NCBI GenBank assembly: GCA_025450755.1 | Contig: JANWLR010000062.1 | Span: forward strand, 1-64,000 | DNA from: Sphingomicrobium sp. | GTDB taxonomy: Bacteria; Pseudomonadota; Alphaproteobacteria; Sphingomonadales; Sphingomonadaceae | Reading direction: 5' to 3' | DNA: 64,000 nucleotides | In this document: in pieces, positions 1-64,000 of the stretch | Numbering within the stretch: the first letter of the stretch is position 1 | How the letters are laid out: every line of letters begins with the position of its first letter | The notes under the pieces: model-generated | What the model was told of the DNA's origin: nothing | What the model saw: the letters and a program-made list of their open reading frames with translations, nothing else | Database searches by the model: none | Made by a program: the position numbers and the translations under genes

Positions 1-23
1 GCATTCATCCGGGTGGGGGATCG

Positions 24-593
24 ATGAGCGTCTTCGAATATGTATTCTCGCTCTATTCCTTGCTTCTTGGGCTAGCCTTGGCGCACCTCCTGAGTGGGCT
101 TGCGAAGGTTGTGGAGGCGCGCGGCAAAGTTCGCCTCGGCTGGCCGACGGCGCTGCTGGCTCTGCTCATGATGTCCAGTCTGACGATCTTCTGGGAGATC
201 GCATGGCGCGCACGCGACGCTGTGCCGGACAATTCGGCTGCATTGTTCGCATCTCTGATCATATGCAGCCTGCTCTACTTCGCCACGGTGCTCGTCCTGC
301 CGAGTGACACAATTCAGCGCCGTGACCTGGATGAGCACTTCTTTTCCGAGAAGGGAAAGGTGCTCGGTTGCCTCCTCCTGGCGAACGTTCTTGCCTATGG
401 ATCTCGTTACGCTCTGATGGGATGGGAGACCTTTGCCTACTTCAGCTGGGCGGATTGGGTTGAGCTTGCGCTGTTCCTTGCTGGTTGCGCCGCCGGCATT
501 TTCGTGAATGCGCGGAGGCCCATCATCGCGATACTCGCGCTTCTTGTGTTTGTGAATTTGATCGACCCGATCTCAACGCTGTTGGAGCGCTAG
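24..593 (+). CDS. Hypothetical multi-pass membrane protein (paralogue A)
   Basis: I do not recognise a named family. The 189-residue protein has about six hydrophobic segments (near residues 5-25, 40-60, 73-92, 112-130, 143-160 and 166-184), so it should sit in the inner membrane. It resembles the next gene: both begin with an F-x-Y start followed by a GLALA helix, and both have an LPxD ... DL..(H/A)F stretch near residue 95. The ATG follows a G-rich GGTGGGGGATCG sequence that could serve as a weak ribosome site. No catalytic residues are evident. It is probably part of a small accessory block with the following genes. Confidence 0.7.
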   Translation: MSVFEYVFSLYSLLLGLALAHLLSGLAKVVEARGKVRLGWPTALLALLMMSSLTIFWEIAWRARDAVPDNSAALFASLIICSLLYFATVLVLPSDTIQRRDLDEHFFSEKGKVLGCLLLANVLAYGSRYALMGWETFAYFSWADWVELALFLAGCAAGIFVNARRPIIAILALLVFVNLIDPISTLLER

Positions 594-715
594 GTTGCTG
601 ACCATAGCAATGGACGAACCGTTGGCATTTGAACCGTCGTCCACCCCTTTGGCTCTCGTTGCCGACAGACGTCGGCAAGCGTCGGTCTAGTGTGAATCTG
701 TAACGGAGGCGCTGA

Positions 716-1297
716 GTGAACGGGTTTGACTATTCGCTCGGTCTGCTCACGATCTTGATGGGGCTGGCGCTCGCCGATGTCTGCTTCAGCTTCCACAAAC
801 TTGCAATCCGCGCGAGGACGATCCGCTGGGATGGCCGTGTGCCACTCACGGCAGTGCTGGTGGTGTTCGAATGTGTGCGTCTGTGGTTCGCGCAGTGGAC
901 GTTGCGCAATTTCTCAGCTGCCCTGACCTTCCCGGTCTACCTTGGCCTGTTCGTCCAGATGCTTCTTCTCGTCCTGCTCGCAACATCATGCCTGCCGGAC
1001 GATCCCGCTGACGATTGCGATCTTCGTGCTTTTTACGAGAAGCGGCGACGCTATTTCTGGAGCCTTTTCACGGCCTACTTCGCCATGTTCTTCATTCTGT
1101 GGCTGGTGTTCGGCAGTACGAACGTCAATGGCCTCACGTCAGCAGACGTCGTTGATTGGGTCCGCGTCCTTGCGCCTTTGGTCCTCTTTCCGCTGTTGAT
1201 CGTCAGCCGCCGTAAGTGGCTCGACTACGCGATTCCGGTGGCTTTCATCCTGTTCTACGGCGCAAGATACTGGGATGCGACGCTCGCCGGAGGATAA
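716..1297 (+). CDS. Hypothetical multi-pass membrane protein (paralogue B)
   Basis: This 193-residue protein has about six predicted membrane helices and no recognised catalytic motif. The GTG start is chosen because GGAGG lies eight bases upstream and no ATG gives the same N-terminus. It is a divergent paralogue of the preceding gene, sharing the N-terminal helix with GLALAD/H and the mid-protein LPDD...CDLRAFYEKR region. A spacer of about 120 bases separates the two. Tandem duplication followed by divergence is inferred; the function is unknown. Confidence 0.7.
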   Translation: MNGFDYSLGLLTILMGLALADVCFSFHKLAIRARTIRWDGRVPLTAVLVVFECVRLWFAQWTLRNFSAALTFPVYLGLFVQMLLLVLLATSCLPDDPADDCDLRAFYEKRRRYFWSLFTAYFAMFFILWLVFGSTNVNGLTSADVVDWVRVLAPLVLFPLLIVSRRKWLDYAIPVAFILFYGARYWDATLAGG

Positions 1298-1354
1298 GAC
1301 AATGCTCATGATCGGTGGAGGACCCGCGATTCGACCGCTCGGACCTAATCTACA

Positions 1355-2034
1355 CTATGCTCGCTCTGCGGTTACCCGCTGACACATGTATTGGAGGTAA
1401 TCCGCTCTCGATGGTCCGGGTGCCACCTCGAGCTCGCGCCCGCGCTCGATTTCCCGCCGGCCGTTGAGCACCGTTAACAATTCCATGTTTTTGGCGACTT
1501 GCAGATCACGCCTCAGCAGCGCGAGATCGAACGCATCGAGCTTCCGATTACCAGTCGAGAGAAGCGCTAAATTGTTCCAGGCAGTATCTTCCGTCTCATT
1601 CCATTCGCGCATGAAGCGAATCTGGTCGTAGAAGACACCGAGCGCCGAGAGCTCGGCTGGGGGGAAATGAATGAGGTTGTCGGCGGCCTGCTGCGCTTCA
1701 TAATCGCCCAGCAGGATCAAGCGGCCGGGGCTTTTCAAGTCTGCATCGCCCGCGGGCGTTCTGCCGGTCTCGGCCACAGCCTCGATCCTGTGCTCTGCGT
1801 CCACGAGATGACGGTCAACGCAAGGCGCGATGCGCAACCGATCGGCAAAAAGGCGAGATCGAACGCCATCTCGCGATGGATAGACTTTCGCGTAGTTCCG
1901 ACCTCCTGGTGCCACTGCCACGCCTCTGCGACTTGGCCGAAAGCAAGGGCGATGATGACACCGAGCACGATGATTCCGACTTCGCCGGCGAATGCCCGCC
2001 AGCCATGCAACGGTTTGGGAAGTCGGACGTGCAT
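1355..2034 (-). pseudogene. Frameshifted N-terminally anchored membrane protein (paralogue of the next gene)
   Basis: Two overlapping frames make up one gene. The 5' frame starts with MHVRLPKPLHGWRAF and a single membrane helix (EVGIIVLGVIIALAF). The 3' frame continues with the charged periplasmic-looking region through CQRVTAERA. The break lies at a run of five A (T on the coding strand) at 1847-1851. One extra T would give DLAFFADRLRIAP and restore a protein of about 226 residues, matching the 238-residue neighbour at 2141-2857. It may be a true pseudogene, a phase-variable tract (unlikely at five bases) or a sequencing or assembly slip. The architecture, one N-terminal helix plus a soluble domain, resembles DUF6090-like proteins, but that assignment is tentative. 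Confidence 0.7.
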
Positions 2035-2140
2035 TGTGGCTCGCCCCAGGCAGTTACATCAGCCTAACAGAGGTGGGAGCGTCCGCAATGCTGGGGAGAG
2101 CGCACGCATTCGCGTAAACGTTACCCAGCGTCATCCGTGC

Positions 2141-2857
2141 TCACGGTTCCCCGATTGGCCAGACACTCACCTGATCGGCCCGCGCCCGCGTTGTCGTGAT
2201 CGGCAGGCAGGTAGAGCGATCCGATGGTGTCGTATTCGGCAGCGCATCGAGGCTGAGCCGCTTGGCCATTGCGAACAATTGGTCGGTAACGAGCGCGAGC
2301 CTCCAGTTGCGGTAGCGTGCGTCTTCCAGTGTAAAGTTCAGTTGCAGAGCACCGGCAGCATCGAGACGCTGAAGATGCTCGAGAGTGCGGAGCTTTGCCC
2401 AGTCGGTCTGCTCAGCGTCCATCTCGTTGAGCAGGTTCTGCATGCGATTGTACATGACCCCGTATTGGGAGAGCCTGCCGGGATCGACCAGCGCAGCTCT
2501 CCCCGCCTGCGATTCCGCGTCCCACCGGGAGTTGAGGAAGGACCAATATTGCGGACGCCCAATCCAGCTCGGAGTGACGAAGGCAGCATCTGAGCCGGCG
2601 CCATCGAGCAGCTTTTGGATCTCGTCGATCCGGCCTCGGACACAGCCGTAGATCCCCCTCCGTGACTGCAGCCGGCCGAGGTTCAGTCCAATTTCATTAC
2701 GAATGACTCGTTCCGCCTGAATACTTTCCTGTTGCCGGTGCGCCTTCTCGACGAGCTGCTCCGCCCCGAGAGCAATCAGCACGCCCAGGACGATGATCCC
2801 AACCTCGCCGACGAAGGCGCGCCAGCCGTGAAGTGGCTTGGGAAGATGGACATGCAT
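2141..2857 (-). CDS. Hypothetical single-helix membrane-anchored protein
   Basis: The intact 238-residue protein starts with MHVHLPKPLHGWRAF, almost identical to its downstream frameshifted paralogue. One hydrophobic helix (EVGIIVLGVLIALG, residues about 17-33) follows, then a largely helical, charged soluble region. The positive-inside pattern predicts a cytoplasmic N-terminus with the bulk outside the membrane. The near-identity of the first 33 residues between copies, against weak similarity further on, suggests that the anchor is the conserved functional element. No enzyme motif is seen. Function unknown; a tandem duplication is inferred. Confidence 0.7.
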   Translation of the reverse strand: MHVHLPKPLHGWRAFVGEVGIIVLGVLIALGAEQLVEKAHRQQESIQAERVIRNEIGLNLGRLQSRRGIYGCVRGRIDEIQKLLDGAGSDAAFVTPSWIGRPQYWSFLNSRWDAESQAGRAALVDPGRLSQYGVMYNRMQNLLNEMDAEQTDWAKLRTLEHLQRLDAAGALQLNFTLEDARYRNWRLALVTDQLFAMAKRLSLDALPNTTPSDRSTCLPITTTRARADQVSVWPIGEP

Positions 2858-2970
2858 TGGCTGGCCCCCAGCGATTTCGGGAGCGTAACAGAAGCCCTAA
2901 CGTCCGCAACGGGTGGAAATCGGAGAATTATCGTCGCGGTGTGCACGCTGAATCTGCCGGGGGCTTTGCT

Positions 2971-3340
2971 ATGCGATTGTCCATCCTCCTCTTAGCTGTG
3001 ATTGGCTGCCCGTCGGTCGCAACCGCCGCGGTAATTCCCGTGCGGACCCCGATCGGCAGCTTCTCCATCGAGCCCTCGAAGTCCATCACGCGCGTGGAGC
3101 TCACGAAAGTCGATTTCTTGCCAGGTCAGGAGATGCCCGAGCACATGCACCCGGTACCGGTGATCTGTTTCGTCACCGGTTCGCCGCGTCGGTGTTGACG
3201 GAACGACGCTCGAGCCCGCGGGTACCGTAGTTCACTACTTCCGCAATGTGTCGAAACGTCCGGCGCGATTGAACTGCGCATTTGTGGCTGGTCCCAACGA
3301 CAAGACGCTCAGCGTGATGCTAGGACAGTCGAAGCGGTAA
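2971..3340 (+). pseudogene. Broken secreted small cupin protein
   Basis: The reading frame from the ATG encodes a signal peptide (MRLSILLLAVIGCPSVATA), then a cupin-like strand region with the metal-ligand-like PEHMHPVPVICFVTG motif, and then hits a stop at 3196-3198. The expected continuation (VDGTTLEPAG, HYFRNVSKRPARLNC, AFVAGPNDKTLSVMLGQSKR) is present in another frame and ends at TAA 3338-3340. A net one-base insertion, or two-base loss, lies around 3180-3200. The intact product would be a periplasmic protein of about 122 residues with a single cupin barrel. It is decayed or mis-assembled. Confidence 0.65.
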
Positions 3341-3596
3341 GCTCCGCTCTGTTTTGGCTGGAAGGCCGGGATTAGCTTTGTAGCTCAAATTCGCTTCGTC
3401 GGCAGGCACTGTCAAATGTGAAAGAACGGAAGATTGCGGGCGCCGCTCGGGCGAGCAGATGCGGTTGTAATTGGCGCGATCCCGTTCACCATCGACTTCG
3501 GGGGGCGCCTCCTTTGAGGACTGGTACCCAAATGGGGCCCCCAGCCGTGAAATTGTGATATTCGATCTCAAAACGCACGGATAAGTCATTGAAAAG

Positions 3597-3672
<76 letters not shown>

Positions 3673-3845
3673 ACTGCCATGCGGCGAATCTCCGGCCTCG
3701 CATGTGCCTGGAGCGGCGGGGCCGGTAGCATGGGCCTATCTGGTGTGCAACCGCTGAGGATCAAGCCACGCCAGAGACGTGTTTGCGCTCGGGCGCTGCT
3801 GTTCCTAGGGTCGCGCCCGATTCTTCTAAATCGGAGATATGCCCA

Positions 3846-6800
3846 GTGCCGATCGGCAAGACCCTATTCGCCTTGATTTCCTCTTCGCTCGTCACTGTGA
3901 CGGCGGCCGCGCAGGCGGCGCCGGTCAATCCGCGGCTTTTCCAGGATCTGCAGTGGCGCTCGGTCGGACCGTTTCGCGGCGGGCGGGTGCTTGCAATCGC
4001 CGGAGACCCGGTCGACCCACGGCGTTTTTACTTCGGTGGGGTCAATGGCGGCGTCTGGCGCACCGATGACGCCGGCCGCACCTGGGTTCCCATCTTCGAC
4101 AGCGTCGATATCGGCTCGATCGGCGCGATCGCTGTCGCACCGTCGTCGGCCAGGACGATCTATGTCGGCACCGGCGAGGCCGACATGCGATCCGACATCG
4201 CGCAGGGAATCGGCATGTTCCGCTCGGACGACGGCGGTTCGAGCTGGCATGCCATCGGCCTTTCCGACACGCAGCAGATCGGCAAAATTCTCGTCGACCC
4301 GCGCAATCCGAACGTCCTTCTCGTCGCGGCACTCGGCCACCCCTATGGTCCCAATGCGGAGCGTGGCGTGTTTCGCTCGACGGATGGCGGCCGGCACTGG
4401 ACCAAGACCCTGTTCAAGGACGACAATACCGGCGCGATCGACCTGACGTTCGAGCCCGGCAACCCGAACACAGTTTATGCGGCACTGTGGCAGACGCGCC
4501 GGCCGCCGTGGAACACCTATCCGCCTTCGAGCGGACCGGGCAGCGGGCTCTACAAGTCCATCGACGGTGGTCGCACTTGGCACCAGTTGACTGGCCACGG
4601 ACTGCCAACGGTGGCGGGACGGATGGGCCTTGCGACCAGCCCCGCCAATCCACGGCGCGTATACGTGCTTGCCGACAGCAGCGAGCCAGACCAGGGCGGT
4701 CTCTATCGGTCAGACGATCGCGGTGCGACGTGGAAAAAGGTCACCGGCGACAAGAGGATCTGGAGCCGCGGCTGGTATTTCGGCGAAATCACCGCAGATC
4801 CCAAGAACGCCAGCCGACTCTGGGTGATGGACACGATCATCCTGCGCTCGGACGACGGCGGCGAGCACTTCATTCCGGTGAAGGGCGATCCCACGGGCGA
4901 TGATTTTCACAGCCTGTGGATTGATCCAAGGAACCCCGATCGGCGCATTCTTGGCGTCGACCAGGGGACGTTGGTGACGCTGAACGGGGGGAAGACCTGG
5001 AGCAGCTGGTACAATCAGCCGACCGGCCAATTCTATCACGTCTCCACCGACAACCGCTTCCCCTACCGCATCTACGGCGCGCAGCAGGACTCGGGTGCCG
5101 CGGCGGTTGAGAGCCGCAGCGACGATGTCGCCGACGGCATCACTATGATGCAGTTCCACGAGGTCACTGCGGGCGGCGAGAGCGGCGAGATCGCGCCGGA
5201 TCCGGCCGATCCGGACATCGTCTATGGCGGGACCGTCGAGAAGCTCGACCTCAAGTCCGGACAGACGCGCGACGTCGATCCGACGCTCGCCTTCCCGGGA
5301 GACTATCGCGCGACATGGACACTGCCCTTGACGTGGGGCAAGCGCGATCACGCGCTCTATTTCGGCAACCAGCGCATCTGGCGCACGCGCGATGGCGGCG
5401 GGAGCTGGCAACCGATCAGCCCCGATCTGACGCGGCCCGATCTGGCAGTCCCAGCAACGCTCGACGAGCCGACGGCGAAAGACACGGCGGGCAAGAGCAC
5501 GCGGCGCGGGGTCGTCTATGACATCGGCACGTCGCCGTTTGTCGACGGACTCATCTGGGCTGGCACCGATGACGGCCTGATCTGGCGCACCACCGACGAT
5601 GGCACTCACTGGCAGAACGTCACGCCGCCGCAGCTGCAGCCCTGGTCGAAGGTCGGAACCGTCGAACCATCGCATTTCGATGGGAACGTCGCTTATGCTG
5701 CCATCGATCGGCACCGGCTGGACGATCAAAGACCTTACATCCTTCGTACACGCGACGGCGGCCGGACCTGGCAGCCGATTGTCAACGGCTTGCCGAGCGA
5801 CGGTGGGCCGAACTCCGTCAACGTCGTTCGCGAGGATCCAGTTGAAGCGAGACTGCTGTTTGCAGGAACCGAGCGCGGCCTGTTCGTTTCGTTTGACTCC
5901 GGAGATAGCTGGCAACCACTCGAGCACGGGCTGCCTGCAACCTCCGTGCGGGACATCACGATCCATGGCAACGACCTGGTGATCGCAACCCACGGGCGCG
6001 GCTTCTATGTGCTTGACGACATTGTCTCGTTGCGCGCGCTCGCCGCCAATCCAACAAATGCGACGCGTCTTTACCCCGTCGCCTCCGCGGTTCGCCTGCA
6101 CCCGCCGAGCTTCATCGGCACGCCGATGCCGAAGGATGAGCCACTCGCTTCTAATCCGCCGATCGGGGCGATGATCGACTATAACTTGGCCGCCGCGGGT
6201 CCGGTCGAGATCACGATCAGAGACGCTTCCGGGAATGTCGTGAACCATTTCAGCAGTAGCGATCCGGTCAAGCCGATCGACCTATCGAAACTGCCGATTG
6301 CGCCCGAGTGGGTGTTCTCGCCGAAACCGCCGGAAGCTAGCCCCGGGCAGCATCGCTTTGTCTGGGACCTCCATTATGCGAAGCCCGCCGGTCTCAATGA
6401 CGACGACAATGTGAGATCGGGCGTGTGGGCACCGCCCGGCCGCTACACGGTCGAGCTGACGGTTGGTGGACAGCATCTTCGCCAGCCGCTCGAGGTGGTT
6501 GCGGACCCCCGTGTGCCAGTCACCCAGGCCGATTTCGACGCGGAATTCCGGCTTGCCAAGCAGATTGAGCAGCAGCGTGTCCGGGTACGCACGATCCTTG
6601 CACAGGCGAAAGGGTTAAAGGCCGGTCTTGCCAAGCTCAACGGGCAGTCGGATGCAGACGTCCTCTCGACGCAGCTCGCCGAGCTTGTCGGTGATGCTGC
6701 GCCAATCAGCGGCAGCGCAGCGCCGACGAACCTGACGGGCGTTTCCGAGTGGCTCGACAAGCTCGCTGGTGCGGTCGACGGAGCGGACGGTGCGCCAACG

Positions 6801-6911
6801 CCCGATGACGTTCAGGGCCTCGCGACCGTCACCGCCGCACTCAATGCTCTTCAGCCAAGATGGAACGCGTTGCATGAGACGGCGCGAACGCAACTCCGGC
6901 CCGGCAGCTGA
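3846..6911 (+). CDS. Secreted Asp-box (BNR/sortilin-like) beta-propeller protein
   Basis: The GTG at 3846 is preferred because GGAG lies nine bases upstream and it gives a clean signal peptide (MPIGKTLFALISSSLVTVTAAAQA). The mature protein of about 1,000 residues carries at least eleven Asp-box-like repeats of the S/T-x-D-x-G-x-T/S-W type, for example RTDDAGRTW, RSDDGGSSW, KSIDGGRTW and RTRDGGRTW. These are typical of WD40/YVTN/BNR-like exo-alpha-sialidase or VPS10 (sortilin) propellers. A non-propeller C-terminal region (about residues 750-1021) ends in a helical section. Related proteins in Bacteroidetes and sphingomonads are called glycosyl hydrolases, but I see no catalytic acid or base, so an enzymatic role is not claimed. 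It ends three bases from the end of convergent rodA. Confidence 0.85.
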   Translation: MPIGKTLFALISSSLVTVTAAAQAAPVNPRLFQDLQWRSVGPFRGGRVLAIAGDPVDPRRFYFGGVNGGVWRTDDAGRTWVPIFDSVDIGSIGAIAVAPSSARTIYVGTGEADMRSDIAQGIGMFRSDDGGSSWHAIGLSDTQQIGKILVDPRNPNVLLVAALGHPYGPNAERGVFRSTDGGRHWTKTLFKDDNTGAIDLTFEPGNPNTVYAALWQTRRPPWNTYPPSSGPGSGLYKSIDGGRTWHQLTGHGLPTVAGRMGLATSPANPRRVYVLADSSEPDQGGLYRSDDRGATWKKVTGDKRIWSRGWYFGEITADPKNASRLWVMDTIILRSDDGGEHFIPVKGDPTGDDFHSLWIDPRNPDRRILGVDQGTLVTLNGGKTWSSWYNQPTGQFYHVSTDNRFPYRIYGAQQDSGAAAVESRSDDVADGITMMQFHEVTAGGESGEIAPDPADPDIVYGGTVEKLDLKSGQTRDVDPTLAFPGDYRATWTLPLTWGKRDHALYFGNQRIWRTRDGGGSWQPISPDLTRPDLAVPATLDEPTAKDTAGKSTRRGVVYDIGTSPFVDGLIWAGTDDGLIWRTTDDGTHWQNVTPPQLQPWSKVGTVEPSHFDGNVAYAAIDRHRLDDQRPYILRTRDGGRTWQPIVNGLPSDGGPNSVNVVREDPVEARLLFAGTERGLFVSFDSGDSWQPLEHGLPATSVRDITIHGNDLVIATHGRGFYVLDDIVSLRALAANPTNATRLYPVASAVRLHPPSFIGTPMPKDEPLASNPPIGAMIDYNLAAAGPVEITIRDASGNVVNHFSSSDPVKPIDLSKLPIAPEWVFSPKPPEASPGQHRFVWDLHYAKPAGLNDDDNVRSGVWAPPGRYTVELTVGGQHLRQPLEVVADPRVPVTQADFDAEFRLAKQIEQQRVRVRTILAQAKGLKAGLAKLNGQSDADVLSTQLAELVGDAAPISGSAAPTNLTGVSEWLDKLAGAVDGADGAPTPDDVQGLATVTAALNALQPRWNALHETARTQLRPGS

Positions 6912-6914
6912 GCT

Positions 6915-8027
6915 TCAGATCAACCTCGAGACGGTCCGCTGCTGGCGCTCCAGCGCCATGAGAAGGCCAAGGCACAGCATAACGGTCATCACCGCCGATC
7001 CGCCATAGCTGACGAGGGGCAGGGGGACGCCGACGACCGGGGCGAGCCCCATGACCATCATTAGGTTGATCGCTACGTAGAAGAAAACCGTTGCGGAAAG
7101 CCCCGCGGCTGCGAGTTGCGCGAAGCGAGTGCGTGCGTTCTGGCTGACCCGCATTCCCCACCGGATCACCAGGGCGAAGGCGAGAATCAAAAGGACGCCG
7201 CCAACCAGCCCCCACTCCTCGGCCATCGTCGCGAAAACGAAGTCCGTATGGCCTTCGGGAAGATAGTCGAGATGGCTTTGGCTCCCGTGCAGGAAGCCCT
7301 TGCCCCAGATGCCGCCCGAGCCGATCGCGATCTTGGACTGGGCGATGTGGTATCCAGCGCCAAGCGGATCGCTGTCGGGATTGAGGAACGTGTCGATGCG
7401 CTTCTTCTGGTAGCCGTGCATGAACCCGTAAGCGATGGGCGCCACGACAGCGAATGCCGCCGCTGGTGCGGCGAAGAACCACCATGGGAGGCCTGCAAGG
7501 AACATGACGGTCACGCCGCACAGCAGCACGACGATGCAGGTTCCAAGGTCGGGCTGCACCAGGATCAGCACGGCCGGCACGCCCAGGAGCAACATCGCGG
7601 GCCAGATCGCGCGCCATTTGCGGATTTCGGCTACCGGAACGAGCTCGTAGAAACGCGCCAGCGTCAGTACGATGGCTGGCTTCATGAATTCGCTGGGCTG
7701 GAGCTTGATCGGCCCGAGATCGAGCCAACGCTGAGCGCCTTTGCTGACGAAGCCGAGCGCCTCAACTCCGAGGAGCATGACCAGCGTCATCCCGTACAGC
7801 GGAAATGCGATAGCCTTGATGGTGGATTCTCTCATCCACGACATGGCGACCGCAATGGCGAGGAAGGCGAAGAACACCATCGCCTGTTTGATCGCCCATG
7901 GATGCATGGATCCGCCGGCCGCGGAATAGAGCACGACCAGGCCGAACATCGCGATTCCGGTGACGAGAAAGATCAGCCGCCACGGCAGCTTCGCCAGCGG
8001 CCGCGGAATGATTGCCGACGTGATCAT
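6915..8027 (-). CDS. rodA: RodA, SEDS-family peptidoglycan glycosyltransferase
   Basis: RodA polymerises lipid II into glycan strands during cell elongation, together with the transpeptidase PBP2. The 370-residue protein has about ten membrane helices and the large SEDS extracellular loop (NPDSDPLGAGYHIAQSKIAIG...GHTDFVFATMAEEWG). It is the last gene of mreB-mreC-mreD-mrdA-rodA. Its ATG overlaps the mrdA stop as ATGA, which implies translational coupling. Confidence 0.96.
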   Translation of the reverse strand: MITSAIIPRPLAKLPWRLIFLVTGIAMFGLVVLYSAAGGSMHPWAIKQAMVFFAFLAIAVAMSWMRESTIKAIAFPLYGMTLVMLLGVEALGFVSKGAQRWLDLGPIKLQPSEFMKPAIVLTLARFYELVPVAEIRKWRAIWPAMLLLGVPAVLILVQPDLGTCIVVLLCGVTVMFLAGLPWWFFAAPAAAFAVVAPIAYGFMHGYQKKRIDTFLNPDSDPLGAGYHIAQSKIAIGSGGIWGKGFLHGSQSHLDYLPEGHTDFVFATMAEEWGLVGGVLLILAFALVIRWGMRVSQNARTRFAQLAAAGLSATVFFYVAINLMMVMGLAPVVGVPLPLVSYGGSAVMTVMLCLGLLMALERQQRTVSRLI

Positions 8028-9937
8028 GCTTGCTTCGGCGGAAGCGGTGGCAAGCCGTTGGCTTGACGCCAGGCGGCTTCTTTCCGAGCTTCCCGCTCGG
8101 CGAGAGTACCGCCGATGCTCTGCTCGAATGCCTGGAGCGCGGCGATCGCTTTCGGCTTGTCATAGAGGAAGGTGACCGTGTCGCGGACCAATGGAGCGGC
8201 AACCGCCGCTCCAAATCCGCCGTGCTCGACGATTGTTGCGCATGCGTAGCGCGGATTGTCGAACGGTACGAAGGCCATGAACAGCGAGTGGTCGCGAAGC
8301 TTCCAGGTCGCGCTCGTATAATCGCCGCGTTCGCTTGCGCTCAGATTGTGGGTTTGGGCCGTGCCTGTCTTGCCTGCCATCTGGATGCCGCTGAGGGGCA
8401 GCTTGGCGGTCGCTGCGGTACCATGATCCACCACGCCCCACATGGCCTTACGAATGAAGGCCAAATGATCCTCGTCGACGGCAAGCTGCGTCTGCGGCGC
8501 CACGGGTTTGTTCTTGAGCAGTCGCGGTATTACTCGCTTGCCGGTCGCAAGGCGGCTGGCCATCGTCGCCAGCTGTAGTGGGTTGATGAGAACCATGCCC
8601 TGGCCGATCGACATATTGACGGTGTCGTATCCCTGCCATTTGCGATGATATTTGCGCATCATCCATTCCGGATCGGGAATGGTGCCGTAGCGCTGTGTTT
8701 CGAAGGGCAGGTCAAACTTCTCGCCGAACCCCATCGAGCGAACCATCGGCGAAAGCTTTTCCGCCCCGACGCGAAGACACATGGTGTAGAAATAAACGTC
8801 GCAGCTATGGACGACGGCGGCGTCCATATCGACTGGGCCGTGCCGCTTATCGCAGTGGAAAGTGTGATTTCCCAGTTGAAAGGCGCCGCTGCAATTAACA
8901 ATCTGCTTCCGATCGATGCCGGCATTGAGCAGAGCCAGGGCCATCGACGGCTTGATCGTTGAGCCGGATGGGTAAAGGCTCTCGAGCGCCTTGTCGACGA
9001 GCGGCAGATGGTCGTTGTCCGATAACATCTTCCATTCGTTCTGGCTGATCCCGTCGGAAAAATCATTGGGGTTGAACGAGGGCATCGACGGCATGGCGAG
9101 GATGTCGCCGTTCGTCACGTCCATGACCACCACGGCGGCCGACTGGTCGCCGATGCGCCGCGCCGCATATTCATGAAGGTCGGCGTCAATTGTCAGCTGG
9201 ACCGTGCCGCCACTCCGGTCGGGCTTGGGATCGAGCTCCTTGACCAGCTTGCCGCGCGCAGTGACTTCGACCCGCTGCCCGCCAGGCTCTCCGCGAAGCA
9301 CCGGTTCGAGCGTTTTTTCAAGACCTTCCTTGCCGATCTTCACGCCCGGAATCAGCAGTAGGGGGTTCTTGTTTTCCTTTTCATATTCCGCCGCCGAGGC
9401 AGGCCCGACATAGCCGACCAGCTGGCCGACGGCCGACCCCGCTGGATAGAAACGAGTGAATCCCTGCGATGCGGCGACGCCCGGAAGCTCGGGCATTCGG
9501 ACGGTGATTGCCGCATATTGCTCGTAGGGCACATTGTCGGCAACCGAGACCGGCTGGAACCCGCGCGACTGCGACAACTCGCGGGTGATCCGCTCAACCT
9601 CGTCGGGCGGAAGGTTCAGCAACTGCTGCAACTTCGAGATGATCTGCGGACCGTTGACCAATTGCTGCGGGATCAGGTCGACACGGAAGCTCGCCTTGTT
9701 GATGGCGATCGGCTTGCCATTGCGATCGATGAGCCATCCGCGCCGCGGCGGGACCGGGATCAGCTGAACACGGTTGCTCTCGCTCAGCAGCTGGTATTTT
9801 TCGTTCTGGGCGATCGCGAGCCAGCCCATTCGGCCGACCAGCAATCCCCCGACGGCGGCCTGTGCGCCACCAAGGAGCATCATCCTTCGCGAAAATGTGA
9901 TCGACTGGTGCACGGTCGTGATGCGCATGTGCTTCAT
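8024..9937 (-). CDS. mrdA: Penicillin-binding protein 2, elongation transpeptidase
   Basis: PBP2 cross-links peptidoglycan in the elongasome. I chose the ATG at 9937 because it overlaps the mreD stop as ATGA and GGAGG lies eight bases upstream; an in-frame ATG five codons earlier is possible. The 637-residue protein has one N-terminal membrane helix (about residues 17-35), a pedestal domain and a transpeptidase domain. The active-site motifs are SxxK (YPSGSTIK, near residue 326), SxD/N (HSCD) and KTGT (near residue 523). It is a class B PBP partner of RodA. Confidence 0.96.
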   Translation of the reverse strand: MKHMRITTVHQSITFSRRMMLLGGAQAAVGGLLVGRMGWLAIAQNEKYQLLSESNRVQLIPVPPRRGWLIDRNGKPIAINKASFRVDLIPQQLVNGPQIISKLQQLLNLPPDEVERITRELSQSRGFQPVSVADNVPYEQYAAITVRMPELPGVAASQGFTRFYPAGSAVGQLVGYVGPASAAEYEKENKNPLLLIPGVKIGKEGLEKTLEPVLRGEPGGQRVEVTARGKLVKELDPKPDRSGGTVQLTIDADLHEYAARRIGDQSAAVVVMDVTNGDILAMPSMPSFNPNDFSDGISQNEWKMLSDNDHLPLVDKALESLYPSGSTIKPSMALALLNAGIDRKQIVNCSGAFQLGNHTFHCDKRHGPVDMDAAVVHSCDVYFYTMCLRVGAEKLSPMVRSMGFGEKFDLPFETQRYGTIPDPEWMMRKYHRKWQGYDTVNMSIGQGMVLINPLQLATMASRLATGKRVIPRLLKNKPVAPQTQLAVDEDHLAFIRKAMWGVVDHGTAATAKLPLSGIQMAGKTGTAQTHNLSASERGDYTSATWKLRDHSLFMAFVPFDNPRYACATIVEHGGFGAAVAAPLVRDTVTFLYDKPKAIAALQAFEQSIGGTLAEREARKEAAWRQANGLPPLPPKQA

Positions 9938-10455
9938 CGACCGAGCCTCCACGCATCAATGCGCGAGACAAGCCAGGCGAAAGCGGGAAAGGCACAGACT
10001 GAAATCACGAGCGGCGGCACCATCGCTGCAAACGGCAAAGGTCCTCCGGCAGTTTCAGCGATGCGCCATTGCAGCCATTCGTCGATCGCGATCAGCACCG
10101 CTGCAACCACCCATTCGATCCAGTAATCGCGCCACATCGTGCGGCGATCGATCAGATCGAGCGCCAGCATGGTCGCACTCCACAAAGCTATTGAAAAGCC
10201 TACGGGATAACCGGTGAACAGGTCGTTGACGAAACCCAGCGGCGCCGCCCACCATGCTGGCCAGGGGTCAGCTCGAAGCAGCCGCCATCCGACGAACACG
10301 AGATAACCGAAATCGGGGTACCAGCCGATTGTCGAGACGATCGGCAGGGCGGCGAGGAGCGAGGCCGCAAGCACCGTAACGGCAGGGACATAGACCGCGA
10401 GCGGCCACGGACCCTGTCCAATCCGTCTGGGCGGAGTCAGCGCGGCGCGGACCAT
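9934..10455 (-). CDS. mreD: MreD, rod-shape-determining membrane protein
   Basis: The 173-residue integral membrane protein has about five or six helices, with a conserved polar stretch DLFTGYPVG between helices that is typical of MreD. It links the cytoplasmic MreB filament to periplasmic MreC and to the RodA-PBP2 synthase. The start codon shares a TGATG overlap with the mreC stop, and the gene end overlaps the mrdA start. Its identity rests on both sequence and operon position. Confidence 0.9.
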   Translation of the reverse strand: MVRAALTPPRRIGQGPWPLAVYVPAVTVLAASLLAALPIVSTIGWYPDFGYLVFVGWRLLRADPWPAWWAAPLGFVNDLFTGYPVGFSIALWSATMLALDLIDRRTMWRDYWIEWVVAAVLIAIDEWLQWRIAETAGGPLPFAAMVPPLVISVCAFPAFAWLVSRIDAWRLGR

Positions 10456-11327
10456 CAGGGCCCTTCCGCTGCGGCCGGCTGTGATGCCATCGCCGCCGGC
10501 TCGAATGGTGGCTCGACGATTGCGAAGCTGATCGCTGCCGGATCAGCAAGAGGGAGGGCGATTGCATCGTCGCCCTGCAATTTGACAACATGCGCGATCG
10601 GCACCGACGGCGGGTAAAGACCGCCGGTTCCCGAACTGACGATGATGTCGCCGCGCTTGAACGGGTTGCGACCGACCTCAAGCGGCCGCACGTCGATCGT
10701 GCCGTCGCCTCGGCCCTGGGCGATGACCGGAATCCCGTTCCGCAAGAGGCGCGAGGGCACGATGTTCGCCCTGTCAGAAACCAGCAGAACCCGCGATGCG
10801 AGGGTCCCAGCATCGATAATCCTGCCGACAAGCCCGTCCGCTGAGCGTACCGGCATTCCAACCGCGACGCCATCGCGCGTACCGACCGAAAGGATGGCGA
10901 AACGTCGCGGACTGCTGAAAGAGGAGCCGACGATTCGACCCACGGCGATCGTGCTGCGTTCGTGTTCGCGCAGCTGCAGAGTCGCCTTTAGCTGCTGGTT
11001 TTCCATGAAGATGGCGCGCGCTTCGACCATCCGTTGAAGCATGGCCTTGTTCTGCCGCTTGAGGTCGGCGTTCTGGCGGGCTGCATCCCAATAATTGCCG
11101 GCGCCGGAGAAAACGCCTTTGGTCGTCTCAGTGACTTCATGGAGCGCCCCGGCCACCGGTCCGGTGACGTCGAGCGCCGTGCCCCGCACCGTCTGGAACG
11201 TTTGCGGGGAGACCAGCGACAGACCGAGCAGGATCAGCCCGATGATGATCCCGGCGATGACCGCCAGGAAACTGAAAAACAGCCCGTACTGGGCTCTCCG
11301 CGACCAGCCAGGACGCGCGGTCGCCAC
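10455..11327 (-). CDS. mreC: MreC, periplasmic elongasome scaffold
   Basis: The 290-residue protein starts at GTG, has an N-terminal membrane helix (about residues 15-40), a coiled-coil region (about 80-120, ADLKRQNKAMLQRMVEAR), and then the beta-barrel MreC core with VGRIVGSSFSSPRRF and GDIIVSSGTGGLYPPSVPIAHV. MreC activates PBP2-RodA. The tail is Pro/Ala-rich. The gene lies 15 bases after the mreB stop and is fused by overlap to mreD. Confidence 0.94.
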   Translation of the reverse strand: MATARPGWSRRAQYGLFFSFLAVIAGIIIGLILLGLSLVSPQTFQTVRGTALDVTGPVAGALHEVTETTKGVFSGAGNYWDAARQNADLKRQNKAMLQRMVEARAIFMENQQLKATLQLREHERSTIAVGRIVGSSFSSPRRFAILSVGTRDGVAVGMPVRSADGLVGRIIDAGTLASRVLLVSDRANIVPSRLLRNGIPVIAQGRGDGTIDVRPLEVGRNPFKRGDIIVSSGTGGLYPPSVPIAHVVKLQGDDAIALPLADPAAISFAIVEPPFEPAAMASQPAAAEGP

Positions 11328-11341
11328 CGCTCAGCTCCGCG

Positions 11342-12385
<1,044 letters not shown>

Positions 12386-12537
12386 TTATACCCCGCCTCT
12401 CGAATTGGTTTTGCCAGCCGCCGCGCGCCCACGCGAGCTTAATTCCCGATTGTTCTCAGGCCATTGAATGCAATCTGAATTTTCAGGAAAAATCAGTGCT
12501 TCGCCGGCCCTGTCCGAATGGGCTAGGAACGGTTAAC

Positions 12538-14316
12538 ATGTCAATAAGAAGGCTCCCCCCCGAACTCGTCAATCGCATCGCCGCCGGCGAGGTCGTCGAG
12601 CGGCCCGCAAGTGCCTTGAAAGAATTGGTTGAAAATTCACTCGACTCCGGCGCGAAAGGGGTCGCCATTCGGCTTCATGCCGGCGGCCTCGAGCTTATCG
12701 AGCTGGCCGATGATGGCAGCGGCATGAGCCGCGACGAGATGCGCCTCTCGCTCGAGCGGCATGCGACCTCGAAGCTGTCCGGGGATGCAATCGACCAGGT
12801 CACCAGCTTCGGCTTCCGTGGGGAAGCCTTGCCCTCAATCGCAAGCGTGTCGCGGCTTACGCTCGAGAGCCGGGTCCGCGGCGGTGACGGTTGGCGAATC
12901 GAGATCGACCATGGCCAGGATCTGGGGGAGGGACCGGCGGCGCTTCCCCCGGGCACCCGAATTAGGGTCGAAGGGCTGTTTGACAAGGTACCGGCTCGGC
13001 GGAAGTTCTTGCGTTCGCCGCGAGCGGAATATGCCGCGTGTCTCGATGCCGTGAAGCGGCTCGCCATGGCGCGGAGCGATGTTGCATTCACGCTCGACCA
13101 TGACGGGCGGCGTATCCTGACGCTGCAGCCGTCGCCGCCTCCGGCTCGCGTCGCCGAGCTATTGAGCCACGAGCTGGACCGCCATGGCATCGGCATCGAC
13201 TGCACCCGAAATGGCCTGAGACTCACCGGCGTAATCGGCCTTCCGACGTTCAACCGCGGGGTGGCTGATCAGCAATTTCTGTTTGTGAATTCACGGCCGG
13301 TGAAGGACAGGTTACTGGTCGGGGCGCTAAGAGCAGCCTTTCGCGACCTGATCGCCCGCGACCGGCATCCAATTGCTGCTCTGTTCCTCGACATCCCGCT
13401 CAGCGAAGTGGACGTCAACGTCCATCCAGCCAAAACCGAGGTGCGGTTTCGCGATCCTGCCGAAGTACGCGGCCTCATCATTGGCGGCCTGCGACGGGCA
13501 TTGGACGAGGAAAGCCAGCGGAGCGCCGCGCGCGAGCAGGCAGCAGCGCCGGTCATGTGGACGACCAGCGAGAGCTTCCCCTCCCTGGCCGGGGAGCGGA
13601 CAGCCGAACCTAGCGTGACAGGGGTGGGTCTCGCGCATACCCTCCCCTCAATCCCCACGGTCATCAGGGAGGGAAGGGCCCTCTTCGAACTTGCTCCCGC
13701 CGCTCGCGCCGAGCCTGCGGTCGAGCCCATTTCGGCCTACCCGCTGGGAGTAGCGCGCGGACAAGTCGCTGCCACCTACATCGTTGCCGAAACCGAAGAC
13801 GGATTGATTATTGTGGATCAGCATGCTGCGCACGAACGGCTGGTCCTCGAGCGTCTGCGCGCTGCACGCGAGGGCGCATCGACCGCAGGTCAGGCGCTTC
13901 TTATTCCGGAAGTAGTCGAGCTCGAAGAGCCGGACTGCGATCGTCTCGAGAGTTGCGCTTCCGACCTGGAGTCGATGGGTCTTGAACTGGAGCGATTCGG
14001 ACCGACGAGCATGTTGGTTCGCTCGGTTCCGGCTGCGCTCGGCAAGACGGACGCGGCAGCATTGCTTGCCGATATGGCGGCCGAAATCGCCGAGCTCGGT
14101 GGTCCGCTGAGCCTGCGCGACAAGCTGGATCGCGTCGCGGCGACGATCGCCTGCCACGGCTCCGTCCGGGCGGGCCGAATCCTTTCGATCGCGGAGATGA
14201 ATGCGCTCCTGCGCGAGATGGAGGTCACGCCGAGATCGGGGCAATGCAATCATGGCCGGCCGACATGGGTGAAGCTCGGGCATGCCGAGATCGAAAAGCT
14301 GTTCGGCCGAAGATAG
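12538..14316 (+). CDS. mutL: DNA mismatch repair protein MutL (endonuclease type)
   Basis: MutL couples MutS mismatch recognition to strand removal. The ATG at 12538 follows AGGA at nine bases and gives the standard N-terminus MSIRRLPPELVNRIAAGEV; an in-frame ATG 14 codons upstream is less likely. The GHKL ATPase motifs are ELVENSLDSGA (about residue 33), DDGSGM and GFRGEAL. The C-terminal domain has the metal-binding endonuclease motif DQHAAHERLVLE and the CNHGRPTW motif, so this MutL should nick DNA itself, as in bacteria without MutH. Length is 592 residues. Confidence 0.96.
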   Translation: MSIRRLPPELVNRIAAGEVVERPASALKELVENSLDSGAKGVAIRLHAGGLELIELADDGSGMSRDEMRLSLERHATSKLSGDAIDQVTSFGFRGEALPSIASVSRLTLESRVRGGDGWRIEIDHGQDLGEGPAALPPGTRIRVEGLFDKVPARRKFLRSPRAEYAACLDAVKRLAMARSDVAFTLDHDGRRILTLQPSPPPARVAELLSHELDRHGIGIDCTRNGLRLTGVIGLPTFNRGVADQQFLFVNSRPVKDRLLVGALRAAFRDLIARDRHPIAALFLDIPLSEVDVNVHPAKTEVRFRDPAEVRGLIIGGLRRALDEESQRSAAREQAAAPVMWTTSESFPSLAGERTAEPSVTGVGLAHTLPSIPTVIREGRALFELAPAARAEPAVEPISAYPLGVARGQVAATYIVAETEDGLIIVDQHAAHERLVLERLRAAREGASTAGQALLIPEVVELEEPDCDRLESCASDLESMGLELERFGPTSMLVRSVPAALGKTDAAALLADMAAEIAELGGPLSLRDKLDRVAATIACHGSVRAGRILSIAEMNALLREMEVTPRSGQCNHGRPTWVKLGHAEIEKLFGRR

Positions 14317-14349
14317 CTTGCTCGAAAGCTTTCCATTGGTAAGGACGTT

Positions 14350-14404
14350 ATGAAGGGAATGGGGTCTCCCGTTTAACCGCCGATCGGCTGATGGCTCCTA
14401 CAGG
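14350..14404 (+). promoter_or_regulatory. Fluoride riboswitch (crcB RNA motif)
   Basis: The leader of crcB carries the hallmarks of the fluoride aptamer. One stem is GGGA (14355-14358) pairing with TCCC (14367-14370) across an ATGGGGTC loop. TTAACC follows, then a short hairpin GCC-GATC-GGC. Directly after it is the conserved 3' segment CTGATGGCTCCTACAG (14388-14403). The loop GGGG can pair with CTCC of the 3' segment to form the pseudoknot. The layout matches the Pseudomonas syringae and Thermotoga aptamers as I remember them. The AGGGGG ribosome site lies about 20 bases downstream, so control of translation or of early termination is plausible. Genes served: crcB and ppa. Confidence 0.85.
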
Positions 14405-14429
14405 CGCAGTCGTGCAGCAGTAGGGGGTT

Positions 14430-14813
14430 ATGCTTTACCTAATCGTCTTCATCGGAGCTGGAATCGGCGGCGCGCTTCGCCATGGCGTCAATGTCGGTGC
14501 AACGAAGCTATTCGGCTACGGATTCCCGTTCGGCACCTTCATCGTGAACGTAATCGGCTCGTTCGCTATGGGCCTACTTGCAGGTTTCTTTGCTTATCGA
14601 GCCGGCATTCCGCAGCACGTTCGGCTATTCCTCACGACCGGCATTCTCGGCGGTTTCACGACCTTTTCGACATTTTCTCTGGACGCTGCGCTGCTCATCG
14701 AACGGCATTCATTTGGCGCTGCCGCCGGATATCTCGTCGGCTCGGTCGCAGCAGGACTTGCTGCATTGTTCTTCGGTCTGGCGGTGTTTAGGAGCGCCGG
14801 TCACGTGCCATGA
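14430..14813 (+). CDS. crcB: Fluoride exporter FluC/CrcB
   Basis: The protein is a dual-topology fluoride channel of 127 residues with four membrane helices. The family signatures GGALRHGVN near the start, FGTFIVNVIGSF in helix 2 and TTGILGGFTTFSTFS in helix 3 are all present; the last holds the phenylalanine-box and threonine residues of the pore. It is a single gene, so it should work as a homodimer. A fluoride riboswitch lies immediately upstream, and its stop overlaps the ppa start as ATGA. Confidence 0.95.
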   Translation: MLYLIVFIGAGIGGALRHGVNVGATKLFGYGFPFGTFIVNVIGSFAMGLLAGFFAYRAGIPQHVRLFLTTGILGGFTTFSTFSLDAALLIERHSFGAAAGYLVGSVAAGLAALFFGLAVFRSAGHVP

Positions 14814-15355
14814 ATATCGAACTCATCCCAGCCGGGAACAATCCCCCCGAAAACATCAATGTCATCATCGAGGTCCCGGTTGGGGGGGAGCCGGTGAAGT
14901 ACGAATTCGACAAGAAGTCGGGAGCGCTCTTCGTCGACCGGATCCTTCATACGCCAATGCGCTACCCGGCGAACTATGGCTTCGTCCCCCATACTTTGTC
15001 GCCCGACGGCGATCCCCTCGACGCGCTGGTGATCGCGCGCTCGCCCTTCGTCCCTGGGTGTGTTGTGCGCGCCCGCCCGATCGGAGTTCTGCATCTCGAG
15101 GATGAGCACGGTGGTGACGAGAAGCTGATCTGCGTCCCGATCGATTCAACCTTCCCTTATTATTCCGACGTCGGTGAGCGGCAGGACCTGCCGTCGATCG
15201 TCCTCCAGCAGATCGAACATTTCTTCACCCACTATAAGGACCTCGAAAAGGAAAAGTGGGTGCGCGTCGGTCACTGGGGCGACGCCGCTGATGCGCGGCA
15301 GATCGTCGATGAGGCAATCAAGCGCGCGCAGCACGCCCTGGCTGGTACAGTCTGA
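14810..15355 (+). CDS. ppa: Inorganic pyrophosphatase
   Basis: The enzyme hydrolyses pyrophosphate to phosphate and so drives biosynthetic reactions. The 181-residue protein is a family I soluble pyrophosphatase, with YEFDKKSGALFVDRIL, YPANYGFVPHT and the metal-binding motif DGDPLDALV. The ATG overlaps the crcB stop by four bases, so the two are translationally coupled and lie behind the fluoride riboswitch. Fluoride is a classical inhibitor of this enzyme, which makes the pairing functionally coherent. Confidence 0.96.
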   Translation: MNIELIPAGNNPPENINVIIEVPVGGEPVKYEFDKKSGALFVDRILHTPMRYPANYGFVPHTLSPDGDPLDALVIARSPFVPGCVVRARPIGVLHLEDEHGGDEKLICVPIDSTFPYYSDVGERQDLPSIVLQQIEHFFTHYKDLEKEKWVRVGHWGDAADARQIVDEAIKRAQHALAGTV

Positions 15356-15410
15356 CACGACTTTTACGGGCGTTTTTGGTAAGGCATTCCGATTGAAGAG
15401 GAGGCGCGCC

Positions 15411-15590
15411 ATGGCCGCGCACGACAGAATCTATTTTGCTCAACGGGCGGCGGAAGAGCAGGAGGCGGCGATAGCCGCGTCGGATCCGAGTGTTGCGGAA
15501 GCGCACCGCAAATTACAGCGCGTCTACCTCGAGCGCGCCAGCGTTGGCGATCGACAAGCTGACGTTTCTTCCCCTGCCGATTCCGACTGA
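15411..15590 (+). CDS. Small conserved-looking hypothetical protein
   Basis: The 59-residue product (MAAHDRIYFAQRAAEEQEAA...) is hydrophilic and mostly helical. A strong ribosome site (AGAGGAGG) precedes the ATG by about seven bases. It resembles the short proteins, with YFxxRAxxExxxA and HxxLxxxYxxR segments, that occur widely in sphingomonads. It has no membrane segment or signal and its role is unknown. It follows ppa by about 55 bases and could be co-transcribed. Confidence 0.7.
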   Translation: MAAHDRIYFAQRAAEEQEAAIAASDPSVAEAHRKLQRVYLERASVGDRQADVSSPADSD

Positions 15591-15755
15591 ATTTCGTTCT
15601 TCCGGGCCTCTTGGACAGTGGTTTTGTTGTCACGGTGGGCCGAGAATCGTTCGTTAATAGCGCTGTTTTGCGGCTTGGTTTGTGGCGATTGGCGCAAAAT
15701 TGTCACATACGACCTTCGCTTTCCGGTCGCTTACGACCCAAAAGGAGGATGTCTG

Positions 15756-16568
15756 GTGAGAAAGCTTTTTATTCTTGGTGCGCTGTGCACCACGGCGCTT
15801 GTCGCGTCGCCCGCCTTTGCCGAAGCGCCCACGGGCCTTCGCATTGAAGGTCTGGTTGGCTTCGACAAGCTGATCAAGAAAGACAATGTTTTCTCAGACC
15901 AAGCTGCTGGGACCTATGATTTCGGCCGCATGTTCGACACGTCGCTCGTTTATGGTGGACGCGTCGGGTACGATTTTGGCTTTGGCGGTTTCGCGCTTGG
16001 CGTCGACGGCGAGGTGACCAACACCAGTGCCGAAGACATCAAGGTGGTCAACTCGCTTACCACCGGCTTGCGTCGCCGGTTCAGCTACAAGGGCGGTATC
16101 GACCTGTACGCAGGCGTGCGCGCTACGGCTGCGATTAGCGACAATATCGATGCATATGTGCTGGGCGGTTATACCAACCTGCACCTGAAAGAGCGTTTGT
16201 ATGACGTCGATCTTGCTGATGCGACCGACTTGACGCTGCTCGAATCGAACAACCATTCGCGTGGCGGCTGGCGCGTAGGTGCCGGCCTTCACTTTGGTGA
16301 CGGCCACTGGTTCGGCGGTCCCGAATATCGCTACTCGCATTACAGCGGCGGCTACACCCGCAGTCAGTTCCTGCTGACGGCTGGCTATCGCTTCTTCACC
16401 GTGGCGCCTCCGCCTCCGCCTCCGCCGCCTCCGCCGCCTCCGCCGCCTCCGCCGCCACCCGCGACGCAGACGTGCCCGGACGGATCGGTGATTTTGGCGA
16501 CGGCGACGTGTCCGGCTCCGCCGCCTCCGCCTCCGCCTCCGCCTCCGGCGCCAGAGCGCGGCCTCTAA
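15756..16568 (+). CDS. Outer-membrane beta-barrel protein with polyproline tail
   Basis: The GTG at 15756 follows AAAGGAGG and gives a perfect signal peptide (MRKLFILGALCTTALVASPAFA). Residues about 25-210 form an eight-strand OmpA/OprF-like barrel with alternating hydrophobic residues and aromatic strand ends, for example GGPEYRYSHYSGG and LLTAGYRFF. After the barrel come 18 consecutive prolines, the segment ATQTCPDGSVILATATCPA, another ten prolines and a short end (APERGL). Usual relatives carry a peptidoglycan-binding OmpA domain after the proline linker, but here a stop and a strong terminator follow. The tail is therefore either a deliberate anchorless form or a truncation. Two cysteines in the tail could form a disulphide. 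Confidence 0.85.
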   Translation: MRKLFILGALCTTALVASPAFAEAPTGLRIEGLVGFDKLIKKDNVFSDQAAGTYDFGRMFDTSLVYGGRVGYDFGFGGFALGVDGEVTNTSAEDIKVVNSLTTGLRRRFSYKGGIDLYAGVRATAAISDNIDAYVLGGYTNLHLKERLYDVDLADATDLTLLESNNHSRGGWRVGAGLHFGDGHWFGGPEYRYSHYSGGYTRSQFLLTAGYRFFTVAPPPPPPPPPPPPPPPPPPATQTCPDGSVILATATCPAPPPPPPPPPPAPERGL

Positions 16569-16593
16569 GACGGCAGCTGGTTCTGAATGATCG

Positions 16594-16626
16594 AGGGCGT
16601 CGCGGCAGTGCCGCGGCGCCCTTTTT
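16594..16626 (+). terminator. Rho-independent terminator
   Basis: The hairpin AGGGCGTCGCGGC / GCCGCGGCGCCCT has a three-base AGT loop and one internal mismatch, and is followed by TTTTT. It lies 26 bases after the barrel-protein stop and just before the end of the convergent ilvC. Confidence 0.9.
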
Positions 16627-16640
16627 CATGCGACGTTGTT

Positions 16641-17612
16641 TCAGCTACGCGAATGTAGTTGCTCGAAGACCTGCTCCAGCAGCTGGCGCCGCCCGAACTC
16701 GCGTGCGTTCCGCAGTCGAGGGTAGCCGCTCAACTCTTCGTTCGTCAGCTGTTCGGCAAAATTGCCGGCGCGAACCTCGGCAAGGACTTCGGCCATACGC
16801 TCGCGCACACCGTCATCGATGATCCGCCGGCCGCCGAGGAGTGCGCCAAGCTCGGCGGTGTTGGAGATCGCCTCGCGCATGCCTGCGATCCCACGCTCCT
16901 CGATCAGCTCGGCAATGAGCTTCAGCTCGCCGACGCACTCGAGATAGGCCAGTTCGGGCGACACGCCGCCTGCAACGAGCGTCTCGAACCCCGCTATCAG
17001 AAGCTCCGGCACCGCACCCCAGACCACCGCCTGCTCATTGAAAAGGTCGGCTTCCGCTTCCTCGGCAAAGGTCGAGGCGATCAAACCTGCCCGGCCACAG
17101 CCGATCGCTCGGCCGTAGGCGAGCGCGACGCTTTTCGCGCAGCCGGTCGCGTCCTGTTCGACCGCCCAGACCGCGATCATGCCCTTTCCCTGCAGGTAGA
17201 GCGAACGAAGCGCCGTGCCCGGACCTTTGGGCGCGACCAGGATCACGTCGAGGTCGGGTCTCGGTTTCACTAGGCCGAAGCGCACCGACAGCCCATGGCT
17301 GAAGCCCAGCGCGGCGCCATAACGCAGCTTCGTCTCGATCTCGCGATAGAGCGCGGAGTGCGTTTCGTCGGGTGCGAGCATCACGACCAGATCTGCCGAA
17401 GAGACGGCGTCCTCCACAAGCGCCGTTCGCAGGCCAGCGGCTTCGACCTCGACGGCCGTTCCTGACCCGCCGCGAAGGCCGACAACCACGTCGATCCCGC
17501 TGTCGCGCAGATTCAGGGCTTGCGCGCGTCCCTGATTGCCGTAGCCGAGGATCGCGACCCGTTTGCTTTCGAGAGGAGCGGAGTCGATGTCGGCGTCGCG
17601 GAGCATTTCCAT
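16641..17612 (-). CDS. ilvC: Ketol-acid reductoisomerase, divergent class I
   Basis: This enzyme isomerises and reduces acetolactate in valine, leucine and isoleucine synthesis. The 323-residue protein has the Rossmann motif GYGNQGRAQALNLRDSG, the PKGPG motif and metal-ligand motifs EEAEADLFNEQ and LECVGELK. It also has the ISNTAELG signature. Overall similarity to typical IlvC looks low: HGLSVRF replaces HGLNVHF, and there is a changed C-terminus. No ilvB or ilvH is near. The ATG at 17612 is ten bases after the miaA stop, so the two form one minus-strand unit. It may be the only IlvC or a specialised paralogue. Confidence 0.8.
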   Translation of the reverse strand: MEMLRDADIDSAPLESKRVAILGYGNQGRAQALNLRDSGIDVVVGLRGGSGTAVEVEAAGLRTALVEDAVSSADLVVMLAPDETHSALYREIETKLRYGAALGFSHGLSVRFGLVKPRPDLDVILVAPKGPGTALRSLYLQGKGMIAVWAVEQDATGCAKSVALAYGRAIGCGRAGLIASTFAEEAEADLFNEQAVVWGAVPELLIAGFETLVAGGVSPELAYLECVGELKLIAELIEERGIAGMREAISNTAELGALLGGRRIIDDGVRERMAEVLAEVRAGNFAEQLTNEELSGYPRLRNAREFGRRQLLEQVFEQLHSRS

Positions 17613-17622
17613 CGGGCGCGAC

Positions 17623-18552
17623 CTAGCCCTTAGGCTGAAACAGGGCCAGCGCTTCTGCGAGGCGGTCGACGTCGAGTGCTTTTTGGAATCGCGGCCACTC
17701 CGCGGGAGGCTGATGCGCGAACCAGGTATATTGCCGTTTGGCGTAGCGGCGCGTCGCATGCTGCCCTGCCGCTGTAGCGTCGTCGAGCGAAATTTCCCTT
17801 CTGAGGTAAGCCGAGAGCTCGCGCACCCCGATTGCCCGCATCACGGGAAGGTTCGCGTTGAGCTTGCGCGCAAGCAATGCCTCCACCTCGCTGACAGCGC
17901 CCATGTCGATCATGTGCGCAAAGCGCTCGTCGCAGCGTGCGTAGAGCCATTTGCGCGGCGGCAGCAGGATCAACGCACGCAGCTCAACGTTGCCCGCAAT
18001 TCCGCCTTCCTTTTCTCGTTGCCATTCGCCAAGCGTCCGCCCGGTCGACAGGATGACCTCGAGCGCACGGGAAATCCGCGTCGTATCGCCGGGTTTCAGT
18101 CGTGTCGCCGAGTCGGGATCCAAAGTCCGCAGCTTGGCGCGATTGTCCTCCGTGGAAGCGGCGCGGACGCGAGCGCGAACCTCGGCTTCGATTGCCGGCA
18201 CCGGCGCGATTCCTTCGAGGAGAGTTCGCAGATAAAGCCCCGTTCCGCCGGCGATGATCGGCATTTGACCGCGTTCTCGAATGTCTGCGATTTCCGTTCG
18301 CGCGAGCTCAGCCCAATCGGCCGCGGAGCAGGGCAGCGCACCATCGCGCACTCCATAAAGCCGATGCTCGACCCTTCTTACGTTGTCGGCTGTCGGGGCA
18401 GCGCTCAAGATATGCAGGTCACGGTAGATTTGTGCACTGTCGGCGTTGACGATCACGCCACCAATTTGCTCAGCAAGGGCGAGCGCCAGGGCCGACTTGC
18501 CGCTCGCGGTCGGACCGGCGATGACAAATAGTGGAGGCTTTGACGAAGGCAT
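17623..18552 (-). CDS. miaA: tRNA dimethylallyltransferase
   Basis: MiaA adds a dimethylallyl group to A37 of tRNAs that read UNN codons. The 309-residue protein starts at the ATG that yields MPSSKPPLFVIAGPTASGKS. It carries the P-loop GPTASGKS, the DSAQIY motif, PIIAGGTGLYLR and the C-terminal RYAKRQYTWF RNA-contact motif. The start codon overlaps the serB start codon on the other strand within the sequence CATG. ilvC follows ten bases downstream. Confidence 0.95.
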   Translation of the reverse strand: MPSSKPPLFVIAGPTASGKSALALALAEQIGGVIVNADSAQIYRDLHILSAAPTADNVRRVEHRLYGVRDGALPCSAADWAELARTEIADIRERGQMPIIAGGTGLYLRTLLEGIAPVPAIEAEVRARVRAASTEDNRAKLRTLDPDSATRLKPGDTTRISRALEVILSTGRTLGEWQREKEGGIAGNVELRALILLPPRKWLYARCDERFAHMIDMGAVSEVEALLARKLNANLPVMRAIGVRELSAYLRREISLDDATAAGQHATRRYAKRQYTWFAHQPPAEWPRFQKALDVDRLAEALALFQPKG

Positions 18553-19429
18553 GGGCGTAGCGACGCTGATAGCAGCGGGAAAGCTCGATGACAGACTCGT
18601 CGATCGTTCTCTCGGTCTGCTTCGTGAGCTGGATCCAAAGTCTGCGTTCCTCCACTGGATTGATGAAGGCGACGCCGCCGACCTACGTTTCTCCGGCAAT
18701 CCGACGGCCGCGCGGTGGGCGCTGGACGGACTCGAGGGGATGGATATCGTCGTTCAGCCGGACGAACCGCGCTGGAAGCGGCTTCTTGTCGCGGACATGG
18801 ATTCGACGATCATCGGCCAGGAATGCATCGACGAGCTCGCCGACTATGCTGGACTGAAGGACAAGGTAGCGCGGATCACCGAACGCGCAATGCAGGGAGA
18901 GCTCGATTTTCCGGGTGCGCTCCGTGAGCGTGTGCGCTTGCTAGCTGGCCTCGATGAACGGGCGCTCAGCCGCTGCCTCAACGAACGGGTCGAAGTGACC
19001 GCGGGTGCAGAGACCCTGGTTCAAACCATGCGTGCGGGCGGCGCCAGTTGCCTCCTGGTATCGGGTGGGTTCCTGTCCTTTGCCGAGCCCATTGCAAGCG
19101 CAGTGGGGTTTGACCGAATCAAGGCCAATCGCCTCATCTTCACGGGCGGGAAGCTCAGCGGGGAAGTGGGCGACCCGATCGTCGATGCAATGGCGAAGTG
19201 CGATGCGCTCGTCGAAGCGCGCGAGCAGCTCGGCCTCAAGAAGGAGGACGTTCTTGCAATTGGCGACGGCGCAAACGACAAACTGATGATCGAGGAAGCA
19301 GGGCTGGGAATCGCCTTTCGTGCCAAGCCCGCGCTGATCGAGGCCGCGGACGGAGAAATTCGGTACCATGGGCTCGACTCATTGCTGTGGGTGCAGGGCG
19401 TTCGCCGCAGGGACTGGTTTAGAGGTTAA
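18551..19429 (+). CDS. serB: Phosphoserine phosphatase
   Basis: SerB removes phosphate from phosphoserine in the last step of serine synthesis. The 292-residue HAD-family protein has motif I DMDSTIIGQECIDELA, motif II SGG and motif IV GDGANDKLMI. An N-terminal region of about 75 residues is typical of SerB. The ATG at 18551 lies inside CATG, shared back to back with miaA. No better ATG start exists downstream before the conserved TLIAAGKLDDRLVDRSL segment. Confidence 0.94.
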   Translation: MGVATLIAAGKLDDRLVDRSLGLLRELDPKSAFLHWIDEGDAADLRFSGNPTAARWALDGLEGMDIVVQPDEPRWKRLLVADMDSTIIGQECIDELADYAGLKDKVARITERAMQGELDFPGALRERVRLLAGLDERALSRCLNERVEVTAGAETLVQTMRAGGASCLLVSGGFLSFAEPIASAVGFDRIKANRLIFTGGKLSGEVGDPIVDAMAKCDALVEAREQLGLKKEDVLAIGDGANDKLMIEEAGLGIAFRAKPALIEAADGEIRYHGLDSLLWVQGVRRRDWFRG

Positions 19430-19444
19430 TCTGCGCTCTCGAAG

Positions 19445-20377
19445 CTACTTTGCCGGAATCGGGAAACAGGCGACGCCGACACCTCGGCATGCCGCTTCGG
19501 CTGCTGCTCTGCTTGCATAGGGCCCGACCTGCAGCCGAGTGATGGCGCCCGCCGCGATATAATAAGGCTGCCGCCCTGACACGGCCGCCTTACCGGCGAT
19601 ACGCTCATACAATGCCTGGGCTGAACCGCGCTGGGAGAAAGCGCCAAGCTGGATCCGCCAGGCACCGCTCACCGGCCCGACAGCCGCCGGAGTGACTGGC
19701 TTCGGTTTCGGCTTGGCGGCCGATGGTTTCGGTTTCGCAGGAGGAGCCTTGGCTTCGGCCGCGCGCACCATCTTCTCGGCCTTGGGCTTCTCCGACTTTG
19801 AATGAGGCACTGGCGAACCGCTCGGGATCGAGCGTGCGAGCGCGAGCGCTTTCTCACGATCCGGCGCCGTCATCATCTGGTCGAGCTGGGCGAGCGTGTC
19901 CTTTGCCGGCGCAAGTCCCTGAGCAGCCGCGCGGCTGATAAAGGCATAGCCAAGCAGCTTGTCCTGCGTCACCCCGTCGCCATTGTACAATGCCGTGCCG
20001 TAGACAAGCAGGGCGCGAGGCTCTCCCTGTTCGGCGGCGCGCTGCAGCCACTTCAGTCCATTTGCTCGGTCGCCATTCTGGAAGAGCAGCAGTCCGAGGG
20101 TCGTCTGCGCATCGACATGGCCGCTGTTGGCAGCCCGCTGGAACCACATTTGTGCAGAACCGAGGTCGAGCGGCACTCCACGACCCAGGCGATAGGCTTG
20201 TCCGAGGTTGAACTGGGCATCCGCATCCCCTGACGCCGCAAGTGGTTTCCAGATCGCCACTGCACCGGAATAGTCGGCGCGCTGCCATGCTTCGATTCCC
20301 GCTTTCACCGACTGGGCCGAAGCCGGCGCAGCAAGAAAAACAACCAAAACGGCGGCAACTAAGTGTTTGGGACTCAT
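19445..20377 (-). CDS. Periplasmic Sel1-repeat protein with SPOR domain
   Basis: The 310-residue protein has a signal peptide ending at AAPASAQS. Several Sel1-like TPR repeats follow (about residues 30-165, for example ADAQFNLGQAYRLGRGVPLD and VDAQTTLGLLLFQNG). Then comes a Lys/Pro/Ala-rich linker and a C-terminal SPOR domain (about 235-308, WRIQLGAFSQRGSAQALYERI). SPOR domains bind denuded glycan strands at division septa, so a septal periplasmic role is inferred. It is divergent from the ParA operon that ends in another SPOR protein. Confidence 0.85.
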   Translation of the reverse strand: MSPKHLVAAVLVVFLAAPASAQSVKAGIEAWQRADYSGAVAIWKPLAASGDADAQFNLGQAYRLGRGVPLDLGSAQMWFQRAANSGHVDAQTTLGLLLFQNGDRANGLKWLQRAAEQGEPRALLVYGTALYNGDGVTQDKLLGYAFISRAAAQGLAPAKDTLAQLDQMMTAPDREKALALARSIPSGSPVPHSKSEKPKAEKMVRAAEAKAPPAKPKPSAAKPKPKPVTPAAVGPVSGAWRIQLGAFSQRGSAQALYERIAGKAAVSGRQPYYIAAGAITRLQVGPYASRAAAEAACRGVGVACFPIPAK

Positions 20378-20484
20378 CGGTTAACCCACCCCCAATGCTC
20401 CTTAGCCCAGGCGGGCCCAAGCGCAAACAGCGTCTGAGGGTCGTTAACCAGATTTTAGAGGCTCTGGTGTCACTCCGCCTGCTG

Positions 20485-20498
20485 AATTGACGTCAATT
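20485..20498. promoter_or_regulatory. 14-bp perfect palindrome upstream of the ParA operon
   Basis: AATTGACGTCAATT is its own reverse complement. It ends 16 bases before the parA-like ATG, overlapping where a promoter or the transcript start should be. The second gene of the operon may be a small DNA-binding protein, and such partners often repress their own operons, so this is a candidate operator. The function is inferred from position only. Confidence 0.5.
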
Positions 20499-20514
20499 GG
20501 GCGAGGGGAAAAGC

Positions 20515-21237
20515 ATGCGCGTCCTGGCAATGGCATCGCAGAAGGGCGGGTCCGGTAAGACGACCCTGTCCGGCCATCTTGCGGTGCAGGCACAGCTCTC
20601 AGGGGCTGGCCCGGTGTGCCTGATCGACATCGATCCGCAAGGCAGCCTTGCCGACTGGTGGAACGAGCGCGAAGCCGACATGCCGGCCTTTGCCCAGACC
20701 ACCGTCGCGCGGCTCGCCAGCGACCTCGAAGTCCTTCGCCAGCAAGGCTTCCGTCTTGCCGTCATCGACACTCCGCCGGCGATCACCATGGCGATCCAGA
20801 GCGTCATCGCGGTTGCCGAGCTGATCGTCATTCCGACGCGCCCGAGCCCGCATGATTTGCGCGCCGTCGGCGCCACCGTCGATCTTTGCGACCGCGCCGG
20901 AAAGCCGCTGATCTTCGTCGTCAATGCGGCAACGCCGAAAGCGAAAATTACTTACGAAGCCGCTGTTGCGCTCTCGCAGCATGGCACGGTTGCTCCGGTC
21001 ACAATTCATCACCGAACCGATTTCGCTGCCTCGATGATCGATGGCCGCACCGTCATGGAAATTGATCCGCAGGGCCGCTCGGCGAAAGAAGTGACCGAGC
21101 TCTGGGAATATATCTCGGATCGCCTGGAGAAGAATTTCCGCCGGACGGTGTTTGCGGCGCCAGGTGCGGCGCCGGGAATCGCCGCAGCCAGTCCGCGTCC
21201 AGTCGGTGGTTTCGGCCGCCGCGTTGTTGGTCAGTAA
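20515..21237 (+). CDS. ParA/MinD-family ATPase
   Basis: The 240-residue protein has a deviant Walker A box (QKGGSGKTTLSGHLAVQ, with the ParA signature lysine), the A' motif DIDPQGSLADWW and the Walker B-like LAVIDTPP. It thus belongs to the ParA-type positioning ATPases that shuttle on DNA or membrane. A tail of about 30 residues rich in Ala, Pro and Gly is unusual. A GGGGAAAA ribosome site precedes the ATG. No ParB or parS site is visible nearby, so this is probably an orphan ParA that positions cargo rather than the chromosome-segregation ParA. Confidence 0.9.
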   Translation: MRVLAMASQKGGSGKTTLSGHLAVQAQLSGAGPVCLIDIDPQGSLADWWNEREADMPAFAQTTVARLASDLEVLRQQGFRLAVIDTPPAITMAIQSVIAVAELIVIPTRPSPHDLRAVGATVDLCDRAGKPLIFVVNAATPKAKITYEAAVALSQHGTVAPVTIHHRTDFAASMIDGRTVMEIDPQGRSAKEVTELWEYISDRLEKNFRRTVFAAPGAAPGIAAASPRPVGGFGRRVVGQ

Positions 21238-21248
21238 GGAGGCGTTAG

Positions 21249-21932
21249 GTGGCCACTGAAGCCAAGCCTTTCGCGTCTCTTTCTTCCGGACTTCTCGCCC
21301 GCAAGGGTGCTGCGCGACCGGCCATGCGGCCGCAGGGCTTCGGTCAGGTCGGCAATGGCCTCGAGGACCTCGGCTGGAACGACATGGGATTCGAGCCGCC
21401 CAAGCCTGCCGACGCGCCGCGCGATGCGAGCCATGATGCCTTCGGCGAGGACGTGGTCGAACATCCTCGAGCCCATCACCCGACGGGACTGACGCCGGTC
21501 CAGTCGCCGGTTCATGACCAGCAGGCCGAGATCGAAGAGCGCTTCAACGGCGCCGACGAGGTCGAGGACGTCGAAGAGGAAATCGACGAGACCGCCGAGC
21601 TTTTCGAGCCCGAGGCGCTTGTCGATGTGCCCGACCTCGCCGAACCCGACGAGATCGACAAACCGATCGTGGAGGAGGAGGCTGCGGCCGTCACTGTGAC
21701 GACGGCGGTGCGGCCCCCACGCCGCGCGCCGCGTGCGCGCTCTGCGCCGGGAAGCAAAAGCAAGGCGGCGTTTACACTTCGTTTGGATCCTGACCGTCAT
21801 CTTAAGCTGAGGCTCGCCTGCGCCGTCGACGGAAGGTCGGCGCAGCAGCTCGTTACCGACGCGCTTGATCAGATGCTCGAGCGCGTGCCCGATCTCGACG
21901 GGCTAGCCGCAAAGGCAAAACGTAGGGGGTAG
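21249..21932 (+). CDS. Acidic protein with C-terminal ribbon-helix-helix-like domain
   Basis: The GTG follows GGAGG at six bases. The 227-residue product has a low-complexity, highly acidic middle (about residues 95-150, rich in Glu and Asp) and an Arg/Pro/Ala patch (PRRAPRARSAPGSKSKAA). The C-terminal 55 residues (FTLRLDPDRHLKLRLACAVDGRSAQQLVTDALDQML) match the pattern of a ribbon-helix-helix (MetJ/Arc) DNA-binding fold: a beta strand followed by two helices. It lies 11 bases after the ParA gene and is the likely ParA partner, perhaps a DNA-binding adaptor and autoregulator. The fold assignment is by eye. Confidence 0.65.
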   Translation: MATEAKPFASLSSGLLARKGAARPAMRPQGFGQVGNGLEDLGWNDMGFEPPKPADAPRDASHDAFGEDVVEHPRAHHPTGLTPVQSPVHDQQAEIEERFNGADEVEDVEEEIDETAELFEPEALVDVPDLAEPDEIDKPIVEEEAAAVTVTTAVRPPRRAPRARSAPGSKSKAAFTLRLDPDRHLKLRLACAVDGRSAQQLVTDALDQMLERVPDLDGLAAKAKRRG

Positions 21933-21936
21933 AATC

Positions 21937-23244
21937 ATGAATCAGCCGCTCCGCACCAGCTCAGCTGCCTCGCTTGTCGTGCTTGCCTCGATGATCGCGG
22001 GCTGCGCTGCGCCACAAGGTCATGTGGGCGTGGCTTCCGAGTACAATAAGAAAGATGCCGGCGAGGTCGCTTACGGCACCCGCGCGATCGCGGCGCTCAA
22101 CGAGAATAACGCTTTCCTGGCTGTCGAGCTGGCGGAGAAGGCCGTCGCCAAATCGCCGCAGGACGACACTGTTCGCGGCTTGCTCGCCAATGCCTATTTC
22201 GCGGCCGGCCGGTTTGGCTCGGCGGAAACAGCATACAAGGACGTCCTCACGATCAATCCGAATCAGCCGGAGGTCATCTTGAAGCTGGCCCTCGTGCAAA
22301 TCGCACTAGGCAAGGATGGGCAGGCGGTCAGCCTGCTCAACTCTGCTCGTGGAATTCTCGATCCTTCCGATTACGGGCTCGCATTGGCACTCGCGGGCCA
22401 CCCGCAGCAGGCGATTTCGGTGCTCGAGCCGGCAGCCCGGCAGGTCAATGCGGACGCGACCGTCCGTCAGAACCTTGCGCTCGCTTATGCATTCGCCGGC
22501 AACTGGGACGAGGCGCGAGTCGTCGCTTCCCAGGATGTCCCGGCAAATCAGCTCGATGCGCGAATCCAGCAATGGATGCAGCTTGCCAAGCCAGCCCACG
22601 CGTCCGACCAGGTCGCGGCGCTGATTGGCGTAAAGCCGGCCGCAGTCGACGCCGGCGAGCCGGTCCAGCTCGCGCTGAACAAGGCCGATACCCGCCAGGC
22701 GAATGCCGAGCCGGTACTTGCACCCCAGCAGGCAACTCGGGCCGCGCCCGTCGCAGTAGCGGCTACGACCCCGGCTGCTCCGCCGCCTGCAGTTGTCGCG
22801 GTTGCGCCCGCTCCTCCGCCGGCCCGGACCACAATGGAGACAATGGCTGCTTCGGCAATGGCTGAAGCAAAGGCGGTACTTGCCGCAGTGCTGCCGCATC
22901 ATTCGGCGCCGGCCGCGAAGCCGCACCGCGTCGCTGCTGTCATTCGGTCCGCTACGCACCGCGGCAATGCGCAAGTCGTCGTCCAGCTTGGCGCCTACAA
23001 TACGGCCGGCGGCGTGCTCGCCGGCTGGGATCACCAGGCGAGCAAATATGGAGCGCTCAAGGCCTACCTGCCGATGAGCGCCCGATTCGCGAGCCCCAAG
23101 GGCGTGTTCTATCGCCTTTCCGTTCGCGGTTTCGACAGCATCAGCGAAGCCAATGGCTTCTGCAACGCGCTGCGCCGCAAGGGCGGACACTGCTTCGTGC
23201 GCAACGTCGCGGGTGACCGGCCGGTGCAATATGCGTCGCGCTAA
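21937..23244 (+). CDS. TPR lipoprotein with C-terminal SPOR domain
   Basis: The protein begins with a lipoprotein signal (SLVVLASMIAGCAAP, lipobox before the cysteine near residue 23). TPR repeats follow over about residues 45-200 (NAFLAVELAEKAVAKSPQDD, GLLANAYFAAGRFGSAETAY). A Pro/Ala-rich linker leads to a SPOR-type domain near residues 345-425 (VVVQLGAYNTAGGVLAGWD, AKGGHCFV-like end). The 435-residue product should be anchored in the outer membrane and reach septal peptidoglycan. It starts only four bases after the previous gene, so it belongs to the ParA operon. It overlaps the convergent pyrB by a few bases. Confidence 0.85.
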   Translation: MNQPLRTSSAASLVVLASMIAGCAAPQGHVGVASEYNKKDAGEVAYGTRAIAALNENNAFLAVELAEKAVAKSPQDDTVRGLLANAYFAAGRFGSAETAYKDVLTINPNQPEVILKLALVQIALGKDGQAVSLLNSARGILDPSDYGLALALAGHPQQAISVLEPAARQVNADATVRQNLALAYAFAGNWDEARVVASQDVPANQLDARIQQWMQLAKPAHASDQVAALIGVKPAAVDAGEPVQLALNKADTRQANAEPVLAPQQATRAAPVAVAATTPAAPPPAVVAVAPAPPPARTTMETMAASAMAEAKAVLAAVLPHHSAPAAKPHRVAAVIRSATHRGNAQVVVQLGAYNTAGGVLAGWDHQASKYGALKAYLPMSARFASPKGVFYRLSVRGFDSISEANGFCNALRRKGGHCFVRNVAGDRPVQYASR

Positions 23245-24131
23245 GCCGCGGCGCTAATCACCATCTCCAGGCAGGCCATTCGCACGGGCACTCCCATTTC
23301 GACCTGCAGGGTAATGAGCGAGCGGTCGGGGTCGTCGGCCACACGGTCCTCGATCTCGACGCCACGGTTCATTGGCCCGGGGTGCATCACGACCGCTCCG
23401 GGCGCAGCAGTCGCAAGGCGCTCGGAAGTAAGGCCGTAGCGCGCCAGATATTCGCCTGGTGCATCACCGAGCTCGGCCTCTAGGCGTTCGCGTTGGACAC
23501 GCAGCATCATGACGACGTCTGCTCCGGCAATCGCTTCATCGACTGTCAGCGGCACAATATTTCCGGGCATGAGCTCGGGCGGCCCGGCGAGGCGCACCTC
23601 GGCGCCGAGGCGGGGGAGCAGCTTGGCATTCGAGCGCGCGACGCGGCTGTGGCGGATGTCGCCACAGATCGCGACCGTCAGGCCGTCCGTACGGCTAAGT
23701 CGGTGGCGGATCGTTGCCGCATCAAGCAGGGCCTGCGTCGGATGCTCGTTCGTTCCGTCGCCGGCATTGAGGACAGGGGCATCGACGATTGCTGCAACCG
23801 TTGCCGGAGCGCCATTCTCGCGGTGACGGATCACGAGAGCGTCGGGCCGCATGGCATTCAGCGTGCGCGCTGTGTCTTCGAGGCTCTCGCCTTTTGCGAC
23901 AGAGCTGCGCTCCACCGACAAGGCAATCGCCGAAGCGCCGAGCCGATGCGCGGCTGTCGCGAAAGACATCGCCGTCCGAGTCGAGTTCTCATAGAAAACA
24001 TTGAAGACGATCCTGCCGTGAAGCTGGTCGTTCGATCGGCCTACCCGATCGCTGGAGAAATATTCCCCGGCGCGATCGAGAATCGCTGCGATCTGTTGGT
24101 CAGTCAGGGAGTCGATCGAAAGCAGGTCCAC
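23241..24131 (-). CDS. pyrB: Aspartate carbamoyltransferase catalytic chain
   Basis: PyrB condenses carbamoyl phosphate with aspartate in pyrimidine synthesis. The 296-residue protein has the carbamoyl-phosphate site ENSTRT, the ATCase-typical HPTQALLDAATI segment and HPGPMNRGVEI near the C-terminus. The GTG start makes it slightly short at the N-terminus compared with the usual 305-320 residues. No pyrI regulatory chain or pyrC is adjacent. It follows ruvX by 11 bases on the minus strand. Confidence 0.95.
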   Translation of the reverse strand: MDLLSIDSLTDQQIAAILDRAGEYFSSDRVGRSNDQLHGRIVFNVFYENSTRTAMSFATAAHRLGASAIALSVERSSVAKGESLEDTARTLNAMRPDALVIRHRENGAPATVAAIVDAPVLNAGDGTNEHPTQALLDAATIRHRLSRTDGLTVAICGDIRHSRVARSNAKLLPRLGAEVRLAGPPELMPGNIVPLTVDEAIAGADVVMMLRVQRERLEAELGDAPGEYLARYGLTSERLATAAPGAVVMHPGPMNRGVEIEDRVADDPDRSLITLQVEMGVPVRMACLEMVISAAA

Positions 24132-24142
24132 AAGCGCTCTTG

Positions 24143-24616
24143 CTAACTTCCGCTGCCGAGATTGGCCAGCGCATCGATCGCGCCCTGGAGGATGTGGGCG
24201 GCGGCGAGAGCGTCTACCTTCTCGGCGCGCTTGGCGCGGCTGACGTCAGCTTCGATCATCGCCCGCTCCACCGCCTGCGTCGACCAGCGCTCGTCCCACA
24301 GCAGGATCGGCAGTTCCAAAGGCGCGAGATTGCGGGCGAAGGCGCGAACTGACTGCGTTCGCGGGCTGTCGCTGCCGTCCATGCTGAGCGGCAGGCCGAC
24401 GACGAGGCCGATCGCATGCTCATGTTCGATGATCCGGCGAAGGCTCGTCAGATCAGCCATGAACTTGGTTCTGCGGATCGTTTCTGACGGTCCGGCGAAG
24501 TGCCAGCCCGCATCGCATATCGCGATTCCAATCGTCTTGGTGCCTACGTCGAGGCCGACAAGCTTGCCGCCGTCAACCAGCGCCGAAGCAAATTCCGCGG
24601 ATTGGGTGGTGATCAT
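24143..24616 (-). CDS. ruvX: Holliday junction resolvase-like protein YqgF/RuvX
   Basis: The 157-residue protein is the YqgF family nuclease linked to pre-16S rRNA 5'-end processing. The RNase-H fold motifs are [38 protein letters not shown] and [12 protein letters not shown]. The ATG at 24616 overlaps the upstream gene's stop as ATGA, which fixes the start; longer in-frame starts run into the upstream coding region. It lies between a DUF3089 hydrolase gene and pyrB. Confidence 0.92.
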
Positions 24617-25722
24617 GGTCGCCACGCCGCAAGCCTCCGCTCGGAGTCGCGCCGGATTGCGCCCCAGAAAAGTGCATAGTCGTAAACGTGGAAATTGTTT
24701 CCAAGGATCGGAGGCGTCGGGAAGGCGGGAATGCCGCCATCGAGGATAAGCAGGCCTTTGCGGCATCGGGCGGCAACGCGCCCAGGGGCCAGAATGGCTG
24801 ACCGGAGATCTGCCGACGGGATTAGCGTTCCTGCATTGTCCTTTGCCGGTGCGGCGCCTTCCTCAATTCCGCTGATTGGATTCACGCACAGCAGGTCCTC
24901 AGGCTTGCGCCTGAGACCGTTAAGGCCCTTGGTCCTTTTCCAATCATCGAGCATCATCGACGCATTCGGAGGATCGCCGAAACTCATCCACGACAGGATG
25001 CAGCCGACCTGCTCAGGAGCAGTACAGGCGGGCAGGCCGAGAACCGGCAGATCGCTCGTCCGATCGATAGGCCAGCCGACGACATAGGCAGCCACCACGC
25101 GCTTCGCAATCGGCTTGCCCGCGATCTTGTCGCGCAGCAGGCGCTCCAGGTGAAGCGCGCCTTGGCTGTGACCGGCGAGGATGATTGGCCGCTCGCCGGC
25201 CTCCTTTACAAACTGATCGAATGCCGCGGATACGTCGCGATAGGCGAGTTCGAGAGCTTTCTGTGCGTCATCGCTTTTCAATAGGAAGGCGCCGTAGGCC
25301 GCCTGCCGATAACGCGGCGCCCAAATCTGCCCGGCGCCATTGAATGCGCTCGCCTGGCTCTCAACAAAAAGGTCGGTGCGGAACTGTGTGTCGCCGCCGG
25401 GCTCCAGCGGAGCATTCCAGCGATCGGTCTCCAGATAGGTGGTCGGGTGGATGTAGAAGATCGCGGCGTCACCGTGCATTGCCCCGGCAGCAAAGCCGCT
25501 CGGGATCCACAGCGACGGGTCGTTGGGCATGCCAGGTCTCGAAAGCCAGCTTGCGCTTTGCGTGTAATCCGGAGTGCCACCCGTCTGGGCCGCTTCGAAA
25601 TGGCCCTTCGGTGTGGCTTCCTTGAGGAGGACGTTCCCACCCCACTGGAAGATCGCGAACGACCCCGCGACTGCCGCCAACGTCAGGACGAAGATGATCA
25701 TCAGGAAGCGGCGGGCGCACAT
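24613..25722 (-). CDS. DUF3089 alpha/beta-hydrolase-like protein
   Basis: The 369-residue protein has an N-terminal membrane anchor or signal ([20 protein letters not shown]). The family features HPTTYL and the nucleophile elbow [13 protein letters not shown] are clear, and C-terminal [25 protein letters not shown] provides a candidate catalytic His (FHVYDY). DUF3089 proteins are predicted serine hydrolases of unknown substrate. The ATG at 25722 is chosen because it directly precedes the anchor. It forms an operon with ruvX and pyrB and is divergent from gatC. Confidence 0.85.
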
Positions 25723-25799
25723 CGTTGGCGCCCTATTTGCCGCGAAAGCGGCAGGCAAGGCGGTTGAAGCGCGAGTAAGCCGCCGCTATCCGCGCCCCA

Positions 25800-26087
25800 A
25801 TGTCCGTTTCCATTGAACAGGTGCGCCACATCGCCAAGCTCGCGCGCATTGCGATGAGCGATGAGGAGATCGAGCGGCTGGCGCCCGAGCTCAACAATAT
25901 CCTCGGCTGGGTCGAGCAGCTCGGCGAGGTCAACACTGATGGCGTCGAGCCGCTGACCGCCGTGATCGACCAGAAGCTCAGGCTTCGCGACGATGTCGTG
26001 ACTGAAGGCAATATCCGCGACGAAATCCTCGCAAACACGCCCGAGGCGCAGCACGGCTTCTTCGCCGTTCCGAAGGTGATTGAATGA
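25800..26087 (+). CDS. gatC: Asp-tRNA(Asn)/Glu-tRNA(Gln) amidotransferase subunit C
   Basis: The 95-residue GatC stabilises GatA and clamps the GatCAB complex that converts misacylated Glu-tRNA(Gln) or Asp-tRNA(Asn). Family features are the N-terminal [28 protein letters not shown] helix pair, VEPLT and a C-terminal FFAVPKVIE. gatA follows after 61 bases. Confidence 0.96.
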
Positions 26088-26110
26088 CGAGTGCAGCGAC
26101 ACAGTCATTC

Positions 26111-26132
26111 ATCCCAGCCTGCAACCCGGGAT
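26111..26132. repeat. Short palindromic repeat-like element in the gatC-gatA gap
   Basis: ATCCCAGCCTGCAACCCGGGAT is an imperfect inverted repeat (ATCCC ... GGGAT) of the kind scattered between genes in sphingomonads and relatives. It sits in the 61-base gap between gatC and the GTG of gatA. It has no T-tract. Possible roles are RNA stabilisation or none. Confidence 0.35.
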
Positions 26133-26148
26133 CCAGGGACAAAAATCT

Positions 26149-27618
26149 GTGACCGAGCTCACTTCCCGGACAATCGCCCAGTTGCGCGACGGCTTCCGGT
26201 CCGGCGAGTTCAGCGCACGCGAGGTTGCGGAGACGTACAATGCTGCCGTCGCGGCCGCGAAGGCGCTGAACGCCTATACCGTGGAGACTCCCGACGATGC
26301 GCTTTACGCCGCCGAGGCTGCCGACAAGGCGCGAGGGCAGGGCAACCTGCCGCCGCTCGCGGGTATCCCGCTCGGAATCAAGGATTTGTTTGCGACGCGC
26401 GGCGTGAATACGACCGCCGGCAGCCGAATCCTCAAGGGGTTCAAGCCGCCCTACGAGAGCACGGTCAGCGCCAACCTGCGCAAGGCAGGCGCGGGGATGC
26501 TCGGGAAGCTGAATATGGACGAGTTCGCGATGGGCTCGTCAAACGAGACCAGCGCTTATGGACCGGTCATCAGCCCGTGGCGTCGCAAGGACAGCAACGT
26601 CGGGCTGACCCCCGGCGGATCGTCGGGCGGATCGGCAGCAGCCGTTGCAGCTAGCATCGCTGCGGGCGCGACGGGAACCGATACGGGCGGCTCGATCCGC
26701 CAGCCGGCGGCCTTCGCCGGCATTTGCGGGATCAAGCCGACCTACGGCCGCTGCTCGCGGTGGGGAATCGTGTCGTTTGCCAGCTCGCTCGACCAGGCCG
26801 GACCAATGGCCAAAACCGTGCGCGACTGCGCGATCCTGCTCGAGGCGATGGCCGGGTTCGACCCGAAAGATTCGACCTCGCTCGATCTTCCGGTGCCTCA
26901 GTGGGAATCTGGATTGTCGAGCAATCTCAGCGGCAAGCGGGTTGGCATTCCGAAGGAGTATCGGATCGACGGTGTGCCCGCCGAGATCAATGCGCTATGG
27001 GATCAGGGGATCGAATGGCTGAAGGACGCAGGCGCGACGCTGGTCGAGATCAGCCTTCCGCACACCAAGTACGCGCTGCCTACCTATTACATCATCGCCC
27101 CGGCCGAAGCTTCGTCGAACCTCGCTCGCTATGACGGCGTCCGTTACGGGCTTCGCGTCGAGGGCGAGGGGCTCAACGGCATGTATTCCGCCACCCGGGC
27201 GGAAGGTTTCGGCGCCGAGGTGAAGCGCCGCATCATGATCGGAACGTACGTGCTGTCGGCGGGCTTCTACGACGCTTATTTCACCAAGGCGCAGAAGGTG
27301 CGGGCGCTGATCAAGCAGGATTTTCGAAAAGCGTTCGATCGGTGCGACGTGATCCTCACCCCGACGGCACCTTCTGCGGCCTTCGGGATCGGCGAGACGA
27401 CGGATCCGCTCGCCATGTACCTCAATGACGTCTTCGCCGTTCCGGCCAGCCTCGCGGGCCTTCCGGCGATGAGCGTTCCTGGAGGCCTGGACGGGCAGGG
27501 GCTTCCGCTTGGCCTGCACCTGATTGGTAATGAGCTCGACGAGCAGACGGTCCTCAACGCCGGCCTCGCAATCGAGGAGCGCTCAGGCTTTACCGCGCGG
27601 CCGGAGAAATGGTGGTAG
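26149..27618 (+). CDS. gatA: Asp-tRNA(Asn)/Glu-tRNA(Gln) amidotransferase subunit A
   Basis: GatA is the amidase that releases ammonia from glutamine for tRNA transamidation. The Ser-cis-Ser-Lys triad is visible: Lys in [10 protein letters not shown], Ser in [14 protein letters not shown] and the nucleophile Ser in [12 protein letters not shown]. The GTG at 26149 is chosen because it gives the standard N-terminus ([15 protein letters not shown]) and 489 residues. A longer frame starting inside gatC is unlikely. Confidence 0.96.
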
Positions 27619-28567
27619 GGGTCTTGGTTCGAGGCTGCTGATCGAGCGCGATTTTCTCGATCCATTCGACGGTTCGCGCGAGGCCCTGCTCCATCGATGT
27701 AACAGGTCGCCAGCCCAAGGTTGCAGCGATCCTGCTGATGTCCAGCCGGACGCAAGGTGCATCGACGGGCCGCCCCGGCAGATATTCAATCTCGGTTCGG
27801 CGCTCCGCTGCCTCGAAGATCAGCGGAATAAGCTGTTCGAGCGAATAATCGACGCCGGAGCCAAGGTTGAGAACCGGTTCGATAGTCTCGCACTTGCAGG
27901 CAAGCACGAATGCCTCCGCGACATCATCGATGAAGACATAGTCGCGGGCGAGCGAGGCGGTGCCGAAAATCTGGATTGGCTGTCCTCGCAGAGTTCGAGC
28001 AACCGCCGTGGCAATAAATCCCTGCCCACGTTCAGGCCATTGCCCCGGTCCGTACGGATTGCCGATCCTAAGCGCGCAGGTTTCCGTGCCATGAGCAAGC
28101 ATGATGGCATGGAGATACATTTCCGCGGCGGCTTTTCCTGCTCCGTAGCCACCGACTGGCAGGATCGGCGCGGTCTCCGGTGTCGGGAGCGGGGGACGAT
28201 GGCCGTAGATCGTGCCGCCGGACGATGGGTAAAGGATCCGGCGAACCCCTGCGCGAGCGGCCTGCTCGAAGACCTGCACCGCACAAGCGACGTTGGTTCT
28301 GACGTCATTGGCCATGTTGACGTTGCCGCGGCCGGGATCGTTCGCCCAGGCAAAGTGAATGAGAGTGCGGCAATCGGCCAGCAGCCGCTCCGGAACCCCG
28401 TCGCTCATGACGTTTGCGACGGTCCAAGAGGCGGCGCCCTCGGCAGCATCGTCGATGACGTCCACTCCATCCACCTCAAAGCCCGCCTCGCGAAGTGCCC
28501 GCGTGCAGGCACGGCCGATGAATCCCGCTGCGCCGACAACGACGATCCTGTCGCGAGATCTGGCCAG
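27590..28567 (-). CDS. NAD-dependent nucleotide-sugar epimerase/dehydratase, probable CTG start
   Basis: The product is an extended short-chain dehydrogenase of about 325 residues. Its Rossmann motif GAAGFIG (about residues 12-18) lies upstream of every in-frame ATG or GTG, so the usual starts would remove the cofactor site. An in-frame TAG at 28568-28570 sits just before CTG at 28565-28567, and GGAGG lies five bases upstream of that CTG. I therefore propose CTG as the start. Other motifs are SSGGTIYG, the catalytic YGAGK, NPYGPGQ and [13 protein letters not shown]. It probably modifies a sugar nucleotide for a surface glycan. Its 3' end overlaps the gatA end by 29 bases, convergently. Confidence 0.82.
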
Positions 28568-28742
28568 CTAATCCTCCACCCAACTCAAACCGAACCCGCT
28601 CACAGATTAACAGCCGGCTGCAAGTTCACAAAACCAGAGGCGATGACGTCCGGATTCGGCACAGGCGCGAATTGCACGGCAAACAGCGCTCCTGTAGTTC
28701 GCCTCAAGAGCATATGCGCTCACGCGCAAAGGGAGCTCAGTC

Positions 28743-29288
28743 TTGGACGGTACCGGAACGCGCATGGCCGAGGCATCTGCAGAGGTGGCGCCGGCGCATC
28801 TCGTCTCGGCGACAAAGGCCGACTGGAGCCGCGAAGCCAAGAGCCTCTTCGAATGGGCGCCGTCCCGCTCGCTGCTCGCTTCCATCCGAAGCTACCAGCG
28901 GCATCGCGGTCGCGGTCCGATTGCAGCCATTATAAGGAAGTGGGCGGTGCTGAGGCACAGGCTCTGGTCGGCAGTGACCGGTGCCGACATCCCGATCAAC
29001 TGCAAGATAGGCGGCGGCCTCCTGATTCCGCACCCAAATGGAATCGTCATTCACCCGGGCATTGAAATCGGAGTGAATTGCCTGATTTTCCAGAACGTCA
29101 CGCTCGGCCATCGCGCAAGCGGCATTCCCAAAATCGGTGGCCATGTCGACATTGGCGCCGGAGCAGTCGTCCTCGGGAAGATCACCGTAGGGGATCATGT
29201 GCGCATCGGCGCTTTGGCTCTTGTTGTTGAAGACATTCCTGCGGGTGGAACGATGGTGGCGCCGACCGCGAAGCTCGTCCAACCCTGA
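28743..29288 (+). CDS. Serine O-acetyltransferase-like hexapeptide acyltransferase
   Basis: The 181-residue protein has a left-handed beta-helix region (about residues 75-180) with hexapeptide repeats such as INCKIGGGLLIPHPNGIVIHPG, IEIGVNCLIFQNVTLGH, VDIGAGAVVLGKI and VRIGALALVV. The HPNGIVIH and NVTLGH motifs match CysE/WcaB-like acetyltransferases. It lacks the long CysE N-terminal domain, and it sits between a sugar epimerase and a glycosyltransferase, so a polysaccharide acetylation role is more likely than cysteine synthesis. The TTG at 28743 follows GGGAG; ATG at 28764 is an alternative. Confidence 0.8.
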   Translation: MDGTGTRMAEASAEVAPAHLVSATKADWSREAKSLFEWAPSRSLLASIRSYQRHRGRGPIAAIIRKWAVLRHRLWSAVTGADIPINCKIGGGLLIPHPNGIVIHPGIEIGVNCLIFQNVTLGHRASGIPKIGGHVDIGAGAVVLGKITVGDHVRIGALALVVEDIPAGGTMVAPTAKLVQP

Positions 29289-29313
29289 AGCGCACCCGAA
29301 ACCAGGATGTCGA

Positions 29314-30477
29314 ATGACCCGCAGTAAGCGTCTGCACGTCTCTCTTTCGATTCACTATACCGGCATCGGTTTTACGTCAGCTGCTGTGGCCCTCGCGCGC
29401 CATATGCCTGAGACATTTGAGCCCGTGCTGTACCTGCCACAAGTGCATGGCGCGCTCCCGCCCGGCATCAACGCTGTCCGGCCTCTACCTGAGTTTACGC
29501 CTGCGTTCATTGCGTGGCGACCTTCGGTAGTCGCCTGGGCTAAGCGGCGGAACGAAGAAAATTTGCTTCGGGCGATTCGGCGCGAGGGCCCCGGAGCTGT
29601 TGTATGGCTATGGCCGGGAGCGTCGACCCAGCTCCAGCGCGAGCTCAAGGCCGCTGGCGCAATCGTAATCCGCGAGATGATCAACACCCACCAGGGCACT
29701 GCTCGGCGCGTTCTCGACGCCGAATACAAACGCCTGGGGATGCCGCCGACGCACGGAATCACGGACGCGGCCCAGCGCCGCGAGGAGGAGGTTCTCTCGC
29801 TGTCCGATTTCGTCGTCTCGCCAAGCGAATGCGTCGACGCATCGCTTCTGGAATGGGGCATCGGCGAGGATCGGATAATCCGCTCGACCTTCGGCTGGTC
29901 GCCTGAGGACTTTGCAGGCACTTCCAAGGCGGAGATTCCGGGCGAAGGAATCAAGGCGCTGTTCGTGGGCAGCGTCGGGATTCGCAAAGGAGTCCACCTC
30001 GCGCTAGCCGCCTGGGACAGGGCCGGCGTGAAGGGCACGTTCGTCGTGGTCGGCGCCGTCGAGCCGGAAGGGGAGTCGTTGATTGCGCCCTATAGGGGCC
30101 GCGACGACATTTCTTTCGCGGCTTTCACGCGTGACCTTGCGAGCCTCTATCGCGCCGCGGACTTCATGTTCTTCCCCTCACTCGAGGAAGGCGCACCTTT
30201 GGTCTGCTACCAGGCCGGAGGTTGTGGACTGCCGATCGTCACAGGGCCGATGGGCCAGGGACGGCTCGTCGAGCATGGCGTGACCGGCTTCGTTGCCGAT
30301 CCGCACGACGAGGACGCGCTCGCCTCGTATATCCGCACGCTGGCCGAAAACGAGCTGCTTCGAAAGGAGATGGGGCAGCGCATCCGAGAGCGCGCGCTGA
30401 AGCTCGATTTTCGCTCAGCGGCGGCAGATCGTGCTCGGGCGTTTGCCAACAAGGGCCTTGCCGATGGCTCGGCGTGA
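29314..30477 (+). CDS. Glycosyltransferase family 4-like protein
   Basis: The 387-residue protein has the GT-B architecture. The C-terminal half contains [20 protein letters not shown], a [10 protein letters not shown] segment and the donor-binding [24 protein letters not shown] stretch with the E-x7-E-like pattern, followed by [16 protein letters not shown]. The start [17 protein letters not shown] is 25 bases after the acyltransferase gene. It probably assembles a surface oligosaccharide with the two preceding genes. Confidence 0.85.
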
Positions 30478-30536
30478 CGTGGCTGCCGGCTGGCGCTAAG
30501 GCGCGCATCCACAGATTTTTTGAGAGACACGCAGGA

Positions 30537-32006
30537 ATGAACGCCCCGTATCGAGTGAAAGGCGAAACCGGAGAGTGGGAGGTCGTGGTCGGCCTCGAGG
30601 TCCACGCCCAGATCACCGCGAGCAAGGCGAAGCTCTTCTCGGGCGCGGCGACGGCTTTCGGCGCGGAGCCGAACACCCAGGTCAGCCTGGTCGACGCCGC
30701 AATGCCCGGAATGCTCCCGGTGCCGAACCGCGAGTGCATCCGCCAGGCGGTGCGCACGGGCATGGCTCTCGACGCCAAGATCAACCGATGGTCCCGCTTC
30801 GACCGGAAGAATTATTTCTACGCGGACCTTCCGCAAGGGTACCAGATCAGCCAGCTTTACCATCCGCTGGTCGGCGAGGGTGAGCTCGAGGTGCTCGTCG
30901 ATGAAAAGGACGAGAACTCGGCCAAGCGGATCGGCATCGAGCGAATTCACGTCGAGCAGGACGCGGGCAAGCTGATGCACGATCAGCATGCGACGATGAG
31001 CTATGTCGACCTCAACCGGTGCGGCGTCGCACTGATGGAGATCGTATCGCGTCCGGACATGCGTTCTCCTGCCGAAGCAGGGGCATATCTCAGGAAGCTG
31101 CGGTCGATCCTCCGCTACGTTGGTTCATGCGACGGCAATATGGAGGAAGGCTCCATGCGCGCCGACGTCAACGTCAGCGTACGCAAGCCGGGCGGCGAAT
31201 TCGGGACGCGGACTGAGACTAAGAACGTCAACTCGGTGCGGTTCGTCATGGCCGTCGTCGAGCATGAGGCGATGCGGCAGGTCGAGCTGATCGAGGGCGG
31301 CGGATCGGTCGCGCAGGAAACACGGCTGTTCGATCCGGACAAGGGCGTCACGCGGTCGTTGCGGTCGAAGGAAGATGCGCACGATTATCGCTATTTTCCC
31401 GACCCCGACCTGCTTCCGCTCGAATTGGATGAATCGTTCATCGAGGAATGCCGCGGGACTCTTCCGGAGCTGCCCGACGCCAAGCGCAAGCGGTACGAAG
31501 GGCTCGGCATAACGGCTTACAATTCCAGCGTCCTGACTGCTGAGGTCGAGACTGCACGTTGGTTTGACCTGCTGCTGGAATCCGGTGCCGAGCCGAAGCA
31601 GGCTTCCAACTGGGTCGTGGCCGAGCTGTTCGGCGCGCTGAATCGGCGCGCCCAGAGCGTCGAGCAGAGCCCGGTTTCGCCCGCTCAGGCGGCGGAGTTG
31701 CTGAAGCTTGTTGCGGACGGAACGATTAGTGGCACCATCGCCAAGCAGGTGTTCGAGATCATGCTCGAAACGGGTCAGGGCGCCTCGGCCATCGTCGAGG
31801 AGCGCGGCCTCAAGCAGACCAGCGATGCCGGCGCGATCGACGCTGCGATCGACAAAATTCTAGCGGACAATGCCGACAAGGTGGCTGATTATAAGGCCGG
31901 CAAGCAGCAGCTATTCGGCTTCTTCGTCGGCCAGACGATGAAGGCGATGGCGGGCACGGCCAATCCGCAGGTTGTGAACGACCGCCTGCGGACAAAATTG
32001 TCATAA
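30537..32006 (+). CDS. gatB: Asp-tRNA(Asn)/Glu-tRNA(Gln) amidotransferase subunit B
   Basis: GatB is the kinase subunit that activates misacylated tRNA for amidation. The 489-residue protein has the family signatures [36 protein letters not shown]-like [13 protein letters not shown] and [15 protein letters not shown]-terminal YqeY/GatB tail ([15 protein letters not shown]) is also present. It is separated from gatC-gatA by three sugar-modification genes. Confidence 0.97.
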
Positions 32007-32009
32007 TCT

Positions 32010-32089
32010 CGTCATTGCGAGGAGCGCAGCGACGCGGCAATCCAGCTCTGGATTGCTTCACCCGGAACGGGTCGGGGTTCGCAATGACG
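32010..32089. repeat. 80-bp imperfect palindromic repeat
   Basis: The arms CGTCATTGCGAGGAGCGCAG ... GGCAATCCAG and CTGGATTGC ... CGCAATGACG are inverted around 32046. This family (CGTCATTGCGAG...) is widely dispersed in bacterial genomes as small palindromic intergenic elements. It fills the entire gap between the gatB stop and the ribosome site of the next gene. It may act as a bidirectional terminator or mRNA 3'-end stabiliser. Confidence 0.8.
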
Positions 32090-32102
32090 GGAGGACCTTT
32101 TT

Positions 32103-33728
32103 TTGCGTAAATTCCTGCTGGCCGCGGCTGCGGCATTCTTCGCCTTTCCGGCTGCCGGACAGGCACCCAGTCCGCCAAAGCTGCTTGTCGTCATCGCCGT
32201 CGACCAGTTCTCGGCCGACCTCTACGACGAGTACCGGCCCGATTTTACCGGCGGTCTCGCCCGGCTCTCGAGCGGCACGGTGTTCCACAACGGCTACCAA
32301 AGTCACGCTGCGACCGAGACCTGCCCCGGCCACTCGACGATCCTGACCGGCGATCATCCGGCGCGAACGGGGATCATCGGAAACACGTGGTTCGACCAGT
32401 CGATCGGACGGCTGGACAAGACCGTTTATTGCGCCGAAGACGAATCGGTTCCGGGCAGCAGCTCGAGCGCATACAAAGTCTCTGCCAAACATTTGTTGGT
32501 GCCGACGCTTGGCGAATTGATGAAGGTGGTTTGGCCCGACAGCCGCACCGTCGCAGTTTCGGGCAAGGACCGCGCCGCCGTGATGATGAGTGGGCACAAG
32601 CCCGACCAGCGCTGGTACTGGACCGGCGCGAAGTTCGACACCGACATTGCTCCCGTCGTCGTGCCGCCGGTGGTCGCCAAGGTGAACGCCCTCGCTGCGG
32701 CAGGTTTGGCCAGCGATCGGTCGGCTTTCGAAGCGACACCCGTGTGCCAATCCAGGGCCCGCGAGATCGCGGTCGAGGGAGGCGGCAAGCCGGTCGGCGC
32801 AGGTGCGTTCGCGCGCAAGGCAGGCGACCAGGCGGGGTTCCGCGCCTCGCCCGAGCTCGACGGTGATACGCTGGCGCTCGCGGCGGCCCTCGTCGATTCG
32901 ATGCAACTCGGTCACCGTGCCGACCCCGACCTGCTCGCGATCAGCCTGTCGGCTACCGATTATGTCGGCCACACCTACGGTACGCAGGGAGAGGAAATGT
33001 GCCTCAACCTGACCGAACTCGACCGCGAGCTCGGCGATTTCCTGCAGGTGCTCGACACCCGCGGATTGAATTACGAAGTGGTGCTCACCGCCGATCATGG
33101 CGGCAAGGACATTCCCGAGCGCGAGCGGCTCGCTGGCGTCGCCGATGCGGCGCGCGTCGATCCGGCGCTTAGCGCCAGCGTGGTGGGCGAAGCGCTGGTT
33201 GCCAAGCTTGGCTTACCCGCGGGTCCCGGCCTTCTCGGCGATGGCAGCTACGGTGACATGTATATCGACGAGCGCCTGCGTGCCCCGGAACGCGACAAGC
33301 TGCTCAAGGCTGCCGTTGCTGCCTATCGCGCATCTCCGGAGGTCGAGGCGGTGTTCACTGCGCGGCAAATCGCGGACACGCCGCTTCCGACCACGCCGCC
33401 CGAGACCTGGAGCCTGATCCAGCGTGTCCGCGCGAGCTACCATCCCGGCCGGTCGGGCGACTTCTTCGTCGTCCTTAAGAAGGACATCACGCCAATTGCC
33501 GATACCCGGCACGCCGTCGCCACACATGGCAGCTTGTGGGACTATGATCGCCGAGTGCCAATCCTGTTCTGGCGGCCCGGGATGAGTGGCTCGACGATCG
33601 AGCACAGTGCCGAGACGACCGACATCATGCCGACACTGGCGAGCATGATCGGGGTTCGGGTCGCGCCGGGCTCGATCGACGGTCATTGCCTGACGGATGT
33701 TCCCGAAACGCAATGCCGGACACCCTAA
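32103..33728 (+). CDS. Secreted alkaline phosphatase-superfamily protein (PafA-like)
   Basis: The 541-residue protein starts at TTG behind GGGAGGA and has a signal peptide (MRKFLLAAAAAFFAFPAAGQA). The superfamily metal sites are seen as VVIAVDQFSADL near the N-terminus, the nucleophile region ATETCPGHSTILTG (Thr or Ser nucleophile), LSATDYVGHTYG, LTADHGGKDIP and HGSLWDYDRRVPILFW. This arrangement fits the PafA/NPP-type phosphomonoesterases exported to the periplasm. It may have a phosphate-scavenging role. Confidence 0.86.
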   Translation: MRKFLLAAAAAFFAFPAAGQAPSPPKLLVVIAVDQFSADLYDEYRPDFTGGLARLSSGTVFHNGYQSHAATETCPGHSTILTGDHPARTGIIGNTWFDQSIGRLDKTVYCAEDESVPGSSSSAYKVSAKHLLVPTLGELMKVVWPDSRTVAVSGKDRAAVMMSGHKPDQRWYWTGAKFDTDIAPVVVPPVVAKVNALAAAGLASDRSAFEATPVCQSRAREIAVEGGGKPVGAGAFARKAGDQAGFRASPELDGDTLALAAALVDSMQLGHRADPDLLAISLSATDYVGHTYGTQGEEMCLNLTELDRELGDFLQVLDTRGLNYEVVLTADHGGKDIPERERLAGVADAARVDPALSASVVGEALVAKLGLPAGPGLLGDGSYGDMYIDERLRAPERDKLLKAAVAAYRASPEVEAVFTARQIADTPLPTTPPETWSLIQRVRASYHPGRSGDFFVVLKKDITPIADTRHAVATHGSLWDYDRRVPILFWRPGMSGSTIEHSAETTDIMPTLASMIGVRVAPGSIDGHCLTDVPETQCRTP

Positions 33729-33797
33729 GCAATTAGAAACGCGTACTTTTCTTTCATCTTTCCGTAAGGCATGAAAGGACAGTTGCTCGCGTGGTAG

Positions 33798-34148
33798 GGG
33801 GGACTTGCATCAAACGACGGGGTCACGGCTATCGGCTGTGGTTCGCCCGATGGGTCGCTTGCAGCCTGCAACGTTGATTTTCTGGTCGACGTGCCCGCGA
33901 CGGCCGGTGACCCATTAGATCTGTCACTTTTGCTCGGCGTGGTCGCAACCGATGGTACTGCGGATTACGGCCACACGCTCACATTGAACGCAACCGGTGT
34001 TCAGTTCACCTCGGCATCGGGCATCTTCCTGACCAATGTCACTGCGGGGGTGGCGGAACCCTCCAGCTGGGCGATGTTACTGCTCGGCTTTGCTGGGATG
34101 GGCGCTGCCGCGAGACGGCGAAGGGCGGTTCCGGCGACGCAAGTTTGA
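33798..34148 (+). pseudogene. 5'-truncated PEP-CTERM protein remnant
   Basis: The frame opens after TAG at 33795 and encodes LASNDGVTAIGCGSPDG and further segments, ending in the sorting signal EPSSWAMLLLGFAGMGAAARRRR. That is the PEP-CTERM layout: motif, membrane helix, basic tail. There is no signal peptide and no convincing start; a GTG at 33891 would give only 85 residues. A full PEP-CTERM precursor needs a signal peptide, so this is probably the 3' remnant of a larger surface-protein gene. Confidence 0.6.
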
Positions 34149-34368
34149 GCCATTCGCCGTTTCCGCAAAGGAGACGGCTACTCATCCACCCTAAAGGTCG
34201 GTGTTGATCTGGAACCAACGCCCAGGCGGATCGTGGATCAGGGCAATTTGCCCCAAGATCCCCTCCAGCAGTCGTTCCCATAATCAGTTACGAACGTTTA
34301 TGGAGAAAATACCGCAAACGGGAGGCCGTCCCATTGCGGATGTTAGTTAAAAAAGCGATGGCCCATCT

Positions 34369-34698
34369 GTGCGCGCGTTGTTGTTGCTCTGCGTAACCTT
34401 CGTAACTGGCTGCGGCTCTCTTCGAGGCGATCCGACAGCCACCGCAGAGCAATGCGTTCGCTCACAAGTCGCCGATGGCGCCAAGCTGTCAGCAGATCGA
34501 GCGCGCCAGATTGTGTCAGCGTGCGACGGTCCGGTGCGTAAATGGCTCGATGCATCCATGCGAGCTGAGTGCGAAGGGCCGTGCGATTACAGCAAGTCGC
34601 AAATCATTCGCGAGCGGAACGCTCGTAAAGCCGCAATCGATGAATTCTTGATGGGACGAATTCCATCTGATGTTGCTCTGGATTCAGAACGCATGTGA
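34369..34698 (+). CDS. Small putative lipoprotein
   Basis: The 109-residue product starts at GTG with a short lipoprotein-like signal (MRALLLLCVTFVTGCGS). A hydrophilic, mostly helical region follows, with three further cysteines (EQCVRSQ, SACDGPV, CEGPCDYS). No family is recognised. A clear ribosome site is lacking, which lowers confidence. The surrounding region is degraded. Confidence 0.45.
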   Translation: MRALLLLCVTFVTGCGSLRGDPTATAEQCVRSQVADGAKLSADRARQIVSACDGPVRKWLDASMRAECEGPCDYSKSQIIRERNARKAAIDEFLMGRIPSDVALDSERM

Positions 34699-34896
34699 AC
34701 CGATGCACGACGCAACGTTTGGTGAGAGGATCCCAGACAACGGAGAAGCAATCATTTTCGCAACGCACTACGACTTTGAAGTGCCCAAACAGATCGCGTG
34801 TCCAATATCTGGACAGCCGATAGTTGCCGGTTGCCCTCCGCTCGTGACAGCTACACCTTAGTTTCGTTGGCGTTTTGACATCGGGGAGTAAGTGCG

Positions 34897-35163
34897 ATGT
34901 CGGTTTTTGGTAACAGATTGGACGGACCCGCGGGCCGTCGACGAAGCGCGAGAGAAAAGGTGGTTCTGCTTGGCACCGCCATCTCAATCGAGCGGACCAG
35001 ATCTGTAGTGATTGAGGACCTTTCCCCGACTGGAGCAAAGATATGCGGGCGCGCCCTGCCGCCGTTGGGGCAGGAAGTCCTCATTCGTGCTGAGTGCTTG
35101 CGTCTGTTCGGGCGCGTAGCCTGGGTACACAGAGACTCTTGCGGCATCCGTCTCGAAACATGA
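34897..35163 (+). CDS. PilZ-domain protein
   Basis: The 88-residue protein is a single PilZ-like domain: the RRSAR arginine motif near residue 14, the DLSPTGAKI motif (D-x-S-x-x-G) near residue 42 and the terminal GRVAWVHRDSCGIRLE strand. PilZ domains bind cyclic di-GMP through the two motifs, and both are present here, so binding is plausible. GGGGAG precedes the ATG. Such stand-alone domains are abundant in sphingomonads; the target is unknown. Confidence 0.75.
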   Translation: MSVFGNRLDGPAGRRRSAREKVVLLGTAISIERTRSVVIEDLSPTGAKICGRALPPLGQEVLIRAECLRLFGRVAWVHRDSCGIRLET

Positions 35164-35259
35164 GCCTCGGCAAGATGCTGTGCTTTCTCAAAACGGGAAC
35201 GACAATAGCCTGACTTCGACTGTGTACGATGTAAGCGTCAAGGTGGGGGTGGGAACCGC

Positions 35260-35622
35260 GTGGTAAGAGTTCGTCTCAGAGTCTTGGGGACTGCGGCAAC
35301 GGATGGTGGCAGTCGCGGGGAGGACTGGGGCGAATGGAACTTTGCTTCTTTGCCACAGGCCGGCGATCACATCGATTTACAGCGGAATGAATGTACAGAG
35401 CTGTTGGTTGTGCGGCGGCTGATCCATTTGGCTTCGCAGCACCCGCTCCCAAGGTGCGAAACGCCCTATCGCCAGCGCAAAGCGCCATCGCTGTGCATTA
35501 TTGCAGTGCGTGCCGCGCTAACTCGTGCAGGTATGGCGCCAGCTTCTCCAGTCTCGCGGCTGGCTCCCGAACAATCTCGGCTTGTCCGCCTGCATTCCAT
35601 CAAGGGAGGACTGAAATCGTAA
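35260..35622 (+). CDS. Small hypothetical protein, doubtful
   Basis: The frame starts at GTG behind AGGTGGGGGTGGG and encodes 120 residues. The first 55 (MVRVRLRVLGTAATDG..., then WNFASLPQAGDHIDL) look like a real beta-rich small protein with the A-G-D-x-I pattern of short sphingomonad proteins. The remainder is Arg/Ala/Pro-rich and less protein-like, so a frameshift or natural decay may have changed the C-terminus. No function is suggested. Confidence 0.4.
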   Translation: MVRVRLRVLGTAATDGGSRGEDWGEWNFASLPQAGDHIDLQRNECTELLVVRRLIHLASQHPLPRCETPYRQRKAPSLCIIAVRAALTRAGMAPASPVSRLAPEQSRLVRLHSIKGGLKS

Positions 35623-35650
35623 AGGTCTGCTGCTGGAAAGCCGAAGCAAA

Positions 35651-35938
35651 TTAGCTCGTAATTCGATGATCAAGCCACGTTGCAGCGATCGATCTTAGAT
35701 TCTCGCGTGCGCCGGTAGCTGATTCTTGGTCGTGCCTGGCTGCAGCCCACTCAAGATGGTGGAGCTGCAGAGATATGCTCTCCGCTTGGGCGATCATCTG
35801 TTGTGGCGCTGACGCCGCTCGAAGATCGTCGATGATCGAATGAATGATGGCTTTGGCACCCGGTGGCGGAACGCTCGCCCTCATAGCCTGATCAAGGACT
35901 TGGTAGACCGCGACATGGATATTTGATGCGTACGCCAT
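35651..35938 (-). CDS. Small helical hypothetical protein
   Basis: The 95-residue product from ATG at 35938 (MAYASNIHVAVYQVLDQAMRAS...) is predicted to be helical and soluble, with segments such as IIHSIIDDLRAA and ENLRSIAATWLDHRI. Its amino-acid composition looks like real coding sequence. No family recognised; a TTG six codons upstream is an alternative start. Confidence 0.5.
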   Translation of the reverse strand: MAYASNIHVAVYQVLDQAMRASVPPPGAKAIIHSIIDDLRAASAPQQMIAQAESISLQLHHLEWAAARHDQESATGARENLRSIAATWLDHRITS

Positions 35939-35956
35939 GCGGTCGCTTGTAAACAA

Positions 35957-36281
35957 TGATGGTTAACAGATGGTCACCAGTTCGAACTGGGACGCAGAGC
36001 TGCGGCCGCAGCCCGGCTTTTGCGGACATTAGACTCGACACCGAGGCGGCGGCATCGATTAAGACAGCGGCGGAACTCGGCTTTCAGTAACGTCTGCTTC
36101 TGTCCATGGTCAGCTTGAGCTGCCACATCACACGATTAGAGGAAGCGGTGAGCTCATCTTTCAAGCGTAGTCAGTCAGCGAGGCAGCTACAGCAGACATT
36201 CCGGCTTCATCAACTTCACCGTCCCAGGGATGGGACCTCGGTGGCGCAGACTTGTCGGCCTGCGCGAACTTATCTGATCAC
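35957..36281. other. Intergenic stretch without a supported gene
   Basis: I see no convincing coding frame here. Open frames run through it but lack ribosome sites and have compositions unlike the neighbouring proteins. The right part probably represents the 3' flank of the degraded IS110 element that begins at 36282. Confidence 0.5.
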
Positions 36282-36592
36282 TTACGCGACAGCAGTCTCC
36301 TCACTGGACAAGGGAAGCCGGTGCCATCGAGCCACATCCGGCGGAGGATCACGGCAAGCTTGCGAGAAGGCGAGGAGCGCCTTCTTCGTTCCGCGGCGCT
36401 TCGCCACGCCGAGCGCCCAGCTCTTCAGTGGCGACATGCGGCACCGTGCACGTCAGCATCACGCTCGCCGTCTCGTAGAACGCCGTACGCACCATGCGAT
36501 TGCCGACCTTGGTGACCGAGCCGGTCACATCGAGCTCGCCCCACTGATACTTCCCCGGAGTAAGACCAAAGTAGCCGCTAAGCGATCGTCCT
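36282..36592 (-). mobile_element. Degraded IS110-family transposase, C-terminal fragment
   Basis: Read on the minus strand, one frame gives SGYFGLTPGKYQWGELDVTG and then SVTKVGNRMVRTAFYETASVMLT. A second frame gives LKSWALGVAKRRGTKKALLAF, and a third gives KLAVILRRMWLDGTGF. Together these match the C-terminal (transposase 20, IS116/IS110/IS902) domain of IS110-family transposases in order, but with at least two frameshifts. The DEDD N-terminal domain is absent. The copy is dead. Confidence 0.85.
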
Positions 36593-36800
36593 TCCGCTTT
36601 GTCCCTCCCTTCCAGGGTGGGGAGGTTGACCCGACGGGCGAGACCGGAGTGCTCGGCGGCTGGGTGCCGGGGGAGGGCACGTCGATGTCGGGAGAGCGCG
36701 TCGGAGTCTCGGGCGGGACGGGCGTCGGCTGCCCAGGTTGCGCCGGCTGGGGCATGTCCGGGCGCGGCTCCTCCGGCACCGGTGGGTTCTGCTGCATCGC
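36525..36800 (-). CDS. Proline-rich small protein fused to IS remnant (likely truncated)
   Basis: The frame from ATG at 36800 begins with MQQNPPVPEEPRPDMPQPAQ and stays Pro/Thr/Ser-rich for about 58 residues. After SPPWKGG it runs into the out-of-frame IS110 remnant (DDRLAATLVLLRGSISGASS) and stops. The N-terminal part resembles short proline-rich proteins found beside tRNA genes in sphingomonads. The 3' end was probably replaced when the insertion sequence entered. Expression is uncertain. Confidence 0.4.
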   Translation of the reverse strand, partial: AMQQNPPVPEEPRPDMPQPAQPGQPTPVPPETPTRSPDIDVPSPGTQPPSTPVSPVGSTSPPWKGGTKRKDDRLAATLVLLRGSISGASSM

Positions 36801-36885
36801 GGATCTCCTGGGATATCCAACGAGCAAGCGCTCTGCGGGTTGCCCCCTGGCTGATCCTTGCTATAGGCCGCCGCTCTCGGGCCGC

Positions 36886-36970
<85 letters not shown>

Positions 36971-37057
36971 TTCCGCCGCACAGCATGTCCGGGGGACGGG
37001 CGAGCAGCGGAATCACGCAGAGGCGAGCCGAGACATCAGATTTCAGGATAGACAGCA

Positions 37058-38665
37058 GTGACCATCAAGACCGTCGAGACCGAGAATGAGGGCCTGAAGC
37101 GCGCCTTCATGCTGACCATCCCAGCCGAAGACATCGAGGCGCGGGTCGAGCAGGAAGTGAAGCGCATCGCTCCGCAGGTGCGCATGCCCGGCTTCCGCCC
37201 CGGCAAGGTTCCGCCGAATCTGATCCGCAAGATGCATGGCGATTCCCTGCGCGGCGACGCCCTTCAGGGTGCGGTGCAGGACAGTGTCCAGAAGCTGCTC
37301 AGCGACCAGAAGATCCGTCCGGCATTGCAGCCGCAGGTCGAGCTGAACCAGGATTATGCGCCGGGCAAGGATGCAGAAGTCAGCGTCCGCGTTGAGGCGC
37401 TTCCTGACGTTCCCGCGCCGGAGATCGAGAATATCGAGCTCGAGCGGCTGACGGTCGAGCCAGACGAGAAGGTTCTCGGCGAGCGAATCGAGCAGCTCGC
37501 GAGCCAGAGCAAGCGCTGGAACGATGCCGCCAAGAAGCATTTGGCTGCGAACGGCGACCTCGTCGTCATGGACTTCGAAGGCGAAGTCGGCGGCAAGCCG
37601 TTCGAGGGCGGCAAGGGCGAGGACATGCAGGTTGAGCTCGGCTCAGGGCGGCTGATTCCGGGTTTCGAGGAACAGCTTGTCGGGGCAAAGACAGGCGACA
37701 CCGTCGAGGTGAACGTGACCTTCCCTGAAGATTATCAGGTCGAGAATTTGAAAAGCAAGGAAGCAACGTTCGCAGTCACTGTGAAGGCCGTGAAGACCGC
37801 TGCGGACACCAAAATCGACGACGAGTTCGCAAAGTCCCTCGGGCTGAACGACCTTGATCAGCTAAAAGGACTTATTCGCGACCAGGTATCGCAAGAGCTC
37901 AACGGGCTCACGCGCACGCATATGAAGCGCCAGCTTCTCGACCAGCTGGCCGCCCGGCACGATTTCCCCGTCCCGGAATCGATGGTCGAGGCCGAGTATG
38001 AGAACATCATTGCCCAGCTGAAGCACGAGGCGAGCCATGAGGCGGACCCCGAAGCTGCGCTCAAGGAAATTGAACAGGACGCCGGCGAGTACCGCAGGAT
38101 CGCCGAGCGGCGCGTGAGGCTCGGGCTGCTGCTGTCCGAGATCGGTGCCACAAACGGCGTCGACGTCACCGAGCAGGAGATGAACCGGCTCGTCATGCAG
38201 GCGGCATCGCAGTACCAGGGCAAGGACCGCGACACGTTCGTACGCTACATCCAGCAGGAGCCGATGGCGGCCGCCCAGCTTCGAGCGCCGCTTTATGAAG
38301 ACAAGGTGGTCGACTTCCTGTTTGCCCGGGCCAAGGTCAGTGATCGCAAGGCGACGCGTGAGCAGCTCGAAGCGGACCTCGAAGCCGAGGAAGGCCATGT
38401 GCACGGCCCTGGCTGCGGCCATGACCATGCGAAAGCCAAGAAGGCAAAGAAGGGCGCGTCCAAGCCGAAGGCAAAGGCTTCCAAGGACCAGGACAAGCTC
38501 GTTGCCGAGGAGCCTGCCAAGGGCCCGGTCGAAAAGGCTTCCGGCAAGCCCAAGCCGGCCAAGCCATTGAAAGACGCACCTGGCGCGAAAGCGCCGCAGG
38601 CGAAGGCTGAAACGAAGCCCGCGGCCAAGAAGGCTCCAGCGAAGAAGCCGGCCAAGAAAGGTTGA
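37058..38665 (+). CDS. tig: Trigger factor with extended His-rich and Ala/Lys/Pro tail
   Basis: Trigger factor is the ribosome-bound chaperone and peptidyl-prolyl isomerase. The 535-residue protein starts at GTG. It has the ribosome-binding signature GFRPGKVP (about residue 46), the FKBP-like PPIase domain (GDLVVMDFEGEVGG, GSGRLIPGFEEQLVG, VTFPEDYQ) and the helical C-terminal chaperone arms. After about residue 440 an extra tail of some 90 residues carries HVHGPGCGHDH and then Lys/Ala/Pro-rich repeats. Typical trigger factors are 430-450 residues. The tail could bind metal or contact RNA. Confidence 0.95.
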   Translation: MTIKTVETENEGLKRAFMLTIPAEDIEARVEQEVKRIAPQVRMPGFRPGKVPPNLIRKMHGDSLRGDALQGAVQDSVQKLLSDQKIRPALQPQVELNQDYAPGKDAEVSVRVEALPDVPAPEIENIELERLTVEPDEKVLGERIEQLASQSKRWNDAAKKHLAANGDLVVMDFEGEVGGKPFEGGKGEDMQVELGSGRLIPGFEEQLVGAKTGDTVEVNVTFPEDYQVENLKSKEATFAVTVKAVKTAADTKIDDEFAKSLGLNDLDQLKGLIRDQVSQELNGLTRTHMKRQLLDQLAARHDFPVPESMVEAEYENIIAQLKHEASHEADPEAALKEIEQDAGEYRRIAERRVRLGLLLSEIGATNGVDVTEQEMNRLVMQAASQYQGKDRDTFVRYIQQEPMAAAQLRAPLYEDKVVDFLFARAKVSDRKATREQLEADLEAEEGHVHGPGCGHDHAKAKKAKKGASKPKAKASKDQDKLVAEEPAKGPVEKASGKPKPAKPLKDAPGAKAPQAKAETKPAAKKAPAKKPAKKG

Positions 38666-39615
38666 GCGAGCGCCAAATCGAAGCCGAAGACCTCACCGCG
38701 GCGATCGAAGAGCTGCGCCGCGAAGGCTTTCGGCTCGACCTCATTTACCCCGCCGACGATCCAGGAACGGCGGTGATGAGTCGTGACGGCAACGCCGTCA
38801 GGTTGGTGCGGCCGGGTGCTCGCGAGCTTCCTTCGCGTCTTCCTGAATTTCAGGCTCAATTCGTGCTTACCCGTGCCGGTGAGGCAGCGGCCCAGGGCCG
38901 CGCCGGAATGCTCTATCGCGACCTCATTCCGGGCCGACTGGGCGAACGCTACATAGCCTCGCAAATCACAATTCCGGTCGGCGGCCCCATCGACGATTGG
39001 GTTCACTACCACAAGGTTGAGCTGCAGCTGATCTACGTCCGCAGCGGCTGGGTCCGCGTCGTCTATGAGGATGGTGGCGAGCCATTCGTGATGAACCCGG
39101 GCGACCTGGTCATTCAGCCGCCTGAGATCCGCCACCGGGTTCTCGAAAGTTCCGGTGGGCTCGAGGTTGTAGAGATCAGCGCTCCGGCGGTCCACGCGAC
39201 CTTTGCAGATCATGAGCTGAACCTGCCCAATGACAGCAATGCCGGTCGGATCTTCGGTGGCCAGCGTTTCCTTCGCCACATTGCCGCCGATACGCCGTGG
39301 AGGCCTTCCAACTGCGGTGAGGCGCAGGAAACGGAGGTAAAGCTCGCAACCAGCGGCCTTGCCGACGCGCGAACGATTCGTCCTCGTAACCGCGAAGCGA
39401 TCGCGTTCGGCGGCCATGGCGGAGAGCTGATCTTTGGCTTCGTCCTGGAAGGCTCGGCAGTGCTCGACTTCCGCGGCATGCACGACGTCGGTCCAGCGGA
39501 TTCGTTCGTAATTCCTCCGGGCCAACCGTGGCGACTGAGAGGGCCATCAAGCGATTTCCGGCTGCTCCACGTGACCACGACACGGCTCGACGACGCGGCA
39601 TCGTCACATCTATAG
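38662..39615 (+). CDS. Bicupin protein of unknown function
   Basis: The 317-residue protein has two cupin-like barrels. The first has HYHKVELQLIYVRSGWVRVVYED with NPGDLVIQPPEIRHRVLESS (about residues 115-160). The second contains GGELIFGFVLEGSAVLDF and PADSFVIPPGQPWRL (about 255-305). The pattern His-x-His...Glu...His in the first cupin could hold a metal; the second lacks those histidines. The TTG start overlaps the tig stop (TTGA). No exact family is recognised. It may act on a small carbohydrate or an aromatic acid. Confidence 0.75.
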   Translation: MSERQIEAEDLTAAIEELRREGFRLDLIYPADDPGTAVMSRDGNAVRLVRPGARELPSRLPEFQAQFVLTRAGEAAAQGRAGMLYRDLIPGRLGERYIASQITIPVGGPIDDWVHYHKVELQLIYVRSGWVRVVYEDGGEPFVMNPGDLVIQPPEIRHRVLESSGGLEVVEISAPAVHATFADHELNLPNDSNAGRIFGGQRFLRHIAADTPWRPSNCGEAQETEVKLATSGLADARTIRPRNREAIAFGGHGGELIFGFVLEGSAVLDFRGMHDVGPADSFVIPPGQPWRLRGPSSDFRLLHVTTTRLDDAASSHL

Positions 39616-39641
39616 CTGGCGCAGGCGTGGAGGGGGTCAGC

Positions 39642-40577
39642 TTGTCGACGAGCGTGCGCAGTCCAAGAATCGCCGTGCTCCTGCCTTGCTACAACGAAGA
39701 GGCTGCGATCGCCGCGACGGTCGCCGGCTTTCGCAAGGCTCTGCCGGGCGCCACCGTCTACGTTTACGACAACAATAGCCGCGACCGGACCTGCAACGTC
39801 GCGGCGCAGGCAGGTGCCATCGTCCGCTCCGAGCGCCAGCAGGGCAAGGGCCATGTCGTGCGGCGAATGTTCGCGGACATCGACGCCGACGTTTATGTGA
39901 TGGCCGACGGCGACCTCACTTACGATCCCACTGCAGCCCCGGCGATGATCGATCTGCTGCTTGCCGAGCAATACGACATGGTCGTGGGAACGAGGCAGCA
40001 CGAGGAGAAAGAAGCATATCGGGGCGGGCATGTGCTTGGGAATAAGGTCTTCACGGGCCTGCTTTCGGGACTGTTCGGGCGCACCTTCAGTGACATCTTT
40101 TCGGGTTACAGGGTCTTTTCGCGGCGCTTCGTGAAGAGCTTTCCCGTTCTCTCTTCAGGTTTCGAGATCGAGACCGAGATCAGCGTTCACGCTCTCGAGC
40201 TCAGGATGCCGGTTGGCGAGGTTCAGACGATCTACGCAGCGCGGCCCGAGGGATCGCAATCCAAGCTTTCGACCTATTCCGATGGTTGGCGGATACTAAG
40301 GACGATCGTCACACTTTACCGCGTGGAGCGCCCGGCACTCTTTTATGGCCTTATTGGCCTGGTCCTGCTCCTCGCCGCCGTCCTTCTCTCAATTCCGCTC
40401 GTCGTCACCTACGCGCACACGGGGCTGGTGCCACGCGTTCCGACCGCGATCCTGGTCACCGGGATGACGATCGTGGCCGTGCTTTGTTTCTTTGCCGGAC
40501 TGATTTTGGATACTGTCACGAGGGGCCGGCGCGAGATCAGGAGACTTGCCTATCTTTCGTTAGAGGCTCCTCAGTAA
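39642..40577 (+). CDS. Family 2 glycosyltransferase with C-terminal membrane helices
   Basis: The 311-residue protein has the GT-A fold signatures IAVLLPCYNEEAAIAATV, the DNNSRDRT loop, and the DxD-like ADGDLTYD. Two C-terminal membrane helices follow (LFYGLIGLVLLLAAVLL and AILVTGMTIVAVLCFFAGLIL). It resembles polyprenyl-phosphate-linked sugar transferases such as DPM1/GtrB types. GGAGGGGG lies just before TTG at 39642; GTG at 39627 is an alternative. Its role would be transfer of a sugar to a lipid carrier. Confidence 0.85.
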   Translation: MSTSVRSPRIAVLLPCYNEEAAIAATVAGFRKALPGATVYVYDNNSRDRTCNVAAQAGAIVRSERQQGKGHVVRRMFADIDADVYVMADGDLTYDPTAAPAMIDLLLAEQYDMVVGTRQHEEKEAYRGGHVLGNKVFTGLLSGLFGRTFSDIFSGYRVFSRRFVKSFPVLSSGFEIETEISVHALELRMPVGEVQTIYAARPEGSQSKLSTYSDGWRILRTIVTLYRVERPALFYGLIGLVLLLAAVLLSIPLVVTYAHTGLVPRVPTAILVTGMTIVAVLCFFAGLILDTVTRGRREIRRLAYLSLEAPQ

Positions 40578-40706
40578 CTGTCGTTACTTTGCATCAGCTG
40601 TAAGCAATTATGTCAGTTACGCGACACTTTGCTTCCTGATTTTCCTTACCTCGGATAGCATTTCCGGAATGCGCCGCCGTTTCGCGGCCGAAACAGGGGG
40701 AAATTG

Positions 40707-43622
40707 ATGAAGCGGTTCGATGCAGTCCTTCGGACAGGTGTGGCCTTCGTGGCTCTTGCTGCCGGAAGCGGCGCCGCATTGGCGCAGAGCAATGTTCCGC
40801 CGCCAAGCGTCGTGAATGGCCAGGCACCGCCGGCAACCGCGACATCTGCCGCGAACGGCCCTGGCAATGAGATCGTGATCACCGGATCGCGCATCCGCCG
40901 GGATCCCCTCAGTCAGAACGCGCCTGTCGTGTTCGTTGACAAGGCTGCCATCGACAAGACGGGCCTGTCGGCAGTCGCCGACGTGCTGCAACGAATTCCG
41001 AGCGCGAGCGGCGGACTTAACACCAAGGTCAACAACTCGGGCAATCTCGGCAATCCGCCGGATGGAGGCGGCGTCGGCGCTGGTTCTGCGACGATCGATC
41101 TGCGCTACCTCGGCGCGAACCGCACACTGGTGCTCGTGGATGGCCTGCGCTTCGTCAACGGCACGAGCGCGAGCGGCATTCCGGGCGCGGTTGACCTCAA
41201 CACGATCCCGATCAACATGATCGACCGGGTCGAAGTGCTCCAGGCGGGTGCTTCGCCACTCTACGGCTCGGACGCAATCGCTGGCGTGGTGAACATCATC
41301 ACCGTCCAGCAGCAGAAGGGGCTTCGCGCCTCCGCTCAGTTCGGCACCTTCCGCCAGGGCGACGGGCATACCCAGGATTACCAGGCAAGCTACGGGTTCC
41401 AGGGGGAGAAAGGGAGCCTTGTCTTCGGCGCCAGCTACCAGAAACAGGATCCGGTCTATTCGCGCGACCGTTCAATCTCGCAATTCCCCAATCCCGGCCA
41501 GACATCCTGCTCGAACGGCGGCGGCGGCTGCAGCAGCGCGGCGATCAACGGCCGCTTCCTGACATTCAACGGCAGCCAGACCATCTCCAACCCGCCGAAC
41601 AATCATCCGACGCTGGCTGACCTTCGGGCCTTCACCACGGCCGACCGTTTCAACTTCGCTCCTTATCAATACATTCTGACGCCGTCGGAGCGTTATGGCG
41701 GTTGGGCCAGCGCGAAATATGAGCTTGCCGACAACCTCGATCTTAGGGTCAAGGCGCTCTACAACCGCCGCAATTCCGAGAACAAGGCGGCGTTCGAGCC
41801 ATTGTTCATCGGCCCCGACGCGGGGAACGGCGCGGGGAGCCTGTTCGACACTCTGTCGTTCGACGTGACCAATCCGTACAATCCGTTCGGGGTAACGCTC
41901 GAGTCTGGGCTGAACCCCGACGGAACATCCAATGGTTTGACGCCGAACTATTCGTTCGTCGCCCGCCGCCTGGTCGAGGCCGGGCAGCGCGATTTCCACC
42001 AGAAGGTCGATACCTATTCAGCCACGGTGACCCTCGACGGCAACTTCAACGTCGGCACCCACGAATGGTATTGGGATGTCAACGGATCGTTCGGAATCAA
42101 TAAGGCCAAGCAGAGCTTCACCGGAAACGTCCGGGCGGACCGGGTCGCGCAAGCTATCGGCCCTCTCGCCAATTGCACGGCGCCGTGCGTGCCCCTGAAC
42201 CTGTTCGGAGGAGCGGGCTCGATCACCCAGGCGATGCTCGACTGGATCGCATTTACCGAGCACGACAGCAGCGACCAGCATTTGTGGGATACGACCGCCA
42301 ATATCAGCGGGGCGGTGGCCGACCTGCCTGCCGGGCCGCTGTCGGTCGCTGTCGGCTATGAGCATCGCTACCAGAGCGCAAAATTCACGCCCGACCCGAT
42401 CGTCTCAGCCGGCCTCGGCGCCGACATCCCGGCGCAGCCTGCACAGGGCCATTACGATGTGAATGAGCTCTACGGTGAGGTTCGGGTGCCGATCCTGAAG
42501 GATACCCCGGGCTTCTATTCGCTCGAGGCCAATGGCGCCGCCCGCTACTCGCATTACTCAACCAGCGGCGGAAGCACGACCTACACGATCAACGGTCTGT
42601 GGAAGCCGGTCCACGACCTGCTGTTCCGCGGCGCTTATTCGACTGGGTTCCGAGCTCCGACGATCGGCGAATTGTTCGGCGCCCGCTCGCGCTTCGATCT
42701 TCCGGTCACCGACCCCTGTTCGAACGAGGCCGGCAATCCGTGGCAGACCAGTGCCGTCGCCCGCGCCAACTGCATCGCGAACGGCGTGCCGGCAAGCGGA
42801 AGCTATGCGGAGGATCCGGGCCAGCTCCCGGTGATTACGCAGGGCAACCGCAGCCTCAAGCCCGAGACCTCCAAGAGCCTCAACCTCGGCGCCGTCTACG
42901 CACCGTCGTGGGCAACGAGCTCGGGCTTCGCGAGCGCGCTCAGCATCGAGGGCGACTATCACGACATCAAGATCAAGAACGCGATCGCCGCGCTCGATCC
43001 CAACCTGACGCTCAGCAATTGCGCGCTGCTAGGATTGGGATGCAACCTTGTGATCCGCACCGCCAACGGTTTCGTGAATGAAATCGACGGCACGCTGCAG
43101 AACCTCAGCAGCATCCATACGCGCTCGTTCGACGTGAACCTCACCTACCGTACGCCGCAGACCTCGGCCGGCAGGTTCGGCTTGACGGCGAACGGCTCAT
43201 GGCTGCTCAAATATATCGTCGTCGAGGCGAATGGCGCCTCGTCCCTGACGCTCGATCGTCTAGGCACTGAGCGCGGCAGCCCCGACCAGGCTTTCCCGAA
43301 GTTCAAGGGCAATGCCACGCTCGACTGGACGCTCGGCGGCTTCAACGCCTCGGTCACCGGCAGGTACGTCGCAGCGGTGCACGAGATCGACCAGTTCACC
43401 TATGCGCTCGCAAATCGCCTCAACAGCCGCTTCTACGTGGATGCCCAGATCAACTGGACTCCACCGGTTATGGACCGGCGGCTTCTGCTGACGATCGGCG
43501 GGAACAACCTGACGGACAAGGATCCGCCGGGCTGCTTTACCTGCAGCGTCAACAATTACGACCCGACGACCTACGACGTCCCGGGGCAGTTCTTCTACGG
43601 GCGCATTTCCTACAAGATGTAA
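40707..43622 (+). CDS. Large TonB-dependent outer-membrane receptor
   Basis: The 971-residue protein has a signal peptide (MKRFDAVLRTGVAFVALAAGSGAALAQ). The plug domain holds the sphingomonad-typical EIVITGSRIRRDP, DVLQRIPSASGG, ANRTLVLVDGLRFVNG and VEVLQAGASPLYGSDAIAGVVNI. The 22-strand barrel ends in the aromatic terminal strand GRISYKM. The loops contain many cysteines (TSCSNGGGGCSS). The substrate is unknown; no transporter neighbour hints at it. AGGGGG lies ahead of the ATG. Confidence 0.93.
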   Translation: MKRFDAVLRTGVAFVALAAGSGAALAQSNVPPPSVVNGQAPPATATSAANGPGNEIVITGSRIRRDPLSQNAPVVFVDKAAIDKTGLSAVADVLQRIPSASGGLNTKVNNSGNLGNPPDGGGVGAGSATIDLRYLGANRTLVLVDGLRFVNGTSASGIPGAVDLNTIPINMIDRVEVLQAGASPLYGSDAIAGVVNIITVQQQKGLRASAQFGTFRQGDGHTQDYQASYGFQGEKGSLVFGASYQKQDPVYSRDRSISQFPNPGQTSCSNGGGGCSSAAINGRFLTFNGSQTISNPPNNHPTLADLRAFTTADRFNFAPYQYILTPSERYGGWASAKYELADNLDLRVKALYNRRNSENKAAFEPLFIGPDAGNGAGSLFDTLSFDVTNPYNPFGVTLESGLNPDGTSNGLTPNYSFVARRLVEAGQRDFHQKVDTYSATVTLDGNFNVGTHEWYWDVNGSFGINKAKQSFTGNVRADRVAQAIGPLANCTAPCVPLNLFGGAGSITQAMLDWIAFTEHDSSDQHLWDTTANISGAVADLPAGPLSVAVGYEHRYQSAKFTPDPIVSAGLGADIPAQPAQGHYDVNELYGEVRVPILKDTPGFYSLEANGAARYSHYSTSGGSTTYTINGLWKPVHDLLFRGAYSTGFRAPTIGELFGARSRFDLPVTDPCSNEAGNPWQTSAVARANCIANGVPASGSYAEDPGQLPVITQGNRSLKPETSKSLNLGAVYAPSWATSSGFASALSIEGDYHDIKIKNAIAALDPNLTLSNCALLGLGCNLVIRTANGFVNEIDGTLQNLSSIHTRSFDVNLTYRTPQTSAGRFGLTANGSWLLKYIVVEANGASSLTLDRLGTERGSPDQAFPKFKGNATLDWTLGGFNASVTGRYVAAVHEIDQFTYALANRLNSRFYVDAQINWTPPVMDRRLLLTIGGNNLTDKDPPGCFTCSVNNYDPTTYDVPGQFFYGRISYKM

Positions 43623-43652
43623 CCGAGCTTGGTTCAACAGATGACGCGAGGG

Positions 43653-43686
43653 GGGCGGTCCGGAATGCTGGGCCGCCCTTCTCTTT
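43653..43686 (+). terminator. Rho-independent terminator after TonB receptor gene
   Basis: GGGCGGTCC / GGGCCGCCC forms a nine-base stem with one mismatch, followed by TTCTCTTTT. It starts 30 bases after the receptor stop and precedes clpP. Confidence 0.8.
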
Positions 43687-43776
43687 TCGGGACTGCGCGG
43701 GCTTTCAGTCTGAGCCTTGAACCTTTGGATTTTCGCGCCGATGTAGGCCGGGCAACAAAAACAGGACCTTATTCCC

Positions 43777-44433
43777 GTGATTGATCATCAGGACATCGTT
43801 TCGCAGCTCGTCCCCATCGTCATCGAGCAATCCAACCGGGGCGAGCGCAGCTTCGACATCTATTCGCGGCTGCTGCGCGAGCGGATCGTCTTCATCACGG
43901 GAGCGATCGAGGACCATATGGCCTCGCTGATTACCGCCCAGCTGCTCTTCCTCGAGTCCGAGAATCCGAAGAAGGACATCTTCATGTACATCAACTCGCC
44001 GGGCGGCGTGGTGACGGCCGGCCTCGCGATCCACGACACGATGCAATATATCCGGCCGAAGATCAGCACCGTGTGCATCGGCCAGGCGGCGTCGATGGGG
44101 AGCTTCCTGCTGGCGGCGGGCGAGCCCGGAATGCGCGTCGCGCTCACCAACAGCCGGATCATGATCCACCAGCCCTCGGGCGGCGCCCAGGGCATGGCCG
44201 CCGACATCGAGATCCAGGCGCGCGAGATCCTGCGCATGCGCCAGCGCCTGAACGAACTCTACGCCAAGTACACCGGCCAGACGCTCGAGGAGATCGAGAA
44301 GGCGATGGACCGCGACAAGTTCCTCGAATCCGACGAAGCCAAGGCATTCGGCCTCATCGACGTGGTGTTCGACAAGCGGCCCGAGCCGGGCCAGGACGAG
44401 GGAACTGGTGCCGGAGACGTGACGCCTGCTTGA
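43777..44433 (+). CDS. clpP: ATP-dependent Clp protease proteolytic subunit
   Basis: ClpP is the tetradecameric serine protease that degrades substrates delivered by ClpX or ClpA. The 218-residue protein starts at GTG. The catalytic triad is visible: Ser in [14 protein letters not shown], His in [10 protein letters not shown] and Asp in MDRDKFL. clpX is not in this window downstream; the next gene is convergent. Confidence 0.97.
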
Positions 44434-44494
44434 GCACCCGAGCGCAGCGGAGCTGCGAAGACTGGCCGACGGATCGCGAAGCGAGGCCGATCCA

Positions 44495-44519
44495 CGTCAT
44501 GGGATTCACTCCCATGACG
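44495..44519. terminator. Perfect 10-bp inverted repeat between convergent genes
   Basis: CGTCATGGGA and TCCCATGACG pair perfectly around a five-base loop, in the gap between clpP and the convergent TonB receptor gene. There is no clear T-tract, so its use as a bidirectional terminator is inferred. Confidence 0.5.
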
Positions 44520-44522
44520 GGT

Positions 44523-46598
44523 TCAAAGATCGATGGTCAGGTCAACCAGCACACGCCGTCCAGGAAGCCGATAATAAGATTGGTCTCCGAATTCGCTCGC
44601 CGTGACGGCTGGTCGAGCGTTCGAGAGGTTTTCTGCGACTGCCGAGAGTTCATAGCGGCGCCAGCGATAGCCCAGCCGGCCATCGACGGTCGCATAGGGG
44701 TTGGCCTTAGCGGTGTTGGCGATATCGAGATATCGCCTGCCGACGTAATTCAATGTCGCCGAGCCGAAGGGACCTTTTGCCGGCTTGTAGATCAGGCCGG
44801 CCGAGGCGAGCACATGCGGCGACAAGGTCAGCTGGTTGCCGGAGGCGTCGATGTTCGTTCCGCCTTCATCGGCGATGTAATGGGTGAACGTCGCGTCGTG
44901 ATAGCTGAACGCCGATGCGAGCAGGAGATCCGGCGCCAGCTGCCAGCGAGCTTCGGCCTCGATGCCCCGCAATCGCTCCCCGCCCGCGTTTTCGAAAATC
45001 GGGTCTCCGTCCGCGTCCGTCGTCGCGACGACGAGGTTCCTGAAGTCGACCTGGAAGAAGCTCGCTTCGATCTGGAGAAGGCCGTTGGCGAACCTGCCCT
45101 TTAGCCCGAGCTCGTAGCTTCGAGCGGTCTCCGGCTTGAGGATGTCGGGTGTATTGTCGGGTCCGAAATCGATCGCGGCGGGCTTGAAGACGTTCTTGTA
45201 GTTGGCGAATGCCGACAGGCTGTCCTTGCCTGACGACCATGCGAGGTAACTGGCGCCGACCGAACCGGAAAGCCGAGTGACTTGCCGGGTCTGATCGTCG
45301 AACGTGTCCGCTGCAGGATCGAACCCGTCGATATGGCTCGAGCGCTTTCGCTCGAGACTCTCGTTGAGCCGAACACCCGCATCGATCGTCCAGGGCTTGG
45401 CTGGCGTCCAGTTCAGCTGGGCGTATTGGCCCGTGAACACGCGTCTGTCGTCGACCGAATTGATCTCGTCGACGTGAAGGTCGGTGGTGCGTGGAAGGGG
45501 CACGCTGCCATCGAGCGCCGGGTTGTAGCCGCCGTTGAGACTATCCTGCTCGGCATGGCCGTACAGCAGGTCGGCGCCCCAGACCAGCCTGGCCGTTGGG
45601 CCAAGCTGGCTGGTGACGTGAGTATCGCCATAATCGTCGTCGATGTGCCTGCGCTGGTTCTGGCTGTCGGCGTTGAAGAGATCGGGGCGAAGGAAGCCGC
45701 GGATGTCGGCGATGCGCGCGTGGCTGAGCGATGCGGCGGTTGCCCACTCGCCGAGCGGCGTCGCAACGGTGTAGCTAAGAGCGAAGCGCGCCCGATCCTC
45801 ATCGATGCGCGCATCCAGCGGATTGTAGTTCGCGTCGAGCGGCGTCTGCCTGGTGAGCGCGGTGCCCTCCAGCTCGACAGGGCTGCTCGGTACGCTTCGA
45901 ACGACCGTATAGTCGAAGTCGAAGCCCAAGCGGCCACCCGCGAGGGGCGCCGCGGCCCGGTAAAGCGCCTGCGCGTTCTTCACCTTTTCGCGATGGTCGC
46001 TGAAACCATCGCGTCGCGCGGAAACGGCAACGGACTGCTCGATCCCGCCGATCTTCGGCAACGCAATCGAGAGATTGCCTCGCCAGCTGTCGTGACTGCC
46101 GGCGGCAACCGAAATCTGGTTGGCAGCGTGGCCCGCCGGATAGTGAATGACATGGATCACACCGACAAAGGCCGTTGCGCCGTAGACCACCGGCGCAGAC
46201 CCTTTCAGCACTTCGATCCGATCGACGTCGGTGAGGTTGAGGTCGGGGATCGCCGGGTTGAATGCACCGCCCAACGGAATTCCGTCGACTACGAGCAGAA
46301 AAGCATCGAACTCATGCAGGCCCCAGAATGAGGCGACGGCGCTCGCAGGGCCGGCATCGCCGCCCGCCGGAGCCTCAGCGCCCGCGACCAGAGCGAGGGC
46401 TCCCCGCAGGTCGACAACATGTCTGGCGCGCAGCTCGTCGCCCGACAAAACGCTGATCATTTCAGGAGTTCGAGCGGAATTCTCCGGCAATCGCGTCGCG
46501 GTGACGACAATGTCGTTACTGTCGCTCTGTGCGTGAACGGGTGCGATCGGAAACGCGACAGCGACGGATGCCGATGCCGCCAGGACAAGTCTTCGCAA
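44523..46598 (-). CDS. TonB-dependent outer-membrane receptor
   Basis: The 691-residue protein starts at TTG behind GGGGAAAG. It has a signal peptide ending VHAQ and a TonB-box-like NDIVVTATR. The plug contains SVLSGDELRAR, FLLVVDGIPLGG and VDRIEVLKGSAPVVYG, and the barrel ends with GRRVLVDLTIDL. Its size and pattern resemble siderophore or vitamin B12 receptors (BtuB/FepA class), but no ligand can be assigned. A secreted TonB-C-like protein is divergent from it. Confidence 0.92.
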   Translation of the reverse strand: MRRLVLAASASVAVAFPIAPVHAQSDSNDIVVTATRLPENSARTPEMISVLSGDELRARHVVDLRGALALVAGAEAPAGGDAGPASAVASFWGLHEFDAFLLVVDGIPLGGAFNPAIPDLNLTDVDRIEVLKGSAPVVYGATAFVGVIHVIHYPAGHAANQISVAAGSHDSWRGNLSIALPKIGGIEQSVAVSARRDGFSDHREKVKNAQALYRAAAPLAGGRLGFDFDYTVVRSVPSSPVELEGTALTRQTPLDANYNPLDARIDEDRARFALSYTVATPLGEWATAASLSHARIADIRGFLRPDLFNADSQNQRRHIDDDYGDTHVTSQLGPTARLVWGADLLYGHAEQDSLNGGYNPALDGSVPLPRTTDLHVDEINSVDDRRVFTGQYAQLNWTPAKPWTIDAGVRLNESLERKRSSHIDGFDPAADTFDDQTRQVTRLSGSVGASYLAWSSGKDSLSAFANYKNVFKPAAIDFGPDNTPDILKPETARSYELGLKGRFANGLLQIEASFFQVDFRNLVVATTDADGDPIFENAGGERLRGIEAEARWQLAPDLLLASAFSYHDATFTHYIADEGGTNIDASGNQLTLSPHVLASAGLIYKPAKGPFGSATLNYVGRRYLDIANTAKANPYATVDGRLGYRWRRYELSAVAENLSNARPAVTASEFGDQSYYRLPGRRVLVDLTIDL

Positions 46599-46846
46599 AT
46601 ACTTTCCCCTTCGTTGCCGCGAATGGCTCGTCTCTGATGCTGGCCGCGACGATATGTCAAAGGCTGTTCATCCAGACGGTCGCTGATCCCGACGACTAAC
46701 CAGACGTCCGCTTTTCGCTTAAGGCAGACATTACAAACTCCTGTCCTGCGTACGTAACGGCGGTTCCGGCATTCCAGGTTAAGCTATTGCCAATCCTCGC
46801 AAGTTCGGAAATCCTTGGCACGTTGCTCGGGTGGAGGGGATAAGCG

Positions 46847-47476
46847 ATGCGTACATTGATGATCTTCGCAGCAATGGTCGTCGCACAATCGACCGCAGTC
46901 ATTGCCCAGTCGACGGAGCCGGAACCCGCGACCTCGCCGGGGACCTGGATGTCAATTTCTGACTATCCTGCGGATGCGCTTGCAAAGCACCAGGAGGGCA
47001 GCGTTGGATTTGCTCTCCAGGTCGATCCATCCGGGCAGGTCCAGTCATGCTCGGTCACCTCGACTAGCGGATCGCCAGTTCTCGACAATGCCACGTGCGC
47101 GCTGCTCAAAAGCCGGGCTAGGTTCAAGCCCGCGCAAGATGCCGCTGGCCATGCCGTGGCGGGCACGTTCGCGTCACACGTGCAGTGGGTCTATCCGCAG
47201 GCGGCCCCGGCAGCCTCTCCGGCTCTCGCTCCGGTCGAGCTCCATGGATTTGATCGTATTGGTTATGGCGCCTCGGTGCTTTCGGTCGACGAAAATGGAA
47301 TGGTGACCAAGTGCGAGCACGGCGATTCTGGCTATGCGAACATCCCTAGCCCTCCCGACTTCTGCTGGATGTTTCCGGTTGGTTCGCGCTACGGCCCACC
47401 GGCGCTGTACAAGGGCAAGCCGATGAAGCGGCGGATTACGATGAGGCTGGACATCAAGGACCAGAACATCCCGTAA
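46847..47476 (+). CDS. Secreted TonB C-terminal-domain protein
   Basis: The 209-residue protein has a signal peptide (MRTLMIFAAMVVAQSTAVIAQ). A TonB C-terminal-like domain follows (about residues 35-115: ISDYPADALAKHQEGSVGFALQ, SGQVQSCSVTSTSG, LKSRARFKPAQD). A Pro/Ala segment and a second, weaker repeat come next. It lacks the N-terminal transmembrane anchor followed by a proline spacer of true TonB, so it is not an energy transducer. GGAGGGG precedes the ATG. Function unknown. Confidence 0.75.
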   Translation: MRTLMIFAAMVVAQSTAVIAQSTEPEPATSPGTWMSISDYPADALAKHQEGSVGFALQVDPSGQVQSCSVTSTSGSPVLDNATCALLKSRARFKPAQDAAGHAVAGTFASHVQWVYPQAAPAASPALAPVELHGFDRIGYGASVLSVDENGMVTKCEHGDSGYANIPSPPDFCWMFPVGSRYGPPALYKGKPMKRRITMRLDIKDQNIP

Positions 47477-47498
47477 ATTGCCCTGAAGGACTTGTTAC

Positions 47499-47513
47499 GT
47501 TCCCCTATTGTTC
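47499..47513 (+). promoter_or_regulatory. SOS box (alphaproteobacterial LexA site) of recA
   Basis: GTTC-CCCTATT-GTTC matches the alphaproteobacterial LexA consensus GTTC-N7-GTTC exactly. It lies about 83 bases upstream of the recA ATG, in the promoter region. It predicts DNA-damage induction of recA. Confidence 0.85.
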
Positions 47514-47595
47514 TCATGGAACAAATCAGATACGTCTGATTCTTCGCAAGGCGCGGCTCGGCCGCCATCTTGACGCTTGAACGGAGGCAGGGGAC

Positions 47596-48687
47596 ATGGC
47601 AGCGCAGCTCAAAGTCATCGGTAGCAACACAGTGGAACCTCCCAGCATGGACCGTCAAAAGGCGCTCGAAGCGGCGCTAGCCCAGATTGACCGGGCCTTC
47701 GGCAAGGGCTCGGCGATGAAGCTGGGCAGCCGCGAGAAGATCGAGATCGAGACGATTTCGACGGGCAGCCTGGGCCTCGACATCGCTCTGGGCGTCGGCG
47801 GCCTGCCGCGCGGCCGGGTGATCGAGATTTACGGGCCGGAGAGCTCGGGCAAGACGACGCTCGCGCTGCATGCGATCGCCGAGGCGCAAAAAGGCGGCGG
47901 GACGGCGGCGTTCGTCGACGCCGAACATGCGCTAGACCCCGCCTATGCGAAGAAGCTGGGAGTCGATATCGATGAGCTGATCGTGTCGCAGCCCGACACC
48001 GGCGAGCAGGCGCTCGAGATCGTCGATACATTGGTTCGCTCCAATGCGGTCGACATCCTCGTGATCGATTCGGTCGCCGCACTCGTTCCGCGGGCCGAGA
48101 TCGAGGGTGAAATGGGCGACCAGCTGCCCGGTCTCCAGGCACGACTGATGAGCCAGGCGCTGCGCAAGCTCACCGGATCGATCAGCCGCTCGCGCTGCAT
48201 GGTGATCTTCATCAACCAGGTGCGGATGAAGATTGGCGTGATGTACGGAAACCCCGAGACGACGACCGGCGGCAATGCGCTGAAGTTCTACGCGTCGGTG
48301 CGCCTCGACATTCGCCGCACGGGCCAGATCAAGGACCGCGACGATATCGTCGGCAACACGACGCGGGTGAAGGTTGTCAAGAACAAGGTCGCGCCGCCGT
48401 TCAAGCAGGTCGAGTTCGACATCATGTACGGCGAGGGCGTGTCGAAGGTCGGCGAGATCCTCGACCTCGGCGTCAAGGCCGGCCTAATCGAGAAGTCCGG
48501 CGCCTGGTTCAGCTATGACAGCGTCCGGATCGGGCAGGGCCGCGAGAACGCCAAAGTCTATCTCAAGGAAAATCCCGACATCGCCAAGCGGATCGAGAAT
48601 GCGATCCGCGGGAAGACGGAGGAGGTTGGCGAGGCGCTGATGGTTGGTGCGGGTCCCGACGACGGTGAGGACGTCACCGCCGAGTAA
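47596..48687 (+). CDS. recA: RecA recombinase
   Basis: RecA polymerises on single-stranded DNA for strand exchange and triggers LexA cleavage. The 363-residue protein has the Walker [14 protein letters not shown], the DAEHALDP segment, L1/L2 loop regions with [16 protein letters not shown] and [20 protein letters not shown], and an acidic C-terminus (DDGEDVTAE). GGAGG lies upstream of the ATG. An SOS box is present in the promoter. Confidence 0.98.
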
Positions 48688-48702
48688 TCAAGCTCCCCAG
48701 TG

Positions 48703-48730
48703 GCGGGCGGATGCTCAGCGTTCCGCCCGC
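48703..48730. terminator. GC-rich hairpin after recA
   Basis: GCGGGCGGA and TCCGCCCGC pair perfectly around a ten-base loop, 15 bases after the recA stop. No T-tract follows. The hairpin could end or protect the recA transcript. Confidence 0.5.
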
Positions 48731-48787
48731 CGCCCCCCCGAAGTGCACAGCCTGTCCGGGGGACAGGCGAGCAGTGGAGGCAGCCAG

Positions 48788-50074
48788 CTAAGCAAGGTCT
48801 TCCGGGATCGCGGTCGATTCGCGGGCAGCTTCCCGCTCGAGCGGGTCGGCGTCGATTGGAGCGAACAGCCGTTTCGGTTCGGTCAGCAACAGGGCGACAA
48901 ATCCGCCGGTCGCACACGCCGCGGTTCCGATCAAATAAGGCACGACGGTTCCGTCGAAATACTGCCCGATGATGAAGCCGAGAATCGCCCCGCCGATCGT
49001 ACCGATCATACCCTGTACCGACGACGCAGTGCCGGCAATCGGCGCCATATGCTCCATCGCGAGTGTGCTGAGGTTCGAGGAGGTGAAGGCGAAGGCGGAC
49101 ATCGTCAGCGCCTGTAGGACGATGAAGCTGAGGAGGGTTTCGCGCCCGTCAAGTGCGATGGCGGCATGAAGGAGGGCAATTGCAGTAAAGGCTAACGAGG
49201 CAATGTGCCCGACCCGGCGCAGGCCGAAGCGACCGACCACGCGCGAATTCGTCCACGAGGCGAGTGCCATGGGCGCTGCGATTGCAGCAAATACGATTCC
49301 GATGAGGCGCGGCTGGTGAAACGCCTCGAACACGATTTGCTGTATCGATGCGATGTAGGCGACGAGGGCACCGAAGGTGATCGTCAGCGCGATCGTGTAA
49401 CCGCGAGACTGGGATTCTCGAACGGTCTCCCAGACCGCGGCAGTCAGGTCGTCCCATTTGAGGCTGCGGCGATATTCCTGGTGCAGGGTCTCGGGGAGTC
49501 TCGTTCCAGACCAGACCAGCATGATGAGCGCATAGGCGGCGAGCGCCAGAAAGATCGCTTCCCACGACGCAACGAGCAGAATTGCCAATCCAATGTTGGG
49601 GGCAAGGACTGGCATCAGCATGAAAACCATGAAGACGAGGCTCATGACCCGCGCCATGGCTTCGCGCTCGAACAGGTCGCGGACCATCGCCACGACCAGA
49701 ACACGGGTCACCGCCGCCGATGCCCCCATGGCGAGCCGCGACGCGATCAGGACGGCGAAGCTTCCCGAGAAAGCGCAAAGCAGCGCGAACAGGCCGTACA
49801 GGACAATCCCGGCCGCGAGGATCGGCTTGCGGCCGAAGCGGTCGGCGAGTGGCCCCCAAACCAGCTGGGTCGAAGCGAAGCCAACGAAATAGGCGACGAC
49901 GACGAGCTGGCGGCTGTTTTCGTCGGCGACATGAAGCGAGCGACCGATTGCCGGCAGCGCAGGGATCATCGCATCGATGGCAAAGGAGTTGAGGCCCATC
50001 AACGCCGCAAGCATCACGGTCATCTCGCGCGAGCCGGGGCGCTTCACGCCATCCTGAAAGGCCGAATCGAACAT
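48788..50074 (-). CDS. Bcr/CflA-family MFS drug exporter
   Basis: The 428-residue protein has 12 predicted membrane helices. The MFS motif A-like loop GPLADRFGRKPILAAG lies after helix 2, and the DHA1 (Bcr/CflA) signature follows: DAMIPALPAIGRSL, RLAMGASAAVTRVLVVAMVRDLFE and the motif C region LVFMVFMLMPVLAPNIG. It should export small hydrophobic compounds using the proton gradient. ATG at 50074 is preferred to an ATG 18 codons earlier because it keeps the usual short cytoplasmic start. Confidence 0.9.
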   Translation of the reverse strand: MFDSAFQDGVKRPGSREMTVMLAALMGLNSFAIDAMIPALPAIGRSLHVADENSRQLVVVAYFVGFASTQLVWGPLADRFGRKPILAAGIVLYGLFALLCAFSGSFAVLIASRLAMGASAAVTRVLVVAMVRDLFEREAMARVMSLVFMVFMLMPVLAPNIGLAILLVASWEAIFLALAAYALIMLVWSGTRLPETLHQEYRRSLKWDDLTAAVWETVRESQSRGYTIALTITFGALVAYIASIQQIVFEAFHQPRLIGIVFAAIAAPMALASWTNSRVVGRFGLRRVGHIASLAFTAIALLHAAIALDGRETLLSFIVLQALTMSAFAFTSSNLSTLAMEHMAPIAGTASSVQGMIGTIGGAILGFIIGQYFDGTVVPYLIGTAACATGGFVALLLTEPKRLFAPIDADPLEREAARESTAIPEDLA

Positions 50075-50136
50075 GGGACCGCGCGTGCTGGCCGATTGGC
50101 CGGGGCCGTGCAACAGTGCGGCGAGCAAAGGGGGCC

Positions 50137-51402
50137 ATGATGATGAACCTGCCAGTCCGACGCCGTCGCTTTCTTGGGGGTGCCGGCATGTTATCCGTTG
50201 CCTTGACGATCCCTTTGAGCCGGACCGTCGCGGCTGCCGCCGAAGCTCTGAAGCCGATTCCGCTGCCGCCGGCGATCAGCCAGGCCGAGCGACTGCAGCG
50301 GCTCGCGAGGGCGAAGCAATTGATGGCTCGGAACGGTATCGGCGCAGTGATTGTCGAATCCGGGTCGAGCCTTGATTATCTTACAGGCGTCCAATGGCAC
50401 CGTTCGGAGCGTCTCACGGCGGCGGTAATCCCGGCCCAAGGCGATCCAATAATCATCACCCCATTCTTCGAACGGCCATCGGTGGCCGAAACGCTGGCGA
50501 TTCCTGCCGAAATCCGTACCTGGGACGAGGATCAGGATCCATTGAAGCTGGTCGCAGATTTCGTGCGCGAGCGCGGCGTCGCGGGTGAGCCGATCGCGTT
50601 CGAAGAGACCGACCGCTATTTCATTGTCGATCGCCTCGGCCAGCAGCTTCCTGGGCTTAAATCCGTGAACGCCAATCCCGTCGTGCGTGCGCTTCGGCTG
50701 GTCAAATCTCCCGCCGAATTGGCATTGATGCAGGCGGCCAACGACATCACCATCCGAGCCATGCGGCACGCAGGCGAAGGCGCGCGCCTTCGCATGACTC
50801 CAGCCGACTTTGGCGCCGCCATCGATGCCGCGACCACCGCGATGGGCGGAAGTCCGGAATTCGCTTTGGTGCTGATCGACGAAGCCTCGGCCCAGCCACA
50901 CGGGTCGAGGAAGCCCCAACTCGTGGAGCGCGGGAGCACGATCCTGTTCGACTGCGGATGCACCGTGCACGGCTACCAGTCGGATATTTCGCGCACCTTC
51001 GTGTTCGGCGCGGCGCCTACGCCCGAACAGCGCAAAGTCTGGAATCAAGTCCACGAGGGCCAGCAGATTGCCATTCGTGTCGCGAAGATCGGCGCCCCCT
51101 GCGGAAGCGTGGATGACGCAGTTCGCGCAGCTTACGAAAGCTGGGGCTATGGCCCGGGATACAAGCTACCTGGCCTGTCGCACCGAACGGGCCACGGCAT
51201 CGGGATGGACGGGCATGAACCTGCCTATCTCGTCCACGGCGATATGACTCCGCTGGCGCCTGGCATGTGCTTCTCGGACGAACCGGGGATCTACATACCC
51301 GGCAAGTTCGGAGTGCGGCTCGAGGATTGCTGGCACATGACGCAAGCCGGCCCCAAGTTCTTCACCGAGCCGCCGCCAAGCATCGACAACCCATTCGGCT
51401 GA
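50137..51402 (+). CDS. Tat-exported M24 family Xaa-Pro peptidase
   Basis: The 421-residue protein begins with three Met codons and a twin-arginine signal (RRRRFLGGAGMLSVALTI), so it should be folded in the cytoplasm and exported. The C-terminal pita-bread domain shows the five metal ligands: Asp in LFDCGCTVHGYQSD and again in that QSD, His in SHRTGHGIGMDGHEP, Glu in FSDEPGIY and Glu in VRLEDC. It hydrolyses Xaa-Pro bonds. AAAGGGG precedes the start. It is divergent from the MFS exporter. Confidence 0.92.
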   Translation: MMMNLPVRRRRFLGGAGMLSVALTIPLSRTVAAAAEALKPIPLPPAISQAERLQRLARAKQLMARNGIGAVIVESGSSLDYLTGVQWHRSERLTAAVIPAQGDPIIITPFFERPSVAETLAIPAEIRTWDEDQDPLKLVADFVRERGVAGEPIAFEETDRYFIVDRLGQQLPGLKSVNANPVVRALRLVKSPAELALMQAANDITIRAMRHAGEGARLRMTPADFGAAIDAATTAMGGSPEFALVLIDEASAQPHGSRKPQLVERGSTILFDCGCTVHGYQSDISRTFVFGAAPTPEQRKVWNQVHEGQQIAIRVAKIGAPCGSVDDAVRAAYESWGYGPGYKLPGLSHRTGHGIGMDGHEPAYLVHGDMTPLAPGMCFSDEPGIYIPGKFGVRLEDCWHMTQAGPKFFTEPPPSIDNPFG

Positions 51403-51404
51403 AC

Positions 51405-52721
51405 TCAGAAATGATCCTCGACGGGTCCAGCGCGCTGGACGTGCGAGGGCGCGTGCGGGGGCTCGATGTCCGCGGGCTCGATGGAATCGAGCGTACCTTC
51501 CCAGCGAGCGACCACGCTTGCCGCGACGGCATTGCCCACAACGTTGGTCCCAGACCTTCCCATGTCGAGAAAGTGATCAACTGCAAGGATCAGCAGCAGG
51601 CCGGCCTCGGGGATCCTGAACATCGGCATGATCGCCGCGATCACGACCAGGCTCGCGCGTGGAACTCCGGCCATGCCCTTCGAGGTAATCATCAGCACGA
51701 GCAACATCGTGATTTCCTGGCCGAAACTGAGGTGGATTGCATATGCCTGCGCAATGAAAAAAGTCGCGAAGGTCATGTACATCATCGAGCCGTCGAGATT
51801 GAACGAATAGCCGAGCGGAAGAACGAAGCTTGCAATGCGCGGAGGCACTCCAAATCGGTCGAGCGCTTCGAGCGTTCTTGGATAGGCGGCCTCCGACGAT
51901 GCCGTTGAGAACGCCAGGACGACGGGGTCGCGGATATAGCGGACGAGGAGCCTGATCCTCGGCCCGACGATCACGAAACCGGCACCCACGAGGACAGCCC
52001 AGAGGATCAACAGGCCGAGGTAGAAGCTGCCAACGAACATTCCCAAGGTGGCGATGATTTGGGGTCCGCGTTCGGCAAGTGCACTTGCGACGGCGGTAAA
52101 CACAGCGAATGGGGCGAAGCGCATTACATAATCGGTGACTTGAAGCATCACGCGGACGAGCGCCTCGACGCCGTGGACGATGGGCCGGCCGCGCTCGCCG
52201 ACCGCTGTCAGCGCCACTCCGAAAAAGAGCGAGAAGATCACGATCGGCAGGATCTCATTCGTGCTCATCGCCTCGAAGATCGACTGCGGGACCAGATGCG
52301 ATACGAAGTCCTTGAGGTTGAACGCGCCCGTTTCCACTCCGCTTGCAGCAGAGGTCGGCGGAACCGGAAGGTTCAGCCCTACTCCGGGATGGAGAAGCGT
52401 TACCAGGATTAGTCCGAGGGTCAGCGATACAAGGCTTGCGAGGATGAACCACAAGATTGAGCGGACCCCCACCCGGCCGAGTGCGGCCACATCACCCATG
52501 TGCGCGATACCTGCGACCAGGGTCGAAAATACGAGGGGCGCGATGATCATCTTGATCAGGCGAAGGAAAAGCGTCGTGACGATGCTCAGATAATCGGCGA
52601 TCGATTTGAGATGGGCCGCGCTCGCGGCTGTCCCGTTGTCGATTGCGGCGTTGATTGACCAGCCGGCGATGACTCCGAGGGCAAGCGCAATCAGAATGTA
52701 GCGGGTCAATCTTTTGGCCAT
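51405..52721 (-). CDS. Dicarboxylate/amino acid:cation symporter (DAACS)
   Basis: The 438-residue protein has the DAACS/GltPh fold with about eight helices and two re-entrant loops. Signature segments are LFLRLIKMIIAPLVFSTLVAGIAHMGD, the serine-rich HP1 motif FSTASSEAAYPRTLEAL, GYSFNLDGSMMYM with the NLDG unwound helix motif, and GVPRASLVVIAAIMPMF with IPEAGLL. It transports glutamate, aspartate or C4-dicarboxylates with sodium or protons. ATG at 52721 follows GGGG. Confidence 0.92.
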   Translation of the reverse strand: MAKRLTRYILIALALGVIAGWSINAAIDNGTAASAAHLKSIADYLSIVTTLFLRLIKMIIAPLVFSTLVAGIAHMGDVAALGRVGVRSILWFILASLVSLTLGLILVTLLHPGVGLNLPVPPTSAASGVETGAFNLKDFVSHLVPQSIFEAMSTNEILPIVIFSLFFGVALTAVGERGRPIVHGVEALVRVMLQVTDYVMRFAPFAVFTAVASALAERGPQIIATLGMFVGSFYLGLLILWAVLVGAGFVIVGPRIRLLVRYIRDPVVLAFSTASSEAAYPRTLEALDRFGVPPRIASFVLPLGYSFNLDGSMMYMTFATFFIAQAYAIHLSFGQEITMLLVLMITSKGMAGVPRASLVVIAAIMPMFRIPEAGLLLILAVDHFLDMGRSGTNVVGNAVAASVVARWEGTLDSIEPADIEPPHAPSHVQRAGPVEDHF

Positions 52722-52811
52722 GGTTCCCCTTTGTTGCCGCAACCCAAGCGGCAGGTTTAGGCTGCGTCAAGCGCTTGCGCTCCGCCTGACTGGCTGGCTA
52801 GGGCAATCGGC

Positions 52812-53789
52812 ATGGCTGCCGACAACCCTTCTTCCTTGGGAGTTCTTGAGTTCGGGCGTGCGATCCTGCATGACGAGGCCCGGGCGCTGGACGCTCTGGC
52901 CGACGGTCTCGGCGAAGAGTTCCAGAATGCGGTCGGCCTGATCCTCGGCTGCAAGGGCAAGCTGATTGTCAGTGGTCTCGGAAAGTCGGGGCATGTCGGG
53001 CGCAAGATCGCCGCTACCTTCGCATCGACCGGGACGACGGCAGTTTTCTTGCATCTTGCCGAAGCTATCCACGGCGACCTCGGAATGGCTGCCGGCGGCG
53101 ATGTTGCAATCCTCATCTCGCAGAGTGGGGAAACAACCGAGCTCGAAGCAGTGATCGACCACTTCCAGGGCGTGAAGATCCCGATTATCGGGATCACGGG
53201 ACATCTCGGAACGATGCTCGCCGAAGCGTCGAGCGCAGCACTCGTCCTGCCGCACTGGCCGGAGGTGGGCCCGGAATCGGTCGCTCCGACCACGTCGACG
53301 ACCATGACGTTGGCGCTCGGCGACGCGCTTGCGATGACGGTCATGCGGCAAAAGGGATTTACGAGGCAGGATTTCGGCCGCCTGCATCCTGGCGGTTCTC
53401 TTGGTGCACGGCTGAAGCCGGTGCGGCGACTGATGCATGGCGGTAAGGCGCTGCCGCTCACTCAAGCCGACAGCACGATTCATGACACGATCGTCGAAAT
53501 AACCGCCAAGAGGCTTGGCGTTGTTGGCGTTACCGATGCCAACGGCCATCTGCTCGGAGTGATCACCGACGGCGATCTCCGGCGCAATATCGAGCGTGGC
53601 CTAGATCACAGTGCGGCTGAGTTCATGACCAGCGATCCCAAGACTGTCGGGCCCGACGACCTTGTCGACGACGCGCTCGCGCTTTTCGACGAATATAAGA
53701 TCACGGCTTTGTTCGTGGTGGAGGACGACGGCAAGGGCAAGAAACCGGTTGGCGTCCTCCACATCCACGACTGTCCAGCAGCCCGGTGA
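52812..53789 (+). CDS. kdsD: Arabinose-5-phosphate isomerase (KpsF/GutQ family)
   Basis: The enzyme converts ribulose-5-phosphate to arabinose-5-phosphate, the first step of Kdo synthesis. The 325-residue protein has an N-terminal SIS domain (LIVSGLGKSGHVGRKIAATFASTG, the ILISQSGETTELEAV loop, PTTSTTMTLALGDALAMT) and two C-terminal CBS repeats (about residues 205-325, TAKRLGVVGVTDANGHLLGVITDGDLR). The DFGRLHPGGSLGARL motif is family-specific. kdsB follows after ten bases. Confidence 0.93.
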   Translation: MAADNPSSLGVLEFGRAILHDEARALDALADGLGEEFQNAVGLILGCKGKLIVSGLGKSGHVGRKIAATFASTGTTAVFLHLAEAIHGDLGMAAGGDVAILISQSGETTELEAVIDHFQGVKIPIIGITGHLGTMLAEASSAALVLPHWPEVGPESVAPTTSTTMTLALGDALAMTVMRQKGFTRQDFGRLHPGGSLGARLKPVRRLMHGGKALPLTQADSTIHDTIVEITAKRLGVVGVTDANGHLLGVITDGDLRRNIERGLDHSAAEFMTSDPKTVGPDDLVDDALALFDEYKITALFVVEDDGKGKKPVGVLHIHDCPAAR

Positions 53790-53799
53790 TTTGGGCTCG

Positions 53800-54597
53800 A
53801 TGAACTCCGTCATCCTAATCCCGGCTCGATACCAGTCGTCGCGGTTCCCGGGTAAGCCTTTGGCCCCGCTCACGGGCGCAACGGGGGTTGCAAAGCCGCT
53901 GATCCAGCGCAGCGTCGAAGCGGCGCGACGGGTGAAGGGCGTCTCCGGTGTTTTCGTTGTCACCGATGACGAGCGGATCGCGGACGCCTGCGCTCGGGCG
54001 AAGGTCGGGGTTATCATGACCTCTCCGGAAAATCGGAATGGCACTGAACGATGTGCCGAGGCCCTTGCTCAGCTTCACGATCCCGACCTCGTGATCAATT
54101 TTCAAGGCGATGCGCTGCTGACCCCTGCAGGGTTTGTCGAGGCGATCATCGCGCGCATGGAATTGGATCGCGACCTACTGGTTGCAACTCCTGCGATGCG
54201 CCTCAAGAGCAATGAGGTGCGCGCGCTTCAGGCCGAGGAGCAAGCGGGACGGGTAGGCGGGACGAGCGTGGTTAGCGATGCTGACGGCAACGCCCTCTAT
54301 TTTTCGAAGCGCTTGATCCCCTATTTGCCCGTGGGCGCATTGGACGGAGCAATGTCTCCGGTCCGCCTGCACGTCGGAATCTATGCGTACCGGCCGGAGG
54401 CGCTCGAGCGCTATGTCACGACACCCGTAAGCCAGCTCGAGACTCTCGAGGGCCTCGAACAGTTGCGTTTCCTCGTCGCCGGCATTCCGGTGGCGGTCGT
54501 CGAGGTCGAGACGCCTCCTTTCGCCCTGCGCGAGCTCAACAACCCGGAAGATGTCGCGCCGATTGAGCAGGCGCTCGCGGAGGCGGGCCTGGAGTGA
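53800..54597 (+). CDS. kdsB: 3-deoxy-manno-octulosonate cytidylyltransferase
   Basis: KdsB activates Kdo to CMP-Kdo. The 265-residue protein starts MNSVILIPARYQSSRFPGKPL, the CTP-binding signature, followed by VVTDDERIADA, NFQGDALLTP, GNALYFSKRLIPY and HVGIYAYRPEALERYV. The QGDA variant in place of the usual QGDEP is worth noting. It is in an operon with kdsD and its stop overlaps the next gene (GTGA). Confidence 0.9.
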   Translation: MNSVILIPARYQSSRFPGKPLAPLTGATGVAKPLIQRSVEAARRVKGVSGVFVVTDDERIADACARAKVGVIMTSPENRNGTERCAEALAQLHDPDLVINFQGDALLTPAGFVEAIIARMELDRDLLVATPAMRLKSNEVRALQAEEQAGRVGGTSVVSDADGNALYFSKRLIPYLPVGALDGAMSPVRLHVGIYAYRPEALERYVTTPVSQLETLEGLEQLRFLVAGIPVAVVEVETPPFALRELNNPEDVAPIEQALAEAGLE

Positions 54598-55397
54598 GCA
54601 TTCTTGACTCGCTCGATCCTAAATATCGCCTGATCTTGTGCGACGTCTGGGGCGTCGTCCATGACGGAGTGACGCTCTATCCAGGAGCGGGCGATCGTCT
54701 CTGCAAGTGGCGCAGTGAAGGTCGGTGCGTCGCCCTGATCACCAACGCGCCGCGAACAGCCGACGCAGTTGAGCAGCAGCTCGGCCGAATCGGCTTGGCG
54801 CATGATGCATACGACTTCGTTGCGACGAGCGGCGAAGCGGGTATCGAGGCACTCAATGGGCTCCAACAGCCGGTCGGTTTCATCGGAACGGCAGGTGACC
54901 GTCAAATCCTTGAAGGGCGTGGTATCCAAATTGCCGATGACGACCTGTTCACTGAGCTGGCATGTACAGGTGTGACCGAATACCGCCCGCAGCCTCGGGA
55001 CTATCTTGCGGATCTTGAGCGCTGGGCGGAGCGGGAGGTTCGAATGCACTGCCTGAACCCTGACAGGGTAGTGATACGCGGCGGAGTTCCCGAAGCCTGT
55101 GCCGGTGCCATTGCCGAACTTTATGTTGGTCTTGGCGGGCCCGTCATCTGGTACGGAAAGCCGCACGAAGCGATTTACCGGCATGCATTGCATCGCGCGG
55201 GCGATCCGCCCGCTCACGAAGTCCTGGCTGTTGGCGACGGGTTGCAAACGGACATTCTCGGCGCAGCTCGCATGGGATTCGACGCGGTTTTCGTCAGCGG
55301 CGGGATTCACGGCGGTGAGCCGTTCCCGACGGATTTCGCCGAGAGGAACGGGCTCGGCAGCTGGGCACCCGTGGGTGTCGTTAAGGGGCTGCTCTAG
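54594..55397 (+). CDS. HAD-superfamily class IIA phosphatase-like protein
   Basis: The 267-residue protein starts at GTG overlapping the kdsB stop. It has motif I LCDVWGVVHDG (the nucleophile Asp and the +2 residue replaced by Trp), motif II LITNAPR, a class IIA cap, and motif IV VGDGLQTDILGAARMGFDAVFV. It resembles the TIGR01459-type hypothetical HAD proteins of alphaproteobacteria. Trp at the +2 position departs from the usual D-x-D, so catalytic competence is open. It is not KdsC, which lacks a cap domain. Confidence 0.88.
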   Translation: MSILDSLDPKYRLILCDVWGVVHDGVTLYPGAGDRLCKWRSEGRCVALITNAPRTADAVEQQLGRIGLAHDAYDFVATSGEAGIEALNGLQQPVGFIGTAGDRQILEGRGIQIADDDLFTELACTGVTEYRPQPRDYLADLERWAEREVRMHCLNPDRVVIRGGVPEACAGAIAELYVGLGGPVIWYGKPHEAIYRHALHRAGDPPAHEVLAVGDGLQTDILGAARMGFDAVFVSGGIHGGEPFPTDFAERNGLGSWAPVGVVKGLL

Positions 55398-56455
55398 AGC
55401 GCCATCGCTTCGGGGATCGTCACGGGCGGCGGTGCGACCTCAAATGTGGGCAGTACCGGCACCGACGTTGCGAGCATGCGGGCGGTTTCCACTGCGATCT
55501 CAAGCGACAGATCGTCGAGCTTCCCACAATGCGGCTCGTCGACGCTGCCGACAACACCGCGCGCGCGCAGATCGGTCCAAAACCTGTCGAGTTCCCGCAT
55601 TCGGAACTGGCTTCCGCGAAGGTCTCCAACCCAGCGCAAGAATTTCGCAACGAGGTTTCGCTCGAGTGGAATGAGGCCGACCGGCTTTCCAGAAGCGACT
55701 GCATCCGAAAGCATGGAGACGCTGTCGCCGGTGACATGGATCTCATCCGAAGCCCTGAGCAACGCGCCGTAACGGGGGAACTGCGATGTTACGACGGAGG
55801 CGTCGCCCAGCGCGGCGCGTGCCGTCTCCACGAGCTTGGGCGAGGTCCGCGGACTTGTTACTGCAATGATCGAGCCGCCCTCGACCTCGGCCCTGCGCTG
55901 CAATAAGCGGACAGTCTCGCCGATCACTTTTGTGGGGAACCGCCAGAGTGAGGTCTTGCCTCCGATGACGATCAGGCGTCGCGGATGCTCGAAAGCGGAA
56001 AGCCAGTGCTCCTCGGAAAGCGTCGGCTGAACATTTTCGCGGTTTGTGATCGTGATCGGCAGCCGAATGACGTTGTCGGCGTCGCGCACGGCATATTGGG
56101 TCGTTGTGACAACAAGATCGAACAGCCGGTGCGAGACCATTGGGTCGCCAAGCCGAACAATCTTTGCAAGTCCCCCGGACTTGCGCTGGATGTATCTCGC
56201 GACCGGAACGCTGCGCTGACCGATGCCAAGGACGAGCGAAGGCCACGGCCCTGCGATTTGCCGTCTCACCTCAGGGTCAAGCTGAGAAATCGTCACACTG
56301 CGGCAGACCGCCGGCAGATGGGCGAACCATTTGTAGCGCATCTGGATGGTGCGGAATGGAAGGCCGATTCGTTCGGCGAGCGCCAGGACCTGATTATTGT
56401 CCCCCTTGTGGGGACCCAGCAAGACCCAGACGGCGGTGCGACCCGTTGGCGCCAT
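55394..56455 (-). CDS. Mitochondrial-fission ELM1-like protein
   Basis: The 353-residue protein belongs to the ELM1/DUF1022 family, whose bacterial members resemble GT-B glycosyltransferases. Family features are VWVLLGPHKGDNNQVLALAE at the start, SLVLGIGQRSVPVARYI, the IGGKTSLWRF segment and the C-terminal IHVTGDSVSMLSDAVASGKPVGLI. The plant homologue acts in mitochondrial division; the bacterial role is unclear but glycan-related is likely. It overlaps the convergent HAD gene by four bases. Confidence 0.88.
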   Translation of the reverse strand: MAPTGRTAVWVLLGPHKGDNNQVLALAERIGLPFRTIQMRYKWFAHLPAVCRSVTISQLDPEVRRQIAGPWPSLVLGIGQRSVPVARYIQRKSGGLAKIVRLGDPMVSHRLFDLVVTTTQYAVRDADNVIRLPITITNRENVQPTLSEEHWLSAFEHPRRLIVIGGKTSLWRFPTKVIGETVRLLQRRAEVEGGSIIAVTSPRTSPKLVETARAALGDASVVTSQFPRYGALLRASDEIHVTGDSVSMLSDAVASGKPVGLIPLERNLVAKFLRWVGDLRGSQFRMRELDRFWTDLRARGVVGSVDEPHCGKLDDLSLEIAVETARMLATSVPVLPTFEVAPPPVTIPEAMAL

Positions 56456-56557
56456 ATGAAGGTCAGCTTACCGGCCAGCAGGGCGGGGGTCTATCCAATG
56501 CTGTAATATGCATCCGAATTCATGATCTGGTTAGTTTGGTGTTCTTGAAGCTGGTGT

Positions 56558-57880
56558 TCAAGCTTGCGGTCGAGGTTCAGGCTTGCCGCGCACTCGGCGA
56601 TGCTCACCGCGCAGCTGGACCATCATAGCTGCCGCATTTGCAGCATTCGCAAGAACCAGGGCGACCGCTGCGCCGATCACGTCGAACGCCAATGACAAAG
56701 GGACGATCGCCAAGAAAAAGACTGCGCTGCCGAGCAGCTTTGCCTTGAGCGGCGCGTCCGAGCGCCCAAGGGCATAAAGCATCGGCGATAGCGGAAAGCT
56801 GAAGATGCCGATGAATGGAACCGCCATGAGAATGACGAGCGGCGCATAGGCGCCGAGGAATGCCTTTCCGAAGATCAACGCCATCAGCGGCTTGCCGCCG
56901 AGGAGCAGGATGACGATGGCTACAAGCGCGATAATGCCGACCGCAGCCGTACCGCGCAGCATGAGCTTCCAGGGCCTTTTGGACGAGAGGTCCATTCGCA
57001 CGATCTCGGGATAGAAAGCTTTCCCGAGGAGATCGGCTGGTCGTTGCGCGGTGTCCGCGAGGGTGGAGGCGACACGGAACAGCGCCGCGCCAGCAGGTCC
57101 AAGTAAGCCGCCAACGACGAGGCGGCCAATCGGACCCCAGACAGCCTGAACGCTGCTTGCGAGATTTACGTCGATGGCAAAGCGCCAGGCGCCTGGAAGG
57201 GCATTCGGCTTTAGCGTCGGGCGAATGCCGACATGGAGTCCGTTGCGCGTCAGCTCGCGCCAACCGAGATACCAGGGATAGAGGTTGCCGATGAGATCGG
57301 TGACGAACCAGATGCCGACATAGACCGCGAAAGACGCGCCATTGAAGAAGGCGACGCCTGCAAGGACAGCGCGCGAAATGGGCAGCAGGGTTTCGGACCA
57401 GCTGATGAGGTCAAAGCGATCCAGGACGCGAAGCACGCCGTCGGGCGTAGCCGAGCTCATGATCGGCACGACCGTACAATAGAGCATCCCAAGCCACAGA
57501 TATTCAGGCTTGATGCCGGCCCATGGCCCGATGAAGGGCAACAGGGCGGCTCCGATCAGCATTCCACCGATACCGCTCACGACATCAAGCGCGAAGGCAA
57601 AGCCGGTCGCGACTTTGAAATGTTCGGGGTCGCCATGCGCCACGCCATGGCCGCCATAGCGGACGATCAGCTGCCAGGACTGGAACTTGGCGATCCCACT
57701 CACGGCTTTGACATAGCTGGTGATGAGGATGAGCGTTCCGAACAGGAGGACGCCAAGTCCGCGACCGGCAAATGCAAGCGTTGCCAGGCCGGCGAGCGCC
57801 GCGACGATCTTCGAGACGCCGAGATAGCTCGTGTTTTTCAGAAGCGAGCGGAAGTGCTGGTCTTTGAACCAGTGTTTCAT
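56558..57880 (-). CDS. Lipopolysaccharide/oligosaccharide flippase-like membrane protein
   Basis: The 440-residue protein has 12-14 membrane helices. The N-terminal SLLKNTSYLGVSKIVAALAGLATLAFAGRGLG pattern is typical of the MOP superfamily flippases (Wzx/RfbX, polysaccharide biosynthesis). The middle QAVWGPIGRLVVGGLLGPAGAALFRVASTLAD matches the second half of the repeat. It should flip lipid-linked oligosaccharides across the inner membrane. It lies near kdsD-kdsB and the ELM1-like gene. The C-terminus is Arg-rich. Confidence 0.88.
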   Translation of the reverse strand: MKHWFKDQHFRSLLKNTSYLGVSKIVAALAGLATLAFAGRGLGVLLFGTLILITSYVKAVSGIAKFQSWQLIVRYGGHGVAHGDPEHFKVATGFAFALDVVSGIGGMLIGAALLPFIGPWAGIKPEYLWLGMLYCTVVPIMSSATPDGVLRVLDRFDLISWSETLLPISRAVLAGVAFFNGASFAVYVGIWFVTDLIGNLYPWYLGWRELTRNGLHVGIRPTLKPNALPGAWRFAIDVNLASSVQAVWGPIGRLVVGGLLGPAGAALFRVASTLADTAQRPADLLGKAFYPEIVRMDLSSKRPWKLMLRGTAAVGIIALVAIVILLLGGKPLMALIFGKAFLGAYAPLVILMAVPFIGIFSFPLSPMLYALGRSDAPLKAKLLGSAVFFLAIVPLSLAFDVIGAAVALVLANAANAAAMMVQLRGEHRRVRGKPEPRPQA

Positions 57881-57940
57881 GCCAGGGCGCTTATCATGGA
57901 TGAGCGCCGTGCCAACGACTCTATTGTCTACATCGAAGCC

Positions 57941-59968
57941 CTAGGCTGGTTCGGGCACACGTTGCTGGATTACCTTGTCAGCGAGTGGGCCATTGAGTTC
58001 CGCCAAATGGTCGAACTCGGCTTCATAGGTCGCGAGACCCTGGCTTTGCGATCTCAGCTCCGCCTCAAGACCCGATAACTCCGCCTCGGGGATCAATGCG
58101 TCGATTCTGTCCCACCCGGCCCATCCGTCGCGGGGCGCCATGCCGAGCATTTGCCCGCGCCGTCCGGCGATCGCCGAGGTGATCCTGCTCGTGGCGCTCG
58201 ACGGGCAGACAACCATCAGCTTGTGCATGGGTTCGAGCAGGTGGGGTTGGGCGGCGGCGAGTGCTTCCTGCATGGCTATGCGTCCGGCAAGCCGAAATGC
58301 AAGCTCGGAGCTGTCGACACTATGATAGCTTCCATCAACCAGCGCGACGGCGCAGTCGACCACCTGGAAGCCCAGGGGACCTTTTTGCATCGCTTCGATC
58401 ACGCCTTCCTCCACGGCGGGGATCCATTGCCGCGGCACCGCCCCTCCGTGAATCTTTTCTTCGAACACGAATCCCGAGCCGCGAGGAAGCGGCTTTACCT
58501 CGATGATGACGTCGCCGAACTGCCCATGTCCGCCCGACTGCTTCTTGTGGCGGCCCTTCTGGGTGACGGGCTTGCGGATAGACTCGCGGTAGCCGACGCC
58601 CGGCTGGTGGGTTTTCACCTCCACTCCGTAGCGCCGTTTCAGGCGCGCCAGCACGGCGTTGAGATGCTCGTCGTTGACCCCGCGCAGGCGGATTTCGTGG
58701 CTGGCGTCGTCGTGCTCGACGACGAGCGCAGAATCCTCCTCACTCAAGCGCTGCAGAGCGCCCGAAAGCTTCACGTCGTCCTTCCGATCCGCTGGCTCGA
58801 TGGCAATTGCGCAATTGCGCGCAGGATAGCCAATCTCGATCAGTGGTGGCAGCGTGCCTGAACCGAGCCACTCTCCCGACTTGACGCTGTCGATTTTCGC
58901 CACCGCGACAATATCGCCATCGCGCGCTTCGCTGACCTTTGTCGTCTTTTCTCCCTGTACGGTGAACAGAGCGCCAAGACGCGCATGGTCTCCGTCCTGG
59001 GTCTTGAGATCCGAACCTTCGGCGATCCGTCCGCCAAGCACCCGGGAGAGTGCCAGCCGGCCGATCGACCCGTGGATCACCTTGAACACATAGAGCGAGG
59101 GGTCGGACACGCCCAGACGGTCGGCTGCGCTTTGCGGGCCTGGTACTTCATGGCGCATCGCCTTCAACAGCCGCCGAACGCCCCATGAGCTGCTCGCCGA
59201 CCCGAACAGAACAGAGACGCCAAGGTTGTCGCCGGTCTCGCGTGCAAGGTCCTGGACGACTTTCTCCCTGGGCGGCGCCTCGTCCATCAAAAGCTGTTCG
59301 AGCAGCTCGTCGTCATGATCCGCGAGCTGTTCAAGCATCTGCGTACGGGCCTCGTGCTCGCGGTCCTGGAGATCGGCTGGAATGTCGATGCGTTCCGATT
59401 CTTTGCCGGGCCGGTATTTGAATGCATATTCGAGCGCGAGATCGACGAAGCCGCTGATTTTCTCGCCCTCGCGGATCGGAATCTGGCGCGCGATCAGCGG
59501 CGAGACGCTCATCGGCTGGAGAGCCGAAAGAAGATCGCGAATGCGGCCATGCGCCTGGTCGATCCGGTAGACGAAAATGAGGTGCGGAATGCCGAGCTCG
59601 TCGAGAGCCCTCAGGGCTGGAGCGGTCAGCGGCGCGCGCGCAGGGTCGGGGTCGACGACCACGATCGCGACATCAGCTATCGCCAGCGCTTTTGCTCCGT
59701 CCGCCGCGAAGCCGACCGATCCCGGCACGTCGATGATGGCGAAGTGGTCGCCCAGATAATCGAAATTGTAGAGATTGAGCTCGGTCGAGCCGCCTCGCTG
59801 GCGACTTTCCGGGCTCGAATCGCCGATGCTGGAGCCGTTGGCCGTTGACCCCAATCGGTCGGTGGCGCCGGCTGCAAACAGCATCGCCTCGGCAAGGCTG
59901 GTCTTTCCTGCGCCGGCGGGTCCCACCAGCGCAATTACTCGAGTGCCTTTGGATGGTTGTCCGACCAT
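57941..59968 (-). CDS. Elongation factor G-like protein with degenerate GTPase motif
   Basis: The 675-residue protein has the domain order of EF-G. The G1 motif GPAGAGKTSL is intact, G2 is replaced by RGGSTEL, and G3 reads DVPGS instead of DTPGH. At the G4 position NKxD is replaced by VYRIDQ, which removes the guanine-reading Asn. Domains II-V are clear (GDIVAVAKIDS, SGGHGQFGDVIIEVKPL, LEPMHKLMVVCPS, RRGQMLGM). It belongs to the FusA-like paralogue group (EF-G2), which is not expected to replace EF-G. GGAG lies upstream of the ATG. It is divergent from the YihY-like gene. Confidence 0.9.
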   Translation of the reverse strand: MVGQPSKGTRVIALVGPAGAGKTSLAEAMLFAAGATDRLGSTANGSSIGDSSPESRQRGGSTELNLYNFDYLGDHFAIIDVPGSVGFAADGAKALAIADVAIVVVDPDPARAPLTAPALRALDELGIPHLIFVYRIDQAHGRIRDLLSALQPMSVSPLIARQIPIREGEKISGFVDLALEYAFKYRPGKESERIDIPADLQDREHEARTQMLEQLADHDDELLEQLLMDEAPPREKVVQDLARETGDNLGVSVLFGSASSSWGVRRLLKAMRHEVPGPQSAADRLGVSDPSLYVFKVIHGSIGRLALSRVLGGRIAEGSDLKTQDGDHARLGALFTVQGEKTTKVSEARDGDIVAVAKIDSVKSGEWLGSGTLPPLIEIGYPARNCAIAIEPADRKDDVKLSGALQRLSEEDSALVVEHDDASHEIRLRGVNDEHLNAVLARLKRRYGVEVKTHQPGVGYRESIRKPVTQKGRHKKQSGGHGQFGDVIIEVKPLPRGSGFVFEEKIHGGAVPRQWIPAVEEGVIEAMQKGPLGFQVVDCAVALVDGSYHSVDSSELAFRLAGRIAMQEALAAAQPHLLEPMHKLMVVCPSSATSRITSAIAGRRGQMLGMAPRDGWAGWDRIDALIPEAELSGLEAELRSQSQGLATYEAEFDHLAELNGPLADKVIQQRVPEPA

Positions 59969-60123
59969 GCGAATCTCCTTCGTCCGGGTTACGGGCGTTC
60001 GAGTCGCTGAAGGCGCTCGAAGCGCTCTTCGTTGAAATATTCACCGTCCGCCTGTTTTCGGCCATTGGCAAGAGGGCTCTTTTGCTTGCCGGAAATCCTG
60101 ACGGAGATGCGAGTTGGGACGGG

Positions 60124-61155
60124 ATGGTTGATCCCAAAGGTCATCAGGCGCGCTCACCTGCGGAGATGCCGGCACGCGCTTGGAAGGACATCGCGAAGCG
60201 AACCTACAAGCGCGTGTGGGACGACAATGTCGGCCTCGTCGCGGCCGGCGTCGCTTTCTACAGCTTCTTCGCGCTGCTCTCTCTGCTGGGCCTGATCGTC
60301 CTGGCCTACGGCTTCTTTGCCGACCCCGCGACGGTGATCGAACATATGTGGTCGCTAATGGCCGTGCTGCCGAGTGACGTCGCCAAGATCATCGGCGACC
60401 AGCTGATGATGGCGGTTCAAGCCTCCAAGGGCACCAAGGGCTTAGGAATCCTGATCGCTTTCCTGGTGGCCACCTATGGGGGAACCAACGGGGCTGCTGC
60501 CGTCATCACCGCGCTCAACATCGCTTATGAGGAAAAGGAACGGAGGAGCCTGTATCGCTTTTATCTACTCGCTGTCGGAATGACGCTTGGCGCATTGGCG
60601 GTGGCACTTTGCGCGCTCGCCGGAACAGCCGCCTTGGCGTTCCTGCAAAGGATTATTCCGAATGCCTCGCACGCATTTGTCCTGGCAGGGAAGTGCGCCG
60701 GTTACTTTCTGCTAGTGCTGTTCGCGGCGTTGATTGCGTCCGTGCTTTACCGCTTCGGGCCCTCGCGCGAGGACGCGAAGTGGAAGTGGATCACGCCAGG
60801 TTCGAGCTTCGCAGCGGTGACCTGGCTGCTGCTGACGGTCGCCTTCAGCTTCTACGTCGGCCATTTCACCAATTATCACGCGCGCTACGGCTCGCTTGGA
60901 GCGGTCGTGGCGCTGCTGACCTGGGCCTATCTTTCGGCCTATGCCTTCATCATTGGCGCCGAGCTCAACAGCGAGATCGAGCACCAGACCGCAAAGGACA
61001 GCACGACGGGCTCACCCAAGCCGATGGGCGATCGCGGCGCGTGGGCAGCCGACAATGTCGCGAGCGATGACCAGGTCCAGGATCGTCCGGAAGAGCAAAG
61101 GGAAGGGCAGCGGCTGACGCAAGCCGCCCCCAAGGTGGCCGACGAGAAAGGCTGA
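60124..61155 (+). CDS. YihY/BrkB-family inner-membrane protein
   Basis: The 343-residue protein has six or so helices and the YihY signatures VWDDNVGLVAAGVAFYSFFALLS, YGGTNGAAAVITALNIAYEE, KWKWITPGSSFAA, FYVGHFTNYHARYGSLGAVVALLTWAY and IIGAELNSEIE. Family members were once called ribonuclease BN, which is now considered wrong; the biochemical role is unknown. A Gln/Glu/Asp-rich tail of about 45 residues follows. ATG at 60124 is preferred. Confidence 0.88.
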   Translation: MVDPKGHQARSPAEMPARAWKDIAKRTYKRVWDDNVGLVAAGVAFYSFFALLSLLGLIVLAYGFFADPATVIEHMWSLMAVLPSDVAKIIGDQLMMAVQASKGTKGLGILIAFLVATYGGTNGAAAVITALNIAYEEKERRSLYRFYLLAVGMTLGALAVALCALAGTAALAFLQRIIPNASHAFVLAGKCAGYFLLVLFAALIASVLYRFGPSREDAKWKWITPGSSFAAVTWLLLTVAFSFYVGHFTNYHARYGSLGAVVALLTWAYLSAYAFIIGAELNSEIEHQTAKDSTTGSPKPMGDRGAWAADNVASDDQVQDRPEEQREGQRLTQAAPKVADEKG

Positions 61156-61617
61156 TCAGATTGGGATCTGACCTTCCTTGATCGTCGCCATCACGGTCAT
61201 GCTGTTGATCTCGCCGAGGTCGGGCTGTCCCGTCAGATGCTCCAGGTAGAATTCCTGGTAATCCTTCATGCCTTTGGCGATCACGTGCAGCATGAGGTCG
61301 TAGTTGCCCAGGATGATATAAGCCCCGATCACTCGCTCGTGCTGGATTATCTTGCGGCGGAACTCCGGAACATTGGCCCGGCCCTGCATGCTGAACTTCA
61401 GATAGATGAAGAACTCCAGGTCGAAGCCGAGCTTTGAACGATCAACGATTGCAGCTTCGCCGAGGATGATACCTTCCGAGCGGAGCCGCTGGATCCTTCG
61501 CCAACAGGGCGCATGCGAAAGACCAACAGCCTCGGCGATCTCGGTTACGGTCCGCGAGGAGTCCCGCTGGAGTTCCCGGAGGATCCGGCGATCCGCATCG
61601 TCAATCATCTTCTGCAT
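61156..61617 (-). CDS. Lrp/AsnC-family transcription regulator
   Basis: The protein of about 153 residues has an N-terminal winged helix (IDDADRRILRELQRDSSRTVTEIAEAVGLSHAPCWRRIQRL) and a C-terminal RAM domain with YIILGNYDLMLHVIAKGMKDYQEF, where amino acid effectors bind. Several Met codons (61635, 61617, 61608) are possible starts and no ribosome site decides between them. Its stop lies a base after the end of the convergent YihY-family gene, and it is divergent from the small peptide and the flavin amine oxidase, so it probably regulates them in response to an amino acid. Confidence 0.9.
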   Translation of the reverse strand: MQKMIDDADRRILRELQRDSSRTVTEIAEAVGLSHAPCWRRIQRLRSEGIILGEAAIVDRSKLGFDLEFFIYLKFSMQGRANVPEFRRKIIQHERVIGAYIILGNYDLMLHVIAKGMKDYQEFYLEHLTGQPDLGEINSMTVMATIKEGQIPI

Positions 61618-61736
61618 TTGGGGCTTTCGGAGCATAGAATATGCTTCATTATGCGATATGACGCAAAAGAACGCAAAGTAATTTCTGAAGTGCAACGATA
61701 TATGCTCTTCGAGATACCAACGAAGCGAGGAGCCAC

Positions 61737-61856
61737 ATGAACATTCGATCTAGGCGAATGCTTGCTGCAGCAGCAGTCACGTTCGGGTTGTTGGCTGGAA
61801 TCGCTGGCGTGGCGATCGTCCGCTCCGCCTATCCCGACATGATCGTGATTGGGTGA
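61737..61856 (+). CDS. 39-residue single-helix membrane peptide
   Basis: GAGGAG precedes the ATG. The product has an Arg-rich start (MNIRSRRM), one membrane helix (LAAAAVTFGLLAGIAGVAIV) and a short tail ending SAYPDMIVIG, with the N-terminus predicted inside. The TGA overlaps a GTG that could start the following oxidase (GTGA), so the two look translationally coupled. It may be a membrane subunit, a maturation factor or simply a leader peptide. Confidence 0.55.
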   Translation: MNIRSRRMLAAAAVTFGLLAGIAGVAIVRSAYPDMIVIG

Positions 61857-63460
61857 CGCAAATGACAATCACTCGACGAACATTGCTCGAACAAATTGGA
61901 AGTGTCGCTGGCGCCGGTGCTGCCTACATGGCCATGGAAGCGCTCGGCCTCGCAGTAGCAACGCCGGCCGGGGCCGAGGCGTTCGCTCTTCCGACAAGTA
62001 GCGGGAAAGGACGATCGGTCGTGATCCTCGGGGCGGGAATTGCCGGCATGGTCTCCGCCTATGAACTTCAGCGCGCCGGCTTTCAGGTGACCGTGCTCGA
62101 AGCCCGCGAACGCATTGGCGGCCGCGTCTGGACCATCCGCGGCGGCGACCGAATCGTCCAAATGGGACGGCCAGACCAGCGGGCCGGGTTCGGTAATGGG
62201 CTTTATTTCAATGCCGGAGCGGCGCGGATACCTTCGAGCCATCGTGGAATTCTCGGCTACGCGCGCCGTTTCGGTGTGCCGATGGAAACGATGGTCAACG
62301 CCAACCGGAATGCGGGATGGGACTTTCGAGGCAAGGTCCATCCTGAACGGCGCATGGTCAATGATATGCGCGGGCAGCTTGGGGAACTTCTCGCCAAGGC
62401 AATCGACCAGCACGCGCTCGACGGTGAGGTCGCTAGAGGCGAACTCGCAATGATCCGTGACTTTCTCGTCCCCTATGCCCAGCTCGACCGCAGCGGCCGA
62501 TACGTTCCGCAGGGAAGCTCCGGCTATTCTCCGGAAGGGGGTGGCTATGCAAATGCACCCAAGGCGCTGCCGCCGCTCTCGATCGAGGAACTCCTTCCCG
62601 ATCCCGCAAACACGAGCCGTGGGAGCATGGCGCTACCTTATCTTTTCGAGAACATCTGGGACATGCAGGCGACGATGCTTCAGCCGGTCGGCGGCATGGA
62701 TCGGATCGCGCACGCGTTCTACGAACGCGTGAAGCCACAGGTCAGGCTGAACACACAAATAAAGGAGATCCGCCGCGTCGGGAAGAAGGTTCGGATCGTC
62801 CACAGTGGCGCCTCGAACTTCACTGAAGCGGACTTTTGCGTTTGCACTCTGCCGATGCCCGTCCTTGCTCGTATTCCCGCTGACTTCTCGAGGGCAAAGG
62901 CCAATGCACTAAAGTCGGTCGAATATCGAACGAGCGTGAAAGTCGCGTTTGAGAGCCTGCGTTTCTGGGAGACGCAGGATTCGATCTTTGGCGGGCTCGC
63001 CTGGACCGACCGCCTCAACGAGAACATCATGTATCCCTCGGGTGGCTTCAATGATTCCCGGGGCGTTCTCGTTGCCGCTTATTGTGGAGGCTGGACACGG
63101 CCGGAGAATCCGAAGGCGTTCGCCGATCTCAGCCACGAGCGAAGATTGCAAATCTGCCGCGAATCCGTCGAAGCGCTCCATCCCGGCCAGTCGCATCTTC
63201 TGGAAAAGGGAGTGACTGTCGCATGGGGGCTCACGCCCTGGTCGGAAGGGGTCGGAGCACTTTGGCCAGGAGGCCTCACAGCAGTCCAGTTTCGTCCACC
63301 GGAATATTATGAGCTACTGAAGCCCGAAGGTCCGATCGTCTTTGCCGGGGAACACCTCAGCTACCAGCCGACGTGGCAGGAAGGAGCGGTGCTATCGGCG
63401 CACGAGGCGCTGAAGCTGGTCCAGTCGATGGCTTCGAACGCGATTGCCCGCGCAGCCTAG
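61853..63460 (+). CDS. Tat-exported FAD-dependent amine oxidase (L-amino acid oxidase-like)
   Basis: The product of up to 535 residues has a twin-arginine signal (TITRRTLLEQIG...). The FAD-binding motif VVILGAGIAGMVSAYELQRAGFQVTVLEARERIGGRVW and the C-terminal FAD motif FAGEHLSYQPTWQEGAVLSAHEA place it in the flavin amine oxidase family, next to bacterial L-amino acid oxidases. A GTG start overlaps the upstream peptide; ATG at 61862 is also possible. The divergent Lrp-type gene suggests control by an amino acid substrate. It would release ammonia and hydrogen peroxide in the periplasm. Confidence 0.88.
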   Translation: MTQMTITRRTLLEQIGSVAGAGAAYMAMEALGLAVATPAGAEAFALPTSSGKGRSVVILGAGIAGMVSAYELQRAGFQVTVLEARERIGGRVWTIRGGDRIVQMGRPDQRAGFGNGLYFNAGAARIPSSHRGILGYARRFGVPMETMVNANRNAGWDFRGKVHPERRMVNDMRGQLGELLAKAIDQHALDGEVARGELAMIRDFLVPYAQLDRSGRYVPQGSSGYSPEGGGYANAPKALPPLSIEELLPDPANTSRGSMALPYLFENIWDMQATMLQPVGGMDRIAHAFYERVKPQVRLNTQIKEIRRVGKKVRIVHSGASNFTEADFCVCTLPMPVLARIPADFSRAKANALKSVEYRTSVKVAFESLRFWETQDSIFGGLAWTDRLNENIMYPSGGFNDSRGVLVAAYCGGWTRPENPKAFADLSHERRLQICRESVEALHPGQSHLLEKGVTVAWGLTPWSEGVGALWPGGLTAVQFRPPEYYELLKPEGPIVFAGEHLSYQPTWQEGAVLSAHEALKLVQSMASNAIARAA

Positions 63461-64000
63461 GCGGCGGGCAGGAGCCGCCGCTCGCCTGCGAGGCGAAGCA
63501 GCGCCGCCTGCAGCTTCTCGAACGCTCGAACCTCGATCTGGCGGATGCGCTCGCGGCTGACGCCATAGACCTGGCTCAGTTCCTCCAGAGTCTTCGGATC
63601 ATCGGCGAGGCGCCGCTCCATCAGGATGTGCTTCTCACGATCGTTGAGGCTTTCAAGCGCTGTCACCAACAGGTCGTGGCGAACCTGGCTTTCCTCGTCT
63701 TCGGCGAGCAGCTCGTCCTGGAGTGGACCGCTGTCGACAAGAAAGTCCTGCCACTGGTTCTCGGCGCCCTCATCTCCCTTCAAGGGAGCGTTGAGGCTGG
63801 TATCGCCGCCCATCGCCATGCGGCGGTTCATGGACACGACTTCTTCTTCGGTCACACCGAGGTCCGTCGCGATCTTTGTCACATCCTGGGGCTTGAGGTC
63901 GCCTTCCTCGAATGCGTCGATCTGGTTCTTCATTCGCCTGAGGTTGAAGAACAGCTTCTTCTGCGCCGCCGTCGTGCCCATTTTCACGAGACTCCACGAG
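63457..64000 (-). CDS. rpoH: RNA polymerase sigma-32 factor, 3' portion
   Basis: The frame runs off the right edge (the in-window segment starts in SWSLVKMGTT), so the N-terminus is missing. The RpoH box QKKLFFNLRRMKNQ, the region 3 GVTEEEVVSMNRRM and region 4 helix-turn-helix (TLEELSQVYGVSRERIRQIEVRAFEKL) are diagnostic. RpoH drives the heat-shock regulon. It overlaps the convergent amine oxidase by four bases. Confidence 0.96.
   Translation of the reverse strand, partial: SWSLVKMGTTAAQKKLFFNLRRMKNQIDAFEEGDLKPQDVTKIATDLGVTEEEVVSMNRRMAMGGDTSLNAPLKGDEGAENQWQDFLVDSGPLQDELLAEDEESQVRHDLLVTALESLNDREKHILMERRLADDPKTLEELSQVYGVSRERIRQIEVRAFEKLQAALLRLAGERRLLPAA

Follow-up and report, generated by a model that had tools for sequence, protein, structure and literature searches.

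The crcB-ppa locus described here is quite probably a fluoride-induced two-gene unit, in which a riboswitch of the translational ON type would govern both a fluoride exporter and a soluble inorganic pyrophosphatase, as judged from sequence comparisons. The locus lies in a window of 64,000 nucleotides from a Sphingomicrobium sp. genome (contig JANWLR010000062.1, positions 1 to 64,000; assembly 84% complete) and comprises the following features, given in window coordinates:

12541-14316, plus strand: mutL, an open reading frame (NF000953, 799.3 bits against a cut-off of 693)
14318-14323, plus strand: TTGCTC, a candidate -35-like hexamer recognized by eye
14340-14345, plus strand: TAAGGA, a candidate -10-like hexamer preceded by TGG, recognized by eye and missed by a strict consensus scan
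14346-14407, plus strand: fluoride riboswitch aptamer (RF01734 covariance model, 50.0 bits, E = 7e-11)
14361-14364, plus strand: GGGG in the first aptamer loop, read from the sequence
14395-14401, plus strand: CTCCTAC, the aptamer 3′ strand, a putative pseudoknot partner when ligand is bound and a putative anti-Shine-Dalgarno strand when free
14420-14426, plus strand: GTAGGGG, the crcB Shine-Dalgarno region, complementary to 14395-14401 (duplex energy, -11.3 kcal/mol)
14430-14813, plus strand: crcB, fluoride exporter (Fluc), 127 aa (PF02537, 92.3 bits; NF010794, 159.7 bits)
14810-15355, plus strand: ppa, soluble family I inorganic pyrophosphatase, 181 aa (PF00719, 193.2 bits; NF002317, 259.4 bits)

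A cmscan search of the whole window matched RF01734 once, over the full length of the model (positions 1 to 64 of 64) and above its gathering score (50.0 versus 34 bits); the only other Rfam matches above threshold in the 64 kb were two tRNAs. The preliminary description of this stretch had recognized a fluoride aptamer in the leader by its letters, and the covariance search bears this out, the earlier start of 14350 falling 4 bases inside the match. The loop GGGG (14361-14364) is able to pair with CTCC at 14395-14398, with one G-U pair, an interaction that would correspond to the pseudoknot of the published structure, which forms upon ligand binding and closes the ion site. Core positions are mostly invariant over the six leaders of the crcB-ppa clade, and the same aptamer class occurs 5′ of a lone crcB in G558 and of a chloride-channel-family (CLC)-like gene in G122. 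In the latter (L046, 1501-1577), a 452-aa open frame, CLC-like by eye, stands in place of crcB, and its leader displays complementarity between tail and ribosome site as in the crcB leaders.

The same 3′ strand that would close the pseudoknot can instead form six Watson-Crick pairs and one G-U pair with the crcB Shine-Dalgarno region (14395-14401 with 14420-14426); since the two pairings are mutually exclusive, the ribosome site should become accessible upon fluoride binding. We presume that this resembles fluoride riboswitches of the Pseudomonas syringae type, in which the aptamer 3′ strand also belongs to the expression platform and, without ligand, hides the Shine-Dalgarno sequence. We compared the 13 leaders scoring above the cut-off (from 8 of 71 genus genomes and 5 of 119 family genomes outside the genus; three sub-cut-off family leaders, in G041, G018, and G099, were excluded), and found tail-to-Shine-Dalgarno complementarity in all 13, at -8.3 to -15.1 kcal/mol each. 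The summed energy was -140.4 for the native sites, compared with a mean of -79.4 (standard deviation, 8.2; lowest, -103.2) for letter-shuffled sites; when sites were re-dealt among leaders, 148 of 20,000 permutations were as low as the native arrangement, in a test that ignores relatedness and that counts both G024 and G109, whose tails and sites are identical. Pairing is kept despite sequence change: the tail ATTCC faces GGAAT in G122, G083, and G027, and the tail CTCC faces GGGG in this genome and GGAG in other leaders. Folded by itself, the segment running from the tail to the start codon adopts this register in 10 of the 13 leaders and a shifted helix in G152, G024, and G109. Among whole-leader minimum-energy folds of the six pair-clade leaders, the helix is complete for G149, G159, G130, and G157, reduced to five of its seven pairs for this genome, and again shifted for G152. 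Folding energies of these six leaders were no better than those of shuffled sequences (z, -0.66 to 0.93), and we dropped folding energy as a sign of structure. Taken together, the leaders point to control by hiding of the ribosome-binding site rather than by a terminator (the preliminary description proposed no mechanism), and the putative shared-strand platform across the family sample adds to what was known.

Both genes exceed curated cut-offs, crcB for PF02537 (92.3 versus 32.9 bits) and for NF010794, “fluoride efflux transporter CrcB” (159.7 versus 125), and ppa for PF00719 and for NF002317, “inorganic diphosphatase” (259.4 versus 200), so the exporter-pyrophosphatase pair named in the preliminary description is borne out in identity and order. 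CrcB residues G74, G75, F76, T77, T78, F79, and S80, followed by F82 and S83, are invariant in 14 sequences and presumably represent the conserved GGFTTFS-FS stretch of CrcB/Fluc proteins. Most of the Ppa sequence can be aligned with pyrophosphatases of solved structure (best, 3fq3; E = 1.9e-70), and 37 distinct solved sequences match it at E ≤ 1e-20, including chains such as 1faj, which we take to be the Escherichia coli enzyme.

The crcB stop overlaps the ppa start as ATGA at 14810-14813, as had been read earlier. Shine-Dalgarno pairing ahead of ppa is weak in this genome (-2.9 kcal/mol); across the genus, it averages -3.0 in the 15 paired ppa genes versus -5.0 in 22 solo genes, the latter from only those genus members whose loci were fetched (P = 0.02, uncorrected), and 5 of the 15 paired genes are at -4.8 or lower. 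The weak ppa ribosome site thus agrees, to a modest degree, with a translational coupling of ppa to crcB. The ATGA is not conserved: a gap separates the two genes in G149, G152, G123, G154, G140, and G167. As to ancestry, the crcB of this genome is nearest to that of G149 (91%), with ppa only 79% identical to the G149 gene and 90% identical to those of the switch-less relatives G154, G155, and G177; recombination may have exchanged ppa, leaving a locus of mosaic ancestry.

A gap of 29 bases separates the end of mutL (for which a longer GTG frame begins at 12496) from the aptamer match, and the pattern TTGCTC-N16-TAAGGA (14318-14345) ends where that match starts; the TGG before TAAGGA is presumably of the extended -10 type. 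A rule of the form TTG-N16..18-TA, fixed after inspection of the leaders, picks out such a pair just 5′ of the aptamer in 8 leaders of the 12 entered (G109 being left out), the 6 from the crcB-ppa clade all among them, versus a mean of 0.275 and a maximum of 3 in shuffled leaders; G558, G122, G024, and G027 fail it. We treat the TTG-N16-TA pair as a promoter candidate before the aptamer and as a lead only. A strict sigma-70 scan returned no site in 12400-15800 (shuffle mean, 0.7) and is insensitive, in that it also misses this promoter-like pair. The internal promoter that had been suggested for ppa gains nothing from the same scan, which found none in crcB; given that insensitivity, this counts weakly against the idea. 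If the switch is translational, transcripts reading through from mutL would come under the same control.

The pairing of crcB with ppa is a minority arrangement, and the switch is rarer still. The two genes are neighbors in 15 of 61 genus genomes, and the aptamer precedes 6 of these pairs: G000 (this genome), G149, G159, G152, G130, and G157. No aptamer was found at the other nine pairs, permissive thresholds included, and among the 56 genus genomes with a crcB match, 6 have the switch before crcB. In seven of the nine switch-less pairs, the crcB start lies no farther than about 20 bases from an upstream gene: it falls next to the mutL stop in G154, G161, G148, G155, and G167, and at the end of an apparent other gene in G177 and G128, with neither arrangement clear in G123 and G140. 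Among the six switch-bearing pair genomes (of which only G152 and G130 are >90% complete), five yield no PF00719 match besides the paired ppa; the sixth, G130, contains a second, distant one. Beyond the genus, crcB and ppa stand side by side in 1 of 119 genomes of the family sample, namely this one (positions compared by eye). The class sample (385 genomes) holds 28 other switch loci, sub-cut-off matches included, with L170 ordered switch-crcB-ppa and L158 ordered ppa-switch-crcB. No ppa was detected at E ≤ 1e-4 in flanks of up to 3 kb at 80 crcB loci, which are the best of the matches listed in the genome_contigs collection (a set that may omit close relatives); one 42-residue match had an E value of 5.8.

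The ppa genes of the pairs fall into a well-supported clade (100/98) that also contains three unpaired genes and is separate from the lineage of the G077 ppa, which adjoins a hisS-like gene (by eye). A single gain of the riboswitch is unsupported: explaining which loci have the switch takes at least two changes on the crcB tree and four on the ppa tree, and few forks are well supported. Several loci of this set show irregularities. In G157 (L030), the switch-associated crcB is broken across two reading frames, as is the paired ppa of G128 (L024), owing to either decay or assembly error. In G149 (L012) and G123 (L015), about 1.2 to 1.3 kb lie between mutL and crcB, and an apparent short repeat of the mutL 3′ end occurs directly 5′ of the aptamer or of crcB itself, a layout reminiscent of a DNA insertion accompanied by duplication of an end.

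The preliminary description had asked how a usually essential ppa is expressed when fluoride is absent, and had proposed a check for a second copy. PF00719 matches one gene in this genome, the ppa behind the switch, and no second soluble ppa was found in the 84%-complete assembly, so a further copy is possible. The puzzle itself is weakened by the presence, in 60 of 61 genus genomes including the present one, of a membrane ion-pumping pyrophosphatase (PF03030, H_PPase); the match in this genome covers positions 1 to 297 of 645 and starts 33 bases from a contig end, by which it is apparently cut. Family II pyrophosphatases (DHHA2) were found in none of the 61 genomes by a search that was positive in 5 of 14 control genomes. 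PF00719 is kept in 57 of the 61. The near-complete G141 (99%) and G144 (96%) are without PF00719 and DHHA2 and possess the PF03030 membrane enzyme; G163 (83% complete) has no PF00719 match but has PF03030, and in G134 (72%) neither was found. The soluble pyrophosphatase can thus probably be lost in the genus, going by these gene contents. In addition, a divergent PF00719 pyrophosphatase (about 92 to 110 bits) occurs in G125, G126, G130, G140, G151, and G154, and no other PF00719 match was found in G151.

The Rhodospirillum rubrum membrane enzyme is described as fluoride resistant and, in E. coli, is reported to substitute for the soluble enzyme, which is essential in that host, with a reduction in growth rate (PMC9959109). 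Because the membrane enzyme is widespread in the genus and the soluble one appears dispensable in relatives, cell survival without fluoride would be independent of the switch; we think that it does not hinge on the switch in this organism, the membrane-bound second pyrophosphatase being the probable reason that cells survive with the switch off. We entertain, as a tentative possibility, a more specific scenario for the switch-bearing members, in which the only soluble family I pyrophosphatase that they have now serves as a conditional enzyme of the fluoride response, made in quantity only upon fluoride entry, with everyday hydrolysis done by the membrane enzyme, whose class is described as fluoride resistant; the switch-less pairs and the sisters with no soluble enzyme would then be stages of the same shift.

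From these observations, we infer a fluoride response and its direction of control, a promoter, translational coupling, and a division of labor between pyrophosphatases, which would operate as follows. Transcription would begin just 5′ of the aptamer or read through from mutL. Without fluoride, the aptamer 3′ strand would pair with the crcB Shine-Dalgarno region, so that crcB is poorly translated and so, too, is the overlapping ppa, whose own ribosome site is weak; baseline pyrophosphate hydrolysis would then fall to the membrane ion-pumping pyrophosphatase plus leaky expression. With Mg-fluoride bound, the 3′ strand would be held in the pseudoknot, the ribosome site would be free, and the exporter would be made, with ppa translated after crcB through termination-reinitiation.

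The most serious rival holds that the switch acts, in practice, on crcB only, and that ppa is a housekeeping gene parked behind it, expressed about equally with and without fluoride through independent initiation or an internal promoter. Retention of PF00719 in most of the genus favors it, as does the status of ppa as the only PF00719 gene found in five of the six switch-bearing pair genomes; at switch-less pairs in which crcB closely follows the upstream stop, ppa is presumably constitutive. We nevertheless regard this reading as rather unlikely for the present locus: here, the ppa ribosome site is weak, the two genes overlap, and the strict (and insensitive) scan places no promoter inside crcB.

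Alternatively, the switch might act on transcription, through intrinsic or Rho-dependent termination, rather than on ribosome binding. Three of six leaders inspected from elsewhere in the class (G236, G290, and G534) do carry, by eye, a terminator-like stem and T run after the aptamer, and a translational block would be reinforced by Rho-dependent loss of the mRNA left untranslated. In this genome, however, no terminator-like site lies between 14407 and the crcB start codon at 14430 (the three such sites on the plus strand of 12400-15800 are all elsewhere), and the complementarity of tail and Shine-Dalgarno region in every one of the 13 leaders makes purely transcriptional control improbable. 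That the aptamer is decayed or a chance match, and functionless, is very improbable: its absence from nine of the genus pairs even in the permissive search indicates that it is readily gained or lost, but the match at this locus is full length at 50.0 bits, its core is mostly invariant in the pair clade, and aptamers of the same class precede other genes (the CLC-like gene of G122 and the lone crcB of G558). The fluoride-induced unit under translational control therefore remains our preferred reading.

There is a published precedent for a fluoride riboswitch governing a pyrophosphatase along with crcB, and the present locus adds a member of this kind in two-gene form, exporter first. Enterobacter cloacae FRM is reported to have one riboswitch at the head of ppaC-uspA-eno-gpmA-crcB-orf5249, on a genomic island, with fluoride raising ppaC mRNA about 100-fold and crcB mRNA about 10-fold and deletion of the ppaC-uspA-eno block lowering resistance (PMC5533749). 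Like the present locus, that operon places a pyrophosphatase and crcB under a single RF01734 riboswitch, and this precedent supports the general logic advanced in the preliminary description, namely, to expel the ion and top up the inhibited enzyme. The two differ in composition: the E. cloacae operon has six genes, with ppaC first and crcB fifth, whereas this locus has two overlapping genes, exporter first, behind mutL. They also differ in enzyme, that of E. cloacae FRM being listed as manganese dependent (PMC5533749), which would make it family II, whereas Ppa is family I, such that two enzyme families would have come under the same RNA switch. According to another report, at least two family II enzymes show no significant inhibition by NaF (PMC11210485), and the E. 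cloacae operon may, for this reason, supply a more tolerant enzyme. At this locus, a fluoride-sensitive family I enzyme itself appears to be under the switch, in line with the “top up” idea; as the family I enzyme is itself a fluoride target, inducing ppa would be a partial remedy at best.

A review of fluoride riboswitches names exporters as their commonest partners, with pyrophosphatase among the most frequent others, and puts about 15% of Fluc genes under such a switch (PMC11139923), to be set beside the 6 of 56 crcB-matching genomes of the genus sample; the crcB motif of that gene set, RF01734, is the aptamer class of this locus, with no difference in class. The closest parallel in arrangement is L170 (G424), from another alphaproteobacterial family, in which the fluoride aptamer is followed by crcB and ppa in the order seen here; its proteins are only 37% (CrcB) and 55% (Ppa) identical to those here, and its contig ends within ppa. 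Our literature search returned no paper joining crcB, Sphingomonas, fluoride, and riboswitch, and none joining the crcB motif and inorganic pyrophosphatase.

The locus is a compact, well-bounded case of a putatively fluoride-controlled pyrophosphatase, and its genus offers a natural comparison, with the pair preceded by the switch in 6 of 61 genomes, the pair without the switch in 9 of 61, and near-complete relatives in which no soluble pyrophosphatase was found. This comparison allows a test of whether an enzyme that is usually essential can come under the control of an ion-sensing switch when a second pyrophosphatase, in the membrane, meets the basal demand. The probable answer that the membrane enzyme gives to the essentiality question and the series with and without the switch in one genus are further useful additions.

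Two open frames 3′ of ppa have no Pfam or NCBIfam match. One, of 59 aa (15411-15590), lies just downstream and might be either a short gene of the crcB-ppa unit or nothing; the other (15756-16568) encodes a protein with long proline runs near its end and, by eye, an outer-membrane-type appearance.
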